From Agromyces italicus DSM 16388 (GTDB lineage Bacteria > Actinomycetota > Actinomycetes > Actinomycetales > Microbacteriaceae): a DNA stretch of 64,000 nt. A program made the position numbers and the translations under genes. This document shows, piece by piece, positions 1 through 64,000 of this stretch (positions within the stretch are counted from its first letter, which is position 1; each line of letters starts with the position of its first letter). A model generated the notes under the pieces. It made no database searches, was not told the DNA's origin, and saw nothing but the letters and a program-made list of their open reading frames with translations. The stretch spans positions 1-64,000 of the forward strand of contig NZ_ATXF01000012.1 of NCBI RefSeq assembly GCF_000421545.1, given 5' to 3'.

Positions 1-4943
<4,943 letters not shown>

Positions 4944-5243
4944 AAATGGTTCCCAACACCCGAAAGTGCCAGGGAGTTCAATCTCTGACAGAGAAACAAC
5001 TGACTCGAAAATCAAATTGTCCATCAATCAAAGGAATCCCACCACCGAAGTGGTTGGGGTTCAATAAATTGGCATTGAACATAGTGCACGCTGTTGAGTT
5101 CTCAAGGAACGGACGCACCCGAGTTGAACCCGACCCAAAGCCGAGCCAGCCCCCAGGGCAACCTGTCAAACATACCACCAAACCAGCCCGCCGAAAACAC
5201 GACGACCACCACAACTCCGAAGAGCCACGATCAACTAGAAGGG
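4944..5243 (-). promoter_or_regulatory. rRNA operon leader with boxA-like element
   Basis: About 300 nt of transcribed leader between the promoters and 16S. The minus strand reads TTGAGAACTCAACAGCGTGC (complement about 5086-5105), the boxA-like motif of actinobacterial rRNA leaders, partly shared with the spacer. It is followed by a hairpin GTTCAAT/ATTGAAC (5059-5080). An isolated TTGACA occurs near 5164-5169 without a matching -10. An A-rich run (T-rich on the minus strand) directly precedes 16S. Confidence 0.7.
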
Positions 5244-5250
5244 GTATCTC

Positions 5251-5279
5251 ATCCTAGACTTGAAATCACCGAGTCGCAA
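5251..5279 (-). promoter_or_regulatory. rRNA operon promoter P2
   Basis: Minus-strand -35 TTGCGA (complement 5274-5279), 17-nt spacer, -10 TAGGAT (complement 5251-5256). This is the promoter nearest the 16S leader; transcription would start near 5244, giving a 300-nt leader. Assignment rests on consensus match and spacing. Confidence 0.65.
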
Positions 5280-5370
5280 TGCTGCGCCTTCGAGGTTATT
5301 TGGCTAGAACCACCACCACTCGACCAGACCCGCTCTCCCGCGCTTCCCGGCCGCCGCAGCGACAAGAGAA

Positions 5371-5400
5371 AATCTACGCGCACACCACCACAACCCGCAA
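5371..5400 (-). promoter_or_regulatory. rRNA operon upstream promoter P1 (candidate)
   Basis: Minus-strand TTGCGG (complement 5395-5400), 18-nt spacer, TAGATT (complement 5371-5376). A weaker third pair, TTGCGA-17-GTGGAT, lies at 5401-5429. Tandem promoters are the norm for actinobacterial rRNA operons, which supports at least one being real. The rest of 5430-5586 holds no gene that I can recognise. Confidence 0.45.
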
Positions 5401-5586
5401 ATCCACCACACAACCCGGGCGTGTCGCAATCGCAGCGAAGCCAGTCAGCGCGGTCTATTGCCTGATCAACGTGGATAACGGCGCTGGATCGCGCCGCGGA
5501 ACGCGAACTCGGGACGAGGGGCCAGCACTCCCCCACCGGCCGCGGACCGGCGAGTTCGAATCGAACGACTTCCCCGTCGACGAGAA

Positions 5587-5623
5587 GGGCCCCGGTCGAT
5601 CACGGAGTGATCGGCCGGGGCCC
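5587..5623 (-). terminator. tyrS terminator hairpin
   Basis: A 17-bp GC-rich inverted repeat (one G-T mismatch) with a 3-nt GGA loop, 24 nt downstream of the tyrS stop and upstream of the rRNA promoters. No U-tract follows, which is common in high-GC actinobacteria. Confidence 0.65.
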
Positions 5624-5646
5624 GCGAGGCTCGGCGGAGCCGGCGG

Positions 5647-6951
5647 CTACTCGACGAAGATGCCTGCGAGCGTCTTCTTCCCGCGACGAAGCACGGCCAT
5701 GCCGCCTCGCCCGACGAAGCCGTCGAGGGTCGCGGCCTGGTCGTCGACGCGACGATTGTTGATCGAGATCCCGCCCTGGCTGATCGCGCGGCGTCCCTCG
5801 CTCACGCTCGAGACGAGCTTCGTGTCGGCCAGCAGCTGAGCGATCGGGGCATCGGGCGAAGTCGTCGTGTTCGGAAGCTCGCGGAGCGCCGACTCGAAGA
5901 CATCGGCGTCGAGCTCGGTGATCTCGCCCTGCCCGAACAGCGCCTGCGACGCCGCGATGACCGCCGCCGTGGCATCCGCGCCGTGCACCATCGTGGTGAC
6001 CTCGGTCGCGAGGACCCGCTGGGCCTCGCGACGGAAGGGCTCGCTCGCGACGAGCGCCTCGAGCTCCTCGATGCGCTCACGCCCGAGGAAGGTGAAGACC
6101 TTGAGCCGGGTCACCACGTCGGCATCATCGGTGTTGAGCCAGAACTGGTAGAAGCGGTAGGGACTGCACATGGCGGGATCGAGCCACACCGCGTTGCCCT
6201 CGCTCTTGCCGAACTTGGTGCCGTCGGCGTTCGTGATGAGCGGGGTGCCGATGGCGTGAACGCTCGCGCCCTCGACGCGGTGGATGAGGTCGGTGCCGCT
6301 CGTGAGGTTGCCCCACTGGTCGCTGCCGCCCGTCTGGAGCACGCAGCCGTACTGTCGGTGGAGCTCGAGGTAGTCGAAGCCCTGCAGGATCTGGTAGCTG
6401 AACTCGGTGTAACTGATGCCCGAGTCGGAGTTCAGTCGCGAGGCGACCGCGTCCTTCTTGAGCATCGTGCCGACACGGTAGTGCTTGCCGATCTCACGGA
6501 GGAAGTCGATGGCGCTGAGGCCGGCCGTCCAGTCGAGGTTGTTCACGAGACGCACCGCGTTCTCGCCCTCCTGCGAGAGGAAACGCGTGACCTGCCCCTG
6601 GAGGTAGCCGACCCACTCGGAGACGGTCTCCTTCGTGTTCAGCGTGCGCTCGGCGGTCGGGCGGGGGTCGCCGATGAGGCCGGTGGAGCCGCCGACCAAA
6701 CCGAGCGGCTTGTGCCCGGCGAGCTGGAGACGCCGCATGGTGAGCAGCTGCACGAGGTTGCCGAGGTGCAGGCTCGGCGCCGTGGGGTCGAACCCGCAGT
6801 AATAGGTGACCGGCTCGCCCGCGAGAAGCTCTTTGAGCGCGGCCTGGTCGGTCGACACATGCACGAGGCCGCGCCAGACGAGCTCCTCCCAGACGTCGTC
6901 GAATGAGGCGTCGTTGTGCTGGGTGGAGAGGATCACTGGGTCTGACACCAC
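5647..6951 (-). CDS. tyrS: Tyrosyl-tRNA synthetase
   Basis: Cytosolic class I aminoacyl-tRNA synthetase that charges tRNA-Tyr, 434 aa, the usual length. The HIGH-like motif HLGN is at residues 62-65, the tyrosine-binding QTGGSDQWGN at 206-215 and the KMSKS-like KFGKS at 246-250. A C-terminal S4-type RNA-binding domain covers roughly 370-430. The start is GTG at 6951 or the adjacent GTG at 6948. A -10-like GATAATCT ends a few bases upstream, so the mRNA is probably leaderless. It lies downstream of mpg in the conserved actinobacterial arg-mpg-tyrS order, but here a plus-strand pair separates them. No T-box leader is visible. Confidence 0.97.
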   Translation of the reverse strand: MVSDPVILSTQHNDASFDDVWEELVWRGLVHVSTDQAALKELLAGEPVTYYCGFDPTAPSLHLGNLVQLLTMRRLQLAGHKPLGLVGGSTGLIGDPRPTAERTLNTKETVSEWVGYLQGQVTRFLSQEGENAVRLVNNLDWTAGLSAIDFLREIGKHYRVGTMLKKDAVASRLNSDSGISYTEFSYQILQGFDYLELHRQYGCVLQTGGSDQWGNLTSGTDLIHRVEGASVHAIGTPLITNADGTKFGKSEGNAVWLDPAMCSPYRFYQFWLNTDDADVVTRLKVFTFLGRERIEELEALVASEPFRREAQRVLATEVTTMVHGADATAAVIAASQALFGQGEITELDADVFESALRELPNTTTSPDAPIAQLLADTKLVSSVSEGRRAISQGGISINNRRVDDQAATLDGFVGRGGMAVLRRGKKTLAGIFVE

Positions 6952-7017
6952 GTCAGATTATCAGCGGAGCGGATGATGAGCATTCCACCCCTAACCGACC
7001 GGTGCTTAATGATGTAT

Positions 7018-7039
7018 GCTTATCTCTGCCGAGATGAAC
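7018..7039. promoter_or_regulatory. Inverted repeat upstream of SatD-like gene (possible operator)
   Basis: GCTTATCTC, 4-nt TGCC centre, GAGATGAAC: 7 of 9 positions pair. It overlaps possible -10 hexamers (TATGCT or TTATCT) and sits 23 bp before the SatD-like start. Because that protein has a C-terminal helix-turn-helix, autoregulation is plausible but unproven. Confidence 0.45.
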
Positions 7040-7061
7040 CCTGCAAGGTGAAGGAGTGACG

Positions 7062-7670
7062 ATGATCGTCATCACCGCGGACCAGGTCGCAAGCCGCACA
7101 ACCGCCGACCTCGCCGGCGCCGAACGCGACCGCCTTCAGCAGGAGTACAGCGAGCGCCTGCTGCTCCCGGTCGCCCGCAACGCCGGCGACGAGATCCAGC
7201 TCCTCACGAGCGACGCGCGCACCGCCGTCGACGTCGTCCTCGAGCTCACCCGGAAGGGCGAGTGGAGCGTGGGCATCGGCTGCGGCTCAGTACGCGAACC
7301 GCTGCCCGACGACATCAGAGAGGCGAGCGGCGACGCGTTCTTCGCTGCCCGCGACGCGGTCGAGCGCGCGAAGAAGAGTTCGCCTCGGCTCGCGATCGAG
7401 GCTGCGGGCAACGATGCCGCGCACATCGAGGCGCTCTTCAAGCTCGCGCTGATCCTGCGGGAGCGACGCTCGGAACAGGGCTGGGAGGTCTACGACCGTA
7501 TCGTCGCGGGAGCTCTGCAGTCCGACATCGCCGACGAGCTCGGTGTGAGCGCCCCGGCGATCAGCTCGCGCATGAAGTCCGCCAACATCCGCGCCGAGCT
7601 CGACGCGGTGCCCGCGCTCGCTAGGCTGCTTGAGAATCTGGATGCCTCGACGGGAGCCCGCCACCCATGA
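7062..7670 (+). CDS. SatD-like protein with C-terminal helix-turn-helix
   Basis: A 202-aa protein resembling the SatD family, whose biochemical activity is not settled. It starts with a hydrophobic beta-strand ending in ITADQVASR (Asp7). It then has a GDEIQ turn (Asp43), a GIGCG turn (residues 72-76) and an AAR motif (Arg97), an order reminiscent of class III nucleotidyl-cyclase palms. A helix-turn-helix lies near 153-175 (SDIADELGVSAPAIS). ATG at 7062 is preferred over the in-frame GTG at 7056 because AAGGAG sits 5 nt before it. It overlaps the downstream membrane-protein gene by 4 bp (ATGA), so the two are translationally coupled. The pair is on the plus strand, inserted between mpg and tyrS. 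Family assignment is by resemblance and moderately sure; an enzymatic role is inference. Confidence 0.65.
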   Translation: MIVITADQVASRTTADLAGAERDRLQQEYSERLLLPVARNAGDEIQLLTSDARTAVDVVLELTRKGEWSVGIGCGSVREPLPDDIREASGDAFFAARDAVERAKKSSPRLAIEAAGNDAAHIEALFKLALILRERRSEQGWEVYDRIVAGALQSDIADELGVSAPAISSRMKSANIRAELDAVPALARLLENLDASTGARHP

Positions 7671-8272
7671 ATCTCTTCGTCATCGCCGACGCGATCACCT
7701 GGTCGGCGCTTCTGCTCTCGCTCGTCGGGGCCGCGGTGCTCTCGATCCTCGCCTCGGTACGGCCCCGTCGCGGCTTCGTCTGGTTCGCGACGGGCGTGCT
7801 CGGCATCGCGGTGCTCGCAGCGTCGACGGCACAGGGGCAGGCCCCGATCGGCGTCGCTCCGCTCGTCGTCGTGCTCGGCTTGGCGATCGCCGTGTTCGGG
7901 GGCAGCGCAGCAGCCGGCACCGCCCTGGATCTCGCGATGGGCCGCGCCGTCGCCCCCGGCCTCCACGGCGGCATCATCGTGACCGACCGACGCGTCGATG
8001 CCGACCTCGCCCCGGGTGTGCACGCCGTGGAGCGACGTCGGGAGGTGCTGCGCGGCGGACTGACGATCGGCGTGCTCGAGCGCATCGCCTCGGCCGGCGC
8101 GATCATCGCCGGATTCCCCGAGGCGCTCGCGATCGTCGTCGCGATCAAGGGCGTCGGCCGATTCACCGAACTCGAGGCGCCCGAGGCGCGCGAGCGGTTC
8201 ATCATCGGCACCTTCGCGAGCCTCATCTGGGCGTGCGCCGCCGCCCTCGTCGTGCACCTCGCGATCCGCTGA
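7667..8272 (+). CDS. Five-segment membrane protein, partner of SatD-like gene
   Basis: A 201-aa integral membrane protein of unknown function. Hydrophobic segments fall at about 5-27, 37-55, 60-85, 145-165 and 178-199. A charged cytosolic or external loop of some 50 residues lies between segments three and four (HGGIIVTDRRVDAD onward). It has no signal peptide and no motif I recognise. The 4-bp overlap with the SatD-like gene makes a two-gene operon, so a membrane effector or sensor role linked to that protein is the reasonable guess. Confidence 0.7.
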   Translation: MNLFVIADAITWSALLLSLVGAAVLSILASVRPRRGFVWFATGVLGIAVLAASTAQGQAPIGVAPLVVVLGLAIAVFGGSAAAGTALDLAMGRAVAPGLHGGIIVTDRRVDADLAPGVHAVERRREVLRGGLTIGVLERIASAGAIIAGFPEALAIVVAIKGVGRFTELEAPEARERFIIGTFASLIWACAAALVVHLAIR

Positions 8273-8316
8273 CCCCGTGCCGCTCGCCCTGACTCGGGGC
8301 GCTCGGTTCATTCGGG

Positions 8317-8343
8317 CGGCGCGCGCCACCCCTCCGCGCGCCG
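8317..8343. terminator. Bidirectional hairpin between convergent genes
   Basis: Perfect 9-bp stem CGGCGCGCG/CGCGCGCCG with a 9-nt loop. It lies between the plus-strand membrane-protein gene and the minus-strand mpg, and abuts the mpg stop codon. No U-tract. Confidence 0.5.
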
Positions 8344-8955
8344 CTACTCGGCGGCGAGCTTGTGCCGCCGGTACGGCGAGACGCCCTCGTCGCCCGGCAA
8401 CCAGAAGCGCCACGAGTAGCTCGCACCGCCGCCCGTACCGCCGACGCCCGTTCGCGGACCGGCCGAGTGATGGAGCGGCCTTTCGAGGACCCTCAACGAG
8501 AACGGCGGGGCGAGCAGGTCGCTGCCGCCCGCCTCGAGCGGCACACCGAGCGCGCGCGACAACCGGCCGGGGCCGCGCGCGAGATCTCGATCGGCCACCC
8601 CAGGGCGGCGGTGCCGAGCGAGCTCGAGCCCCTGCACCACCGTCGCCCCGCGCAGGAGCACCCCCGAGGAGGTTCCCGCCGGCCGCGCCACGATGTTCAG
8701 GCACACGTGCATGCCGTAGCTGAAGTACGCGTACAGGTGCCCGGGATCGCCGAACATGACGGCGTTTCGCGGCGTGCGTCCGCGGAACGCATGCGAACCG
8801 GGGTCTTCACCGACCCCGCGGTAGGCCTCGAGCTCCGAAAGCCGGATGGCCACCTCGCCGTCGGGCGCCGCAAAGCTCAGCACGGCGCCGAGCAGGAGCG
8901 GCGCGAGCTGCACCGGATCCTGCTCGAAGAACGCCCGATCGGGCGTCACCAGCAC
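8344..8955 (-). CDS. mpg: DNA-3-methyladenine glycosylase (AAG/MPG family)
   Basis: Removes alkylated purines such as 3-methyladenine from DNA, the first step of base excision repair. The protein is 203 aa, normal for the bacterial AAG/MPG fold. Family features are visible: the substrate-pocket region LSELEAYRG near residues 48-56 with the catalytic Glu, SHAFRGRTPRN, and YFSYGMHVCLNIV followed by GVLLRGA. GTG at 8955 is chosen as start. The open frame extends further upstream but that part is an arginine-rich shadow of argH. It begins 2 bp after the argH stop, so it is probably the last gene of the arg transcript. Confidence 0.93.
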   Translation of the reverse strand: MLVTPDRAFFEQDPVQLAPLLLGAVLSFAAPDGEVAIRLSELEAYRGVGEDPGSHAFRGRTPRNAVMFGDPGHLYAYFSYGMHVCLNIVARPAGTSSGVLLRGATVVQGLELARHRRPGVADRDLARGPGRLSRALGVPLEAGGSDLLAPPFSLRVLERPLHHSAGPRTGVGGTGGGASYSWRFWLPGDEGVSPYRRHKLAAE

Positions 8956-8957
8956 CG

Positions 8958-12527
<3,570 letters not shown>

Positions 12528-12531
<4 letters not shown>

Positions 12532-13457
12532 TCGGCGCCTCCGGCGTTCTGAGGCACGACCTCGGTGCCGATTCCGGACCGGGTGAAGACCTCGAGCAGG
12601 ATCGAGTGCGGCACGCGACCGTCGATGATGGCCGCCTTGGCGACGCCGCCTTCGACGGCGTCGAGGCAGGCGCGCATCTTCGGGATCATGCCCGATTCGA
12701 GGGACGGCAGGAGCGCCGTGAGCTCGGGCACCTCGATGACCGAGACGAGCGAGTCGCGGTTCGGCCAGTCGCGGTAGAGCCCGGCGACGTCGGTGAGGAT
12801 GACGAGCTTCGCCGCACCGAGCGCGACGGCGAGTGCCGCGGCAGCCGAGTCGGCGTTCACGTTGAGCGACTGACCAGGCGTGTCGGCATCGGGTGCGATC
12901 GACGAGACGACGGGGATCCGCCCGGCGTCGAGCTGAGTCTGCACCGCCTCCGGGTCGACCGCGACGACATCGCCGACGAGGCCGAGGTCGATCTCGGCGC
13001 CGTCGACGACGGCCCCGCGCCTGCGGCCGGTGAACAGCCCCGCGTCTTCACCCGAGAGCCCCGCCGCGAGCGGCCCGTGCCCGTTGATCAGCGAGACGAG
13101 CTCGCGATTCACCTGCCCCGAGAGCACCATGCGCACGACGTCCATCGCCTCGGGCGTCGTCACGCGGTACCCGCCGCGGAACTCGCTCTCGATGCCGAGC
13201 CGCTCGAGCATCGACGAGATCTGCGGGCCGCCCCCGTGCACGACGACCGGCTTGATCCCGGCGTAGCGGAGGTACACCATGTCTTCGGCGAAGGCGCGCT
13301 GCAGCTCGGGGCTGACCATCGCGTTGCCGCCGAATTTCACCACGATCGTCTCGCCGTGGAAACGCTGAAGCCACGGCAGCGACTCGATGAGCACCCGTGC
13401 CTTCTCGGCGGCGAGGTCGGCGCCCGAGCCCGAGGCATCCGTTTCGATGTCGCTCAT
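12528..13457 (-). CDS. argB: Acetylglutamate kinase
   Basis: Phosphorylates N-acetylglutamate; amino-acid kinase fold, 309 aa, usually arginine-feedback inhibited in organisms that use the ArgJ cycle. KFGGN at residues 41-45 and the glycine loop HGGGPQI at 74-80 bind ATP and substrate. It lies 2 bp after argJ and overlaps argD by 4 bp. Confidence 0.97.
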
Positions 13458-13459
13458 GC

Positions 13460-14617
13460 TCAGCTCGCGTAGGCGCTGTTCTCATGCACGTAGTCGTGCG
13501 TGAGGTCGTTGGTGAGAATCGTCGCGGATGCCTCGCCCGCGTGCAACTCGACGAGCACGTGCGTGGCCCGGGGTGCGAGGTCGACCTCGTCACGAGGACG
13601 GTCGGGACGGCCGGCGTGGCACACCCGCACCCCGTTCATCGACACATCGACGAGATAGGGGTCGAACGGGGCCCGCGTGGTGCCGATCGCGGCGAGCACC
13701 CGGCCCCAGTTGGGGTCGTTGCCGAAGATCGCCGCCTTGAAGAGGTTGTTGCGGGCGACCGAACGGCCGACCTCGACGGCGTCGTCTTCGGTTTGTGCGC
13801 CGCGCACCTCGATCGTGATGTCGTGGCTCGCACCCTCGGCATCGGCCTGGAGCTGCGCTGCGAGGTCGAGGCAGGCGGCGGTGAGCGCCTCGGTGAAGGC
13901 CGCTTCGTCGGGCACGACGCCCGAGGCGCCGCTCGCAAGGATAGTCACCTGGTCGTTCGTCGACATGCAGCCGTCGGAGTCGAGGCGGTCGAAGCTGACG
14001 CGGGTCGCCTGCCGCAGCGCGCGGTCGAGCGCGGATGCCTCGAGCTCGGCATCGGTCGTGATGACGACGAGCATCGTGGCGAGTCCGGGCGCGAGCATGC
14101 CCGCACCCTTCGCGATGCCGCCGATGCGCCACCCCGCACCCTCGACGAGGACGGTCTTCGGCTTGGTGTCGGTCGTCATGATCGCTCGGGCCGCATCTTC
14201 ACCGGCGGCGGCGTCCGCCGAAAGCCGGTTCGCGGCGCTCAGCACGCCCTCCTCCAGGATCTCACCGTCGAGCTGGTCGCCGATGAGCCCCGTCGAGCAG
14301 ACGAGGACGTCGCCGGCCGAGACCTCGAGCGCCGACGCGGCCGCCTCGGCGGTGCGGTGCGTGACCTGGAACCCCTCAGGGCCGGTGAAGCAGTTCGCCC
14401 CGCCCGAGTTGAGCACGATCGCCGCGACCTGGCCGTCGGCGATGGCCTGCCGCGACCAGATGATCGGGTTCGCCTGCGCGCGGTTCGAGGTGAACACCGC
14501 GGCCGCCTGCTGCGACGGCCCGCGGTTCACAATCAGGGCGAGGTCGAGCGCCCCGGTGCGCTTGATGCCGGCGGCGATGCCGGCGGCTTCGAATCCGGCG
14601 GGGGCGGTGACGGTCAC
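13460..14617 (-). CDS. argJ: Glutamate N-acetyltransferase / amino-acid acetyltransferase
   Basis: Transfers acetyl from acetylornithine to glutamate, closing the acetyl cycle; in some organisms it also uses acetyl-CoA. The 385-aa precursor cleaves itself before a nucleophilic Thr. The site is visible as [14 protein letters not shown], cut between Ala180 and Thr181. The start is GTG at 14617, which overlaps the argC TGA (GTGA) and has GGAG 7 nt upstream. The much longer upstream open frame is a shadow of argC. Confidence 0.96.
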
Positions 14618-15657
14618 GGTGCGACTCCGTTCACGGGAAGGCCGGTCGACTCGGTGAGGCCGAGCGCGAGATTCGCCGACTGGATGGCGGCACCCGCGGT
14701 GCCCTTGACGAGATTGTCGACCGCGGTCACGATGACGACGCGACCCGCGCGCTCGTCGACTGCGAGGCCCATGAGGGCGGTGTTGGCGCCGAGCACGTCG
14801 GCGGTGCGCGGGAACTGGCCCTCGGGCAGCAGCTGCACGAAGCGCTCCCCCGCGTACGCGTCCTCCCAGGCGGCGCGCACGGTCTTCGCGTCGGTGCCGG
14901 GCATGATGCGCGCGGTCGACGTCGCGAGGATGCCGCGCGACATCGGCACGATCACGGGGGTGAACGAAATGGTCGGGTTCGCCGCGCCGGCCCAGCGGAG
15001 CGCCTGCTGGATCTCGGGGATGTGCCGGTGCACCCCGCCCACCGAGTACGGGTTCGCCGAACCCAGGATCTCGGCGCCGAGCAGGTGGGCCTTCAGGCTC
15101 TTGCCGGCACCGGACGGCCCGACGGCGAGCACCGACACGAGATCGCGGTCCTCGATGACGCCGGCGCGGATGCCGGGGGCGAGCGACAGCGCGACGGTCG
15201 AGGCGTTGCAGCCCGGTGCGGCGATGCGGCGCGACTTCGCCAGCCGGTCGCGCTGGGTGCTCGAGAGTCGCGGCAGCTCGGGAACACCGTACGTCCACGC
15301 GGAGTGGAAGTCGCCGCCGTAGAACGCCGCCCAGTCGTCGGCGCGCTCGAGCCGGTGGTCGGCGCCGCAGTCGATGACGAGCGTCTCGGGCGGGAGCTCG
15401 GCCGCGATCGCGCCCGAGGCGCCGTGCGGGAGCGCGAGGAAGACGACGTCGTGGCCCGCGAGGGTCGCAGCGCTCGTCTCCTGGAGGGTGAGGTGCGTGT
15501 AGGTGCGCAGGTGCGGTTGCACCGCGACGAGCGGCTGGCCGGCGTTCGAGTGCGCGGTCACGGTGCGGACCTCGAACTCGGGGTGATCGGCGAGCAGCCG
15601 CAGGATCTCTCCTCCGGCATAGCCGGACGCGCCGGAAACGGCGACGGAGTACGTCAT
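14614..15657 (-). CDS. argC: N-acetyl-gamma-glutamyl-phosphate reductase
   Basis: NADPH-dependent reductase for the third arginine step, 347 aa. The N-terminal nucleotide-binding motif is [11 protein letters not shown] and the catalytic Cys lies in [12 protein letters not shown] at 15657 is preferred to an in-frame GTG at 15666 because AAGGTGG sits at proper spacing before the ATG. It is the first structural gene of argCJBDFH and is preceded by an Arg-rich leader ORF and alternative RNA stems. Confidence 0.96.
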
Positions 15658-15683
15658 GGAATCCACCTTAGGGTCTGTCTGGT

Positions 15684-15742
15684 CGGGGCGATGTTCCGGC
15701 GACGCCCCGCGACAGGCCGCTACGCCTGTGCAGGGGTCGCCG
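15684..15742 (-). promoter_or_regulatory. Mutually exclusive stems between arg leader ORF and argC (putative attenuator)
   Basis: Stem 1 pairs CGGCGACCCC (complement 15733-15742, inside the last leader codons) with GGGGC-GTCGCCG (complement 15697-15708): 11 bp with one bulged base. It encloses ACAGGC/GCCTGT (15712-15729), whose loop holds the leader stop codon. Stem 2 pairs CGGGGCG (complement 15703-15709) with CGCCCCG (complement 15684-15690), 7 bp with a 12-nt loop. The GGGGC(G) segment belongs to both, so only one stem can form. A ribosome at the leader stop would cover the left arm of stem 1 and favour stem 2. Stem 2 lacks a U-tract, so whether it acts on transcription or translation is unclear. 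Confidence 0.55.
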
Positions 15743-15827
15743 AGATTCGGCGGCCGCCACGGCGTCGGCTGCGCACGACCGGGACACGCGAGACGCGTGC
15801 AGCGGCGACGAACCGGGTGATGGACAT
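15720..15827 (-). CDS. Arg-rich leader peptide upstream of argC (putative)
   Basis: A 35-codon ORF beginning [15 protein letters not shown] and ending SATPAQA, stop TAG. Nine of 35 residues are Arg, clustered in the run RSRRRGGRR at residues 19-27. The ATG lies 6 nt after a -10 (TATGGT) with no ribosome-binding site, which fits a leaderless mRNA. The stop is 62 nt before the argC ATG. Position, composition and the competing downstream stems are those expected of an arginine-sensing attenuator peptide. I see no homology to a named family. Confidence 0.6.
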
Positions 15828-15833
15828 GGATCG

Positions 15834-15863
15834 ACCATATCGGCGGGGCGCGGCGAGGTGCAA
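15834..15863 (-). promoter_or_regulatory. Putative arg operon promoter
   Basis: TTGCAC (complement 15858-15863), 18-nt spacer, TATGGT (complement 15834-15839). The predicted start of transcription falls at or next to the leader ATG (15827). An imperfect palindrome ATATGG-TCGAT-CCATGT overlaps the -10 and the leader start (about 15824-15840) and could bind a repressor, but it does not resemble an ARG box I recognise. Confidence 0.45.
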
Positions 15864-15890
15864 ACCGGCGGGGCGCTGTGCGTCGGAATG

Positions 15891-15929
15891 CGACGACGGC
15901 GCCGCGCGGTATGCGCGGCGCCGTCGTCG
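15891..15929 (-). terminator. pheST terminator hairpin
   Basis: Perfect 17-bp stem with a 5-nt loop, 48 bp downstream of the pheT stop and just before the arg promoter. It lacks a U-tract but is one of the strongest hairpins in the window. It should separate pheST from the arg operon, although these loci are neighbours in most actinobacteria. Confidence 0.75.
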
Positions 15930-15977
15930 GCGCTCGGTACTCGGGTGACGGGCGCCGGGTACTCGGAGCCGAGGAAC

Positions 15978-18503
15978 TCAGTCGCGGATCGACGCGCCCG
16001 TGCGCTCGGCCGCGAGGGCCGCACCGGCGAGCTTCGCCTCGCTGGCCTCGGCCGCGGTGAGCGTGCGATCGGCGGCGCGGAAGCGCAGCGCGAACGTCAG
16101 ACTCTTCGAACCCGCCGGCACACCCTGCCCGCGGTAGTCGTCGACCAGTCCGAGGTGCTCGAGCAGTTCGCCCGCGCCCTCGCGCACCGCGGCGGCGACC
16201 TCGGCAGCCGGCACGCCGACGTCGACGAGCACCGACAGGTCTTGCGTCGCGGCGGGGAACGTGCCGGTCGGCGACGCCTCGACCGCGGGGTCGGCGGCGG
16301 CGATCACGGCATCGAGGTCGAGCTCGGCGACCGCGACCACGCGCGGCAGGTCGTGCTCCTCGGCGAGCGCCGGCAGCAGCTCGCCGGCGAAGCCGACCAC
16401 CCGCCCGCCGATGCGCAGTTCGGCCGTGCGACCCGGATGCAGCGCCTGGTGCGCACCCTGCACGATCTCGAGCTCGGCGCCCGTCGCGAGGGCGACCCGG
16501 CGCACCGCGTCGAGCGCGTCGACGATGCCGACCGGCTCAGCCGGCTGACCCGGCTGCTTCGCGATCCGCTCGCCCACGAGCAGCACACCGAGGTGGCGCG
16601 GCTGCGGCGGGATGCCCGCGTCGAGCGCGGCGAGCGTCTCGTCGCTCGGCTTCGCGTCGCCGACCGGGAGCTCGGCTGAGCCGTAGGCGCGGCCGGGCTC
16701 GGGGAGGAAGACGAGTCCGAGTTCGAACAGGTCGACGTCGACGAGCCCGCGCGAACGGTTGCGCTTCGCCGCGGCCATCAGGCCCGGCAGGAGCGAACGA
16801 CGCAGGTACGGCGTCGACTGGTCGAGGGCGTTCGCGAGGCGCACGGAGGCCACGGGCGACCCGTCGGCGCTGCCGAATCGGGCATTCTCGGACTCGGTCG
16901 CGAACGGGAAGCTCAGCACCTCGGTCGACCCCGAGCCCGCGAGCACGTCGGCGGTCTGCCTGCGGAGACGCTGCGAGCGCGTGAGTCCGCGCCCGGGAGG
17001 CGCGACCGGCAGCACCGAGGGGATGCGGTGGTAGCCGACGAGCCGGGCGACCTCTTCGGCGAGCTCCTCTCGACCGGTGAGGTCGGGGCGCCACGCGGGG
17101 GGCGTGACCGAGAAGCCGCCGTCGACGCGCGTGAGCACGCCGCCGATCTCTGCGAGCGCGTCGTGCACCTCGTCGTTCGTGTACGCGACGCCGATGATGC
17201 GCGAGACGAAGCCGTCGGGCAGCACGATCGCGTCGCGCGCCGGCGTCGTCTGGATGAGAGAACCGCCCGTGTCGGCCGTGCCGCCCGCGAGATCTACCAT
17301 GAGCTGGGCGACGCGTGCGACTGCGACGGCCCCGATGGTCGGGTCGATGCCGCGCTCGTAGCGCTTCGCCGCCTCGCTCGGCAGCTTGTGCCGACGGGCC
17401 GTGCGCGCGATCGACACCGGATCCCAGTGGGCGGCCTCGATGAGCACGTTCGCCGTGGTGTCGCCCATCTCGGTCTCGGCGCCGCCCATGACGCCCGCGA
17501 GGCCGATCGGGCCGCGGTCGTCGGTCACCACGATATCTTCGGCGTGGAGCGTGCGCTCCTTGCCGTCGAGGGTCGTGAAGCGCTCACCCTGCTCGGCGCG
17601 CCGTACGACGATGCCGCCGCGAAGCGCATCGAGGTCGTAGCCGTGGATCGGCTGCCCGAGTTCGAGCATGACGTAGTTCGTGATGTCGACGAGCACCGAC
17701 AGCGAGCGGATGCCGGCGAGCTTCAACCGAGCGATCATCCACGCAGGGGTCGGCTTCGAGGCGTCGAGGTTGCGCACGATGCGCGTCGCGAACGCGTTCG
17801 AGGCGAGCTTTCCGCGCAGCGGCGCCCGGTCGTCGATCACGACCGAGAAGCCATCGGCCGAGGCATCCGTGGCGGGGGTCTGCTCGACGGGGTCGCGGAA
17901 GACCGCACCCGTCGCATGCGCGTACTCGCGCGCCACTCCGCGGATCGAGAACGCGTAGCCGCGGTCGGGCGTGACGTTGATCTCGATCGCGGCGTCGTCG
18001 AGGCCGAGGAGCGAGATCGCGTCGCTGCCGACCGGCGCGTCGAGCCCCAGGGCCGCCAGGCGCAGGATGCCGTCGTGCTCGTCGCCGAGGCCGAGCTCGC
18101 GCGCCGAGGCGATCATGCCGTCGGAGACGTGCCCGTACGTCTTGCGCGCGGCGATCGGGAAGGGCCCCGGCAGCACTGCGCCAGGGAGCGTGACGACGAC
18201 CTTGTCGCCGACGAAGAAGTTGCGCGCGCCGCAGACGATGCCGCGTACGGCATCTCCGCCGTCTGCCGCCCGCTCGCCGTCGGGCGCGACGCGCACCCGG
18301 CACCAGCGGATCGTCTTGCCGTTCGTCTGGGGCTCTTCGACGAACTCGAGCACCTCGCCGACGACGATGGGGCCCTGAAGCTCGAAGGTGTGCACGTCCT
18401 CCTCTTCGAGGCCGACCTTCACGAGGGCGGCGTGGACGTCTTCGGGCGTCGTGCCCGGCACGAGCTCGACGTACTCGGCGAGCCAGCTGAGAGGTACTCG
18501 CAT
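15978..18503 (-). CDS. pheT: Phenylalanyl-tRNA synthetase beta subunit
   Basis: Beta chain of the (alpha-beta)2 class II synthetase for Phe, 841 aa. The N-terminal [12 protein letters not shown] leads into the OB-fold tRNA-binding domain (about residues 42-155), the B3/B4 editing domain and the B5 domain. The C-terminal FDX-ACB anticodon-binding domain begins near [18 protein letters not shown] (about 745-840). It lies 3 bp after pheS in the same operon. Confidence 0.97.
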
Positions 18504-18506
18504 GTT

Positions 18507-19547
18507 CTAGACCACCATTCCGAACTGCTGGGAGAAGCGAACGTCTCCCTCGACCATTTCGCGCATGTCCTGCACGTCGTTGCGGAGCATGAGGCCGCGC
18601 TCGACCCCCATGCCGAAGGCGAAGCCCGTGTACACCTCGGGGTCGATGCCCGCGGCTTTCAGCACGTTCGGGTGCATCATGCCGCAGCCGCCCCACTCGA
18701 TCCAGCGAGCCCCGCCCTTGAACGTCGGGTGCCAGAAGTCGAGCTCGGCGCTCGGCTCGGTGAACGGGAAGAAGCTCGGGCGCAGGCGGATCTTCGCCTC
18801 ATCGCCGAAGATCGCCTTCACGAAGTGGTCGAGCGTGCCCTTGAGGTGCGCCATCGTGAGGCCCTTGTCGACCGCGACCCCCTCGAACTGCATGAAGACC
18901 GGCAGGTGGGTCGCGTCGAACTCGTCGGTGCGGTACACGCGCCCCGGCGCGAGCACGTAGAGGGGCAGTTCGCGCTCGAGCATCGAGCGGATCTGCACCG
19001 GGCTCGTGTGCGTGCGCATCACGAGGTGCGCCTCGGGCGGGTCGACGAAGAAGGTGTCCTGCATGGCGCGCGCCGGGTGATCGGCGTCGAAGTTCAGCGC
19101 GTCGAAGTTGAACCACTCGCTCTCGACCTCGGGGCCTTCGGCGATCTCCCACCCCATGCCGGTGAAGACGTCGCACACCCGGTCTTGCAGGAGGGCGAGC
19201 GGATGCCTCGCGCCAGCCGTGACGCGCGAGGGCAACGCCGTGACGTCGACCGCTTCGGCGGCGAGCTGCGCGGCCGCCTCGGCCTCGACGATCTCGGACT
19301 CGCGGGCGGCGAAGGCCTGATTCACTCTGCCCCGCGCGCCGCCGACGAGCTTGCCGAGGGCGGCCTTCTGGTCGCCTGGCACGTTGCGGAGCTCGGCGTT
19401 GAGGAGCGCCAGCGTCGACTTCTCGCCGGTGTGCTCGGTACGAACGGACTTCAGCGCGGCGGAGTCGCCGGCCGACGCGATGGCCGCGAGGGCTGCGTCG
19501 ACCGCGGACCCGACCGCGGATTCGGTGATTTCGAGGGGCTCTGGCAC
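18507..19547 (-). CDS. pheS: Phenylalanyl-tRNA synthetase alpha subunit
   Basis: Catalytic chain, 346 aa from GTG at 19547. The N-terminal coiled-coil tRNA-binding arm is followed by the class II core: motif 2 around GRVYRTDEFDATH and motif 3 GFAFGMGVERGLML. The GTG is preferred because TAGACT, a good -10, ends 8 nt upstream (complement 19556-19561), implying a leaderless mRNA; the frame upstream has no plausible RBS. No T-box or attenuator is visible. Confidence 0.95.
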   Translation of the reverse strand: MPEPLEITESAVGSAVDAALAAIASAGDSAALKSVRTEHTGEKSTLALLNAELRNVPGDQKAALGKLVGGARGRVNQAFAARESEIVEAEAAAQLAAEAVDVTALPSRVTAGARHPLALLQDRVCDVFTGMGWEIAEGPEVESEWFNFDALNFDADHPARAMQDTFFVDPPEAHLVMRTHTSPVQIRSMLERELPLYVLAPGRVYRTDEFDATHLPVFMQFEGVAVDKGLTMAHLKGTLDHFVKAIFGDEAKIRLRPSFFPFTEPSAELDFWHPTFKGGARWIEWGGCGMMHPNVLKAAGIDPEVYTGFAFGMGVERGLMLRNDVQDMREMVEGDVRFSQQFGMVV

Positions 19548-19637
19548 GAAGATCGAGTCTAGTCGCCCCGCGCTCCCGCGATCATGCTGCCCCGGAGCGG
19601 GGTTGGGCGATGCCGCCACCGCCGACGGCCTCGATTC

Positions 19638-20558
19638 TTACGCGTTCTCGCTCTGGCGGGCCGCCGCGTTCGCCTCGGCGAGGAGCAGCGCCTGGCTCGG
19701 GTCGACTGGAGCGGGCCCGGCCTTGCCCGGGTGGTAGCGGCGGTCACCCCGGCGGCCGAGCCACCGTGCGAACCACGACAGCGAGAGGTTCATCGCGAGG
19801 TACAGAATGAACGCGACGCACCAGAGTGTGAACAGGTAGCGGTTGCCGTAGAAGCTGCCGAGGTTGTTCAGGGTGACCCGCAGGAGCTCCTGATAGCCGA
19901 CGATGTAGCCGAGCGAGGTGTCCTTCAGCAGCACCACGAGCTGCGCGACGATGATCGGCAGCATCTGCCTGAACGCCTGCGGGAACTCGACGAGCATCTT
20001 CGACTGAAGCGGACGCATGCCGACGCTGAGGGCCGCCTCGCGTTGGCCTCTCGGCAGGGCGACGAGCCCGGCGCGCAGCGCCTCGCCGATGAGGGCGCCG
20101 TTGTAGACGGCCAGCGCGGCGACGACGGCCCAGTACTGCCCCGTGCCGGCGACGAGCAGGATGAACAGCATCATCAGCAGCACGGGCATGCCGCGGAAGA
20201 ACTCGATCAGCACCGCCGTCGGGATTCGGATCCAGCCGATCGGCGAACTGCGCAGGAGCGAGAGCACCACGCCGAGCGCGACGGCGAGCACCGCGGCGAC
20301 GAGCGCGGCGCGCAGCGTGTTCCAGACGCCCGTGAAGATGACGAAGTTCCAGAACTCGGGGTCGGCGATGATGTCCCACCGGGACGGGTCGAACATGCCG
20401 GGCAGGGTGATGCCGCCCGACTCTCGTGGCGCGTTGAGCACCATGATGCCCCAGGCGACCGTACCGAGGAGGAGGACCCCGCTCACCCACGAGAGGATCG
20501 CCGAGAGCCGCCGCGCCCGAGGGCCGGGCGCGTCGAAGAGGACGCTGGAACCGCTCAT
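19638..20558 (-). CDS. gluD: Polar amino-acid ABC transporter permease (GluD-like)
   Basis: Integral membrane permease, 306 aa, of a polar amino-acid uptake system. It has about five or six hydrophobic segments. The EAA loop with a GEALRAGLVALPRGQREAA-type sequence contacts the ATPase. A hydrophilic C-terminal tail ends in AARQSENA. ATG 20558 overlaps the gluC stop by 4 bp; the longer upstream frame is a shadow. The gene set and order match gluABCD of corynebacteria, but the substrate (glutamate or another polar amino acid) is inferred. Confidence 0.88.
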   Translation of the reverse strand: MSGSSVLFDAPGPRARRLSAILSWVSGVLLLGTVAWGIMVLNAPRESGGITLPGMFDPSRWDIIADPEFWNFVIFTGVWNTLRAALVAAVLAVALGVVLSLLRSSPIGWIRIPTAVLIEFFRGMPVLLMMLFILLVAGTGQYWAVVAALAVYNGALIGEALRAGLVALPRGQREAALSVGMRPLQSKMLVEFPQAFRQMLPIIVAQLVVLLKDTSLGYIVGYQELLRVTLNNLGSFYGNRYLFTLWCVAFILYLAMNLSLSWFARWLGRRGDRRYHPGKAGPAPVDPSQALLLAEANAAARQSENA

Positions 20559-21205
20559 CGCTGCACCACCCATTTCCGCTCGAGCTGGGTCGCGAGGAAG
20601 CCGAGCGGCACGGTCACGACGAGGTAGAAGAAGGCGACGCCGATGAGGATCGCGATGACGGCGTTGCCGTGGGCGTTGGCGAGCGTTCGCCCGACGCCGA
20701 AGAGCTCGGAGACGAAGCCGACGCCGCCGACGACCGAGGTGTTCTTCGCGAGTGCGATGAAGACGTTGATGAGCGGCGGGATGGTCATGCGGAACGCCTG
20801 CGGGAAGATCACGAGCGCCACAGACTGGCTGAAGCCGAGCCCGAGGCTGCGTGCGGCCTCGGCCTGCCCGATCGGCACGCCGTTGATACCGGAGCGGAGC
20901 GCCTCGGCGACGAAGGGGGACGTGTACACCGCGAGCGCGATGAAGCCGGAGAGGATGAACGGCACGCGGGCCCCGAGCAGCGGCACGATCACGACCGCGA
21001 AGAGCACCACGAGGGTGAGCGGAGTGTTGCGGATGATCTCGGTGTAAACGGTGGCGATGCCGCGCAGCGTCGCGATCGGCGAGATGCGCATCGCCGCGAT
21101 GATCGTGCCCAGCACGAGCGCGCCGAGGCCGCTCACGCCGAGCAGCAGCAGTGTCACGCCGAAACCCTCGAGATAGAGGGGAAGGTTCGCGATGACGACG
21201 TCCAC
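20555..21205 (-). CDS. gluC: Polar amino-acid ABC transporter permease (GluC-like)
   Basis: A 216-aa HisM-type permease with hydrophobic segments near 15-37, 57-77, 85-105 and 180-202. The EAA loop is EALRSGINGVPIGQAEAARS. The start is GTG at 21205 with AGAGGA 5 nt upstream. It pairs with GluD to form the membrane channel. A strong hairpin separates it from gluB. Confidence 0.9.
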   Translation of the reverse strand: MDVVIANLPLYLEGFGVTLLLLGVSGLGALVLGTIIAAMRISPIATLRGIATVYTEIIRNTPLTLVVLFAVVIVPLLGARVPFILSGFIALAVYTSPFVAEALRSGINGVPIGQAEAARSLGLGFSQSVALVIFPQAFRMTIPPLINVFIALAKNTSVVGGVGFVSELFGVGRTLANAHGNAVIAILIGVAFFYLVVTVPLGFLATQLERKWVVQR

Positions 21206-21237
21206 GCGGGTCCTCTCGGTTTGCAGTCGGACTGTGC

Positions 21238-21268
21238 GGTCCGGGCCCCGCGATACGGGGCCCGGACC
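21238..21268 (-). terminator. Intercistronic hairpin between gluB and gluC
   Basis: Perfect 13-bp stem GGTCCGGGCCCCG/CGGGGCCCGGACC with a CGATA loop, starting 6 bp after the gluB stop. No U-tract. It is probably a partial terminator or 3'-end stabiliser that keeps the binding protein more abundant than the permeases. Confidence 0.6.
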
Positions 21269-21274
21269 TTCGGA

Positions 21275-22141
21275 TCAGTAGCGGTCGACGGCCGGCGGCT
21301 CCACGAACGGCAGGATGGTGCCCGCCGTGGTGTTCCACGCCTCCTCGTAGGTGCCGTCCTCGTACGACTCCTCCAGCACGTCGTTGATCCACATGCGGAA
21401 GTCGGTGTCGTCGAGCTTCACCCCGATGCCGTACGGCTCCTCCGTGAACGGTTCGCCGACGACCTTGAACTCGCCCTCGTTCTGGGCGGCGAGGCCCGCG
21501 AGGATGACGTTGTCGGTCGACACTGCGACGACCTGGCCGTTGCGGAGCGGCTCGAGGCAGTTCGAGTACGTGTCGGTCTCGAGCACCTCTGCGCCGAGCT
21601 CCTTGAGGTTCGCGGCCGGCGTCGACCCGGTCACGGAGCAGACCGGCTGCCCCACGAGGTCGTCTTCGGAGGCGATGTCTTCATTGTCGGCCAGCACGAG
21701 GATCGACTGCCCCGCCATGTAGTACGGACCGGCGAAGGAGACGACCTGCTTGCGCTCGTCGTTGATGGTGTACGTCGCGACGACGAGGTCGACCTGGCCG
21801 TTCTCGATGAAGGGCTCGCGGTTCGCCGAAACGGTCTCCGTCCATTCGATCTTGTCTTCGGCGATACCGAGCTTGCCTGCGATGATCTTGCCGATCTCGA
21901 CGTCGAAGCCCTCGGGGTCGCCCGACGGCCCGACCAGGCCGAAGAGCGGCTGGTCGAACTTCGTGCCGATGGTGATCTCGCCCGCCTCGGCGAGCGCGGC
22001 CATGGTCGTGCCCTCCTCGAACTCGGGAGTCTCCTCGACGGTGGGCTCGGCTCCGCCGCCGCCGCCGTCACCGGCACAGCCGGCGAACAGGAGCGCGGAC
22101 GCCGCCGCTGCGGCGACGAGGGCGATTCTGCTGCGTTTCAT
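21275..22141 (-). CDS. gluB: Extracytoplasmic glutamate-type substrate-binding lipoprotein
   Basis: A 288-aa SBP family 3 protein. It has a lipoprotein signal peptide with lipobox FAGC (lipidated Cys22), then a Gly/Glu linker and a two-lobed binding domain starting near EAGEITIGTKFDQPLFG. The family signature region GFDVEIGKIIAGKLG is near 78-92. It is anchored on the outer face of the membrane and delivers the amino acid to GluCD. Confidence 0.93.
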   Translation of the reverse strand: MKRSRIALVAAAAASALLFAGCAGDGGGGGAEPTVEETPEFEEGTTMAALAEAGEITIGTKFDQPLFGLVGPSGDPEGFDVEIGKIIAGKLGIAEDKIEWTETVSANREPFIENGQVDLVVATYTINDERKQVVSFAGPYYMAGQSILVLADNEDIASEDDLVGQPVCSVTGSTPAANLKELGAEVLETDTYSNCLEPLRNGQVVAVSTDNVILAGLAAQNEGEFKVVGEPFTEEPYGIGVKLDDTDFRMWINDVLEESYEDGTYEEAWNTTAGTILPFVEPPAVDRY

Positions 22142-22205
22142 GTCCCTGCCTCTTCTCTTTCCGTTGGGTCCTCGCCACTCGGGGCGGCGGAGGTCTGTGG
22201 AGTCG

Positions 22206-22994
22206 TCAGTGCTCGAGGATCTTGGAGAGGAAATCCTTCGCGCGATCGGACTGCGGGTTGTCGAAGAAATCGGCGGGGGTGTCCTCTTCGACGATCCTGC
22301 CGTCGGCCATGAACAGCACCCGATCGGCGGCCTTGCGCGCGAAGCCCATCTCGTGCGTGACGACGATCATCGTCATGCCGTCTTTGGCGAGGCCGACCAT
22401 GACGTCGAGCACCTCGTTGATCATCTCGGGGTCGAGGGCGCTCGTCGGCTCGTCCATGAGGATGAGTTTCGGGTTCATCGCGAGTGAGCGGGCGATCGCG
22501 ACACGCTGCTGCTGGCCGCCCGAGAGCTGGGCGGGAAGCTTCTTCGCCTGATTGGCCACGCCGACACGGTCGAGCAGCTCCATCGCCTTCGCCTCGGCGT
22601 CCTTCCGGGACATCCGCTTCACCCTGATGGGCGCGAGCGTGACGTTCTCGAGCACCGTCTTGTGCGCGAACAGGTTGAACGACTGGAACACCATGCCGAC
22701 GTCGGCGCGGAGCTTGGCGAGGGCCGCCCCCTCTTCGGGGAGCTTCACCCCATCGATCGAGATCGACCCGGAATCGATGGTCTCGAGCCGGTTGATCGCC
22801 CGGCACAGCGTCGACTTGCCCGAGCCGGAGGGCCCGATCACGACGACGACCTCGCCGCGGTTCACGACCGTGTTGATGTCGTTGAGCACGTGCAGCTCGC
22901 CGTAGTGCTTGTCGACGTGGTCGATCACCACGAGCGGTTCGCCGCGGCGGACGCTGATGTTCGAAGTCGGCGGGGCGGGCTGGGTGGGCTCCAT
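22206..22994 (-). CDS. gluA: Polar amino-acid ABC transporter ATPase (GluA-like)
   Basis: Cytosolic ATPase of the uptake system, 262 aa. Walker A GPSGSGKS is at residues 54-61, the ABC signature LSGGQQQR at 157-164 and Walker [10 protein letters not shown] at 177-185, followed by the switch His in [12 protein letters not shown] 22994 is preferred to upstream starts because a -10 (TAGTTT) lies 7 nt before it; the mRNA looks leaderless. First gene of gluABCD. Confidence 0.95.
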
Positions 22995-23001
22995 ATCCCC
23001 A

Positions 23002-23031
23002 AAACTAGGGCTACCGACGGCCTCGCGCCAA
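23002..23031 (-). promoter_or_regulatory. gluABCD promoter (putative)
   Basis: TTGGCG (complement 23026-23031), 18-nt spacer, TAGTTT (complement 23002-23007), then 7 nt to the gluA ATG. Transcription would begin at or beside the start codon. Confidence 0.55.
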
Positions 23032-23050
23032 GGACTCCTGGGGTGGTTAT

Positions 23051-23863
23051 CTAACCGTGATGCACGCTGCGTTGCGCGAAGGCGCTCTCGTAGAGGCACA
23101 CGGAGGCCGCCGTCGCGAGGTTCATCGACTCCGCCCTGCCGTAGATCGGCACGATCACGACCCGATCGACGAGCGCGAGTTGCTCATCGGGGAGGCCTCT
23201 GGCTTCGTTGCCGAACAACCAGGCCGTCGGATTCGCGAGCGCGCCCTCGTTGCGCGCCGTGAGCAGGTCTTCGCCCTTGACATCGGCGGCGAGCACGGTG
23301 AGGCCGGCGGCACGGGCGCGCTCCAGCACGTCGTCGAGGTCGGCGCCGACCGCGACGGGCAGGTGGAAGATCGATCCGGTCGAGGAGCGGACGACCTTCG
23401 GATTGTACAGGTCGACGGCGCGCCCGGTCAGGATCACCGCATCGGCGCCGGCGGCGTCGGCCGCCCGCACGATCGTGCCGAGGTTGCCCGGGTCGCGCAC
23501 CTCCTCGAGGATCGCGATGAGGCGCGGATTCGCGGCGAAGACGTCTTTCACCGCGGTCGGGAACTGCCGGCACACGGCGACGAAACCCTGCGGGGTGACC
23601 GTGTCGGCCATCGCCGCGAGCACCTCCTCGGTGACGAACTCGACCTCCACCCCGGCGCGCACGGCGTCTTCGGCGATGTCGGCATGGCGTTCGAGGGCGG
23701 TCGGCGTCGCGTAGAGCTCGACGACGAGTTCGGGCCGAAACTCGAGCGCCTCGACGACGGCCTGCGGCCCCTCGAGCAAGAACAGCCCGCTCTCGGCGCG
23801 CGCGGACTTCTTCGCGAGCTTCGCGACGGCACGGACGCGCGGCGAGCGGGGGTTCTCGAGCAT
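23051..23863 (-). CDS. SpoU/TrmH-family RNA 2'-O-ribose methyltransferase
   Basis: SAM-dependent RNA methyltransferase with the trefoil-knot SPOUT fold, 270 aa. The N-terminal substrate-binding domain starts [18 protein letters not shown]. The three SpoU motifs are visible: [18 protein letters not shown] (motif 1), [10 protein letters not shown] (motif 2) and [17 protein letters not shown] (motif 3). It corresponds by position to the tsnR-type gene found between rplT and pheS in other actinobacteria. The target nucleotide is not known; 23S rRNA is likely. ATG 23863 follows TAGACT by 6 nt, suggesting a leaderless transcript. Confidence 0.92.
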
Positions 23864-23928
23864 GATCACAGTCTATTCAGCGGGATGCCCCGGTCGAGGC
23901 ATCCTCGCAACTCGTGCAGCGACATGCA

Positions 23929-23970
23929 GAACGGCCCGGCGCTCTGCAGAGGCAGAGGGCCGGGCCGTTC
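23929..23970 (-). terminator. rplT terminator hairpin
   Basis: A 12-bp stem GAACGGCCCGGC/GCCGGGCCGTTC with an inner CTCTGC/GCAGAG stem and an AGAG tip. It lies 16 bp downstream of the rplT stop and closes the infC-rpmI-rplT transcript. Confidence 0.75.
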
Positions 23971-23986
23971 GAGGAGAAGCCTGCGC

Positions 23987-24373
23987 CTATGCGGCCGTCT
24001 TCGGGGCCGAGGTGTCGGCGGGCAGCGCCTTCTTGGCCGACTCGACGAGCGCGGCGAAGGTCGCCGGCTCGTTCACCGCGAGCTCCGCGAGGATGCGACG
24101 GTCGACCTCGATGCCCGCAAGGCCGAGGCCCTGGATCAGGCGGTTGTAGGTGAGGCCGTTCGCGCGCGACGCCGCGTTGATCCGCTGGATCCAGAGACGA
24201 CGGAAGTCGCCCTTCTTCTTGCGGCGGTCGTTGTACGAGTAGACGAGGGAGTGAGTGACCTGCTCCTTGGCCTTGCGGTACAGGCGCGACCGCTGACCGC
24301 GGTAGCCCTCTGCACGCTCAAGGATGACCCGACGCTTCTTGTGCGCATTGACTGCGCGCTTGACTCTTGCCAT
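23987..24373 (-). CDS. rplT: 50S ribosomal protein L20
   Basis: L20, 128 aa, binds 23S rRNA early in 50S assembly. The basic N-terminus [17 protein letters not shown] and the conserved [13 protein letters not shown] are typical; a short acidic C-terminal extension ends SAPKTAA. In many bacteria L20 represses its own operon. Confidence 0.98.
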
Positions 24374-24406
24374 TGCTCTGTTTCTTCCTTAAAGGGGTTT
24401 CGCGAC

Positions 24407-24601
24407 TCAGTGGCCGAGAAGCTTCTTGATGACCTTGGCGTCGGGTGCCGACACGATCTTGTCCTGGTTCAGACGGGCCTTGCGCTTCGAGGCCTTGACC
24501 TCGAGGTTGTGGCGCATCCCGGCCTGCTGCTTCTTGACCTTGCCGGTGCCGGTCAACTTGAAGCGCTTCTTGGACCCGGAGTGGGTCTTCTGCTTCGGCA
24601 T
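24407..24601 (-). CDS. rpmI: 50S ribosomal protein L35
   Basis: 64-aa basic protein starting [18 protein letters not shown] and ending KVIKKLLGH, the standard L35 length. ATG 24601 is preceded by AAGGAG-type sequence; the longer open frame upstream is not coding. Second gene of infC-rpmI-rplT. Confidence 0.98.
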
Positions 24602-24653
24602 CTCGTGATTCTCCTTGGTTCTGCCGTCACGGGTGACGGACGTGGGTGTTGGC

Positions 24654-25274
24654 CTACGCCTCGGTCGGCTCGGCCGTCTGCGGCTCGGCGTCGTTCGGGG
24701 CATCCGCCGCCGGTCGCACCTTCGCCGCAGCACGCTGTGCATTCGCCTCGGCCTTGGCCTCGGACTTGTTCTTCAGGGGCGCGATGACCATGACCATGTT
24801 GCGGCCGTCGATCGTCGGGTTGTGCTCGACCGTGCCGAACTCGACCACGTCTTCAGCGAAGCGCTGAAGGAGTCGGACACCCATCTCGGGGCGCGACTGC
24901 TCGCGGCCTCGGAAGAGGATCATCGCCTTCACCTTGTCGCCGGCCTTCAGGAAGCCGACGGCGCGCTTCATCTTGGTCTCGTAGTCGTGCTTGTCGATCT
25001 TGAGGCGGAACCGGACCTCTTTGAGGATGGTGTTCGCCTGGTTGCGCCGGGCCTCTTTCGCCTTCTGCGCAGCCTCGTACTTGTACTTGCCGTAGTCCAT
25101 GATCTTGGCGACCGGCGGCTTGGAGTTGGGTGCGACCTCGACGAGGTCGAGGTCGGCCTCCTGCGCGAGCCGCAGGGCCACCTCGATCTTCACGACGCCG
25201 ACCTGCTCTCCGCCGGGGCCCACGAGGCGGACCTCGGGAACGCGGATGCGGTCATTGGTACGGGGATCGCTGAT
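24654..25274 (-). CDS. infC: Translation initiation factor IF-3 (ATC start)
   Basis: IF-3 binds the 30S subunit, checks start-codon pairing and prevents subunit joining. 206 aa: N-domain, the linker [18 protein letters not shown]-domain and an Ala/Glu-rich tail. Conserved IF-3 sequence ([18 protein letters not shown]) extends upstream of the first GTG (25223), back to an ATC codon at 25274 that has AGGAG 7 nt before it. An in-frame TAG lies four codons further up, so no ATG, GTG or TTG can start the full protein. Rare starts on infC are known (AUU in E. coli) and underlie autoregulation, since IF-3 rejects non-standard initiators. Confidence 0.93.
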
Positions 25275-25504
25275 GCGTGTACTCCTCTACTCAAGCTGTC
25301 TGTGCGCCGAAGGAGGAGAATTCACGTACTTCGCGCGGAATTTCACCGCGGCTCATACGGCACCCTGTCTACTCCCCCGCTGCGATTCTGGCGAACCATC
25401 GCGTGGGAGCGGAGTGCAATCGACCCGGTAACCTTGATGAAGCGGTATGCGCGGGTGGGAGAATCTCCACTTTCGTACCGGGGGAAAGCCCCGGAGCCCG
25501 AAGT
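25275..25504 (-). promoter_or_regulatory. infC 5' leader, possible autoregulatory region
   Basis: About 220 nt between a minus-strand -10 (TAGACT, complement 25505-25510) and infC. It contains a GCGG/CCGC hairpin near 25338-25352 and other GC-rich dyads. I see no named riboswitch. L20 or IF-3 autocontrol of such leaders is known in other phyla; here it is only a possibility. The -10 overlaps the plus-strand -10 of the neighbouring gene (shared TAGTCTA). Confidence 0.4.
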
Positions 25505-25523
25505 AGTCTAGCAGAGGAAGTCT

Positions 25524-25922
25524 GTGTCACATAGTTCGCCCACCACCCCGGGTTCCGACGAGTCCGCACACCGCTACGAGGAGGCCGTCACCGAGTCGGT
25601 CGACGGCGCGCTGCGCGACATCGCCGAGGTACCCGCGGTCGAGATCATCACGACCGCCGCAGTGCACCTCATGAGCGCCGCCGCGGTGAAGCTCGGACTC
25701 GCCGACAACCCCGACGAGCAGCTCGACCTCGACGAGGCGCGCAAGCTCATCAACGCCCTCGCCGGCCTCATCACCGCAGGTGCACCCGAGATCAGCGACA
25801 TGCATGCGCGGTCGCTGCGCGACGGACTCCGCTCGCTCCAGCTCGCCTTCCGGGAGGCCTCTTCGATCCCCGATCCGATCGGGCAGGGCCCCGGCGAGAA
25901 GTGGACCGGCCCCGTCAGCTGA
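25524..25922 (+). CDS. DUF1844 family protein
   Basis: A 132-aa acidic cytosolic protein of the DUF1844 family, function unknown. The core helical segment IITTAAVHLMSAAAVKLGL (about 41-59) is followed by DLDEARKLINALAGL (about 70-84), the usual family pattern. The start is GTG at 25524 with AGAGGA 5 nt before it. It is divergent from infC, with which it shares a very short promoter region; this neighbourhood is common in actinobacteria. Confidence 0.85.
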   Translation: MSHSSPTTPGSDESAHRYEEAVTESVDGALRDIAEVPAVEIITTAAVHLMSAAAVKLGLADNPDEQLDLDEARKLINALAGLITAGAPEISDMHARSLRDGLRSLQLAFREASSIPDPIGQGPGEKWTGPVS

Positions 25923-25956
25923 GGGCCCCGCCGGACATGTGAGCCCCGCCCGCTCG

Positions 25957-26751
25957 TCATCGCTGGCAGTTCGGGCACCAGAAGACGACCCGCTCCCGAG
26001 GGTCGTCGCCGGCATTCGCCTCGCGGCCCAGCGCGCCTCGTTCGATCGTCGTGCCGCAGCGAAGGCACGGCGCCCCGGCGCGACCGTAGACCCAGAGGCG
26101 ACGGCCGCGGCGGTCGACTCCGGTGGTCACGCGCGCCGGGCGGTCACGGTTCGCCGTGATCAGGCGGCGGGCGAGGGCCACGACGGCGGCCAGATCGGGC
26201 ACCTCGCCGACCAGGCGGTCGGGCCGGATGCCTCGGAGGAAGCACAACTCGTTGACGTAGACGTTGCCGAGCCCGGCGAGATTGCGCTGGTCGAGGAGCG
26301 CGACCGCGATCGGAGTCGACGGGCCGGCCGCGAGACGGCGCACGGCCTCCTCGGCATCCCAGTCGGGGCCGAGGAGGTCGGGCCCGAGGGACGCGAGCGC
26401 CTGCTCGTCGTCGGCTCGCAGCAGCACCTCGACGAGCCCGAGTTCGAAGCCGATCGCGACCGAGCGGCCGGTCTCGAGCACGACCCGCGCCAGGTGCGCC
26501 GGCTTCGGCCAGCGCTCCCCCGGCGCGAGCACACGCCACTCGCCCTCCATCTTGAGATGCGAGTGCACCGTGCGCGTCGGGGTGCGGATGAGCAGGTGCT
26601 TGCCGCGGGCGAGCACCTCGTCGACGCGTTCGCCCGCGAGGTCGACCGTCGCAGACGCGGGCACGCGGAAGTCGGTGCGGGTGAGCATCTCGCCTGCGAG
26701 GGCCGAGCGCAATCGCGCAGCAGCCTGGTAGACCGTGTCACCTTCGGGCAT
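25957..26751 (-). CDS. nei: Endonuclease VIII-like DNA glycosylase/AP lyase
   Basis: Fpg/Nei family bifunctional base-excision repair enzyme that removes oxidised pyrimidines, 264 aa. Catalytic Pro2-Glu3 (MPEGDT) is intact, with a conserved GK at 50-51 and the helix-two-turn-helix QRNLAGLGNVYVNE at about 155-168. A C-terminal zinc finger has Cys229, Cys232, Cys259 and Cys262. The start overlaps the lhr 3' end by 14 bp, so it is translationally coupled. The lhr-nei pairing is conserved in actinobacteria, linking the helicase to repair. Confidence 0.94.
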   Translation of the reverse strand: MPEGDTVYQAAARLRSALAGEMLTRTDFRVPASATVDLAGERVDEVLARGKHLLIRTPTRTVHSHLKMEGEWRVLAPGERWPKPAHLARVVLETGRSVAIGFELGLVEVLLRADDEQALASLGPDLLGPDWDAEEAVRRLAAGPSTPIAVALLDQRNLAGLGNVYVNELCFLRGIRPDRLVGEVPDLAAVVALARRLITANRDRPARVTTGVDRRGRRLWVYGRAGAPCLRCGTTIERGALGREANAGDDPRERVVFWCPNCQR

Positions 26752-29700
26752 CGAGCCGTACTCCGCGGGGCGTCTCGCCGAAGCCGGCCGCGCCGAGCGC
26801 CCGCCCGAAGGGCGTGCCGAGCACGAACGCGCCGTTCACCGACTCGACGGCGAGCCGCCGCACCCGACCGGCGACGACCGTTGCGGCAAGCGCCTGCGCG
26901 GCGAGCTCGAGTCGCTGCTCGTCGTCGTGATACACGAGCACGGTCTTGCCGCCGCGCTCGACGTAGGCGATGAGCTCGCCGTCGACGACCACGACCATGG
27001 CGCCCGCCTTGCGCGCCGCGCGATGCGAGCTCTCGCCGGGAGGTTCGGGCCACGGCAGGGCCGCGCCGTACGCGTTCGCGGGATCGGTCGCGGCGAGCAC
27101 GAGCGTGGGGCCGCCGTGCTCGCGCCGGCCGGACGCCCGCTCCGCGACGCTCGCGGGCGCGCCCGCCGTGCCCGCGAAGTCCGCCGCGGTCGCGAGCCCG
27201 GGGGCGCCCGCGCCGCCGCGCGCCTCGCTCGCGGAGTCGACGAGCGCCCGCAGCCGATCGACCGCGCCAGGAGCGGCGAACTGCGCCGCACCGAGCCGCT
27301 CGACGAAGTACCCGCGCCGAGCGCGCCCCGACTCCTCGAAGCCTCGCAGGGTCTTGTAGACGAGCGCGAAGCCGCCGAGCACGCCCTCGGCGACCGCCGC
27401 CCCGCGCGTGACGATGCCGTATCGGTCGAGCAGCGTCTCGCCGAGCGCGTGGCCGCGCCGGGTGGCATCGGTCTCGGCGACCGGGAGGATCGACCAGCGC
27501 CCGGCGACGGACGGCGGGCCCGTGCGGCTCGGCATCACGGCGCGCGGGAGGCTGCGCCCGCGGAGCGCTCGGGCGCGGGCGCTCGGGCGCTGCGGCTTGT
27601 GTGCGCTGCGGCCGCCGCCGACGAGCGCGCGCAGCGGGGCCGCGGTGTCGTTCGTGACGAGCCCCGACCACACGAGCGACCAGAGCGCATCGACGAGGGC
27701 TGCATCGTCGGGAGGCGCCTCGAACGATCCGGCGGCGCCGACGGCGTCGGCGAGCTGCCGGAAGAAGAAGCCGCCGCCGGAGCCGAGTGCCAGCAGCACC
27801 TCGCGCTCGAGCGGTTCGAGGTCGACCTCGGGTGCCCAGGGCAGGGTGAGCGGGGCCGACTCGGCGAGGTGGAGGCTCACCCAGCCGTCATCGCCCGCGA
27901 GCGCCCCCGACCCGGCCCAGAGCACCTCGCCCGAACTCATCAGCTCGTCGAGCATCGCAGGCGAGTAGTCGGCGACCCGCGCCGGCAGTGCGAGCGACTC
28001 CCACGCCGAGGCCGGAAGCCTGGCCCCCTCGAGCTGCTCGATCGCCGAGAGCACGCCGTCGATGCCGCGGACGCCCGCGCCGACCCGCTGCCACAGCGGC
28101 AGGAACCTGGCGAGAGCGAGTTGCGGCACCGGCTCGATCTCGTGCCGCAGGGCGGCAAGCGAACGGCGTCGAAGGCGACGCAGCACCTCGGCGTCGCACC
28201 ACTCGGTCGAGGTGCCGTGCGGCCGGAACTCGCCCTCGACGACCCGGCGTTCATCGGCGAGGCGGCGCAGCGCGCCCCGCGCGACGGCCACCCCGACGCC
28301 GAAGCGCGCGGCGACGTCGTCGACGGTGAACGGGCCGTGACTGCGGGCGTAGCGGCTCACCAGGTCGCCGAGCGGGTCGGCGACGTGGGCCTCGAACGCG
28401 GCGGCGACGCCGGGCGGCACGGGCACGCCGAGCGCGTCGCGCAGGCGCCCGACGTCTTCGACCGCGGCGAGCTGCTCGCGCCCGGCGAAGCCGACGCGCA
28501 CAGCCCGACGCGCCGCGAGGAGCTCGGCGACCGCCGCCTCCGCATCGGTCTCGGCGTCGACCCTGGCGCCGATCTCTTCGGGAGTCAGCGGTCCGAGCGT
28601 GCGCAACAGCTCGGCGACACCCTCGACGCCGCGAGCGCGCCGCTCGGGCGCCAGACGCTGGAGCTCGGACTCGACTTCGTCGATGACGGCCGGGTCGAGG
28701 AGCTCGCGCAGCTCGACCCGGCCGAGCAGCTCGCCGAGGAGCGCCTGGTCGATCGCGAGCGCCGCGGCGCGTCGCTCGGCGAGCGGCGCGTCACCCTCGT
28801 ACATGAAGGCGCCGACGTAGCCGAACAGCAGGGCGCTCGCGAACGGGCTCGGCGAGTCGATCGTCGTCTCGACGACCCGGATCTTGCGGGAAGCGATCTC
28901 GCCGGCGACGGCCACGAGCGCGGGCACGTCGTAGACGTCTTGGAGGACCTCGCGCAGCGTCTCGAGGATGATCGGGAACGTCGGGTAGTCGCTCGCGACC
29001 TCGAGGAGCTGTGCCGACTTCTGCCGCTGCTGCCAGAGCGGGGAACGCTGGCCCGGCCGGTAGTGCGGCAGCAGCAGTGCCCGGGCCGCGCACTCGCGGA
29101 ACCTGCTGGCGAAGAGGGCCGAGCCGCCGACCTCTTCGGTCACGAGCGGCTCGAGCTCGGCGGCGTCGAAGACGAAGAGCTCGGCCCCCGGCGCCTCGCC
29201 GCCGGTGTCGGGGATGCGCACGATGATGCCGTCGTCGGCCGCGATCGCCGCCCCGTCGACGCCGTGCCGTTCGCGCACACGAGTGCCGACGGCGAGCGCC
29301 CAGGGTGCGTGCACCGGCATGCCGTACGGCGAGTGCAGGATGATGCGCCAGTCGCCGAGCTCGTCGCGCGAGCGTTCGACGACGAGCGTGCGGTCGCTCG
29401 GCACCGCGCCGGTGGCGGCGCGCTGGTCGGCGAGGAATCCGAGCAGGTTCGCCGAGGCGTTCGCATCGAGCCCCGCAGCGGCGACGCGCGCACGGGCATC
29501 AGGCTCGTCGGCCGACGAGAGTTCGCGCATGAAACCGCCGAGGGCGCGCCCGAGCTCGGCGGGACGACCGATGGCGTCGCCCTTCCAGAACGGAACGCGA
29601 CCGGGCTGCCCGAACGCGGGCACCACGTTGACCCGGTCGAAGGTGATCTCTTGAATGCGCCAGCTCGTCGCACCGAGCGCGAAGACGTCGCCGACTCGCG

Positions 29701-31378
29701 ATTCGTAGACCATCTCTTCGTCGAGCTCGCCGACCCGGCGCCCGGTGGCGTCGTCGCCGACGAGGAACACCCCGAACATGCCCCGGTCGGGGATGGTGCC
29801 GCCGCTCGTCACCGCGAGGCGCTGCGCTCCGGGCCGCCCCGAGATCGTGCCGCCCTCGCGATCCCAGACGACGCGCGGCCGTAGCTCGCCGAAGCGGTCG
29901 GAGGGGTAGCGGCCGGCGAGCAGATCGAGCGTCGCCTCGTACGCCGAACGGGGAAGGTGCTGGAACGGGGCACTGCGTCGCACCGTCTCGAACCACGCCT
30001 CGACGTCGAGCTCGTCGACGGCCGCGGCGGCGATCGTCTGCTGGGCGAGGATGTCGAGCGGGTTCGCCGGCACCCTGAGGGTCTCGATCTGCCCGGCGAG
30101 CATGCGCTCGGAGGCGACGGCCGTGTGCACGAGGTCGGCGCGGTGCTTCGGGAACATGATGCCCCTCGAGACCTCGCCCACCTGGTGGCCCGCGCGCCCG
30201 AGGCGTTGCAGCCCGCTCGCGACCGACGGCGGCGACTCGACCTGCACCACGAGGTCGACCGCGCCCATGTCGATGCCGAGCTCGAGGCTCGAGGTCGCGA
30301 CGACGCAGCGCAGCCGGCCCGACTTCAGATCGTCTTCGATCTCGGCGCGCTGTTCTTTGCTGACCGAACCGTGATGGGCCCGGGCGACGACGGGCGGCGC
30401 GCCCGCGGTCTGCCCCGATTGCGCCATGAGTGCCGCGGGCGGACCGCTCGCGGCCGCAGCCGCGACGAGCGCGGTCTGCTCGTCGGCCTCGAGCGCCAGT
30501 TCGTTGAGCCTGGCCGTCAGCCGTTCGGCGAGCCGCCGCGAGTTCGCGAAGACGATCGATGAACGATGCGCGAGCACCCGGTCGAGGATGGCCTGCTCGA
30601 CGTGCGGCCAGATCGACCCCGTCGCGTCGTCGCTCGCTGGCAGGCGCGCCATGTCTTCGACCGGCACCTCGACGCGCAGTTCGAAGCGCTTCTCGCTCGG
30701 CGGGGCGACGACGGTCACCGGGGATGCCGCGGAGAGGAAGCGGGCGACCTCGTCGAGCGGGCGCACCGTCGCCGAGAGGCCGATACGCTGAGCCGGCTTC
30801 GCGAGGAGGGCGTCGAGCCGCTCGAGCGAGACCGCGAGGTGCGCACCGCGCTTCGTGCCGGCGACGGCGTGGATCTCGTCGACGATGACCGCCTCGACCC
30901 CGCGCAGCGTCTCTCGCGCCTGCGAGGTGAGCATGAGGTAGAGCGACTCGGGCGTCGTGATGAGGATCTCGGGCGGCCTCGCCACGAGCGTGCGGCGCTC
31001 GGAGGCGGGCGTGTCGCCGGAACGCACGCCGACCGAGACCTCGGGCACCTCGAGGCCGTGCGCCGCGGCGGTGCGGGCGATGCCGATGAGCGGCGCCCTG
31101 AGATTGCGTTCGACGTCGACGCCGAGCGCCTTGAGCGGTGAGAGATAGACGACCCGGGTGCCCGCGGTCGTCGGATCGGGCGCCTCGTGGTGCAGCCGGT
31201 CGATCGCCCAGAGGAACGCCGCGAGCGTCTTGCCCGAACCGGTCGGCGCGACCACGAGCGCGTGATCGCCCCGCGAGATCGCCTGCCAGGCGCCGCGCTG
31301 CACGGCGGTCGGTTCGGTGAACGATTCGGTGAACCACGCCCTGGTCGCGGGCGAGAACTCCGCGAGCGCCTCGGTCAT
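26738..31378 (-). CDS. lhr: Lhr-type ATP-dependent DNA/RNA helicase
   Basis: Large superfamily 2 helicase, 1546 aa, the usual length for bacterial Lhr. Walker A TGSGKT is at residues 46-51, DEIH at 167-170 and motif VI near QRLGRAGHQVG. The C-terminal half holds the winged-helix and Lhr-specific domains. Mycobacterial Lhr is a 3'-to-5' translocase induced by DNA damage. ATG 31378 starts MTEALAEFSPATRAW; the frame further upstream is a shadow of the decarboxylase. The neighbouring nei supports a repair role. The long plus-strand frames over this gene are shadows. Confidence 0.95.
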   Translation of the reverse strand: MTEALAEFSPATRAWFTESFTEPTAVQRGAWQAISRGDHALVVAPTGSGKTLAAFLWAIDRLHHEAPDPTTAGTRVVYLSPLKALGVDVERNLRAPLIGIARTAAAHGLEVPEVSVGVRSGDTPASERRTLVARPPEILITTPESLYLMLTSQARETLRGVEAVIVDEIHAVAGTKRGAHLAVSLERLDALLAKPAQRIGLSATVRPLDEVARFLSAASPVTVVAPPSEKRFELRVEVPVEDMARLPASDDATGSIWPHVEQAILDRVLAHRSSIVFANSRRLAERLTARLNELALEADEQTALVAAAAASGPPAALMAQSGQTAGAPPVVARAHHGSVSKEQRAEIEDDLKSGRLRCVVATSSLELGIDMGAVDLVVQVESPPSVASGLQRLGRAGHQVGEVSRGIMFPKHRADLVHTAVASERMLAGQIETLRVPANPLDILAQQTIAAAAVDELDVEAWFETVRRSAPFQHLPRSAYEATLDLLAGRYPSDRFGELRPRVVWDREGGTISGRPGAQRLAVTSGGTIPDRGMFGVFLVGDDATGRRVGELDEEMVYESRVGDVFALGATSWRIQEITFDRVNVVPAFGQPGRVPFWKGDAIGRPAELGRALGGFMRELSSADEPDARARVAAAGLDANASANLLGFLADQRAATGAVPSDRTLVVERSRDELGDWRIILHSPYGMPVHAPWALAVGTRVRERHGVDGAAIAADDGIIVRIPDTGGEAPGAELFVFDAAELEPLVTEEVGGSALFASRFRECAARALLLPHYRPGQRSPLWQQRQKSAQLLEVASDYPTFPIILETLREVLQDVYDVPALVAVAGEIASRKIRVVETTIDSPSPFASALLFGYVGAFMYEGDAPLAERRAAALAIDQALLGELLGRVELRELLDPAVIDEVESELQRLAPERRARGVEGVAELLRTLGPLTPEEIGARVDAETDAEAAVAELLAARRAVRVGFAGREQLAAVEDVGRLRDALGVPVPPGVAAAFEAHVADPLGDLVSRYARSHGPFTVDDVAARFGVGVAVARGALRRLADERRVVEGEFRPHGTSTEWCDAEVLRRLRRRSLAALRHEIEPVPQLALARFLPLWQRVGAGVRGIDGVLSAIEQLEGARLPASAWESLALPARVADYSPAMLDELMSSGEVLWAGSGALAGDDGWVSLHLAESAPLTLPWAPEVDLEPLEREVLLALGSGGGFFFRQLADAVGAAGSFEAPPDDAALVDALWSLVWSGLVTNDTAAPLRALVGGGRSAHKPQRPSARARALRGRSLPRAVMPSRTGPPSVAGRWSILPVAETDATRRGHALGETLLDRYGIVTRGAAVAEGVLGGFALVYKTLRGFEESGRARRGYFVERLGAAQFAAPGAVDRLRALVDSASEARGGAGAPGLATAADFAGTAGAPASVAERASGRREHGGPTLVLAATDPANAYGAALPWPEPPGESSHRAARKAGAMVVVVDGELIAYVERGGKTVLVYHDDEQRLELAAQALAATVVAGRVRRLAVESVNGAFVLGTPFGRALGAAGFGETPRGVRLDARR

Positions 31379-31446
31379 GCCTCCATTCAAGCGGATGCCA
31401 CCGACGCGGCTGCCGATGCCGTCGCACTCGCGCGCCGCGCCGCCGT

Positions 31447-32859
31447 TCAGCCGGCCTCGCCCGTGGCGAGCGCACGGGCGACGGCATCGACGGTGCGGCG
31501 CACCTCCGCGGCATCCGTTCGCCAATTGCTGACCGAGAAGCGCACCACCGCGCGATCGTGCCAGCGCGAGGTCATCGCGAGCACCTCGCCCTCCGCCCAG
31601 AGCCGTTCGCTGAGCGCCTCGGTCGCGGCGTCGTCGGCGAGCGCGATGCACAGCTGCGTGAAGACGACCTCGTTCAGCACCTCGACGCCGGGAAGGCGCC
31701 CGACGCCGTCGGCGAGGCCCCTCGCAGCATCGGCGAGTCCCTCGACGAGCTCGGCGACGCCCGAGCGCCCGAGCGACCGCAGGACCGCCCAGACCGGCAC
31801 GCCGCGGGCCCGGCGCGAGAGCTCGGGCACCCGCTCGTGCGGGTCCGATCCGACGTCGGTCGCCTGGAGGTAGCTCGCATGCATGCTGAGCGCGCGGCGC
31901 ATTGCGCGGCCGTCGCGCACGATCGCGAGCCCCGAGTCGTAGGGCACGTTGAGCGTCTTGTGCGCGTCGGTCGACCACGAGTCGGCGGCGGCCATGCCAG
32001 AGGTCAGGTGACGGAGGCGCGGGGATGCCGCGGCCCAGAGGCCGAACGCACCGTCGACGTGCACCCAGGCGCCCGCCTCGTGCGCCGCGGCGATCGCGCC
32101 CGCGAAGTGGTCGAAGGCGCCCGAGTGGATGTTGCCGGCCTGCAGCAGCACGATCGCCGGCCCCTCGCCTGCGGCCAGCACCTCGCGCAGCGCGTCGACC
32201 CGGATGCGCCCCTCGACGTCGGACGGCACCACGACAGGCGCCCCGAGTCCGAGGTAGCGGGCGGCGAGGTCGACCGTGCCGTGCCGCTCCTCGCCGACGA
32301 TGAAGCGGATCCGCGGGGCGCCCGCGAGCCCCGACTCCTCGACGTCCCAGCCGACGCGGGTGAGCACCTCGTCGCGCGCCGCCGCCATGCATGTGAACTG
32401 GGCCATCGTCGCGCCCGTGGTGAAGCCGACCTCACTGCCGGCCGGAAGCTCGAGGAGGTCGACGAGCCACGCGCCCGCGAGTTCCTCGGCGGCGACCGCG
32501 GCCGGGGTGATCGTGCGCAGCCCGGTGTTCTGGTCCCAGCTCGAGACGAGCCAGTCGGCGGCGAGCGCCGCGGGGTGCGTGCCGCCGATCACCCAGCCGT
32601 AGAAGCGCGGCGACCCGATCGCGATGAGCCCGGGCTCCGCCGCGGCGGCGAGATGGTCGATCACCGCGGCGGCGGACTCGCCGTCCTCCGGCAGGTCGCG
32701 GCCGAACCGGTCGAGCAGCTCCTCGGTGGTCGCGCGGGGCGGCACCTTCCGCTCGCGGACGCCGTCGAGCCAGGCCCGCGCGTGCACGGCGGCCCGCTCG
32801 AGCGCTGCGTCGTAGCCGTCGTCGCCGTCCCGTCGTTCCGCATCGGGCTGCTCGGTCAT
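31447..32859 (-). CDS. PLP-dependent group II decarboxylase (aromatic-amino-acid type)
   Basis: Group II PLP decarboxylase, 470 aa. His193 (EERHGTVD) stacks on the cofactor, Asp269 lies in HVDGAFGLW, and the Schiff-base Lys is Lys301 in STDAHKTLNVPYD. It resembles aromatic L-amino-acid/tyrosine decarboxylases more than glutamate decarboxylases, but substrate cannot be read from sequence. It stands 68 bp upstream of lhr on the same strand and may be cotranscribed. The 108-bp gap on its 5' side shows only weak dyads. Confidence 0.88.
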   Translation of the reverse strand: MTEQPDAERRDGDDGYDAALERAAVHARAWLDGVRERKVPPRATTEELLDRFGRDLPEDGESAAAVIDHLAAAAEPGLIAIGSPRFYGWVIGGTHPAALAADWLVSSWDQNTGLRTITPAAVAAEELAGAWLVDLLELPAGSEVGFTTGATMAQFTCMAAARDEVLTRVGWDVEESGLAGAPRIRFIVGEERHGTVDLAARYLGLGAPVVVPSDVEGRIRVDALREVLAAGEGPAIVLLQAGNIHSGAFDHFAGAIAAAHEAGAWVHVDGAFGLWAAASPRLRHLTSGMAAADSWSTDAHKTLNVPYDSGLAIVRDGRAMRRALSMHASYLQATDVGSDPHERVPELSRRARGVPVWAVLRSLGRSGVAELVEGLADAARGLADGVGRLPGVEVLNEVVFTQLCIALADDAATEALSERLWAEGEVLAMTSRWHDRAVVRFSVSNWRTDAAEVRRTVDAVARALATGEAG

Positions 32860-32967
32860 GGCCGCACCTGGATTCCGCGCCGTCGCGCCCTCCGATCATG
32901 CTCCCGCGTGCGGCTGCGGTCAACCACCGCAACGGCTCACAGGCCCGACGGCCTCCCGGTCGCCGGT

Positions 32968-33822
32968 TCAGGCGTCGGATGCCCCGGCGACGAGTTTCAC
33001 GGCGAGCGAGTCGACGCCCGTGGCGATCGACTCGTCGGCGGCCCAGCGGTGCGCCAGCCGAGTCGTCGTCGCATCGAGCGCCTCGCGGGTGAGGCCCGCG
33101 ACGAGTTCGAGACGCACGATCAGCTCGGGGCCGGCGAGCCTCGCCTCGGGGTCGCCCGGGAGAAGCGTCACCCCGAGCACCGAGAGCTCTCGCTCAGCGG
33201 CGCGCAGGAAGGCCTCCCGCACGGCATCCGACTCGAACGGCGGACGCCACGGCAGCGACTGCGCGACCCCCCAGACCGCTGGGCGGCGCAGGACGAACTC
33301 ACCGGGCGAACCGGGATCGAGCACGACGAGCTCGGTGCCGTCGTCGGCGGCCGCGAGCGCGACGCGCACGCCGTCTGCGGGCACCGGCCGCGCGATCGGG
33401 TTCCATCGTGCCATCGCCTCGACCGAGGAGAAGACCGGCAGCACCGCCCGCCCGTCGGGGCCGGCGACCGTGACGATCGAGAGCTCCTGGCTCTTGTCGA
33501 CGGCGAGGCCGTGCGCGCCCGTCTCGGTTGAAGCGCCGGACCCCCCTGAGCCGGTCGAAGGGTCGCCGAGCTCGGCGAGCAACGGGATCAGCAGGCGCGA
33601 CCTCGCGAACGCCGCCACGACCTCGGACTGACCGCCGTCACCCGCGCGGAACGCCGCGATCGCGGCGGCGAGCTCGACCGGCGCACTGCCGTCGTCGGCC
33701 GCGTGCGGGTTCGCGTCGAACGAACGCCCTGCCCAAGGCACGCCGGCGGAGTCCGCGACGCGCGACGAGGGCGGCGCGCCATCGTGACGCTCGCTCGCCG
33801 AATCGTCAGCGCGAGGCGACAT
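32968..33822 (-). CDS. SseB family protein
   Basis: A 284-aa protein with two SseB-like domains (about residues 47-160 and 175-282), function unknown; it follows priA in related genomes. The start, ATG 33822, lies inside the priA end (17-bp overlap). Between the first two strands there is a Gly/Ser stretch, [13 protein letters not shown] (about 87-99), encoded by a REP-like DNA element at 33538-33563. This looks like an in-frame insertion and should form a loop. Confidence 0.8.
33538..33563. repeat. REP-like short palindromic element inside sseB
   Basis: The stretch runs from GGACCCCCCTGAG to CGGTCGAAGGGTC. It closely resembles the short dispersed element of the form CCTGAGCCNGTCGAAGG seen across many high-GC genomes. 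GACCC and GGGTC ends can pair. It is translated in frame as a Gly/Ser-rich loop. Only one copy is found in this window. Confidence 0.55.
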
Positions 33823-34552
33823 CCAGCGCCTCGGTCAGCGTGAACGCACCGGCGTAGAGTGCCTTGCCGACGATCGTGCCCTCGAGGCCGAGGGGAACGA
33901 GCTCGCGCAGGGCGACGATGTCGTCGAGGCTCGAGATGCCGCCCGAGGCGACGACCGGGCGCTCGGTGCGCTCCATGACCTGCCGGAGCAATGCGATGTT
34001 GGGGCCTTGGAGGGTGCCGTCCTTCGTGACGTCGGTGACGACGTAGCGGGCGGCGCCTGCCTCCTCCAGCCGGTCCATGACCTGCCAGAGGTCGCCGCCG
34101 TCCTTCGTCCAGCCGCGGGCGGCGAGCGTCGTGCCGCGCACGTCGAGGCCGACCGCGATCGCCTCGCCGTACTGGGCGATGACCGAGGCGGCCCACTCGG
34201 GGTTCTCGAGCGCCGCCGTGCCGAGGTTGATGCGCTTCGCACCGATCTCGAGGGCGTGCTCGAGCGACTCGTCGTCGCGGATGCCGCCCGAGAGCTCGAC
34301 GTTCACGCCGCGCACCTGACGGATGACCTTCTTCAGGATGCCGCCGTTCGACCCCCGGCCGAAGGCCGCGTCGAGGTCGACGAGGTGAATCCACTCGGCG
34401 CCCTGATCGGCCCAGTCGACGGCCGCGTCGACCGGGTCGCCGTAGCTCGTCTCGGTGCCGGCTTCGCCCTTCGTCAGGCGGACGGCCTTGCCACCGGCGA
34501 CATCGACTGCCGGAAGCAGCACGAGACCGGGGGTCTTGTTGAACTCACTCAT
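33806..34552 (-). CDS. priA: HisA/PriA: phosphoribosyl isomerase (His and possibly Trp)
   Basis: TIM-barrel isomerase for the fourth step of histidine synthesis; in most actinobacteria PriA also replaces TrpF. 248 aa from ATG 34552 (GAGG 6 nt before it; the GTG one codon upstream is less likely). General acid-base residues are Asp17 (LPAVDVAGG) and Asp174 ([10 protein letters not shown]), with phosphate-binding GGI segments. Dual function follows from taxonomy, not from a residue test. A 114-bp gap without a clear terminator separates it from hisH. Confidence 0.93.
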
Positions 34553-34666
34553 CACTGTCCTCGTTCGCGGGATGCCGCCGTGGATCGACGGTCGGCACAG
34601 TCACAGAAGCTTAGTCGCCCGGGAGTCGAACGCCCTGACCGTGACACGCACGGTCGTGAGCGGCCG

Positions 34667-35305
34667 TCAGCCGAGCGTGCCGATCCAGTTCGACAGCAGC
34701 CGGATTCCGGCCTCGGCGGACTTCTCGGGGTGGAATTGGGTCGCCGAGAGGGGGCCGTTCTCGACCGCGGCGAGGAATGACCCGCCGTGCTCGGCCCACG
34801 TCAGCTTCGGCCCGGGGAACGGCGGGATCACGTCGAGGTGCCACTCCTGCGCGGCGAAGGAGTGGACGAAGTAGAAGCGCTCGTCCTCGATGCCGTCGAA
34901 CAGCACCGACCCCGCATCGGGCGTCACCGTGTTCCAGCCCATGTGCGGCAGCACCGCCGCAGGCAGCTCGGTGACCGTGCCCGGCCATTCGCCGAGTCCC
35001 TCGGTGTCCACCCCGCGCTCGACACCGTGCTCGAAAAGCACCTGCATGCCGACGCAGATGCCGAGCACCGGGCGCCCGCCCGCGAGACGCCGATCGATGA
35101 TCTCGTCACCGCGCACCGCGCGAAGCTGCTCCATCACGGCCTTGAAGGCGCCGACGCCCGGCACGAGCAGGCCGTCGGCCTCGCTCGCAGCCCGACGGTC
35201 GGCCGTGACCAGGGCTTCGGCGCCCGCGGCTTCGAGCGCCTTCGCGGCAGAGTGCACGTTGCCGGAGCCGTAGTCGAGGACGACGACGCGGCGGGTCGGG
35301 CTCAC
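34667..35305 (-). CDS. hisH: Imidazole glycerol phosphate synthase, glutaminase subunit
   Basis: Class I glutamine amidotransferase supplying ammonia to HisF, 212 aa. The catalytic triad is Cys84 (GICVGMQ), His192 and Glu194 (FHPEKS). It overlaps hisB by 4 bp. The HisF partner is not in this window, although it usually follows priA. Confidence 0.96.
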
Positions 35306-35916
35306 AGCGCGCCCTTCGTCGACGGGATGCCGGTGACCAGCGGATCGAACGCCTTCGCCTGACGGAATGCCCGTGCGAAGGCCTTGAACTCCGCCTCGGC
35401 GATGTGGTGCGGGTCGCGGCCCCCGAGCACGTTGACGTGCACGGTGAGCCCCGCGTTGAACGTGATCGCCTCGAAGACGTGACGCACCATCGAGCCGGTG
35501 AAGTGCCCGCCGATGAGGTGGAACTCGAAGCCCGCGGGCTCGCCGGTGTGCACGAGGTACGGACGCCCCGAGATGTCGACGACGGCCTGCGCGAGCGCCT
35601 CGTCGAGCGGCACGAGTGCGTCGCCGTAGCGGGAGATGCCCCGCTTGTCGCCGAGCGCCTGGCGGATCGCCTGGCCGAGCACGATTCCGGTGTCCTCCAC
35701 GGTGTGGTGCACGTCGATGTGGACATCGCCGGAGGCCCGCACCGTGAGGTCGGTGAGCGAGTGCCTCGCGAAGGCCGTCAGGAGGTGGTCGTAGAACGGC
35801 ACGCCCGTCTCGATGTCGCTCGCGCCCGTGCCGTCGAGGTCGATCGAGAGGTCGATGCTCGACTCGCTGGTCTCGCGCTGCACGCGCACCGCGCGGTTCT
35901 GGGTCTGGCCGCTCAT
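35302..35916 (-). CDS. hisB: Imidazoleglycerol-phosphate dehydratase
   Basis: Mn-dependent dehydratase for histidine synthesis, 204 aa, monofunctional (no phosphatase domain). The metal-binding motifs [11 protein letters not shown] (His44), [10 protein letters not shown] and [15 protein letters not shown] are present. It overlaps hisC by 4 bp and hisH by 4 bp. Confidence 0.96.
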
Positions 35917-37028
35917 GCGTCGATCCTATTCTCGGCGGCGCCCGCCGCCCGCTCCGGGGCGAACACCGCGATCGCCTCGAGGAACGCGGTGGTCTCGGCT
36001 TCGGTGCCCGCGGTCACGCGCAGGTGACCGCGAATGCCGAGATCGCGAATGAGGATGCCGCGCGCCAGCAGCGCCTCGAAGACCGCGTGCGGGTCGTCGA
36101 CGCCGCCGAAGAGCACGAAGTTCGAGCCGCTGCGATACGGCGCGAAACCGAGCCGAGCGAGCTCGGCGGAGAGGCGCACGCGCTGCCCGCGGATCTCGTC
36201 GACCATCGCGAGCATCTCATCCGCGTGGGCGAGCGCCCCGAGCGCGGCCGCCTGCGTGAGCGCGGAGAGGTGGTACGGAAGCCTCACGAGGCGCAGCGCG
36301 TCGATCGTCGCGGGGTCGCCGGCGAGGTAGCCGACCCGGGCGCCGGCGAACGCGAAGGCCTTGCTCATGGTGCGCGAGACGACGAGCCGTGGCCGCCCCT
36401 CGAGGAGGGTCAGCGCGCTCGGCGTGCCCGGCTCGGCGAACTCGAAGTACGCCTCGTCGACGATGACGATGCCGCGGGCGACGTCGGCGACCGCACGGAT
36501 CGTGTCGAGGTCGAGCGGGGTGCCGGTCGGGTTGTTCGGTGCGCACATGAGCACCAGGTCTGGGTCGTGCTCGAGCACGGCGGCGACCGCGGCCTCGGGG
36601 CCGAGTTCGAAGTCGTCATCGCGAGGCGCAGTGACCCACCGGGTGCCGGTGCCCGAGGCGAGCAGCCCGTACATCGAGTACGTCGGTTCGAAGCCGAGGG
36701 CGCTGCGCCCAGGGCCGCCGAAGGCCTGCAGCAGGTGCTGGAGCACCTCGTTCGACCCGTTCGCGGCCCAGATGTGCTCGGGGGTGAGCCCGTGGCCGAG
36801 GTACCCGGCGAGCGCCTCGCGCAGTTCGGTGAACTCACGGTCGGGATAGCGGTTCAGCCTGAGGATCGCCGCGGCGACGCGGGCCACGATGTCGTGGGCG
36901 ACGTCTTCGGGGATCGGATGCGTGTTCTCGTTGACGTTGAGGGCCACGGGGACGGACTTCTGCGGTGCGCCGTACGGCGAACGCCCGCGGAGGTCGTCAC
37001 GGATGGGGAGGTCTTCGAGACTCGTCAC
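35913..37028 (-). CDS. hisC: Histidinol-phosphate aminotransferase
   Basis: PLP aminotransferase, class I/II fold, 371 aa. PLP-binding features: NGSNEVLQ (90-97), PNNPTG (164-169), DEAYFEF (191-197) and the Schiff-base Lys223 in [12 protein letters not shown]. The start is GTG at 37028, 6 nt after a -10 (TAGCAT, complement 37035-37040), so probably leaderless. It heads this histidine cluster; hisD, which usually precedes hisC, is not here. Confidence 0.95.
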
Positions 37029-37119
37029 CGAACCATGCTAGCCACGAGCGGCTGCGACCATCGCCCGTGCGACCCAGTGTGACCGGGCACCGAGCGGCCC
37101 GCTCGCGGCCCCGCGCGCG

Positions 37120-37482
37120 CTACTCGCCCGCCGGCACGGCGAGCCGCTGGCCGGGCACGATCGTCGCCTCATCGAGTCCGTTGATACGCAGGATCTCGGC
37201 GATCGTGTCGCGCGGATCGGCGCTCGGGGCGACCGACTCCGCGATCTCCCAGAGGGAGCCGCCGACGTCGACGGTGACGTACTCGAGCGCCGCGCCGGCA
37301 CCGGCGACATCGGCCGCAGCGCCGCCCGCCCCGAGCACGAGCGCGAACGCCCAGACGATGAGCGGCAAGGCGGCGAATGTCGTGAATACGACGCGACCGC
37401 GGCGCGTCAGTCGCAGACGGGTTCGCACCGCCGCGCCGTCGCCCGCCGCGCCGTACCCGCCGGTCATGATCGCTGCGCTCAT
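37120..37482 (-). CDS. LysM-domain membrane protein, likely SOS-linked
   Basis: 120 aa: basic N-terminus, one membrane segment (about 31-52) and an extracytoplasmic LysM domain (about 67-117, ending PGQRLAVPAGE) that should bind peptidoglycan. ATG 37482 has a perfect AGGAGGT 5 nt upstream. It is divergent from lexA, the same arrangement as mycobacterial Rv2719c and corynebacterial divS, where a LexA-controlled LysM or division-suppressor protein sits beside lexA. A role in halting division or remodelling the wall during DNA damage is therefore likely, though not proven by sequence. Confidence 0.85.
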   Translation of the reverse strand: MSAAIMTGGYGAAGDGAAVRTRLRLTRRGRVVFTTFAALPLIVWAFALVLGAGGAAADVAGAGAALEYVTVDVGGSLWEIAESVAPSADPRDTIAEILRINGLDEATIVPGQRLAVPAGE

Positions 37483-37549
37483 CTCACACCTCCTGAGTGA
37501 ATCGCACCCTGCCCTCGGCCGGGAGAGCCGGGTGCGAATCTTTGTTCCG

Positions 37550-37578
37550 AATATATCTTCGACTGAATTCGAAGGCAA
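37550..37578 (-). promoter_or_regulatory. LysM gene promoter with operator-like palindrome in the spacer
   Basis: Minus-strand TTGCCT (complement 37573-37578), exact 17-nt spacer, TATATT (complement 37550-37555). The perfect inverted repeat CTTCGA-N6-TCGAAG (37557-37574) fills the spacer. It shares TCGA half-sites with the LexA box but is 2 bp too short between them. Downstream, the 5' UTR carries an 8-bp hairpin TCGCACCC/GGGTGCGA (37502-37537) just before the ribosome-binding site. Confidence 0.65.
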
Positions 37579-37621
37579 GCACCCTGGGGCACCGTCTTCG
37601 TGCACGAATACCCCGACACAC

Positions 37622-37662
37622 TCGAACGAATGTTTGCCGCACCCCCGCGAGGCGGATACAGT
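37622..37662 (+). promoter_or_regulatory. lexA promoter with LexA box
   Basis: LexA box TCGAAC-GAAT-GTTTGC (37622-37637), matching the actinobacterial TCGAAC-N4-GTTCGA at 10 of 12 defined bases. It overlaps a -35 TTGCCG (37634-37639) that is 17 nt from a -10 TACAGT (37657-37662). This fits autorepression of lexA. Confidence 0.65.
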
Positions 37663-37739
37663 TTCGAATGTCTGGAGACCAGTCCAGCAGACACCACCGA
37701 CATCCGATCGCGAGGCGATCGCAACGAGGGGCGGAGACC

Positions 37740-38423
37740 GTGAGCGACAACGACGTGCGTGAGATCGGAAAGGCGCGTCGACGCAAGAGCCTGAGCGCGA
37801 AGCAACTCGCGATCCTCGAGGCCGTGCAGCGCTCGGTCGCGAGCCGCGGCTACCCGCCGAGCATGCGCGAGATCGGCGACGCCGTCGGGCTGTCCTCGCT
37901 GTCGAGCGTCACGCACCAGCTCAATCAGCTCGAACTCGCCGGCTACCTGCGGCGCGACCCCAACCGCCCCCGCGCGCTCGAGATCCTCATCGAGGTGCCC
38001 GGCCTCGACGAGCGCGCCCCCACGGCAGGCGATGCCGCCCCCGTCGGCGACGCCGCGATGGTCCCCCTCGTCGGCCGCATCGCCGCCGGCGTGCCGATCA
38101 CGGCCGAGCAGCAGATCGAAGAGGTCTTCCCACTCCCCCGCCAACTCGTCGGCAAGGGCGAGCTCTTCATCCTCAAGGTCGTCGGCGACTCGATGATCGA
38201 CGCCGCCATCTGCGACGGCGACTGGGTGGTCGTGCGCTCGCAGCGCACCGCCGAGAACGGCGAGATCGTCGCGGCGATGCTCGACGGCGAGGCGACCGTG
38301 AAGGTCTTCCGGCAGCGCGACGGCCACACCTGGCTGCTGCCCCGCAACAGCGCGTTCGAGCCGATCGTCGGCGACCACGCCGAGGTGCTCGGCAAGGTCG
38401 TCTCGGTGCTGCGGGCGGTCTGA
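37740..38423 (+). CDS. lexA: LexA repressor
   Basis: SOS master repressor, 227 aa. The winged-helix DNA-binding domain includes [21 protein letters not shown] (about 41-61, split here into [10 protein letters not shown] and [11 protein letters not shown]). The self-cleavage site is Ala116-Gly117, the catalytic Ser151 lies in VVGDSMID and Lys188 in EATVKVF, so RecA-stimulated autocleavage should be intact. GTG 37740 is the chosen start. An in-frame ATG at 37668 sits right after the -10 and could give a leaderless form with 24 more residues. Confidence 0.96.
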
Positions 38424-38470
38424 CGCCCGGCCGGCCGTGCGGCCGGCCGAGACCCGCCACGACGACACCG

Positions 38471-38517
38471 AAGGGGCGGATGCCGCGCAGCGCGCGGCAT
38501 CCGCCCCTTTCTTTTCG
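38471..38517. terminator. Rho-independent terminator shared by lexA and metE
   Basis: Perfect 18-bp stem (38471-38488/38492-38509) with a 3-nt AGC loop, then a T-rich tail TTTCTTTTC on the plus strand. A smaller GGCCGGCC hairpin precedes it (38430-38449). It lies between the convergent lexA and metE and should stop both. Confidence 0.88.
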
Positions 38518-38523
38518 CCCCGA

Positions 38524-40878
38524 CTAGCCCGCGAGCGCCGGCTCGGTGCGCGCCTCGAGTTCGGCGCGCACCGCACGCGTCGCCTCGATGATGTTCTCGA
38601 GCGAGGCGACCGTCTCGTCGTAGCCGCGAGTCTTCAGACCGCAGTCGGGGTTCACCCAGAGCCGCGACGCCGGGATCTCGGCGACCGCGCGCTCGAGGAG
38701 CGCCTGCACCTCGGCCGTCGACGGCACACGGGGCGAGTGGATGTCGTAGACGCCCGGGCCGATGCCGTGGTCGAACCCGCTCGTCGAGAGGTCGTCGACG
38801 ACCTCCATGCGGCTGCGCGCCGCCTCGATCGAGGTCACGTCGGCGTCGAGGTTCTTGATCGCGTCGATGACGACACCGAACTCCGAGTAGCAGAGGTGCG
38901 TGTGCACCTGCGTCGCCGCCGCGGCTCCGGCCGTCGCGAGCCTGAACGAGCCGACCGACCAGTCGAGGTAGGCGGCCTGGTCTGCGAGCTTCAGCGGGAG
39001 GAGTTCGCGAAGGGCGGGCTCGTCGACCTGGATCACCTTGATTCCGGCCTCCTCGAGGTCGGCGATCTCGTCGCGCAGCGCGAGCGCCACCTGACGCGCG
39101 GTGTCACCGAGGGGCTGGTCGTCGCGCACGAACGACCAGGCGAGGATCGTCACGGGGCCCGTGAGCATGCCCTTGACGGGCTTCTCGGTCAGCGACTGCG
39201 CGTACGACGACCACTCGACCGTCATCGGCGCGGGCCGCGAGACATCCCCCCAGAGGATCGAGGGGCGCGTGCAGCGCGAACCGTACGACTGCACCCAGCC
39301 GTGCTCGGTGACGGCGAAGCCGTCGAGCAGCTCGGCGAAGTACTGCACCATGTCGTTGCGCTCGGGCTCGCCGTGCACGAGCACGTCGAGGCCGATCTCC
39401 TCCTGCAGGCGCACGACCCGTTCGATCTCCTCGCGCATGAGCTGCGCGTAACCGTCGGCGTCGAGCTCGCCCTTGCCGAGGCGCGCGCGGGCGCGCCGGA
39501 TGTCGCTCGTCTGCGGGAACGAACCGATCGTCGTGGTGGGCAGCTCGGGCAGCTCGAGCGCCGCCTGCGCGGCGACGCGGGCGGCGTAGTCACCGCGGTC
39601 GAAGTCGCGGTCGGAGAGGGCCGAGAGGCGGTCGCGCACCGCGGGCAGGTGCACGCCGGGCGCGGCACTGCGGTCGGCGAGCGCGGTGGATGCCTCGTCG
39701 AGCTCTGCGGCGATCGCCTCGCGTCCCTCGGCGAGCCCACGGGCCAGCACCGCGACCTGCGCGACCTTCTGGTCGGCGAAGGCGAGCCACGAGACGAGGC
39801 GTGCGTCGAGCGACTGCTCGTCCTCGACGTCGTGCGGCACGTGCAGCAGCGAGGTCGAGGTCGAGACGGCGACGCTTCCCGAGAGGCGCTGCACGGCGGC
39901 GACGCGGTCGAACGCGGCGGCGAGGTCGCCGCGCCAGATGTTGTGGCCGTCGACGACGCCCGCGACGAGGGTCTTCGCGGAGAGCGCTTCGGCGGTGACG
40001 GGGTCGAGGCCCTCGGGCAGCGAACCGCGCACGAGGTCGAGCGAGATCGCCTCGACGGGGGTCGCGGCGAGCACCTGGAGTGCGTCGTCGAGCGAGCCGT
40101 ACGGGGCGGCGACGAAGATCGCCGGACGCTCGCCCTGCGCGCCGAGCGCGTCGTAGGCCGCGGCCGCCGACTCGAGTACGCGGGCGCGCGGCTCGTCGAT
40201 CGACTCGCTCACGAGCGCGGGCTCGTCGAGCTGCACCCACTCGGCACCGGCACGGGCGAGCTCGGCGAGCAGTTCGCCGTAGACCGGCACGAGCTCGGCG
40301 AGGCGATCGATCGGGCGGAAGCCCGCGGGCGCGTCGTCTGCGGCCTTCGCGAGGAGCAGGAACGTCACAGGCCCGACGATCACGGGGCGGGTGAGGAAGC
40401 CTTGCGCCTTCGCCTCTTCGAACTCGGCGAGGATGCGCTCGGCGTGCAGCGAGAACGAGGTGCCCGGGCCGATCTCGGGTACGAGGTAGTGGTAGTTCGA
40501 GTCGAACCACTTCGTCATCTCGAGCGGAGCGTCGTCGCCGACGCCGCGGGCGATCGTGAAGTAGGCGCCGAGGTCGACGCCGCCGTCCTCGCCGAGGAGC
40601 CGCGCGAAGCGCGTCGGCACCGCGCCCACGGCCACCGCCGCGTCGAGGACCTGGTCGTAGAACGAGAACGACTCGGGGATGGCGGCCCCTGCGCGGTCGA
40701 GGCCCTGCGCGGCGAGGCGCTCGCGGGTCGCGGCGCGCAGCTCGGCGGCGCGCGCCTCGAGCTCGCCGGCGTCGATCGTGCCGGCCCAGAACGCCTCGAC
40801 GGCGCGCTTGAGCTCACGGCGACGGCCGATCCGGGGGTAGCCGAGGATGGTGCCGGTGGGGAAGTCGGGTGCGGTCAT
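38524..40878 (-). CDS. metE: Cobalamin-independent methionine synthase
   Basis: Transfers methyl from 5-methyl-tetrahydrofolate polyglutamate to homocysteine; 784 aa, two (beta-alpha)8 barrels. Zinc ligands His661 and Cys663 (THLCYSEFG) and Cys746 ([10 protein letters not shown]) are present, as is the homocysteine-site HGEPERNDM. The start overlaps the metF stop by 4 bp. No cobalamin riboswitch precedes the pair. Confidence 0.97.
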
Positions 40879-41864
40879 CGTGCAGTGTTCCTCTCATTGA
40901 CGAGCTGTGTCGAGACTCCGATTCCGAGCCGGGCGAGCACGCCCAGCACGGCCTCGTGACGGTTGAAGGTGTACAGATGCAGCCCGGGAGCGCCGCCCGC
41001 GAGTACCCCGGCGGCGAGGTTCGCGGCAAATGCGACTCCGAACTCGGCCTGCGCCTCGGGATCGGGTTCGATCTCGAGGTCGATCGCGAGCTCGGCCGGG
41101 GCCTCGACCCCGGTGAGCTCCGCGAGCCGGGCGAGTCTCGCCGACGTCGTGACGGGCATGATGCCCGGCAGGATCGGGATGGTGACGCCCGCCGAGCGGG
41201 CGCGTTCGACGTAGCCGAGGTAGTCGTCGGCATGCCAGAAGAGTTGCGTGATCGCGAGGGTCGCGCCCGCGATCTCCTTCGCGAGCAGCGCGTCGACATC
41301 TTGATTGGCGGTGCGAGAACGCGGATGCCCCGTGGGGAACGCCGCGACCGCGACGCGCTCGGGCCGCGGCCGCTCGCGGATGCGCGACGCGCCGGGCACG
41401 CCCGGAACGCCGATCTGCCCGAAGGGTTCACGCTCCTCCTGGACCCGGTGGATGAGCTGCACCAGCTCAGCGGCGCTGCCGAGGTCGCCGATGCCCCCGT
41501 CGGGCCCCGCACCGGTCGGCGGGTCGCCGCGCAGGGCGAGGAAGCTCGTCACGCCGGCGTCGAGGAATTCACGGACCAGTCGGTTCGCCTCCTGGTGCGA
41601 GGAGCCGACGCACGTGAGGTGCGCCATCGGATCGACCGCGGTGTGCTCGAGCATGTAGCGGAGCACGGTCAGCGAGCGATCCCGAGACGAACCGCCGGCG
41701 CCGAAGGTCACCGAGATGAACGCGGGATCGGCCTCGGCGAGACGGTCGATCGTGCGGCCGAGGGCGAGCGCCGCGGCATCCGATCGGGGCGGGAACAACT
41801 CGAACGAGACCGGCGGGCGCGGCCGGCCGAGCACATCCCGGGGGTCGGAACCGGTGGCGGCCAT
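40875..41864 (-). CDS. metF: Methylenetetrahydrofolate reductase
   Basis: FAD TIM-barrel enzyme making 5-methyl-THF, the methyl donor for MetE; 329 aa. Family motifs are SFELFPPRS at the N-terminus with catalytic Glu, [11 protein letters not shown], and [12 protein letters not shown] 41864 has AGGAG 4 nt before it; the frame further upstream is arginine/proline-rich shadow. metF-metE form a two-gene operon with 4-bp overlap. Confidence 0.95.
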
Positions 41865-41967
41865 GGGACTCCTGCGTGGCGCAGCCGATGGGGCGGAAGC
41901 GCGGCAGGCCGCGTCCCCCGGCCGGATTCGGCGGGTGGGTCTCGCGGGCGGGTGCCGGGCTCGGCGG

Positions 41968-42015
41968 TCGCTCCTGGTGCACGGCATCCGGCCGTGCACC
42001 GACGATCAGGAGCGA
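41968..42015 (-). promoter_or_regulatory. Large structured hairpin between hflX and metF
   Basis: Outer stem TCGCTCCT/AGGAGCGA (8 bp) encloses, with a 7-nt asymmetric bulge, a perfect 10-bp stem GGTGCACGGC/GCCGTGCACC and a 5-nt loop. A possible -10 TATCGT (minus strand) lies immediately upstream. It could be a metF leader element or the hflX terminator, being about 120 nt from the hflX stop and about 100 nt from metF. No known SAM, SAH or B12 riboswitch core is recognisable in 41865-42060. Confidence 0.5.
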
Positions 42016-42074
42016 CGATACGCGCCGATCCCGCCCATCGCGGCTCTATGACGTGAGGTGACGCGAGGCGCCCC

Positions 42075-42112
42075 TGGCGATCTCCGGCGACCCCGGCGAC
42101 CTCCGGCGACCC
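42075..42112. repeat. 19-bp tandem duplication after hflX
   Basis: Two adjacent copies of GGCGAYCTCCGGCGACCC plus one base, differing at two positions, lie just beyond the hflX stop. Each is itself a near repeat of GGCGACC. Probably slippage in non-coding DNA. Confidence 0.6.
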
Positions 42113-42133
42113 GCACCTGCGGCCGCGAGCGTC

Positions 42134-43660
42134 TCAGGCGCCGACGGGTGCCGCGAATACGGCGAGCTGGGCCGACAGCTCGGGCGAGACCAGCGCGCGC
42201 ACGCGCGTACCCGCCTCGAGGTAGTCGATCGAGAGCACGCGGCCGGTCTCGTGCAGCGTCGAGACGACGTCGCCCCGGTCGTACGGCACCACGAGGTCGA
42301 TCTCGACCGCCGGGTCGGGCAGCATGCGCGTGATCGCCGCGAGCACCTCGTCGATGCCCTCGCCCGTGCGCGCCGAGGCGAACACGGCGCCGCGCTCGAG
42401 CCCGCGCAGCACGAGTCGGTCTTCGGGCGTCACGAGATCGGCCTTGTTGAAGACGATCAGCTCGGGGATGTCGCGTGCCCCGACCTCGCCGATGACGTCG
42501 CGCACCGTGGCGATCTGGCCGGCCGGGTCGGGGTGGGCCGCGTCGACCACGTGCACGATGAGGTCGGAGTCGCCGACCTCTTCGAGGGTCGATCGGAACG
42601 CCTCGACCAGCTGGTGCGGGAGGTTGCGCACGAAGCCGACGGTGTCGGCGAGCGTGTAGACGCGACCGTCGGCCGTCGTGTTGCGGCGCACCGTGGCGTC
42701 GAGGGTCGCGAACAGGGAGTTCTCGACGAGGAGTCCGGCACCCGTGATGCGGTTCAGCAGACTCGACTTGCCGGCGTTGGTGTACCCGGCGATGGCGACG
42801 GAGGGGATGGCGTTGCGTCGGCGGTTCGCGCGCTTCGCGTCACGGGCGGGCTTCATGCCCGCGATCTGCTTGCGCAGCTTCGCCATGCGCGAGTGGATGC
42901 GGCGCCGGTCGAGCTCGATCTTCGTCTCGCCTGGGCCGCGAGAGCCCATGCCGGCGCCGCCGCTGCCGACCTGGCCGCCGGCCTGGCGCGACATCGACTC
43001 GCCCCAGCCGCGCAGGCGCGGAAGCAGGTATTCGAGCTGCGCGAGCTCGACCTGCGCCTTGCCCTCGCGGCTCTTCGCGTGCTGGCTGAAGATGTCGAGG
43101 ATGACGGCCGTGCGGTCGATCACCTTCACCTTGACCGCGTCCTCCAGCGCACGCCGCTGGCTCGGCGCGAGTTCGGTGTCGGCGACGACGGTGTCGGCGC
43201 CGAGCGAGGCGACGATGTGCCGCAGTTCTTCGACCTTGCCGCGACCGAGGTAGGTGCTCGGGTCGGGGTGCGGGCGCCGCTGCAGCACTCCGTCGAGCAC
43301 CCGCGCGCCCGCCGTCTCGGCGAGCGCCGACAGTTCGCGCAGCGAGTTCTCGGCGTCATCGAGCGAGCCCTGCGAGTAGACCCCGATGAGCACCACGTTC
43401 TCGAGCCGGAGCTGCCGGTACTCGACCTCGGTGACGTCCTCGAGCTCGGTCGAGAGGCCCGCGACGCGACGGAGCGCCGCGCGCTCCTCGCGCTCGAACT
43501 GCTCGCCGTCGGTCTCGGCGCCGGCCGCGGCGTCGGAGCCCTGCTCCATGAGCGCCTCGGCGGCACCCGAGCCGAAGCGGGTCAGCCCGGCCTTCGTCTC
43601 AGCACCGCGCAGCACCCGCTCGACGGCGTCGTCTGCGGTGTTCTGGTCGGCTTCGTTCAT
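42134..43660 (-). CDS. hflX: Ribosome-associated GTPase HflX
   Basis: GTPase that splits stalled 70S ribosomes after stress, 508 aa. The N-terminal HflX domain covers about 80-280. The G domain has G1 GYTNAGKS (292-299), G3 DTVGF (339-343) and G4 NKAD near 400, then a short C-terminal domain. ATG 43660 follows a -10 (TAGTCT) by 8 nt, with an alternative GTG one codon earlier; leaderless expression is likely. It is divergent from the methyltransferase gene, sharing a 42-bp gap. Confidence 0.95.
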   Translation of the reverse strand: MNEADQNTADDAVERVLRGAETKAGLTRFGSGAAEALMEQGSDAAAGAETDGEQFEREERAALRRVAGLSTELEDVTEVEYRQLRLENVVLIGVYSQGSLDDAENSLRELSALAETAGARVLDGVLQRRPHPDPSTYLGRGKVEELRHIVASLGADTVVADTELAPSQRRALEDAVKVKVIDRTAVILDIFSQHAKSREGKAQVELAQLEYLLPRLRGWGESMSRQAGGQVGSGGAGMGSRGPGETKIELDRRRIHSRMAKLRKQIAGMKPARDAKRANRRRNAIPSVAIAGYTNAGKSSLLNRITGAGLLVENSLFATLDATVRRNTTADGRVYTLADTVGFVRNLPHQLVEAFRSTLEEVGDSDLIVHVVDAAHPDPAGQIATVRDVIGEVGARDIPELIVFNKADLVTPEDRLVLRGLERGAVFASARTGEGIDEVLAAITRMLPDPAVEIDLVVPYDRGDVVSTLHETGRVLSIDYLEAGTRVRALVSPELSAQLAVFAAPVGA

Positions 43661-43702
43661 CACGTTCAAGACTAGTTCCAATCGCTGCGATAGGTTCCCT
43701 GT

Positions 43703-44308
43703 ATGGGTTCCGAGCACTATTTCTCCGCGTCGCCGTCGAGCAGTTCGCGCACCCGCACCATCCGCGCGCGCCTCGCCGGCCGCGAGGTCGAACTCACGAC
43801 CGCCGGCGGTGTATTCAGCCCAGAGCACCTCGACCAGGGCACCCGCGCACTCCTCGACGCCGTGCCCGCTCCACCGAATTCGGGCGATCTGCTCGACCTC
43901 GGCTGCGGGTGGGGCCCGATCGCACTCTCGCTCGCGCTCCAATCGCCGGATGCCACGGTGTGGGCCGTCGATGTCAACGAACGCGCGCTCGAGCTCACGC
44001 GGCAGAACGCCGCACGACTCGGTCTGCACAATGTCAACGCCGTGCTGCCCGACGATGTTCCCGAGTCCGTGCGGTTCGCGGCGATCTGGTCGAACCCGCC
44101 GATCCGGGTCGGCAAAGCCGAACTGCACGCACTCCTCACGCGCTGGCTGCCGCGTCTCGACGAGAGCGAAGACGCCGCCGCCTGGCTCGTCGTCGCGAAG
44201 CACCTCGGCGCCGAGTCGCTGCAGCGCTGGATCGGCGCGGAACTCGGGCTCGAGGTCGAGCGCGCCGCGAACACGAAGGGCTTCCGGGTGCTCCACGTCC
44301 GGCGCTGA
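43703..44308 (+). CDS. RsmC-like class I SAM methyltransferase
   Basis: A 201-aa single-domain methyltransferase of the small MTS (RsmC/RlmG C-terminal) type. The SAM-binding motif I DLGCGWG is at 65-71, an acidic residue AVDVNERAL at 88-96 and the catalytic NPPI at 131-134, as in N-methyltransferases acting on guanine in rRNA. The target is not known. ATG 43703 is 6 nt after TAGGTT, so leaderless. Confidence 0.88.
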   Translation: MGSEHYFSASPSSSSRTRTIRARLAGREVELTTAGGVFSPEHLDQGTRALLDAVPAPPNSGDLLDLGCGWGPIALSLALQSPDATVWAVDVNERALELTRQNAARLGLHNVNAVLPDDVPESVRFAAIWSNPPIRVGKAELHALLTRWLPRLDESEDAAAWLVVAKHLGAESLQRWIGAELGLEVERAANTKGFRVLHVRR

Positions 44309-44341
44309 CCCATCGACGCCGGCGCACGGCGGGAGCGGACG

Positions 44342-45601
44342 TCAGCCGGGGATCGTCGGGCGCGCACTGCGCACGGCCGCCGTGGTCGTCAGCGCGAGAA
44401 AGCTCAGCGTCGCGACCAGCACCGCAACGAGCGGCAGCGCCCAGGCCCCGCTCGACTCGTGCAGTGCGCCGAGCACCGGTGGCGCCGTCGCTGCAACGAG
44501 GTATCCGCCCGATTGCACGAGCGCCGACATCTGCGTCGTCTCACGGTCCGTGCGCGTGATGCGGACGATCATCGCGATGATCACGACGAAACCGCCGCCC
44601 TGCGCGATCCCGCCGGTCACCGTCCACACGAAGTAGGCCTGGGGGGCGAGCAGCAACCCGAGCGGCAGCGTCGTCCAGAGCACGCCGACGAGGGCGGGCT
44701 GCACCCAGCGCGGCCGGACCCCGGCCAAGAACGGCACCCCGAGGGCGCCGGCGACCGCGGCCAGCTGGAACAGCGACGCGACGTTGCCCGCCGCCACCGG
44801 GTCGAGGCCGTAGTCGTCGGCGTAGAGGCTCGGAAGCCACGCGCTCAGCCCGTAGTACGAGAACGACTGCGCCGCGAATGCCGCCGCGAGCAGCCACGTC
44901 ATCGGGTTGCGCCACGCGGAACGCTCTCCAGGGGGCACCACGCCGGTCGGCCCCGTCACCGCCGCGATCGAACCCGTCACCGCGAGCGCCTCGGCCGCGC
45001 GCGCCTCCCGGCTCTCGGCGACGGTGCGGCGCAGGTGCACGCCCCAGACCGCGAGCGCTGCGATGACGAGCACGCCCCATACGGCGGTCGCCCACTGCCA
45101 ACCGATCACCTCGGCGAGCGGTGCCGTCGCGGCGATCGTCAGCATCGACCCGACGTTCATCATCGCGGAATACACCCCGGTGACGAGTTGCGCCCGCTCG
45201 GGCGGAACGTCGCGACGGATGACGACGGGCACGACGACGTTGCCGATCGCGATGGCGAGGCCGATGATCACGGTTCCCGCGAACGCCGCCCACGTCGTGC
45301 CGCCGGATCGGACGATCGTGCCGATGAGCGTTCCGACGAGCGCGATCGCGACGGCGCGTTCGGCCCCGGTCAGTCGGATCGTCCACGCGGCGATCGGCGT
45401 GCCGAGGGCGAAGCAGAGCACCGGCAGGCTCGTGAGCAGCCCCGCCGTGGTCGACGAGATGCCGAGGGATTCCTCGATGTCGCCGATCACTGGGGCGATC
45501 GTGACGAGCGGTCCGCGCAGGTTGAGCGCGACGAGCGAGATCCCGACCAGCAGCAGCCATGGGAACCCGGCGCGGGCGGCCGATCTGGGGTCGTGGTTCA
45601 C
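44342..45601 (-). CDS. MFS transporter, CynX/NimT-like
   Basis: A 419-aa, about 12-segment major facilitator. The first segment carries the conserved SLVALNLRGPLVTIAPV seen in CynX/NimT (cyanate and 2-nitroimidazole) transporters. A cytosolic loop between segments 6 and 7 lies near 195-235. The substrate cannot be assigned. It lies 25 bp after dapF in the same direction and may be the end of the recA-to-dapF transcript. Confidence 0.85.
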   Translation of the reverse strand: MNHDPRSAARAGFPWLLLVGISLVALNLRGPLVTIAPVIGDIEESLGISSTTAGLLTSLPVLCFALGTPIAAWTIRLTGAERAVAIALVGTLIGTIVRSGGTTWAAFAGTVIIGLAIAIGNVVVPVVIRRDVPPERAQLVTGVYSAMMNVGSMLTIAATAPLAEVIGWQWATAVWGVLVIAALAVWGVHLRRTVAESREARAAEALAVTGSIAAVTGPTGVVPPGERSAWRNPMTWLLAAAFAAQSFSYYGLSAWLPSLYADDYGLDPVAAGNVASLFQLAAVAGALGVPFLAGVRPRWVQPALVGVLWTTLPLGLLLAPQAYFVWTVTGGIAQGGGFVVIIAMIVRITRTDRETTQMSALVQSGGYLVAATAPPVLGALHESSGAWALPLVAVLVATLSFLALTTTAAVRSARPTIPG

Positions 45602-45626
45602 CGTCGGACGCTCCGCATCGACCGGG

Positions 45627-46508
45627 TCACGCGAGCGTCAGCACGCCGTCGAAGACGAGCTCGGCAGGGCCCGCGAGGGCCACGTGCTCGCCGTCGGCGG
45701 CCTCGAACATGCGCACGCCGAGCACGCCGCCCGGCACCTGCACGCGCCAGTCGTTCGGCGCCGAGGCGCCCGCCCAGTGCCGCACCGCGAGCGCCGAGGC
45801 GACGGCGCCCGTGCCGCACGAGAGGGTCTCACCCGAACCGCGCTCGTGCACGCGCATGCGGATGCGGCCCACGCCGTCGTCGACGAGCGGCTCGGCGGGC
45901 ACGACGAACTCGACGTTCGCGCCCGCCTCGGGCGCGGGGTCGAGGATCGGCGAGAAGGCGAGATCGAGGCCCTCGAGTTCGTCGTCGTCGGCGAGGGCGA
46001 CGACGACGTGCGGATTGCCCACGTCGATGCCGAGGCCCGGACGGGCCACCGGCAGCTGCTTGGCACGCACGAGCGGCTCGCCGCCGTCGAGGCGCCAGGG
46101 GCCCAGGTCGACCTGGAAGCCCGTCGCCGTGCGCGTCACGAGCCGGACGCCGGCGCGCGTGCCGATCGCGATCTCGGCGCCCGGGTGGAGCTCAGCGAGC
46201 CCCTGGTCGAGCAGGTAGCGCACGAAGACGCGGATGCCGTTGCCGCACATCTCGGAGACCGTGCCGTCGGCGTTCCAGTAGTCCATGAACCAGACCGCGC
46301 GCGGATCGGCCGCAAGGGCGGCCGCACCGTCGTCGAGGTTCTGCGAACGCACGGCACGGATGACGCCGTCGGCCCCGACCCCGAAGTGCCGGTCGCACAC
46401 CGCGGCGATCTGCGTCGCGGTCAGCGCGTTCTCGCCCTCGGGATCGCTGAAGAGCACGAAGTCGTTGCCCGTGCCCTGGCCCTTGGTGAAACGCAGATCG
46501 AACGGCAT
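45627..46508 (-). CDS. dapF: Diaminopimelate epimerase
   Basis: Cofactor-free racemase that makes meso-diaminopimelate for lysine and cell wall, 293 aa. Both catalytic cysteines are present: Cys88 (EMCGNGIR) and Cys231 (LSCGTGA). ATG 46508 follows a -10 TAGACT (complement 46516-46521) by 7 nt, so it probably has its own leaderless promoter. That -10 overlaps the last codons and stop of miaA. Confidence 0.96.
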
Positions 46509-46513
46509 GCGAT

Positions 46514-47434
46514 TCAGTCTAGGGCGGCCTGACGCACCAGTTCGGCGCCGCGGGCGACCATGTCGTCGGCATCGATCACGACAGCTTCGCGGTAGCGCTT
46601 GAACCAGCCCACCTGGCGTCTCGCGTAGGTGCGGGTGAGCCGCTGCGTCTCGGCCACGGCGTCGGCTCGAGACATCCGCCCGTGCAGCTCGGCGAGCGCC
46701 TGCGCGTAGCCGATCGCCTTGCGCGCGGTGACCCCGCGCTCGAGGCCCATCGGCACGAGCCCGCGCACCTCGTCGACGATGCCCTGCCGCCACATCTCGT
46801 GCACGCGCTCGTCGAGCCGCTCGACGAGCACGCCGCGATCGGCGCGAAGGTGCACGATGCGGTGTTCGCGCCACGGCACCGGCTCGTCGGGCAGCCGGGC
46901 CGCCGCGGGCTCGCCGGTGACCTCGATCACCTCGAGCGCGCGCACCACCCGGCGGCCGTTCTGCGGGTCGACCTTCGCCGCGGTCTCGGCGTCGATGCCG
47001 CGCAGACGCGCGTGCAGGAGGCCCGGTCCGAGCTCGACGAGCTCGGCCTCGAGTCGTGCGCGCACGACCGGGTCGGTGCCCGGAAACCGGAAGTCGTGGA
47101 TCACCGACGAGACGTAGAGGCCCGAGCCGCCGACGAGGAGCGCGACGGCGCCACGGTCGACGATCTCACCGATGCGCGCCCGCGCGAGTTGCTGGTATTC
47201 GGCGACCGAAGCCTCATCGGTGACCTCGAGCACGTCGAGCAGATGATGGGGCACGCCGCGTCGCGCCTCGGGCGAGAGCTTCGCGGTGCCGATGTCCATG
47301 CCTCGGTAGAGCTGCATCGCGTCGGCGTTCACGACCTCGGCGGCGCGACCGGTGCGCTCGATCGCGTCGGCGAGGTCGAGCGCGAACGCCGACTTGCCGG
47401 TGCCGGTGGCGCCGACGACGGCGATGAGGCTCAC
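46514..47434 (-). CDS. miaA: tRNA dimethylallyltransferase
   Basis: Adds the isopentenyl group to A37 of tRNAs reading UNN codons, 306 aa. The P-loop GATGTGKS is at 8-15, followed by [17 protein letters not shown] and LVGGSGLYV. It lies 1 bp after miaB, whose product modifies the same base. Confidence 0.96.
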
Positions 47435-47435
47435 G

Positions 47436-49034
47436 TCAGCGCTGACCGTCGGTCGGGTCGTAGATCGGCATCGTGCCGACGCCCGGCGACACGAGCGGCT
47501 CGCCGCCGCGCACGCGCAGCGACGGCAGACCGAGCGAGACCTTGCCCGGCGATTGCGCCTCGGAGGCGCCGCCTGCCGACGGCACGCCGCAGCTCTCGGC
47601 CTGCGCCCGATCCCACGCGTCGCCCGCCCGCGTTCGACGCACCTTCAGCGGGGCGTCGTCGGTGGAGTCGGCGATGAGGTGGAACGGCGCCGCCTGCGTG
47701 ATCACGACCGACACGACGTCTCCGGGCCGCGGCAGTTCGGAGCCGGCCGGTACCTCGAAGTGCACGAGCCGGCTGTCTTCGGCGCGGCCGCTGAGACGGT
47801 GCGTCTCGGCGTCCTTCTTGCCCTCGCCGTTGGCGACGAGCACCTCGACGGCGCGGCCGACGAGGTGCTGGTTCTCCTCCCAGGAGATGCGCTCCTGGAG
47901 GGCGATCAATCGCTCGTAACGCTCCTGAACGACCTCCTTCGGCACCTGGTCCTCCATCGTTGCCGCGGGGGTGCCCGGACGGATCGAGTACTGGAAGGTG
48001 AACGCCGAGGCGAAGCGCGCGGCCTCGACGACCCGCATCGTCTCGAGGAAGTCGTCTTCGGTCTCACCGGGGAAGCCGACGATGATGTCGGTCGAGATCG
48101 CCGCGTTCGGGATCTTGGCCCGCACCCGGTCGAGGATGCCGAGGAACTTCTCGGAGCGGTACGAACGGCGCATCGCCTTGAGAATGCGGTCGGAGCCCGA
48201 CTGGAGCGGCATATGCAGCTGCGGCATGACATCGGGCGTCTCGGCCATCGCGTCGATGACGTCATCGGTGAACGCGGCGGGGTGCGGGCTCGTGAAGCGG
48301 ATGCGCTCGAGGCCTTCGATCTGCCCGGAGGCACGCAGCAGCTTGCCGAAGGCCTGTCGGTCGCCGAACTCGACGCCGTAGGAGTTCACGTTCTGGCCGA
48401 GCAGGGTCACCTCGATCGCACCGTCGTCGACGAGCGCCTGGATCTCGGCGAGGATCTCCCCGGGCCGACGGTCCTTCTCTTTGCCGCGGAGCGCCGGCAC
48501 GATGCAGAAGGTGCAGGTGTTGTTGCAGCCGACCGAGATCGAGACCCAGCCGCTGTAGCTGGAGTCGCGCTTGGTCGGCAGCGTCGAGGGGAACACCTCG
48601 AGGGCGTCGAGGATCTCGAGCTGCGCCTCGTCGTTGTGGCGGGCCCGCTCGAGGAGGCTCGGCAGCGCGCCCATGTTGTGCGTGCCGAACACGACGTCGA
48701 CCCACGGCGCCTTCTCGAGGATGACGTGCTTGTCCTTCTGGGCGAGGCAACCGCCGACGGCGATCTGCATGCCCGCGTGCCGACGCTTGACACTCGCGAG
48801 GTGGCCGAGGTTGCCGTAGAGCTTGTTGTCGGCGTTCTCGCGGACGGCGCAGGTGTTGATCACGACGATGTCGGGCTCGCTGCCGGCGGCGGGCACATAG
48901 CCCGCAGCCTCGAGCGAGCCGCTGAGGCGCTCGGAGTCGTGGACGTTCATCTGGCAGCCGAAGGTGCGGACCTCGTAGGTGCGCGGCGCGGGCGTCGTCG
49001 CCTCGGCGCGGGCGACCTCGTGAATGGTGCTCAT
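47436..49034 (-). CDS. miaB: tRNA-2-methylthio-N6-dimethylallyladenosine synthase
   Basis: Radical-SAM methylthiotransferase acting on i6A37, 532 aa. The N-terminal UPF0004 domain holds the second cluster via Cys27, Cys62 and Cys96. The radical-SAM triad is Cys170, Cys174 and Cys177 (CNNTCTFC), followed by a TRAM domain (about 375-445). A C-terminal tail of some 70 residues follows TRAM and is probably disordered. It is 12 bp after recX. Confidence 0.96.
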
Positions 49035-49046
49035 GATCGCACCAGT

Positions 49047-49853
49047 TTACGAGCCCTCGACGGACAGTGCCGCCGTCACCGCCTCGCGCACGACGTCGCC
49101 GGGGTAGCCTCGGCGCTGGAGGAACGCCGACAGGCGGCGCTCGGCCGTCTGTCGGTCGAGACCGCGGAGCTGGCGAGCACGGCGCTCGGCGACCGTACGG
49201 GCGTTCTCGAGCTCGGTCTCGGGGTCGAGGTCTTCGACGGCGGCCCGCGCGACCGTCTGGTCGACGCCGCGGCGACCGAGCTCGTTCAGGAGCGCGCCGC
49301 TGCCCTTGCCGCGCCGCACGCCCTGACTGTGCACCAACTGCTCGGCAAGACGTGCGTCGTCGAGATAGCCGAGGCGCTCGTATCGTTCGATCCACTCGTC
49401 GAGCTCTGAATCGTCGAGCCCGTGCTCGGCGAGCACCGCGCGCACCTCGGAGACCGAGAGCGCCGAGCGACGCAGCCGCGACACCACGAGGCGGTCGATG
49501 CGCTCGTCGCGCTCGACGCCCGACTCGTCGGCCACGCCCTCGGGTACGCTGCCGACGCGGGTGCCACGGGCGGCTTGCGACCGTTTCGAACCCGTGTCGC
49601 GAGCGGCGACCGGCTCGCTCGGCACTTCTTCGCCGAACCAGCGGTCGGGCACCGCGTCGTCGGAACCCCGATCGGCGAACGCCTCTGCTGCCCGGCGAGG
49701 CCGGCGCGCCGGTGCAGATCGACGCGCCGTACCCGCCTCACCGGGACGTTCTTCGCTCGTGGGCGCGGGAAGGTGCCGCACCCACGGCAGGTAGGTCACC
49801 GGGGCGAGGTGCTCGGCCGACGGGTCGTGCAGCTCGCTTCCCTCCCCGGTCAT
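49047..49853 (-). CDS. recX: RecX regulatory protein with long N-terminal extension
   Basis: Inhibits RecA filament growth and strand exchange. 268 aa, of which the C-terminal about 150 residues form the three-helix-repeat RecX core (SALSVSEVRAVLAEHGL onward, then LGYLDDARLAEQLVHSQ and LQRRGYPGDVVREAV). The first about 110 residues are an Arg/Pro/Glu-rich low-complexity extension. ATG 49853 is 16 bp after recA; the upstream frame is shadow. Confidence 0.92.
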   Translation of the reverse strand: MTGEGSELHDPSAEHLAPVTYLPWVRHLPAPTSEERPGEAGTARRSAPARRPRRAAEAFADRGSDDAVPDRWFGEEVPSEPVAARDTGSKRSQAARGTRVGSVPEGVADESGVERDERIDRLVVSRLRRSALSVSEVRAVLAEHGLDDSELDEWIERYERLGYLDDARLAEQLVHSQGVRRGKGSGALLNELGRRGVDQTVARAAVEDLDPETELENARTVAERRARQLRGLDRQTAERRLSAFLQRRGYPGDVVREAVTAALSVEGS

Positions 49854-49869
49854 CTGGTACCCCCGCCGC

Positions 49870-50937
<1,068 letters not shown>

Positions 50938-51140
50938 GGTGTGGACTCCTTCGATGCTCGTGTGCTGCTGCCTCTAGGCTGTCGTTCCACGTTGCGGGCC
51001 CCGGCTGGCCGGTGCTGACCCGCGGCGTCTCACGACAAGGCGGTTGCGGTGTGTTGCGACGAGTCGACCGTATGGCCGGCCACCGACATCGCGGCCCGAG
51101 ATGGCCCGCGACGTGGACGGATTCGCCGTTCCTCCTGCTG
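50938..51140 (-). promoter_or_regulatory. recA 5' untranslated leader
   Basis: About 200 nt between the predicted transcription start near 51140 and recA. It contains GC-rich dyads such as GGCCGGCC and a 19-codon ORF (MSVAGHTVDSS start, about 51019-51078) with no good ribosome-binding site. No known RNA element is recognised. Confidence 0.4.
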
Positions 51141-51146
51141 TTGAGG

Positions 51147-51209
51147 AGCCTAGCGCAGGAACCGAATGAATGTTCGAACCGACACCCCGCGTGTCGAACG
51201 CGTCTTCGG
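51147..51209 (-). promoter_or_regulatory. recA promoter region with two LexA boxes
   Basis: Minus-strand -10 TAGGCT (complement 51147-51152). A LexA box TCGAAC-ATTC-ATTCGG (complement 51162-51177) covers the -35 position. A second site TCGAAC-GCGT-CTTCGG, read on the plus strand, lies at 51194-51209. Each has one perfect TCGAAC half and a degraded partner half. Confidence 0.6.
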
Positions 51210-51238
51210 AACCGAAGGGCCGAGCACGTCGGACGGGC

Positions 51239-51484
51239 TCAACGCCCCGAGCCGCCCCGCGACTCCCCCGGCATCGGGCGGCCGGCGCCGTGCCGGCGAC
51301 CCTCCGGGACATCCGTCGCCTCGCAGAGCGCGAACCAGACCTCGCGCGGCCGCACGCCCGCAGCGAGCGCCTCGCGCGCCGTGCGCCCGCCGAGCGAGGC
51401 GAGCACGAGGTCGTTCACGACCACGCCGCCGTAGCCCGAGCCGAACTCGCGATCGACGGCGATCTGGAACTCACTGAGTTTCAC
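51239..51484 (-). CDS. DUF3046 family protein
   Basis: An 81-aa actinobacterial protein of unknown function, normally found between the clgR-type gene and recA, as here. The core is KLSEFQIAVDREFG, then DLVLASLGGRTAREALAAG and PREVWFALCEATDVP. A short Gly/Arg-rich tail extends past the usual end. GTG 51484 has GGAGG 4 nt upstream and matches the family start; an ATG at 51499 is less likely. Confidence 0.85.
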   Translation of the reverse strand: MKLSEFQIAVDREFGSGYGGVVVNDLVLASLGGRTAREALAAGVRPREVWFALCEATDVPEGRRHGAGRPMPGESRGGSGR

Positions 51485-51500
51485 GGAACCTCCGGACATG

Positions 51501-51530
51501 GCTTCGGCCGGTCCGAAGACCGGCCGAAGC
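51501..51530 (-). terminator. clgR terminator hairpin
   Basis: Perfect 13-bp stem GCTTCGGCCGGTC/GACCGGCCGAAGC with a CGAA loop, 26 bp after the clgR-like stop and just before the DUF3046 gene. No U-tract. Confidence 0.7.
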
Positions 51531-51556
51531 GCGAGAAATCGATCGGGTGCGCGCGC

Positions 51557-51865
51557 TCAGCGGACCATCATCTCAGCGTCGAACTCGGCGACGAGCTCGT
51601 CGGGCAGGCTGTCGGGAACCACGGAGAGCCCCTCGAGCACCGCGATGCGGTCGCCGACCTCGTGCATGATCACCGAGATGGGCGTGTCGAGCGCATCGGC
51701 GACCGAGGCGAGGATTTCGGAGGAGGCCTCTTTCTGACCCCGCTCGACCTCGCTCAGGTAACCCAGAGCCACGCTCGCCTTGGACGCGACCTGCCGGAGC
51801 GTTCGCCCCTTCTGCAGGCGGAAGTCCCTCAACACGTCGCCGATCTCCTGTCGAACCAGAACCAT
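51557..51865 (-). CDS. clgR: XRE-family regulator, ClgR-like
   Basis: A 102-aa transcription factor with an N-terminal XRE helix-turn-helix (about 7-61; recognition region VASKASVALGYLSEVERG) and a short C-terminal part. Size, sequence and its place between pgsA/cinA and recA match ClgR, the activator of clp protease and chaperone genes in actinobacteria. AGGAGGT precedes the ATG. Confidence 0.85.
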   Translation of the reverse strand: MVLVRQEIGDVLRDFRLQKGRTLRQVASKASVALGYLSEVERGQKEASSEILASVADALDTPISVIMHEVGDRIAVLEGLSVVPDSLPDELVAEFDAEMMVR

Positions 51866-51970
51866 CGGGGAACCTCCTTCTACACTGCCTCGACTCCGCC
51901 GGAGCCGGAAACGGGAGCGTCAGTCTACCTGATGCTCTCGGCTTCCAATCTAGCGTCGCACACTGGGGCT

Positions 51971-52009
51971 TTCGTGTGAACCTGCCACATGTAACAGGGT
52001 GTTCACGAA
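51971..52009 (-). terminator. Imperfect hairpin after tctA
   Basis: TTCGTG/CACGAA outer stem with inner AAC/GTT and CTG/CAG pairs and small bulges, loop around CCACATGTAA. It begins 11 bp after the tctA stop and is the likely end of the tctCBA transcript, though the clgR promoter also lies in this 154-bp gap. Confidence 0.4.
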
Positions 52010-52019
52010 GACTATTCCG

Positions 52020-53579
52020 CTACTTCCGTTCTTCCTCCGAGGCGGGCAGCGAGGCGGTGATCGGCTCGGCGCCGGATGCTTCGAAGCGGGCCTTGCGACG
52101 TTTCAGCCACACCCCGAGGACGATGATGACGGCGAGCGCCGAGTAGGCGACGATCGCGAACGGGCTGCGGACGAGGTAGGTCAGGTCGCCCTGGCTGATC
52201 GCCATCGACTTGCGCAGCTGCTCTTCGGCCATCGGCCCGAGGATGCCGCCGACGACCATCGGCGCGACCGGGTAGCCGTACCGCCGCATCAGGAACCCGA
52301 TGAGCCCGACGAGGAGCAGCACGAAGGTGTCGAACACGTTGAAGTGCAGCGCGTACGCGCCGAGCCCCGCGAACGCGAGGATGCCGGCGTAGAGGTACGG
52401 GCGCGGGATGCGCAGCACCTTCACCCACATGCCGACGAGCGGCAGGTTGAGCACGAGCAGCATCACGTTGCCGATGTAGAGGCTCGCGATCAGTGCCCAC
52501 ACGAGTCCCGACTGGTTCTCGAACAGCATCGGTCCCGGGCGGATGCCGTACGACTGGAACGCCGAGATGATGATCGCCGCGGTCGCCGTCGTCGGGAGGC
52601 CCAGGGTGAGCAGCGGCACGAGCACGCCCGCGGCGGCCGCGTTGTTCGCCGCTTCGGGGCCGGCGACGCCCTCGATGGCCCCGCGCCCGAACTCGGCTCG
52701 CGCGTTGCCCTTGGCGAGCTTCCGCTCGGTCGCGTAGGAGAGGAAGGTCGCCACGTCGGCGCCGCCCGCGGGGATCGTGCCGATCGGGAAGCCGATCGCC
52801 GTGCCGCGCAGCCACGGCCGCCACGAACGTGCGAGGTCGCGACGCGACATCCAGCTTCGCCACCCCTTCGTCACGGGGATGACCCGCACCGGACCGTGCC
52901 TGAGCCGCGACGCGACGTACAAGGTCTCGCCGAGTGCGAAGAGCCCGACCGCGATGACGACGACGTCGATGCCGTCGGCGAGGCTCGGCACGCCGAGCGT
53001 GTAGCGTTGCTGCCCCGAGAGCACCTCGGTGCCGACGAGGCCGAGGAAGAGCCCCAGGCCGAGCGAGACCAGCCCGCGGGGCACACTCGAGCCGAGCAGC
53101 GCCCCGACCGTCAGGAACGCGACCACGATGAGCGCGAAGTAGTCGGCCGGGCCGAGTTGGACCGCGAGCTTCGAGATGCCCGGCGCGAGGAACGTCAGGG
53201 CGAGGGTCGCCGCGGTGCCCGCCACGAAGGAGCCGAGCGCCGCAGTCGCGAGCGCCGCCGCACCCCGGCCCGCCTTCGCCATGCGGTTGCCCTCGAGCGC
53301 GGTCACGATCGACGACGACTCCCCCGGCGTGTTCAAGAGGATCGAGGTCGTCGACCCGCCGTACATGCCGCCGTAGTAGATGCCTGCGAAGACGATGAGC
53401 GCCCCCGTCGGGTCGAGCGAGTAGGTCAGCGGCAGGAGCAGGGCCACGGTCATCGCCGGGCCGATGCCGGGCAGGACGCCGACGGCGGTGCCGATGAAGA
53501 CGCCGAAGAGCGCGTAGAGGAGGTACTGCGGCTGGAGGGCGGTGGCGAAGCCGTCGAGCAGCGCGGTGAGGCTATCCAT
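52020..53579 (-). CDS. tctA: Tripartite tricarboxylate transporter, large membrane subunit TctA
   Basis: A 519-aa polytopic subunit with about 11-12 membrane segments. Family signatures are [20 protein letters not shown] (about 34-53), [20 protein letters not shown] (about 68-87) and a second PGIG-like PTGTIP-type region ([20 protein letters not shown]). It forms the sodium- or proton-driven channel with TctB. It overlaps tctB by 8 bp. Confidence 0.94.
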
Positions 53580-54144
53580 GGAAGATCGGGATCCAGTCGA
53601 GAAGGGGGCCCGCGGGCAGCGAGAGCCCGAGCCAGGCCCCGAAGACGAGTTGCGTCACGAGCCCGAGGCCCAAGCCTGCGGCGAGCGCGACCCACCAGCG
53701 CTTCGCGCCGAGCGACCACGCGGCGCCGGCGAAGAGCACCATGACCGCGACCGGCCATCCTGCGAGTTCGATGAGCACGAGCTGCGTCGAGAAGCACACG
53801 ACGAGCTTCGCGACCGTCAGCCAGTCCGTCGGGGCGTCCGGGTCGATGTCCTCGCCGTCGTCGGGCGTGCCGCGGTGCCCGCGCAGCACTTGGGCGATCA
53901 CCACAAGGGATGCCACGAGGAGGAGTACTCCGACGGCGTACGGGAACACCCGCGGCCCGAGCACACTGGCCGATCCCGGCGGCACCCGGATGAAGCCGGC
54001 GCCCACGATCGTGTAGACGCCGAGTGCCGCGCAGATGCCGGCGAAGACGAACTCGCCGACGGGCGGGCCGGCACGGTTCGCTGCCCTCGCGGGGGTTCCC
54101 CCCGACGTGGGGGCGTCGGAGGGAACCGGGAGCGGAACGGTCAC
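53572..54144 (-). CDS. tctB: Tripartite tricarboxylate transporter, small membrane subunit TctB
   Basis: A 190-aa protein with four hydrophobic segments (about 31-50, 65-85, 113-133, 140-175). The [10 protein letters not shown] region is typical of TctB. Overlaps with tctC (4 bp) and tctA (8 bp) show tight coupling. Confidence 0.9.
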
Positions 54145-55223
54145 CGGGAGACCAGGCCGATCGTCTGGAGGGTCGAGGTCACCTCGGCGATGTCGCTCGT
54201 GAGGAACTCGTCGAAGTCGCCGCCCGTGAGGAACGCGTCGCTCCAGCCCTTCTCCGCGAGGGCCCGGGTCCAGCCGCCGGAGGCGTGCATCTCGGTCACG
54301 AGCTCGGTGAGCGCGGACTTCTCCTCGTCGGAGATGCCGCCGGGCGCGAGGACGCCGCGCCAGTTCGTGAGCTCGACATCGTAGCCCTCCTCGACGAGCG
54401 TGGGCGTGTCGGCCAGCAGGTCGACCCGCTCGGGCGACGAGACGGCCAGTGCGCGGAGCTCACCGGCCTCGATCTGCTCGACGAACTCGCCGACGCCAGA
54501 GATGCCCGCCTGCACGGTGTTGCCGAGCAGCATCGTGACGGCTTCGCCGCCGCCCGAGTTCGGGATGTAGTTGAGCGTCGTCGGCACGTCCGCCGCGTCG
54601 ACCCCCGCCTCGACGAGGAGCATGCCCGCGAGGATGTGGTCGGCGCCGCCGGCCGAGCCGCCCGTGACCGCGATCGCGGCGCCCTCCTCGAGGATCGCGT
54701 CGACGAGGTCATCGGTGGTCTTGTACGGCGATTCGGCGGGCACGACGAGCACGAGCGCCTCCTCGGTGAGCCGAGCGATCGGCGTCGTGTCCTCGATGCG
54801 GCTGGCCGAGGCGTTCGTCTCGACTGCACCGACCATGACGAGACCGGTGATCATGAGCGTCGCGGGATCCTGCTCGTTCGCGAGCGCCGCGAGTCCGACG
54901 GTGCCGCCCGCCCCACCGATGTTCTCGACTGGCGCCGAGCCGACGAGATCCTCGTCGGTCAGGACCTGCGACATCGTACGCGCGGTCTGATCCCAGCCGC
55001 CGCCGGGGTCGGCCGGAGCGATCAGGTTGACGGATTCGAGGGCGACGGACTCGCCACCGTCACCGCTCGAGTCGGCGCCGGTCGCGGGGGCACTGCACGC
55101 CGCGAGGGCGAGCACGCCCGCGAGGCCGAGCCCGAGGCCCGCGAGCCTCCGACGGAGCACGGGACGACCGGATGTACTGCGGAAATGGACGACCGAGTGG
55201 CTCGGCCCGCTGCGAGATCGCAA
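54141..55223 (-). CDS. tctC: Tripartite tricarboxylate transporter binding lipoprotein TctC
   Basis: Bug-family extracytoplasmic binding protein, 360 aa from TTG 55223. Signal peptide with lipobox LAAC (Cys43 from this start), then a binding domain starting SVNLIAPADPGGGWDQTARTM, a hallmark of the family (phosphate-loop-like PGGGWD). The TTG is chosen for AAGGAGG 4 nt before it; a GTG at 55160 would give a standard 22-residue signal but has no ribosome-binding site. The substrate is probably citrate or a related tri/dicarboxylate, given the neighbouring CitA-type kinase. Confidence 0.9.
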   Translation of the reverse strand: MRSRSGPSHSVVHFRSTSGRPVLRRRLAGLGLGLAGVLALAACSAPATGADSSGDGGESVALESVNLIAPADPGGGWDQTARTMSQVLTDEDLVGSAPVENIGGAGGTVGLAALANEQDPATLMITGLVMVGAVETNASASRIEDTTPIARLTEEALVLVVPAESPYKTTDDLVDAILEEGAAIAVTGGSAGGADHILAGMLLVEAGVDAADVPTTLNYIPNSGGGEAVTMLLGNTVQAGISGVGEFVEQIEAGELRALAVSSPERVDLLADTPTLVEEGYDVELTNWRGVLAPGGISDEEKSALTELVTEMHASGGWTRALAEKGWSDAFLTGGDFDEFLTSDIAEVTSTLQTIGLVSR

Positions 55224-55276
55224 TTCTCCTCCTTGAGCGCCCGCCGGCTTCGACGGGCGACGATCGATTCGGGTCG

Positions 55277-55305
55277 ACGCTAGGGACCACGCCCGTCCGG
55301 CGGAA
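55277..55305 (-). promoter_or_regulatory. tctCBA promoter (putative)
   Basis: Minus-strand TTCCGC (complement 55300-55305), 17-nt spacer, TAGCGT (complement 55277-55282). The weak -35 lies 5 bp from the end of the 9-bp repeat array, the layout of an activator-dependent promoter. Confidence 0.5.
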
Positions 55306-55310
55306 CACTG

Positions 55311-55382
55311 CGGTCGTATCGGTCGTATCGGTCGATTCGGTCGCTTCGGTCGTATCGGTCGATTCGGTCGTATTGGTCGCGG
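55311..55382. repeat. Eight tandem 9-bp repeats between tctC and the kinase gene
   Basis: Head-to-tail units of consensus CGGTCGTAT or CGGTCGATT. The first seven start with an exact CGGTCG; the eighth is TGGTCGCGG. They sit in the divergent region between tctCBA and the two-component genes, close to the tctC -35. Uniform spacing and conserved cores suggest an iterated binding site, with the adjacent response regulator the obvious candidate. Confidence 0.85.
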
Positions 55383-55436
55383 CCTCGTGCCGTCGGCGAC
55401 TTCGGGGTGAGGCACACTTGACAGGTGGTCCGGTCG

Positions 55437-57083
55437 ATGACGCTTGGCATGCAGCTGCTGCTGCTGCAGCTCGCCATCGTGCTCGTCACTGTCGTCGGCA
55501 CGGGCCTCACCGCCATGTGGCTGCAGGAGCAGCAGCTCCGCGAGGGCTACCAGGACCGCATGATCGCGGTCGCGCAGTCGGTCGCCGGGCTGCCGGTCAT
55601 CACCTCGGCCTTCGACGACGTCGACCCCGCCGCGACGATCCAGCCGGTCGCCGAGGTCGTGCGCGAGGCATCCGACGTCACCTACGTCGTCGTCTCGGAT
55701 GACGCGGGCATCCGCTTCTCGCACCCGAACCCCGACCGCATCGGCGAGAAGGTCTCGACCGACCCGACGATCCCCCTCTCGGGCCAGGTCTACGTCGGCA
55801 CGCAGACGGGCACGCTCGGCGAATCGTGGCGGGTGAAGGTGCCGATCTTCGACGACGTCGGCGAGGTGATGGGTCAGGTCTCGGTCGGGATCCTCGAATC
55901 CGAGCTCCGCGCCGACTTCCTCGGCAACCTCACCGTGCTGCTCATCACCCTCGTCATCGCCGCCGTCATCGGCGTCATCGGCTCCGCCTGGGTCGGACGG
56001 CTGATCCGGCGCCGCATCTACGGACTCGAGCCCGACGAGATCCGCGCCATGCTCGAGACGCGCGAGGCGATGCTGCACGGGATCCGCGAGGGCCTCGTCG
56101 CCGTCGACGACCACGGCCGGGTCGTGCTCGTGAACGACGCCGCGGCACGGCTTCTCGACCTCGACACGACGGCCGAGGTGCTGGGCCGACGGGTCGACGA
56201 GGTGCTCGACCCCGAGCTCGCCCGATTCATCACGTCGGGTGAGGAGCGCGAGAGCCCCGTCCTGTCGGGCGAACGCGTGCTGCTCGTGCACGGCGACCGG
56301 GTGCGCGTCGACGGACGCGAGATCGGCTCGATCGCCATCCTCCGCGACCGCACCGAGCTCGAGACGACGCTCCGCGAGCTCGAGGGCGCGCAGAGCCTCG
56401 CCGACGGCCTGCGCGCGCAGTCGCACGAGTTCTCGAACAAGCTGCACGTCGTGAGCGGGCTGCTCGAGCTCGGGCACCTCGACGCCGCACTCGACTTCAT
56501 CGAACGCGTCGGCAGCGGCGGGGCGATCTCGACGCTCGACGAGCACGACGGCCTCGCCGACCTCGAGATCGCCGCGCTCGTGCTCGCGAAGCGCACCCGC
56601 GCGCAGGAACTCGGCATCGCCGTCGAACTCGCCCCGGAGGTGCACCTCGACGCGACGCACGGCGGAGAACCGCGCACCGAGCTCGTGACGATCGTCGCGA
56701 ACCTCATCGACAACGCCATCGAGGCGTGCGTGCTCGGCGGCCGGGTCGTGCTCGACGTGCGCGACGATCTCGAACCCGGCGCCGTCGTCGTGCGAGTCGA
56801 CGATGACGGGCCGGGTGTTCCGCCCGCGCAGCGCGAGGCGATCTTCGAACCGGATGTCTCGGGCAAGGCCCCCGTGCCGGGCAAGGCGCGGCGCGGAATC
56901 GGTCTCGCGATCGTGCAGCGGATCGCGCACCGCCTCGGCGGCGAGGCGCGGGTCGACGACTCTCCGTTCGGCGGCGCCCGCTTCACGGTGCGGCTGCCCT
57001 GGGGTGCCGCCGACGCCGCGGGCGACGTGGGCGCCGCCACCGCGTCGAACGCCTCGGCTGCCTCGACGGGAGCCGCGCGATGA
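55437..57083 (+). CDS. CitA/DcuS-family sensor histidine kinase
   Basis: A 548-aa membrane sensor. It has TM1 (about 8-28), an extracytoplasmic Cache-type sensor (about 31-160, containing TYVVVSDDAGIRFSHPNPDR), TM2 (about 164-187) and a cytosolic PAS (about 205-310). The phospho-acceptor is His330 in QSHEFSNKLHV, the CitA/DcuS-type H box. The HATPase domain has Asn425 in NLIDNAIEA and GLAIVQRI. ATG 55437 has AGGTGG 8 nt upstream; the frame could start 12 nt earlier at GTG. It likely senses citrate or C4-dicarboxylates and controls tctCBA with the next gene. Confidence 0.93.
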   Translation: MTLGMQLLLLQLAIVLVTVVGTGLTAMWLQEQQLREGYQDRMIAVAQSVAGLPVITSAFDDVDPAATIQPVAEVVREASDVTYVVVSDDAGIRFSHPNPDRIGEKVSTDPTIPLSGQVYVGTQTGTLGESWRVKVPIFDDVGEVMGQVSVGILESELRADFLGNLTVLLITLVIAAVIGVIGSAWVGRLIRRRIYGLEPDEIRAMLETREAMLHGIREGLVAVDDHGRVVLVNDAAARLLDLDTTAEVLGRRVDEVLDPELARFITSGEERESPVLSGERVLLVHGDRVRVDGREIGSIAILRDRTELETTLRELEGAQSLADGLRAQSHEFSNKLHVVSGLLELGHLDAALDFIERVGSGGAISTLDEHDGLADLEIAALVLAKRTRAQELGIAVELAPEVHLDATHGGEPRTELVTIVANLIDNAIEACVLGGRVVLDVRDDLEPGAVVVRVDDDGPGVPPAQREAIFEPDVSGKAPVPGKARRGIGLAIVQRIAHRLGGEARVDDSPFGGARFTVRLPWGAADAAGDVGAATASNASAASTGAAR

Positions 57084-57778
57084 CCGCCGCGCACCGGCAC
57101 GGCGACGTCCTGCGCGTCGTCGTGGTCGACGACGACCTCGCCGTCGCCCGGGTCAACCGGGCCTTCGTCTCCGCCCACCCGGGGTTCGCGGTCGTCGCCG
57201 AGGCGCACACCGGCGTCGATGCGCTCTCCGCGATCGCGCGGCACCGACCCGATCTCGTCCTTCTCGACATCTACCTCCCCGACCTCGGCGGACTCGACGT
57301 GCTGCGCCGCCTCCGGGCCGCCGGCGACGAGGTCGAGGTGATCGCCGTCACCGCGGCCCGCGACCTCGACACCGTGCGCACCGCGCGACTGCTCGGAGTA
57401 CGCCACTACCTCGTCAAGCCCTTCTCCGGCGCGAGCCTCGGCGACCGCCTCGACGAGGTGCGCCGCGGCGTCGCCGCGGACCGCGCCGCGCCCGCCGCGC
57501 TCGACCAGCGGGCCGTCGACGAAGCGCTCGGGTCGGCACCGGTGCGACGGGGCGCCCTGCCGAAGGGGCTCTCGGCCGTGAGCCTCGAGCGGGTCGCCGC
57601 CGGCCTCGCAGCTCGCCCCGGCGACGCGTCGGCGGCCGAGATCGCGGAGACGCTCGGCATGTCGCGGGTGAGCGCACGACGCTACCTCGAGCACCTCGTC
57701 GCCGCGGGCGCCGCGGAGGTCGCGCCGCGCTACGGCTCGGCCGGGCGGCCCGAGCACCGCTACCGCGTGCCTCGGTAG
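57080..57778 (+). CDS. CitB/DcuR-family response regulator
   Basis: A 232-aa regulator overlapping the kinase gene by 4 bp. The receiver domain has Asp17-Asp18, phospho-acceptor Asp63 (LLDIYLPD), Thr91 and Lys113 (VKPF). The C-terminal HTH of the CitB type (about 180-225) includes SAAEIAETLGMSRVSARRYL. It is the probable binder of the 9-bp repeats upstream of tctC. Confidence 0.93.
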   Translation: MTAAHRHGDVLRVVVVDDDLAVARVNRAFVSAHPGFAVVAEAHTGVDALSAIARHRPDLVLLDIYLPDLGGLDVLRRLRAAGDEVEVIAVTAARDLDTVRTARLLGVRHYLVKPFSGASLGDRLDEVRRGVAADRAAPAALDQRAVDEALGSAPVRRGALPKGLSAVSLERVAAGLAARPGDASAAEIAETLGMSRVSARRYLEHLVAAGAAEVAPRYGSAGRPEHRYRVPR

Positions 57779-57782
57779 CCGA

Positions 57783-58340
57783 TCAGCCGGCGCCGAGGCG
57801 GCGAAGGGTGTGCTCGACGAGGGCACGCACGGTCGCGCGGCGGATCTCGGCGCGGTCGCCCGTGAGCGCGAGCTCGATCGATTCGGCGTCGCCCTGGCCG
57901 CGACCCTCGGGGTCGTCGCCGAGGCCGTCGCCGAACGAGAGGCCGAGGAAGACCGTGCCGGGCGGGCGCCCGCCCTGCCAGTCGGGCCCCGCGACGCCGG
58001 TCGTGGCAAGCCCCACGTCCGCCGGGCTCCCGGCGATCGCGAGCGCCGCACGCACGCCGCGCGCCATCTGACGGGCCACCTCGGGGTGCACCGGGCCCTC
58101 GCGGTCGAGCAGTGCGGCGTCGACCCCGAGCAGCGAGCGCTTCACCGCGGTGTCGTAGGCGACGATGCCGCCCGAGACGACGAGCGACGCCCCCGGCACC
58201 GAGGTGAGTTCGGCCACGACGAGCCCGCCCGTGAGCGACTCGGCGACCGCCACGCGCAGGGCCCGCCGGGTCAGGAGCTCGATGAGCAGCGTCGTCGTGT
58301 CGTCGGCGCGAGGCATCCGACCGCTCGTCTCAGCGCTCAT
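57783..58340 (-). CDS. cinA: CinA C-terminal-domain protein (NMN amidohydrolase type)
   Basis: A 185-aa CinA-family protein lacking the N-terminal MoCF domain; this short form (PncC-type) deamidates nicotinamide mononucleotide. Conserved AESLTGGLVVAELTSVPGAS (33-52), VVSGGIVAYDTAVK (54-67) and ATTGVAGPDWQGGRPPGTVF (112-131) are present. It lies 8 bp after pgsA, the usual order. Confidence 0.92.
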   Translation of the reverse strand: MSAETSGRMPRADDTTTLLIELLTRRALRVAVAESLTGGLVVAELTSVPGASLVVSGGIVAYDTAVKRSLLGVDAALLDREGPVHPEVARQMARGVRAALAIAGSPADVGLATTGVAGPDWQGGRPPGTVFLGLSFGDGLGDDPEGRGQGDAESIELALTGDRAEIRRATVRALVEHTLRRLGAG

Positions 58341-58348
58341 CGCGGCAC

Positions 58349-58951
58349 TCAGCTCGCGGCGCTCGCGCCCCGCGCGAGCCGCACCGCATCACGCACGTAG
58401 AGGAAGCCCGACCAGAGCGTGAGCGCGAGCGCGAGCGCCATCGCCGCCCAGTTCACCCACAGCACCCAGTCGCCGAGGAGAGTCCACAGCGGGACGAGGG
58501 CGAGCGAGATCGCGACGGCCTGCACGACCGTCTTGAGTTTGCCGCCCGAGGAGGCCGGCACGACGTTGCCCCGGCGCAGCTCGAGGAGCCGCCACACCGT
58601 GATCCCGACCTCGCGCCCGATGATGAGGATCGTCACCCACCACCACAACTCGCCGAGGATCGAGAGGCACACCAGGGCGCCGCTCGTCAGCAGCTTGTCG
58701 GCGATCGGGTCGAGGATCTTGCCGAGGTCGGTGACCAGCCCCCGCGAGCGCGCGATGTATCCGTCGATGCCGTCGGTCGCGATCGCGACGATGAACAGCA
58801 CGGCCGCCCACCAGCGCAGAGCCCCGTCGGCACCGTCGTCCGCGAGGAGCATCCAGAAGAAGACGGGCGCGGCCAGGATGCGCACGACGGTGATGGCGTT
58901 GGGGAGATTCCAGTTCGCCGATCGCCCGGGGGTTCCGGCGGAGGAGGTCAT
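58349..58951 (-). CDS. pgsA: CDP-alcohol phosphatidyltransferase (PgsA type)
   Basis: Membrane enzyme that transfers a CDP-diacylglycerol phosphatidyl group, most likely to glycerol-3-phosphate; 200 aa with about five membrane segments. The family motif is exact: Asp63-Gly64, Ala67-Arg68, Gly77, Asp81 and Asp85. It sits between ftsK and cinA as in other actinobacteria. Confidence 0.93.
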   Translation of the reverse strand: MTSSAGTPGRSANWNLPNAITVVRILAAPVFFWMLLADDGADGALRWWAAVLFIVAIATDGIDGYIARSRGLVTDLGKILDPIADKLLTSGALVCLSILGELWWWVTILIIGREVGITVWRLLELRRGNVVPASSGGKLKTVVQAVAISLALVPLWTLLGDWVLWVNWAAMALALALTLWSGFLYVRDAVRLARGASAAS

Positions 58952-58972
58952 ACGCCCAAGGATAGCCGCCGA

Positions 58973-61912
58973 TCAGTCGCGGCCGGTGAGCCCCCAGGCG
59001 TCTTCGTCGTCGTCGGCCTCGACCTCCGGCAGGCCCTCCATCCCGCGGGCGATCGGGTCGTCGTAGCGCGCGTCGGGTGCGTCGGAGGCCTCGGTCGGTG
59101 CGGGCGGGCCGCCGAGCGGCCCCTGGGCCGGCCGGCCGGCCGGCGCGGCCTGCGACGCCGGGGCGCCACCGCCCCCGCGCGCGCCGCCGCCCGCGGGCTC
59201 CTCGCCGCGGAGACGTGCGAGCACGCCCGGCAGTTGCTCGGCGGTCACGAGCACGTCGCGCGCCTTCGAGCCCTCCGACGGGCCGACGATCTCGCGCGAT
59301 TCCAGCAGGTCCATGAGTCGCCCGGCCTTCGCGAAGCCCACCCGGAGCTTGCGTTGCAGCATCGAGGTCGAGCCGAACTGCGTCGAGACCACGAGCTCGG
59401 CGGCCGCGAGCAGCAGTTCGAGGTCGTCGCCGATGTCGGCGTCGATCTCCTTCCGCTCGACGGCGGCCGCCACGTCCTGCCGGTATTCGGGTCGCGCCTG
59501 GCGCGTCACGTGCGTGACGACCTTCTCGATCTCGGCTTCGGTGACCCAGGCACCCTGCACGCGCAGCGGCTTCGACGCTCCCATCGGCAGGAACAGCGCA
59601 TCGCCCTGGCCGATGAGCTTGTCGGCGCCCGGCTGGTCGAGGATGACGCGCGAGTCGGTGACGCTCGTCACCGCGAACGCGAGCCGAGACGGCACGTTCG
59701 CCTTGATGAGGCCCGTGACGACGTCGACCGACGGTCGCTGCGTCGCGAGCACGAGGTGGATGCCGGAGGCGCGGGCGAGCTGCGTGATGCGCACGATCGA
59801 GTCTTCGACGTCGCGCGGGGCGACCATCATCAGATCGGCGAGCTCGTCGACCACGACGAGGAGGTACGGGTACGGCTTCAGCTTGCGCTCGCTGCCCGCC
59901 GGCAGGATGATCTCGTCGTTCACGACGGCCTTGTTGAAGTCGTCGATGTGGCGGAATCCGAACGACGCGAGGTCGTCGTAGCGCATGTCCATCTCTTTCA
60001 CGACCCACTGCAGCGCCTCGGCCGCCTTCTTCGGGTTCGTGATGATGGGCGTGATCAGGTGCGGCACGCCCGCGTACGGGGCGAGCTCGACGCGCTTCGG
60101 ATCGATGAGCACCATGCGCACGTCGGAGGGCCTCGCCCGCATGAGCAGGCTCGTGATCATCGAGTTCACGAAGCTCGACTTGCCCGAGCCGGTCGAACCG
60201 GCGACGAGCAGGTGCGGCATCTTCGCGAGGTTCGCGATGACGTACCCGCCGCCGACGTCTTTGCCGACGCCGATCGTCATCGGGTGCTTCGCCCCCACCG
60301 AGGCCTGCGAACGCAGCACATCGCCGAGGGTGACCGTCTCGCGGTCGGCGTTCGGGATCTCGACGCCGATCGCGCTCTTGCCCGGGATGGGCGAGAGGAT
60401 GCGCACCTCATTCGAGGCGACGGCGTACGAGAGGTTCTTCGAGAGCGCGGTGACGCGTTCGACCTTCACGCCCGGGCCGAGTTCGATCTCGTACTGCGTG
60501 ACGGTCGGGCCGCGCGAGAAGCCCGTGACCTTCGCGTCGACCGAGAACTGCTCGAGCACCCCGGTGATCTGGCGCACGACCTCGTCGTTCGCCTGCGAGC
60601 GTGTCTTCGCGGGCGGACCCGCCGCGAGCGTCGAGGCCGACGGGAGGAAGTACGGGCGATCGGGTGCGTCATCGCCGATTCCGTCGAACTCGGATGCCTC
60701 GCCGCCGACGCCGGACGAGTCGCCGGCGAAGTCGACGGCCGCGTCGTAGAGCGGCACCGCCTGCGTGGCACCGGCATCATCGCCGCGGAGCCCTCGCCCG
60801 GACTGCGGCGCCTCGCCCGTGAACTGCTGCAGCGCCGACTCCGCGCGCTCGAGGTCGCCGAGCACCTCGGTGCCGTACTCGCCCACAACCGCGGGCGCGC
60901 CGCCGACCCCCTCGATCGGGCTCTCGAAACTGCCCACGGCCGAGCCCTGACCGAACACCTCGGTGAGGCCCTCGACACCGGGCGCGTCGAACTCGGGGTC
61001 CTCCTCGCGGTTGGAGGCGTTGCGCCGCCACCATGGCAGGAGCCCGCTCGGCTCGGACTCCTCGTCGTCGCCGTCGATGCCGTCGAGCTCGGTCTGCACG
61101 CTCTTGCGCCGGTCGCGGCGCGAGGGCTTCGCCGTGTCATCCGGCTCGGCCTGCTGCGCCTCGTCTGGCGCGCCGAACAGCCACTCGTACAGTTCGCGGA
61201 ACCGCGCCGGAACACGGGTCGGCGGCGTCTTCGTGATGATGAGGAGCGACAGGACCACCAGCAGGATCACAACGATCGTCGCGCCGGCCTCGGTGATGAG
61301 GAGGATGAGCGGGGTCGCGAGCATCCACCCGAGGATGCCGCCCGCGCGCGCGAGCACGGCCATGCCCTCGCTCGGCTCGGGCTGGCCTCCGAAGAGGTGG
61401 CAGAGCGCCGAGACGCTCACGAGCAGGATGCCGAGTCCGATGCCGATGCGCGTGTTGTCGTGCACCGAGCTCGGATGCCGGAACAGCCAGACGGCGAAGA
61501 TCAGCATGATCACGGGGAGCGCGAACGCGACCCGGCCGAACAGGCCGCCGAAGCTCCACGAGTCGAGGGTCTGCGCGACCGGCTCGTTGATGAAGAACCA
61601 CTCGACGACGGCCCCGGCGATCGCCAGCACCACGATGAAGAACGGCAGGCCGTCGCGGCGCTCGTCTTTCTGCAGGGTCTCGGGGCCGAGCGCGCGCGCC
61701 GCACCGCCGGCGAGGTGGGCGAGGCCCATCCACGCCTTGACGAGGAAGTTCGGGCCGGTCGGCTGCGCCGCGGGCTTCTTCGCCGCTGAGCCGCGCGTCG
61801 TCTGCGCGGGCAGCTTCTTCGTGGGTGCGGTCTTCGCCGCGCCGGTGCGCGAGCCGCTGCCGCGGGACGAGCTGCCCGAGGCGCGCCCGTTCGACTTGGT
61901 GCCCGTAGCCAT
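58973..61912 (-). CDS. ftsK: DNA translocase FtsK
   Basis: Hexameric DNA pump acting at the division septum, 979 aa. A basic/Ser-rich N-terminus is followed by four or five membrane segments (about 89-226), an acidic Gly-rich linker (about 245-435) and the RecA-like motor with Walker A GSTGSGKS at 572-579 and [13 protein letters not shown]. The winged-helix gamma domain ([20 protein letters not shown]) recognises KOPS-type sites, and a Pro/Gly tail follows. ATG 61912 is 7 nt after TAGCCT (complement 61920-61925), so leaderless. Confidence 0.95.
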
Positions 61913-61992
61913 GCCCATAAGGCTACGGCCGCGGGCCGACACGGCCGGTTAGGCCACCGGGGGTGTTCGCGATCGGTCGCATGCGCGGGCCG

Positions 61993-63234
61993 TCAGAACC
62001 GGATCGCATCGATCACGCGCACGCGCACGGCGGCGAGCGCCGGCACGAGCCCGGCGAGCGCGCCGACGGCGACGGCCGCCGCGATGCCGATGAGCGCCGC
62101 CTCCACCGGGAAGCCCGGCATGTCCTCGATCCGGGCGCCGCCGAGCGCCATGCCCATGAGCGGGCTGCGCACGAGGGCGATCGAGATGCCGACGCCGACC
62201 ACCCCCGCGACGAAGGTGCCGACGACCGACTCCATGAGCACCGAGAAGAACACCCGGCCGGCCGAGGCGCCGAACGAGCGCCGGATGCCGATCTCGCGGA
62301 TGCGCGTGCGGACGGTGACGAGCGAGACGGTCACGAGCCCGAGCGCCCCGAGCAGCAGGATCACGACGGCCACGCCCGCGACGGTGAGCTTCAGCGGAAG
62401 GTACGGGTCGCCCTCGATCGCGGCGTAATCAGTCCGCCACCCGTCGACCGTCGCACCTTCGCCGATCCCCGAACGGAACGCCTCCCGCATCGACGCCATC
62501 AGCTCGTCGGAGACACCCTCGGGCACCCACATCTCGTAGGCCGGCACGAACTCGCCCATCATCGGGTCGGGTGTCTCGGGCTGAAGCCCGACGTACGCGT
62601 CGGTCAGCACGAACATCGACGGCTGGGTGTCCCACCCCCCCTGCGACGGGGTCACCCCGACGACGACCGCATCGACCCGTTCGGAGCCGATGAGCTCGAC
62701 GACGGGGTGGGTCGCGAGCGCCGGGCGGCCGAGCTTCGCCCAGAACGCCTCGTTCACGACCAGCGCGGGTGCCAGCCGGTCGGCGTCGCGATCGGCGAAC
62801 CAGCGCCCTTCGCCGACCGCGACACGGTGCATGACCCCGTAATCGGGATCGACGACCTGCGCCTGCACCGTGAGGGCGCCGTCGGCGAAGGGAACGGTCA
62901 GCCCGCCCCAGCCCACCCGGCTGGCGAAGTCGACGTCGTGCCGATCGAGTGCATCGCGCCAGGCCGCGCCGGCCTGCTCCACGTCGAGCGGCCCGGTGGT
63001 GCTGTAGGCGTTGAGACTGACCGTCGCGGGCCGTCCGCCGTTGCGCTCCTGCAACTCGCGACCGGCCTGTTCGGCGATCGCGCCGGCCCCGACGACGGTG
63101 GCGAGCGCGCAGACGGCCGCAGCGACGCCGATGAGCGACAGCAGCACCCGGCCACGGTGCACGCGAAGCTCCTCGAAGGCCTCGACCACCGTCGCGACGA
63201 ACACGGTCGCGACCCGTAGCGCGGCGCGCTTCAC
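61993..63234 (-). CDS. MacB/FtsX-family ABC transporter permease
   Basis: A 413-aa permease with TM1 near 30-52, a large extracytoplasmic domain (about 55-275) and three C-terminal TMs (about 280-305, 330-355, 375-400): the MacB topology. TRIREIGIRRSFGAS is the coupling-helix region of the family. It overlaps the ATPase gene by 4 bp. It may export a peptide or act in envelope stress; the substrate is unknown. Confidence 0.88.
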   Translation of the reverse strand: MKRAALRVATVFVATVVEAFEELRVHRGRVLLSLIGVAAAVCALATVVGAGAIAEQAGRELQERNGGRPATVSLNAYSTTGPLDVEQAGAAWRDALDRHDVDFASRVGWGGLTVPFADGALTVQAQVVDPDYGVMHRVAVGEGRWFADRDADRLAPALVVNEAFWAKLGRPALATHPVVELIGSERVDAVVVGVTPSQGGWDTQPSMFVLTDAYVGLQPETPDPMMGEFVPAYEMWVPEGVSDELMASMREAFRSGIGEGATVDGWRTDYAAIEGDPYLPLKLTVAGVAVVILLLGALGLVTVSLVTVRTRIREIGIRRSFGASAGRVFFSVLMESVVGTFVAGVVGVGISIALVRSPLMGMALGGARIEDMPGFPVEAALIGIAAAVAVGALAGLVPALAAVRVRVIDAIRF

Positions 63235-63971
63235 GCCGCAGCCCCGGCGGCCATGCCTGCTTCGGTGGACGCACCCCCCGCAGGCTCGAGTTCACGCGCC
63301 TCGAGCCGACCGGAGACGAGCCGGAGATGACGGGTGGACCGGGCCGCGATCGACGGGTCATGGGTGATCGTGACGAGCGCGGCGCCGGTCTCGGCGGCGA
63401 CCGACTCGATCAGCTGCATGACCTCGGCACCGGTCTCGAGATCGAGTGCACCGGTCGGTTCGTCGGCGAGGATCAGCCGGGGCCGCCGGACGAGTGCACG
63501 CGCGATCGCGACCCGCTGCTGCTCACCGCCAGAGAGCCGCTCGGGCTTCGCGTCGAGCCGCTCGCCGAGCCCGACCCGGTCGAGCATCTCGCGCGCGAGG
63601 CGCTCGCGCTGCCAGAATGCGCGGCCGCCCGAGTAGAGCAGCGGCGTCTGCACGTTCTCGAGCGCCGTGCGCCCGGGCAGCAGGTTGAACTGCTGGAAGA
63701 CGAAGCCGATGCCGTCGCCGCGCAGCCGATCGCGTGTTCCGCTGCGCGTGCGGCGCACGTCGACGCCGAGGCAGTGCAACTCGCCGGCCGTCGGCAGGTC
63801 GAGCAGGCCCAGCAGGTTGAGCAGCGTCGACTTGCCCGAGCCGCTGCGCCCGACGATCGACACCCGGTCGCCCTCGGCGATCTCGAGGTCGACGCCCGTG
63901 AGGATCTCGAGCGGCGAACCATCGGCGAGTTCGACCGTGCGGCCGACCCCGCGCGCCTGGACGAGGCTCAT
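63231..63971 (-). CDS. MacB-type ABC transporter ATPase
   Basis: A 246-aa LolD/MacB-like ATPase: Walker A GRSGSGKS at 41-48, signature LSGGEQQR at 146-153, Walker B LILADEPTG at 167-174 and the switch His in TITHDPSIAA. ATG 63971 is preferred; a GTG at 63989 is possible. The 29 bases to the window edge are too few to show the upstream gene or promoter. Confidence 0.92.
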   Translation of the reverse strand: MSLVQARGVGRTVELADGSPLEILTGVDLEIAEGDRVSIVGRSGSGKSTLLNLLGLLDLPTAGELHCLGVDVRRTRSGTRDRLRGDGIGFVFQQFNLLPGRTALENVQTPLLYSGGRAFWQRERLAREMLDRVGLGERLDAKPERLSGGEQQRVAIARALVRRPRLILADEPTGALDLETGAEVMQLIESVAAETGAALVTITHDPSIAARSTRHLRLVSGRLEARELEPAGGASTEAGMAAGAAA

Positions 63972-64000
63972 TCGACCGGGGTCCCGCACATCATGGCGCC

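Follow-up and report, generated by a model that had tools for sequence, protein, structure and literature searches.

Arginine biosynthesis is the textbook case of repressor control, and the locus described here raises the question of whether a translating ribosome could take the repressor's place. On the minus strand of the window (the whole stretch of 64,000 nucleotides from Agromyces italicus DSM 16388 that was analysed), an Arg-rich ORF that reads as leaderless stands ahead of argC in an argC-argJ-argB-argD-argF-argH operon (argJ to argH named by eye from the ORF translations), in which an ATGA overlap joins argF and argH. The host genome measures 3.73 Mb. Relatives of argC are present in all 60 Agromyces genomes, and the closest named relatives of the window argC, with identity up to 93%, are Agromyces. 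A sequence-only reading had proposed that this leader works by ribosome-mediated attenuation, with two competing stems downstream of its Arg codons. We consider it likely that the leader is an arginine-responsive, ribosome-mediated attenuator that heads the arg operon and acts from a leaderless mRNA.

The anatomy proposed earlier agrees with the window sequence in most particulars (Table 1). The leader starts 6 nt past a -10, its 35 codons include nine for Arg (residues 5, 11, 14, 19, 21, 22, 23, 26 and 27) and its stop lies 62 nt ahead of argC; the count of seven Arg in residues 19-27 was wrong, the peptide having six there. To this we add a -35 element, separated from the -10 by an 18-nt spacer. 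Both stems are present (15741-15733 with 15706-15698, and 15708-15703 with 15690-15685), and they overlap and are therefore mutually exclusive.

Table 1. Features of the argC leader region, in window coordinates
Feature	Position	Strand	Basis or remark
-35 element TTGCAC of leader promoter	15858..15863	-	window sequence
-10 element TATGGT	15834..15839	-	6 nt ahead of leader ATG; leaderless mRNA inferred
leader ORF, 35 codons, 9 Arg	15720..15827	-	ATG 15827-15825, stop TAG 15722-15720
hairpin 0, CACGCG(TCT)CGCGTG, within leader	15785..15799	-	possible pause hairpin
Arg triplet CGA CGC CGT (R21-R23), proposed sensor codons	15759..15767	-	Arg kept in relatives
region 1, CGC CGA (R26-R27); pairing with region 2 possible (stem A)	15747..15752	-	codons kept in relatives
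region 2, GGCGACCCC, left arm of stem B (stem 1 of the sequence-only reading)	15733..15741	-	GGCG invariant; covaries with region 3
region 3, GGCGTCGCC, right arm of stem B	15698..15706	-	covariation; duplex energy
region 4, CGCCCC, right arm of stem 2 (with 15708-15703)	15685..15690	-	C-rich, G-poor segment
SD-like AAGGTGGA of argC	15662..15669	-	AAGG, GAGG, AGGA or GGAG motif
argC, first gene of argCJBDFH	14614..15657	-	PF01118 match; ATG 15657-15655

The comparison with relatives that had been proposed as a check came out in favour of the element, with frame, Arg codons and stem 1 all conserved across Microbacteriaceae. An Arg-rich ORF (7-10 Arg) located 6-7 nt past a TANNNT was found upstream of argC in 50 of 50 Agromyces regions read, which came from 50 out of the 60 genomes with argC and included the window's own. 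For the rest of the family we took one genome from each of 68 of the 81 other genera with argC; the 13 left out had the weakest argC matches and so were more distant genera. A strict leader rule demanded a TANNNT, a gap of 5-9 nt to a start codon, an ORF between 10 and 60 aa long and no fewer than four Arg within nine codons; it found the leader upstream of argC in 37 of the 68 genera, compared with 4/68 on the reverse strand and 0-1/68 in ten rounds of dinucleotide shuffles. R1, a covariance model of the leader core, matched 39/68 at E<=0.01, all on the argC strand, with some of the 68 genera having members in R1's own alignment. Thirty-five genera were common to the two methods, and 41/68 carried the leader by either. 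Named carriers are Leifsonia, Mycetocola, Okibacterium, Labedella, Schumannella, Amnibacterium, Frigoribacterium and Microbacterium; no leader was found upstream of argC in the records examined from Leucobacter, Rathayibacter, Glaciibacter and Naasia. At 26 argC loci from other families of the order (argC starts set by motif, some a few codons off, and L271 with only 108 nt upstream), the strict rule and R1 each found a leader upstream of argC in 0/26, and the one R1 match lay elsewhere, in L282. On a quick-method argC tree of 58 named loci and 2 outgroup rows, which had 22 of 57 inner branches open and took in 8 of the 30 named Agromyces and two of the five outgroup rows planned, the leader label needs four changes, and the Rathayibacter group falls outside the leader-bearing group.

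Prevalence was taken from the argC-upstream regions because weak genome-wide R1 matches resemble GC-rich noise; the search over whole genomes (138/199 at E<=0.1) was rejected as a measure for that reason. Further weak R1 matches away from argC in several Microbacteriaceae (e.g. G199, G113 and G255) are probably such noise. Rfam gave eight weak matches at E<=10 in window positions 13000-17000, none of them over the leader, and no match at the gathering score in six relatives. By sequence comparison, the leader upstream of argC is a real and conserved element.

We removed 28 of 113 leader-bearing loci as identical. Among the 85 non-redundant relatives, TTG lies 16-19 nt upstream of the -10 in 72, with a spacer of 18 in 63, and at control spacers of 22-25 it was found in 0/85. 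All but one of the 85, or 84, have a -10-to-start gap of 6 or 7 nt, although their selection already demanded a TANNNT 4-11 nt ahead of the start. The full -35/-10/start arrangement is mostly a trait of Agromyces (47/47, compared with 19/33 others and 17/39 genera). From this spacing, the mRNA probably begins at the leader start codon. Five of 52 non-redundant Agromyces (L009, L011, L026, L099 and L112) carry one or two extra tandem region 3-4 units in the leader, each ending with an ACC-AGGT hairpin-like motif, and were left out of alignments and statistics.

In most counts the leader was taken as the Arg-richest candidate at each locus, so the agreement of frame in 80/80 cores and the gap lengths in multiples of three (10/10 in 47 Agromyces) are largely built in. 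An independent test placed starts by TANNNT plus 5-8 nt alone, blind to Arg, ORF and frame. Such starts exist in 37 of the 39 genera located by the RNA model alone and in 79 of the 80 cores, and were in frame with the Arg codons in every case (37/37 and 79/79). When a -35 was also required, starts remained in frame in 17/17 genera and 66/66 cores; their smaller number shows that the -35 is less widely kept. Counting upstream from region 2, Arg occupies positions -26, -23, -20, -11 and -8 in 67, 75, 61, 71 and 80 of the 80 cores. The codon at -8 is CGA in 80/80 and that at -11 is CGC in 71/80, and the triplet at -26, -23 and -20 varies at third positions among relatives. CGA, which the inosine tRNA reads poorly, accounts for 148 of the 407 Arg codons found within 30 nt upstream of region 2 compared to 5 of 156 in six window genes, a small background. 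Across the Arg run of the 47 Agromyces, the non-consensus fraction was 0.012, 0.079 and 0.167 at codon positions 1, 2 and 3, and across codons 2-20 it was 0.262, 0.220 and 0.158. The higher variation at positions 1 and 2 in codons 2-20 indicates that the peptide as such is unconserved there. The leader stop begins either 2 nt before region 2 (31/80) or 16-28 nt past the region 2 start (49/80). This pattern of substitution and framing is indirect evidence that the leader ORF is translated.

Stem B joins GGCGAC... of region 2 to ...GTCGCC of region 3. In the 53 of 80 cores on which alignment A1 and model R1 were built, 89.5% of stem B cells are paired, and GGCG of region 2 and CGC of the arms are invariant. 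Eighteen cells changed on both sides, compared with a shuffle mean of 6.6, and the covariation score was reached in 0/500 shuffles; the number of pairs with two-sided changes (four) was reached by 118/500. Sliding the 3' arm to -3 as a control gave a covariation of 0.153 vs 0.165, with 18 two-sided cells each and 67.3% of cells paired. On the 39 genera aligned to R1, 90.3% of cells were paired with 16 two-sided cells, 0/500 shuffles reached the covariation score (106/500 for the pair number) and slid controls gave at most 0.116; this alignment leans toward R1, and kinship alone can exceed shuffles without structure. Duplex energies, computed on 44 of the 80 cores, were better than shuffles at p<=0.05 for regions 2:3 in 32/44, for 3:4 in 10/44, for 1:2 in 9/44 and for the control pairing 2:4 in 3/44. 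Stem A (1:2) was dropped as a general element on this count. The same fate met stem 2 (3:4) as a general attenuator hairpin, which stood above shuffles in 2/19 Agromyces and 8/25 others, in a test whose dinucleotide shuffles keep C-richness, possibly the signal itself. By eye the 3:4 hairpin is clear in the window, L034, L076 and L078. The GGGGCG/CGCCCC stem proposed earlier is strong in the window's clade, and across the leaders as a whole 3:4 pairing does not generally rise above chance.

Within the leader ORF lies a further small hairpin, hairpin 0, for which 33 distinct segments from Agromyces gave 176/198 paired cells, whereas shuffles averaged 170 and reached at most 176. Its folding energies are mostly unremarkable. 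It recurs with other letters in Microbacterium (GACGCTCG-TTC-CGAGCGTC) and others, and the shortest leaders are without it. It could be a polymerase pause hairpin, for which the pairing counts are suggestive only.

Compared with shuffles, the leader RNA of the window by itself shows only moderately better folding (z -2.2), and in the ribosome-free window transcript stem B has a probability of 0.90-0.91. Stem 1 therefore has no need of a stalled ribosome in order to form. We folded the RNA 3' of a ribosome placed along the leader in the same 44 cores, masking to 15 nt from the P-site codon and excluding pseudoknots. With the leading edge just ahead of region 2, the mean stem B probability was 0.76, and it was at least 0.5 in 34/44; in the other 10 (L023, L032, L092, L122, L034, L038, L041, L047, L062 and L078) it was below 0.5 even when region 2 was spared. 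Once region 2 was covered, the probability was 0.00, by construction, and the expected number of 3:4 pairs rose from 1.3 to 3.6. In most rows, the last ribosome position sparing region 2 placed Arg codons of the triplet within the five codons up to the A site. The claim that the downstream stem depends on ribosome position was thus borne out in computation, the stem being spared at the Arg triplet and lost when covered. It is in the model that folding of stem B depends on the stall.

The Arg-rich leader and the conserved hairpin together are probably a ribosome-read arginine sensor. Transcription would start at the leader AUG, and because the mRNA would start there, a 70S ribosome would begin at the 5' end without a Shine-Dalgarno (SD) sequence. 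At low levels of charged tRNA-Arg, the ribosome would stall at the Arg triplet, which often includes a slow CGA; its leading edge would stay off region 2, stem B would be kept and argC would be expressed. With plentiful arginine, the ribosome would pass CGC-CGA to the stop and cover region 2; stem B would be lost, region 3 freed, and operon expression would fall. We infer the sign, with stem B as the ON state, from physiology, since genes for making arginine are expected to be active during arginine shortage.

The classical form of attenuation is strained on two counts. Stem B also folds with no ribosome present, which means that a leader left untranslated would signal low arginine, and a U-tract is absent. 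The earlier remark that no U-tract follows stem 2 agrees with the occurrence of TTTT between stem B and argC in only 1/80 leader-bearing copies and with the lack of any terminator-like site at 15600-16000 of the window. Of the ribosome-mediated attenuation proposed at the outset, the leaderless Arg-rich leader and the position-dependent stem stand, as predicted from sequence and folding. The putative output, at transcription or at translation, may be Rho-dependent or U-less termination with the 3:4 hairpin, or ribosome loading on argC. Rut sites are C-rich and G-poor, as is region 4; a simple rut model through region 4 was rejected as having the wrong sign, because region 4 is free in the presumed ON state. 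Sequestration of the SD, of the LEU type in which the codon run pairs with it, was also rejected as the output, the computed accessibility being unchanged between the states.

A reading that shares the sensor and differs in its output is control of translation, in which stem B would keep a C-rich ribosome landing site free before argC, its loss would fold region 3 onto that site, and any loss of mRNA would be secondary. We regard this as possible though rather doubtful. An SD-like motif precedes argC in 35/37 genera with the leader vs 12/31 without it, the distance from region 3 to the argC ATG is 36-43 nt in 73/80 copies, and the segment between stem B and argC has more C than G in 80/80 leader-bearing copies vs 10/31 genera without the leader; the rise in 3:4 pairs when region 2 is covered points the same way. 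Against it, neither the argC SD (0.56 in the stalled state vs 0.57 in the moved-on state, p 0.6) nor region 4 (0.56 vs 0.54) changed significantly in computed accessibility. The tight spacing and the C-rich, G-poor stretch suggest a readout near argC initiation or through Rho, in a segment whose own folding is unchanged. A second leaderless promoter (TAAGGT, 7 nt before the ATG) could instead drive argC and make the leader marginal, a reading we find unlikely. TAAGGTGGATTCC-ATG is spaced like a -10, and a TANNNT occurs at -10 spacing in 27/37 genera with the leader and 24/31 without it. The form TAGNNT, however, is found in 17/31 genera without the leader and in only 1/37 with it, where the common part is the SD-like motif; some copies, among them L212, L214, L235, L241 and L242, are without TANNNT yet keep AAGG or GAGG, and no -35 is apparent upstream by eye. 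Genera without the leader (e.g. L207, L223, L240 and L246) often have a TAGATTTGACGC-like sequence directly before the argC ATG, and in these genera, for which neither ArgR nor leader was found, argC itself seems to be leaderless.

Two other readings dispense with the codons as sensor. The Arg-rich peptide itself might stall the ribosome in response to arginine, as do fungal AAP and SpeFL, and the strict distance at which the Arg run is kept from region 2 would fit this. The C-termini differ, however, ending at RRL or continuing as ISATPAAA and similar; these differences, the two places of the stop relative to region 2 and the freer variation at positions 1 and 2 in the first 20 codons indicate that codons, not peptide, look selected, and we hold peptide sensing to be very unlikely. 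Alternatively, the element might be a plain structured RNA that binds a protein or small molecule and whose GC-rich arms read as Arg by chance, since CG-rich arms easily yield CGN codons and both arm motifs, GGCG and CGC, never vary in the 53 sequences. This is the least probable of the readings considered. It is at odds with the promoter-defined starts, which fall in frame throughout, with variation in the Arg run at codon position 3 and not 1, and with a CGA at -8 that is invariant even in leaders ending in TAGGCG, its A being unpartnered in stem A. An arginine-responsive attenuator that reads Arg codons accounts for these observations in our preferred view.

The distribution of ArgR bears on why such a leader would be there. 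The ArgR N-domain (PF01316) was found in 0/199 Microbacteriaceae genomes of 85 genera and in 0/37 Agromyces, compared with 23/23 genomes of other families. The C-domain (PF02863) was present in 110/111 genomes of other families of the order, the one miss being a 0.8-Mb genome, and in 0/8 Microbacteriaceae. In other families of the order (G060, G064 and G067), a distance of 5.3-5.6 kb separates the argC start from the ArgR gene downstream, which places that gene at approximately the spot where argF ends in the window (15657 to 10388). Outgroup argC starts are preceded by sequences such as TGTATAGTTATGCAC, which we take to resemble a -10 overlapping an ARG-box half. In L269-L294 of these families, the argC -10 (TATAGT or TATGGT) lies within a TGTATAGTTATGCA-like sequence 20-40 nt before argC, perhaps an ArgR box over a leaderless promoter. 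The ancestral argC would then have been leaderless and controlled by ArgR, with ArgR disappearing no later than the base of the family; some of its members would afterwards have gained the leader promoter and attenuator, followed by losses, as in Leucobacter. The leader would do ArgR's job in part of Microbacteriaceae only, and is not obligatory, since neither leader nor ArgR was found in 27/68 genera. We lean, by a little over even chances, to the full account in which the family lost ArgR and part of it built a leaderless-mRNA attenuator whose invariant CGA and Arg triplet gate a covarying stem, with a readout independent of any intrinsic terminator. If true, arginine would join the leader-peptide attenuators, attenuation would be shown without a 5' UTR ahead of the leader, and a family in which no ArgR was found, and in which 41 of the 68 sampled genera yielded the leader while 27 did not, would constitute a natural experiment. 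The leader would also be a clean system for learning about U-tract-free attenuation in Actinobacteria.

Parts of this arrangement are known from other systems. In mycobacteria, leaderless polycysteine sORFs are described as attenuating through ribosome speed and Cys supply (Canestrari et al. 2020, as presented in PMC9031893 and PMC9094748). The argC leader shares with them a leaderless uORF, a run of codons for one amino acid and an actinobacterial host; unlike them, it has Arg codons rather than contiguous Cys, a covarying stem at a fixed distance behind the codons, and a family in which no ArgR was found. Salmonella orf34-speF (PMC6386406) resembles the proposed argC switch in that its leader ORF holds Arg codons in a row, a ribosome that pauses when arginine is low selects an alternative RNA structure, and no intrinsic terminator was found, Rho acting in orf34-speF. 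Peculiar to orf34-speF are an ORF with a Shine-Dalgarno sequence, a polyamine gene, a speF start at nt 516, the conserved peptide domain DUF2618 (PF10940), an ornithine response and RNase G; by eye, the HIRRT core quoted in that source is absent from the leader peptides here. The trp, ilv and leu attenuators predicted in Actinobacteria (Seliverstov et al. 2005, PMC1262725) likewise combine a run of product codons with mutually exclusive stems, but the trp attenuators end in a hairpin with a U-tract, none of which was found at the argC leader, and the passages available name none for arginine among the predicted attenuators. In Staphylococcus aureus rbfL (PMC13009471), a uORF with Arg codons senses arginine limitation by pausing, as proposed for the argC leader, but there the pause obstructs the following RBS and so reduces a biofilm regulator rather than acting on arginine biosynthesis. 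ArgR and the ARG boxes of Streptomyces do the same job, arginine control of arginine genes, but through a protein repressor. The combination of a leaderless mRNA with an arginine-sensing uORF was absent from the passages of PMC1262725, PMC13009471, PMC4633059, PMC9094748, PMC6386406 and PMC9031893. Among the matches listed from openly licensed papers (titles and abstract starts), none described a bacterial arginine-biosynthesis attenuator, and among those listed from the openly licensed literature, none joined Microbacteriaceae, ArgR and arginine in one paper; as the scope was openly licensed papers only, this speaks only weakly for a true absence.

The stretch that separates pheT from the leader promoter (pheS and pheT were both identified by eye) contains, at positions 15891-15929, a GC-rich inverted repeat whose arms match perfectly over 17 bp around a loop of 5 nt and which is without a U-tract. 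It is perhaps a candidate pheST terminator, and as such gives a hint that U-less terminators are in use at this locus.
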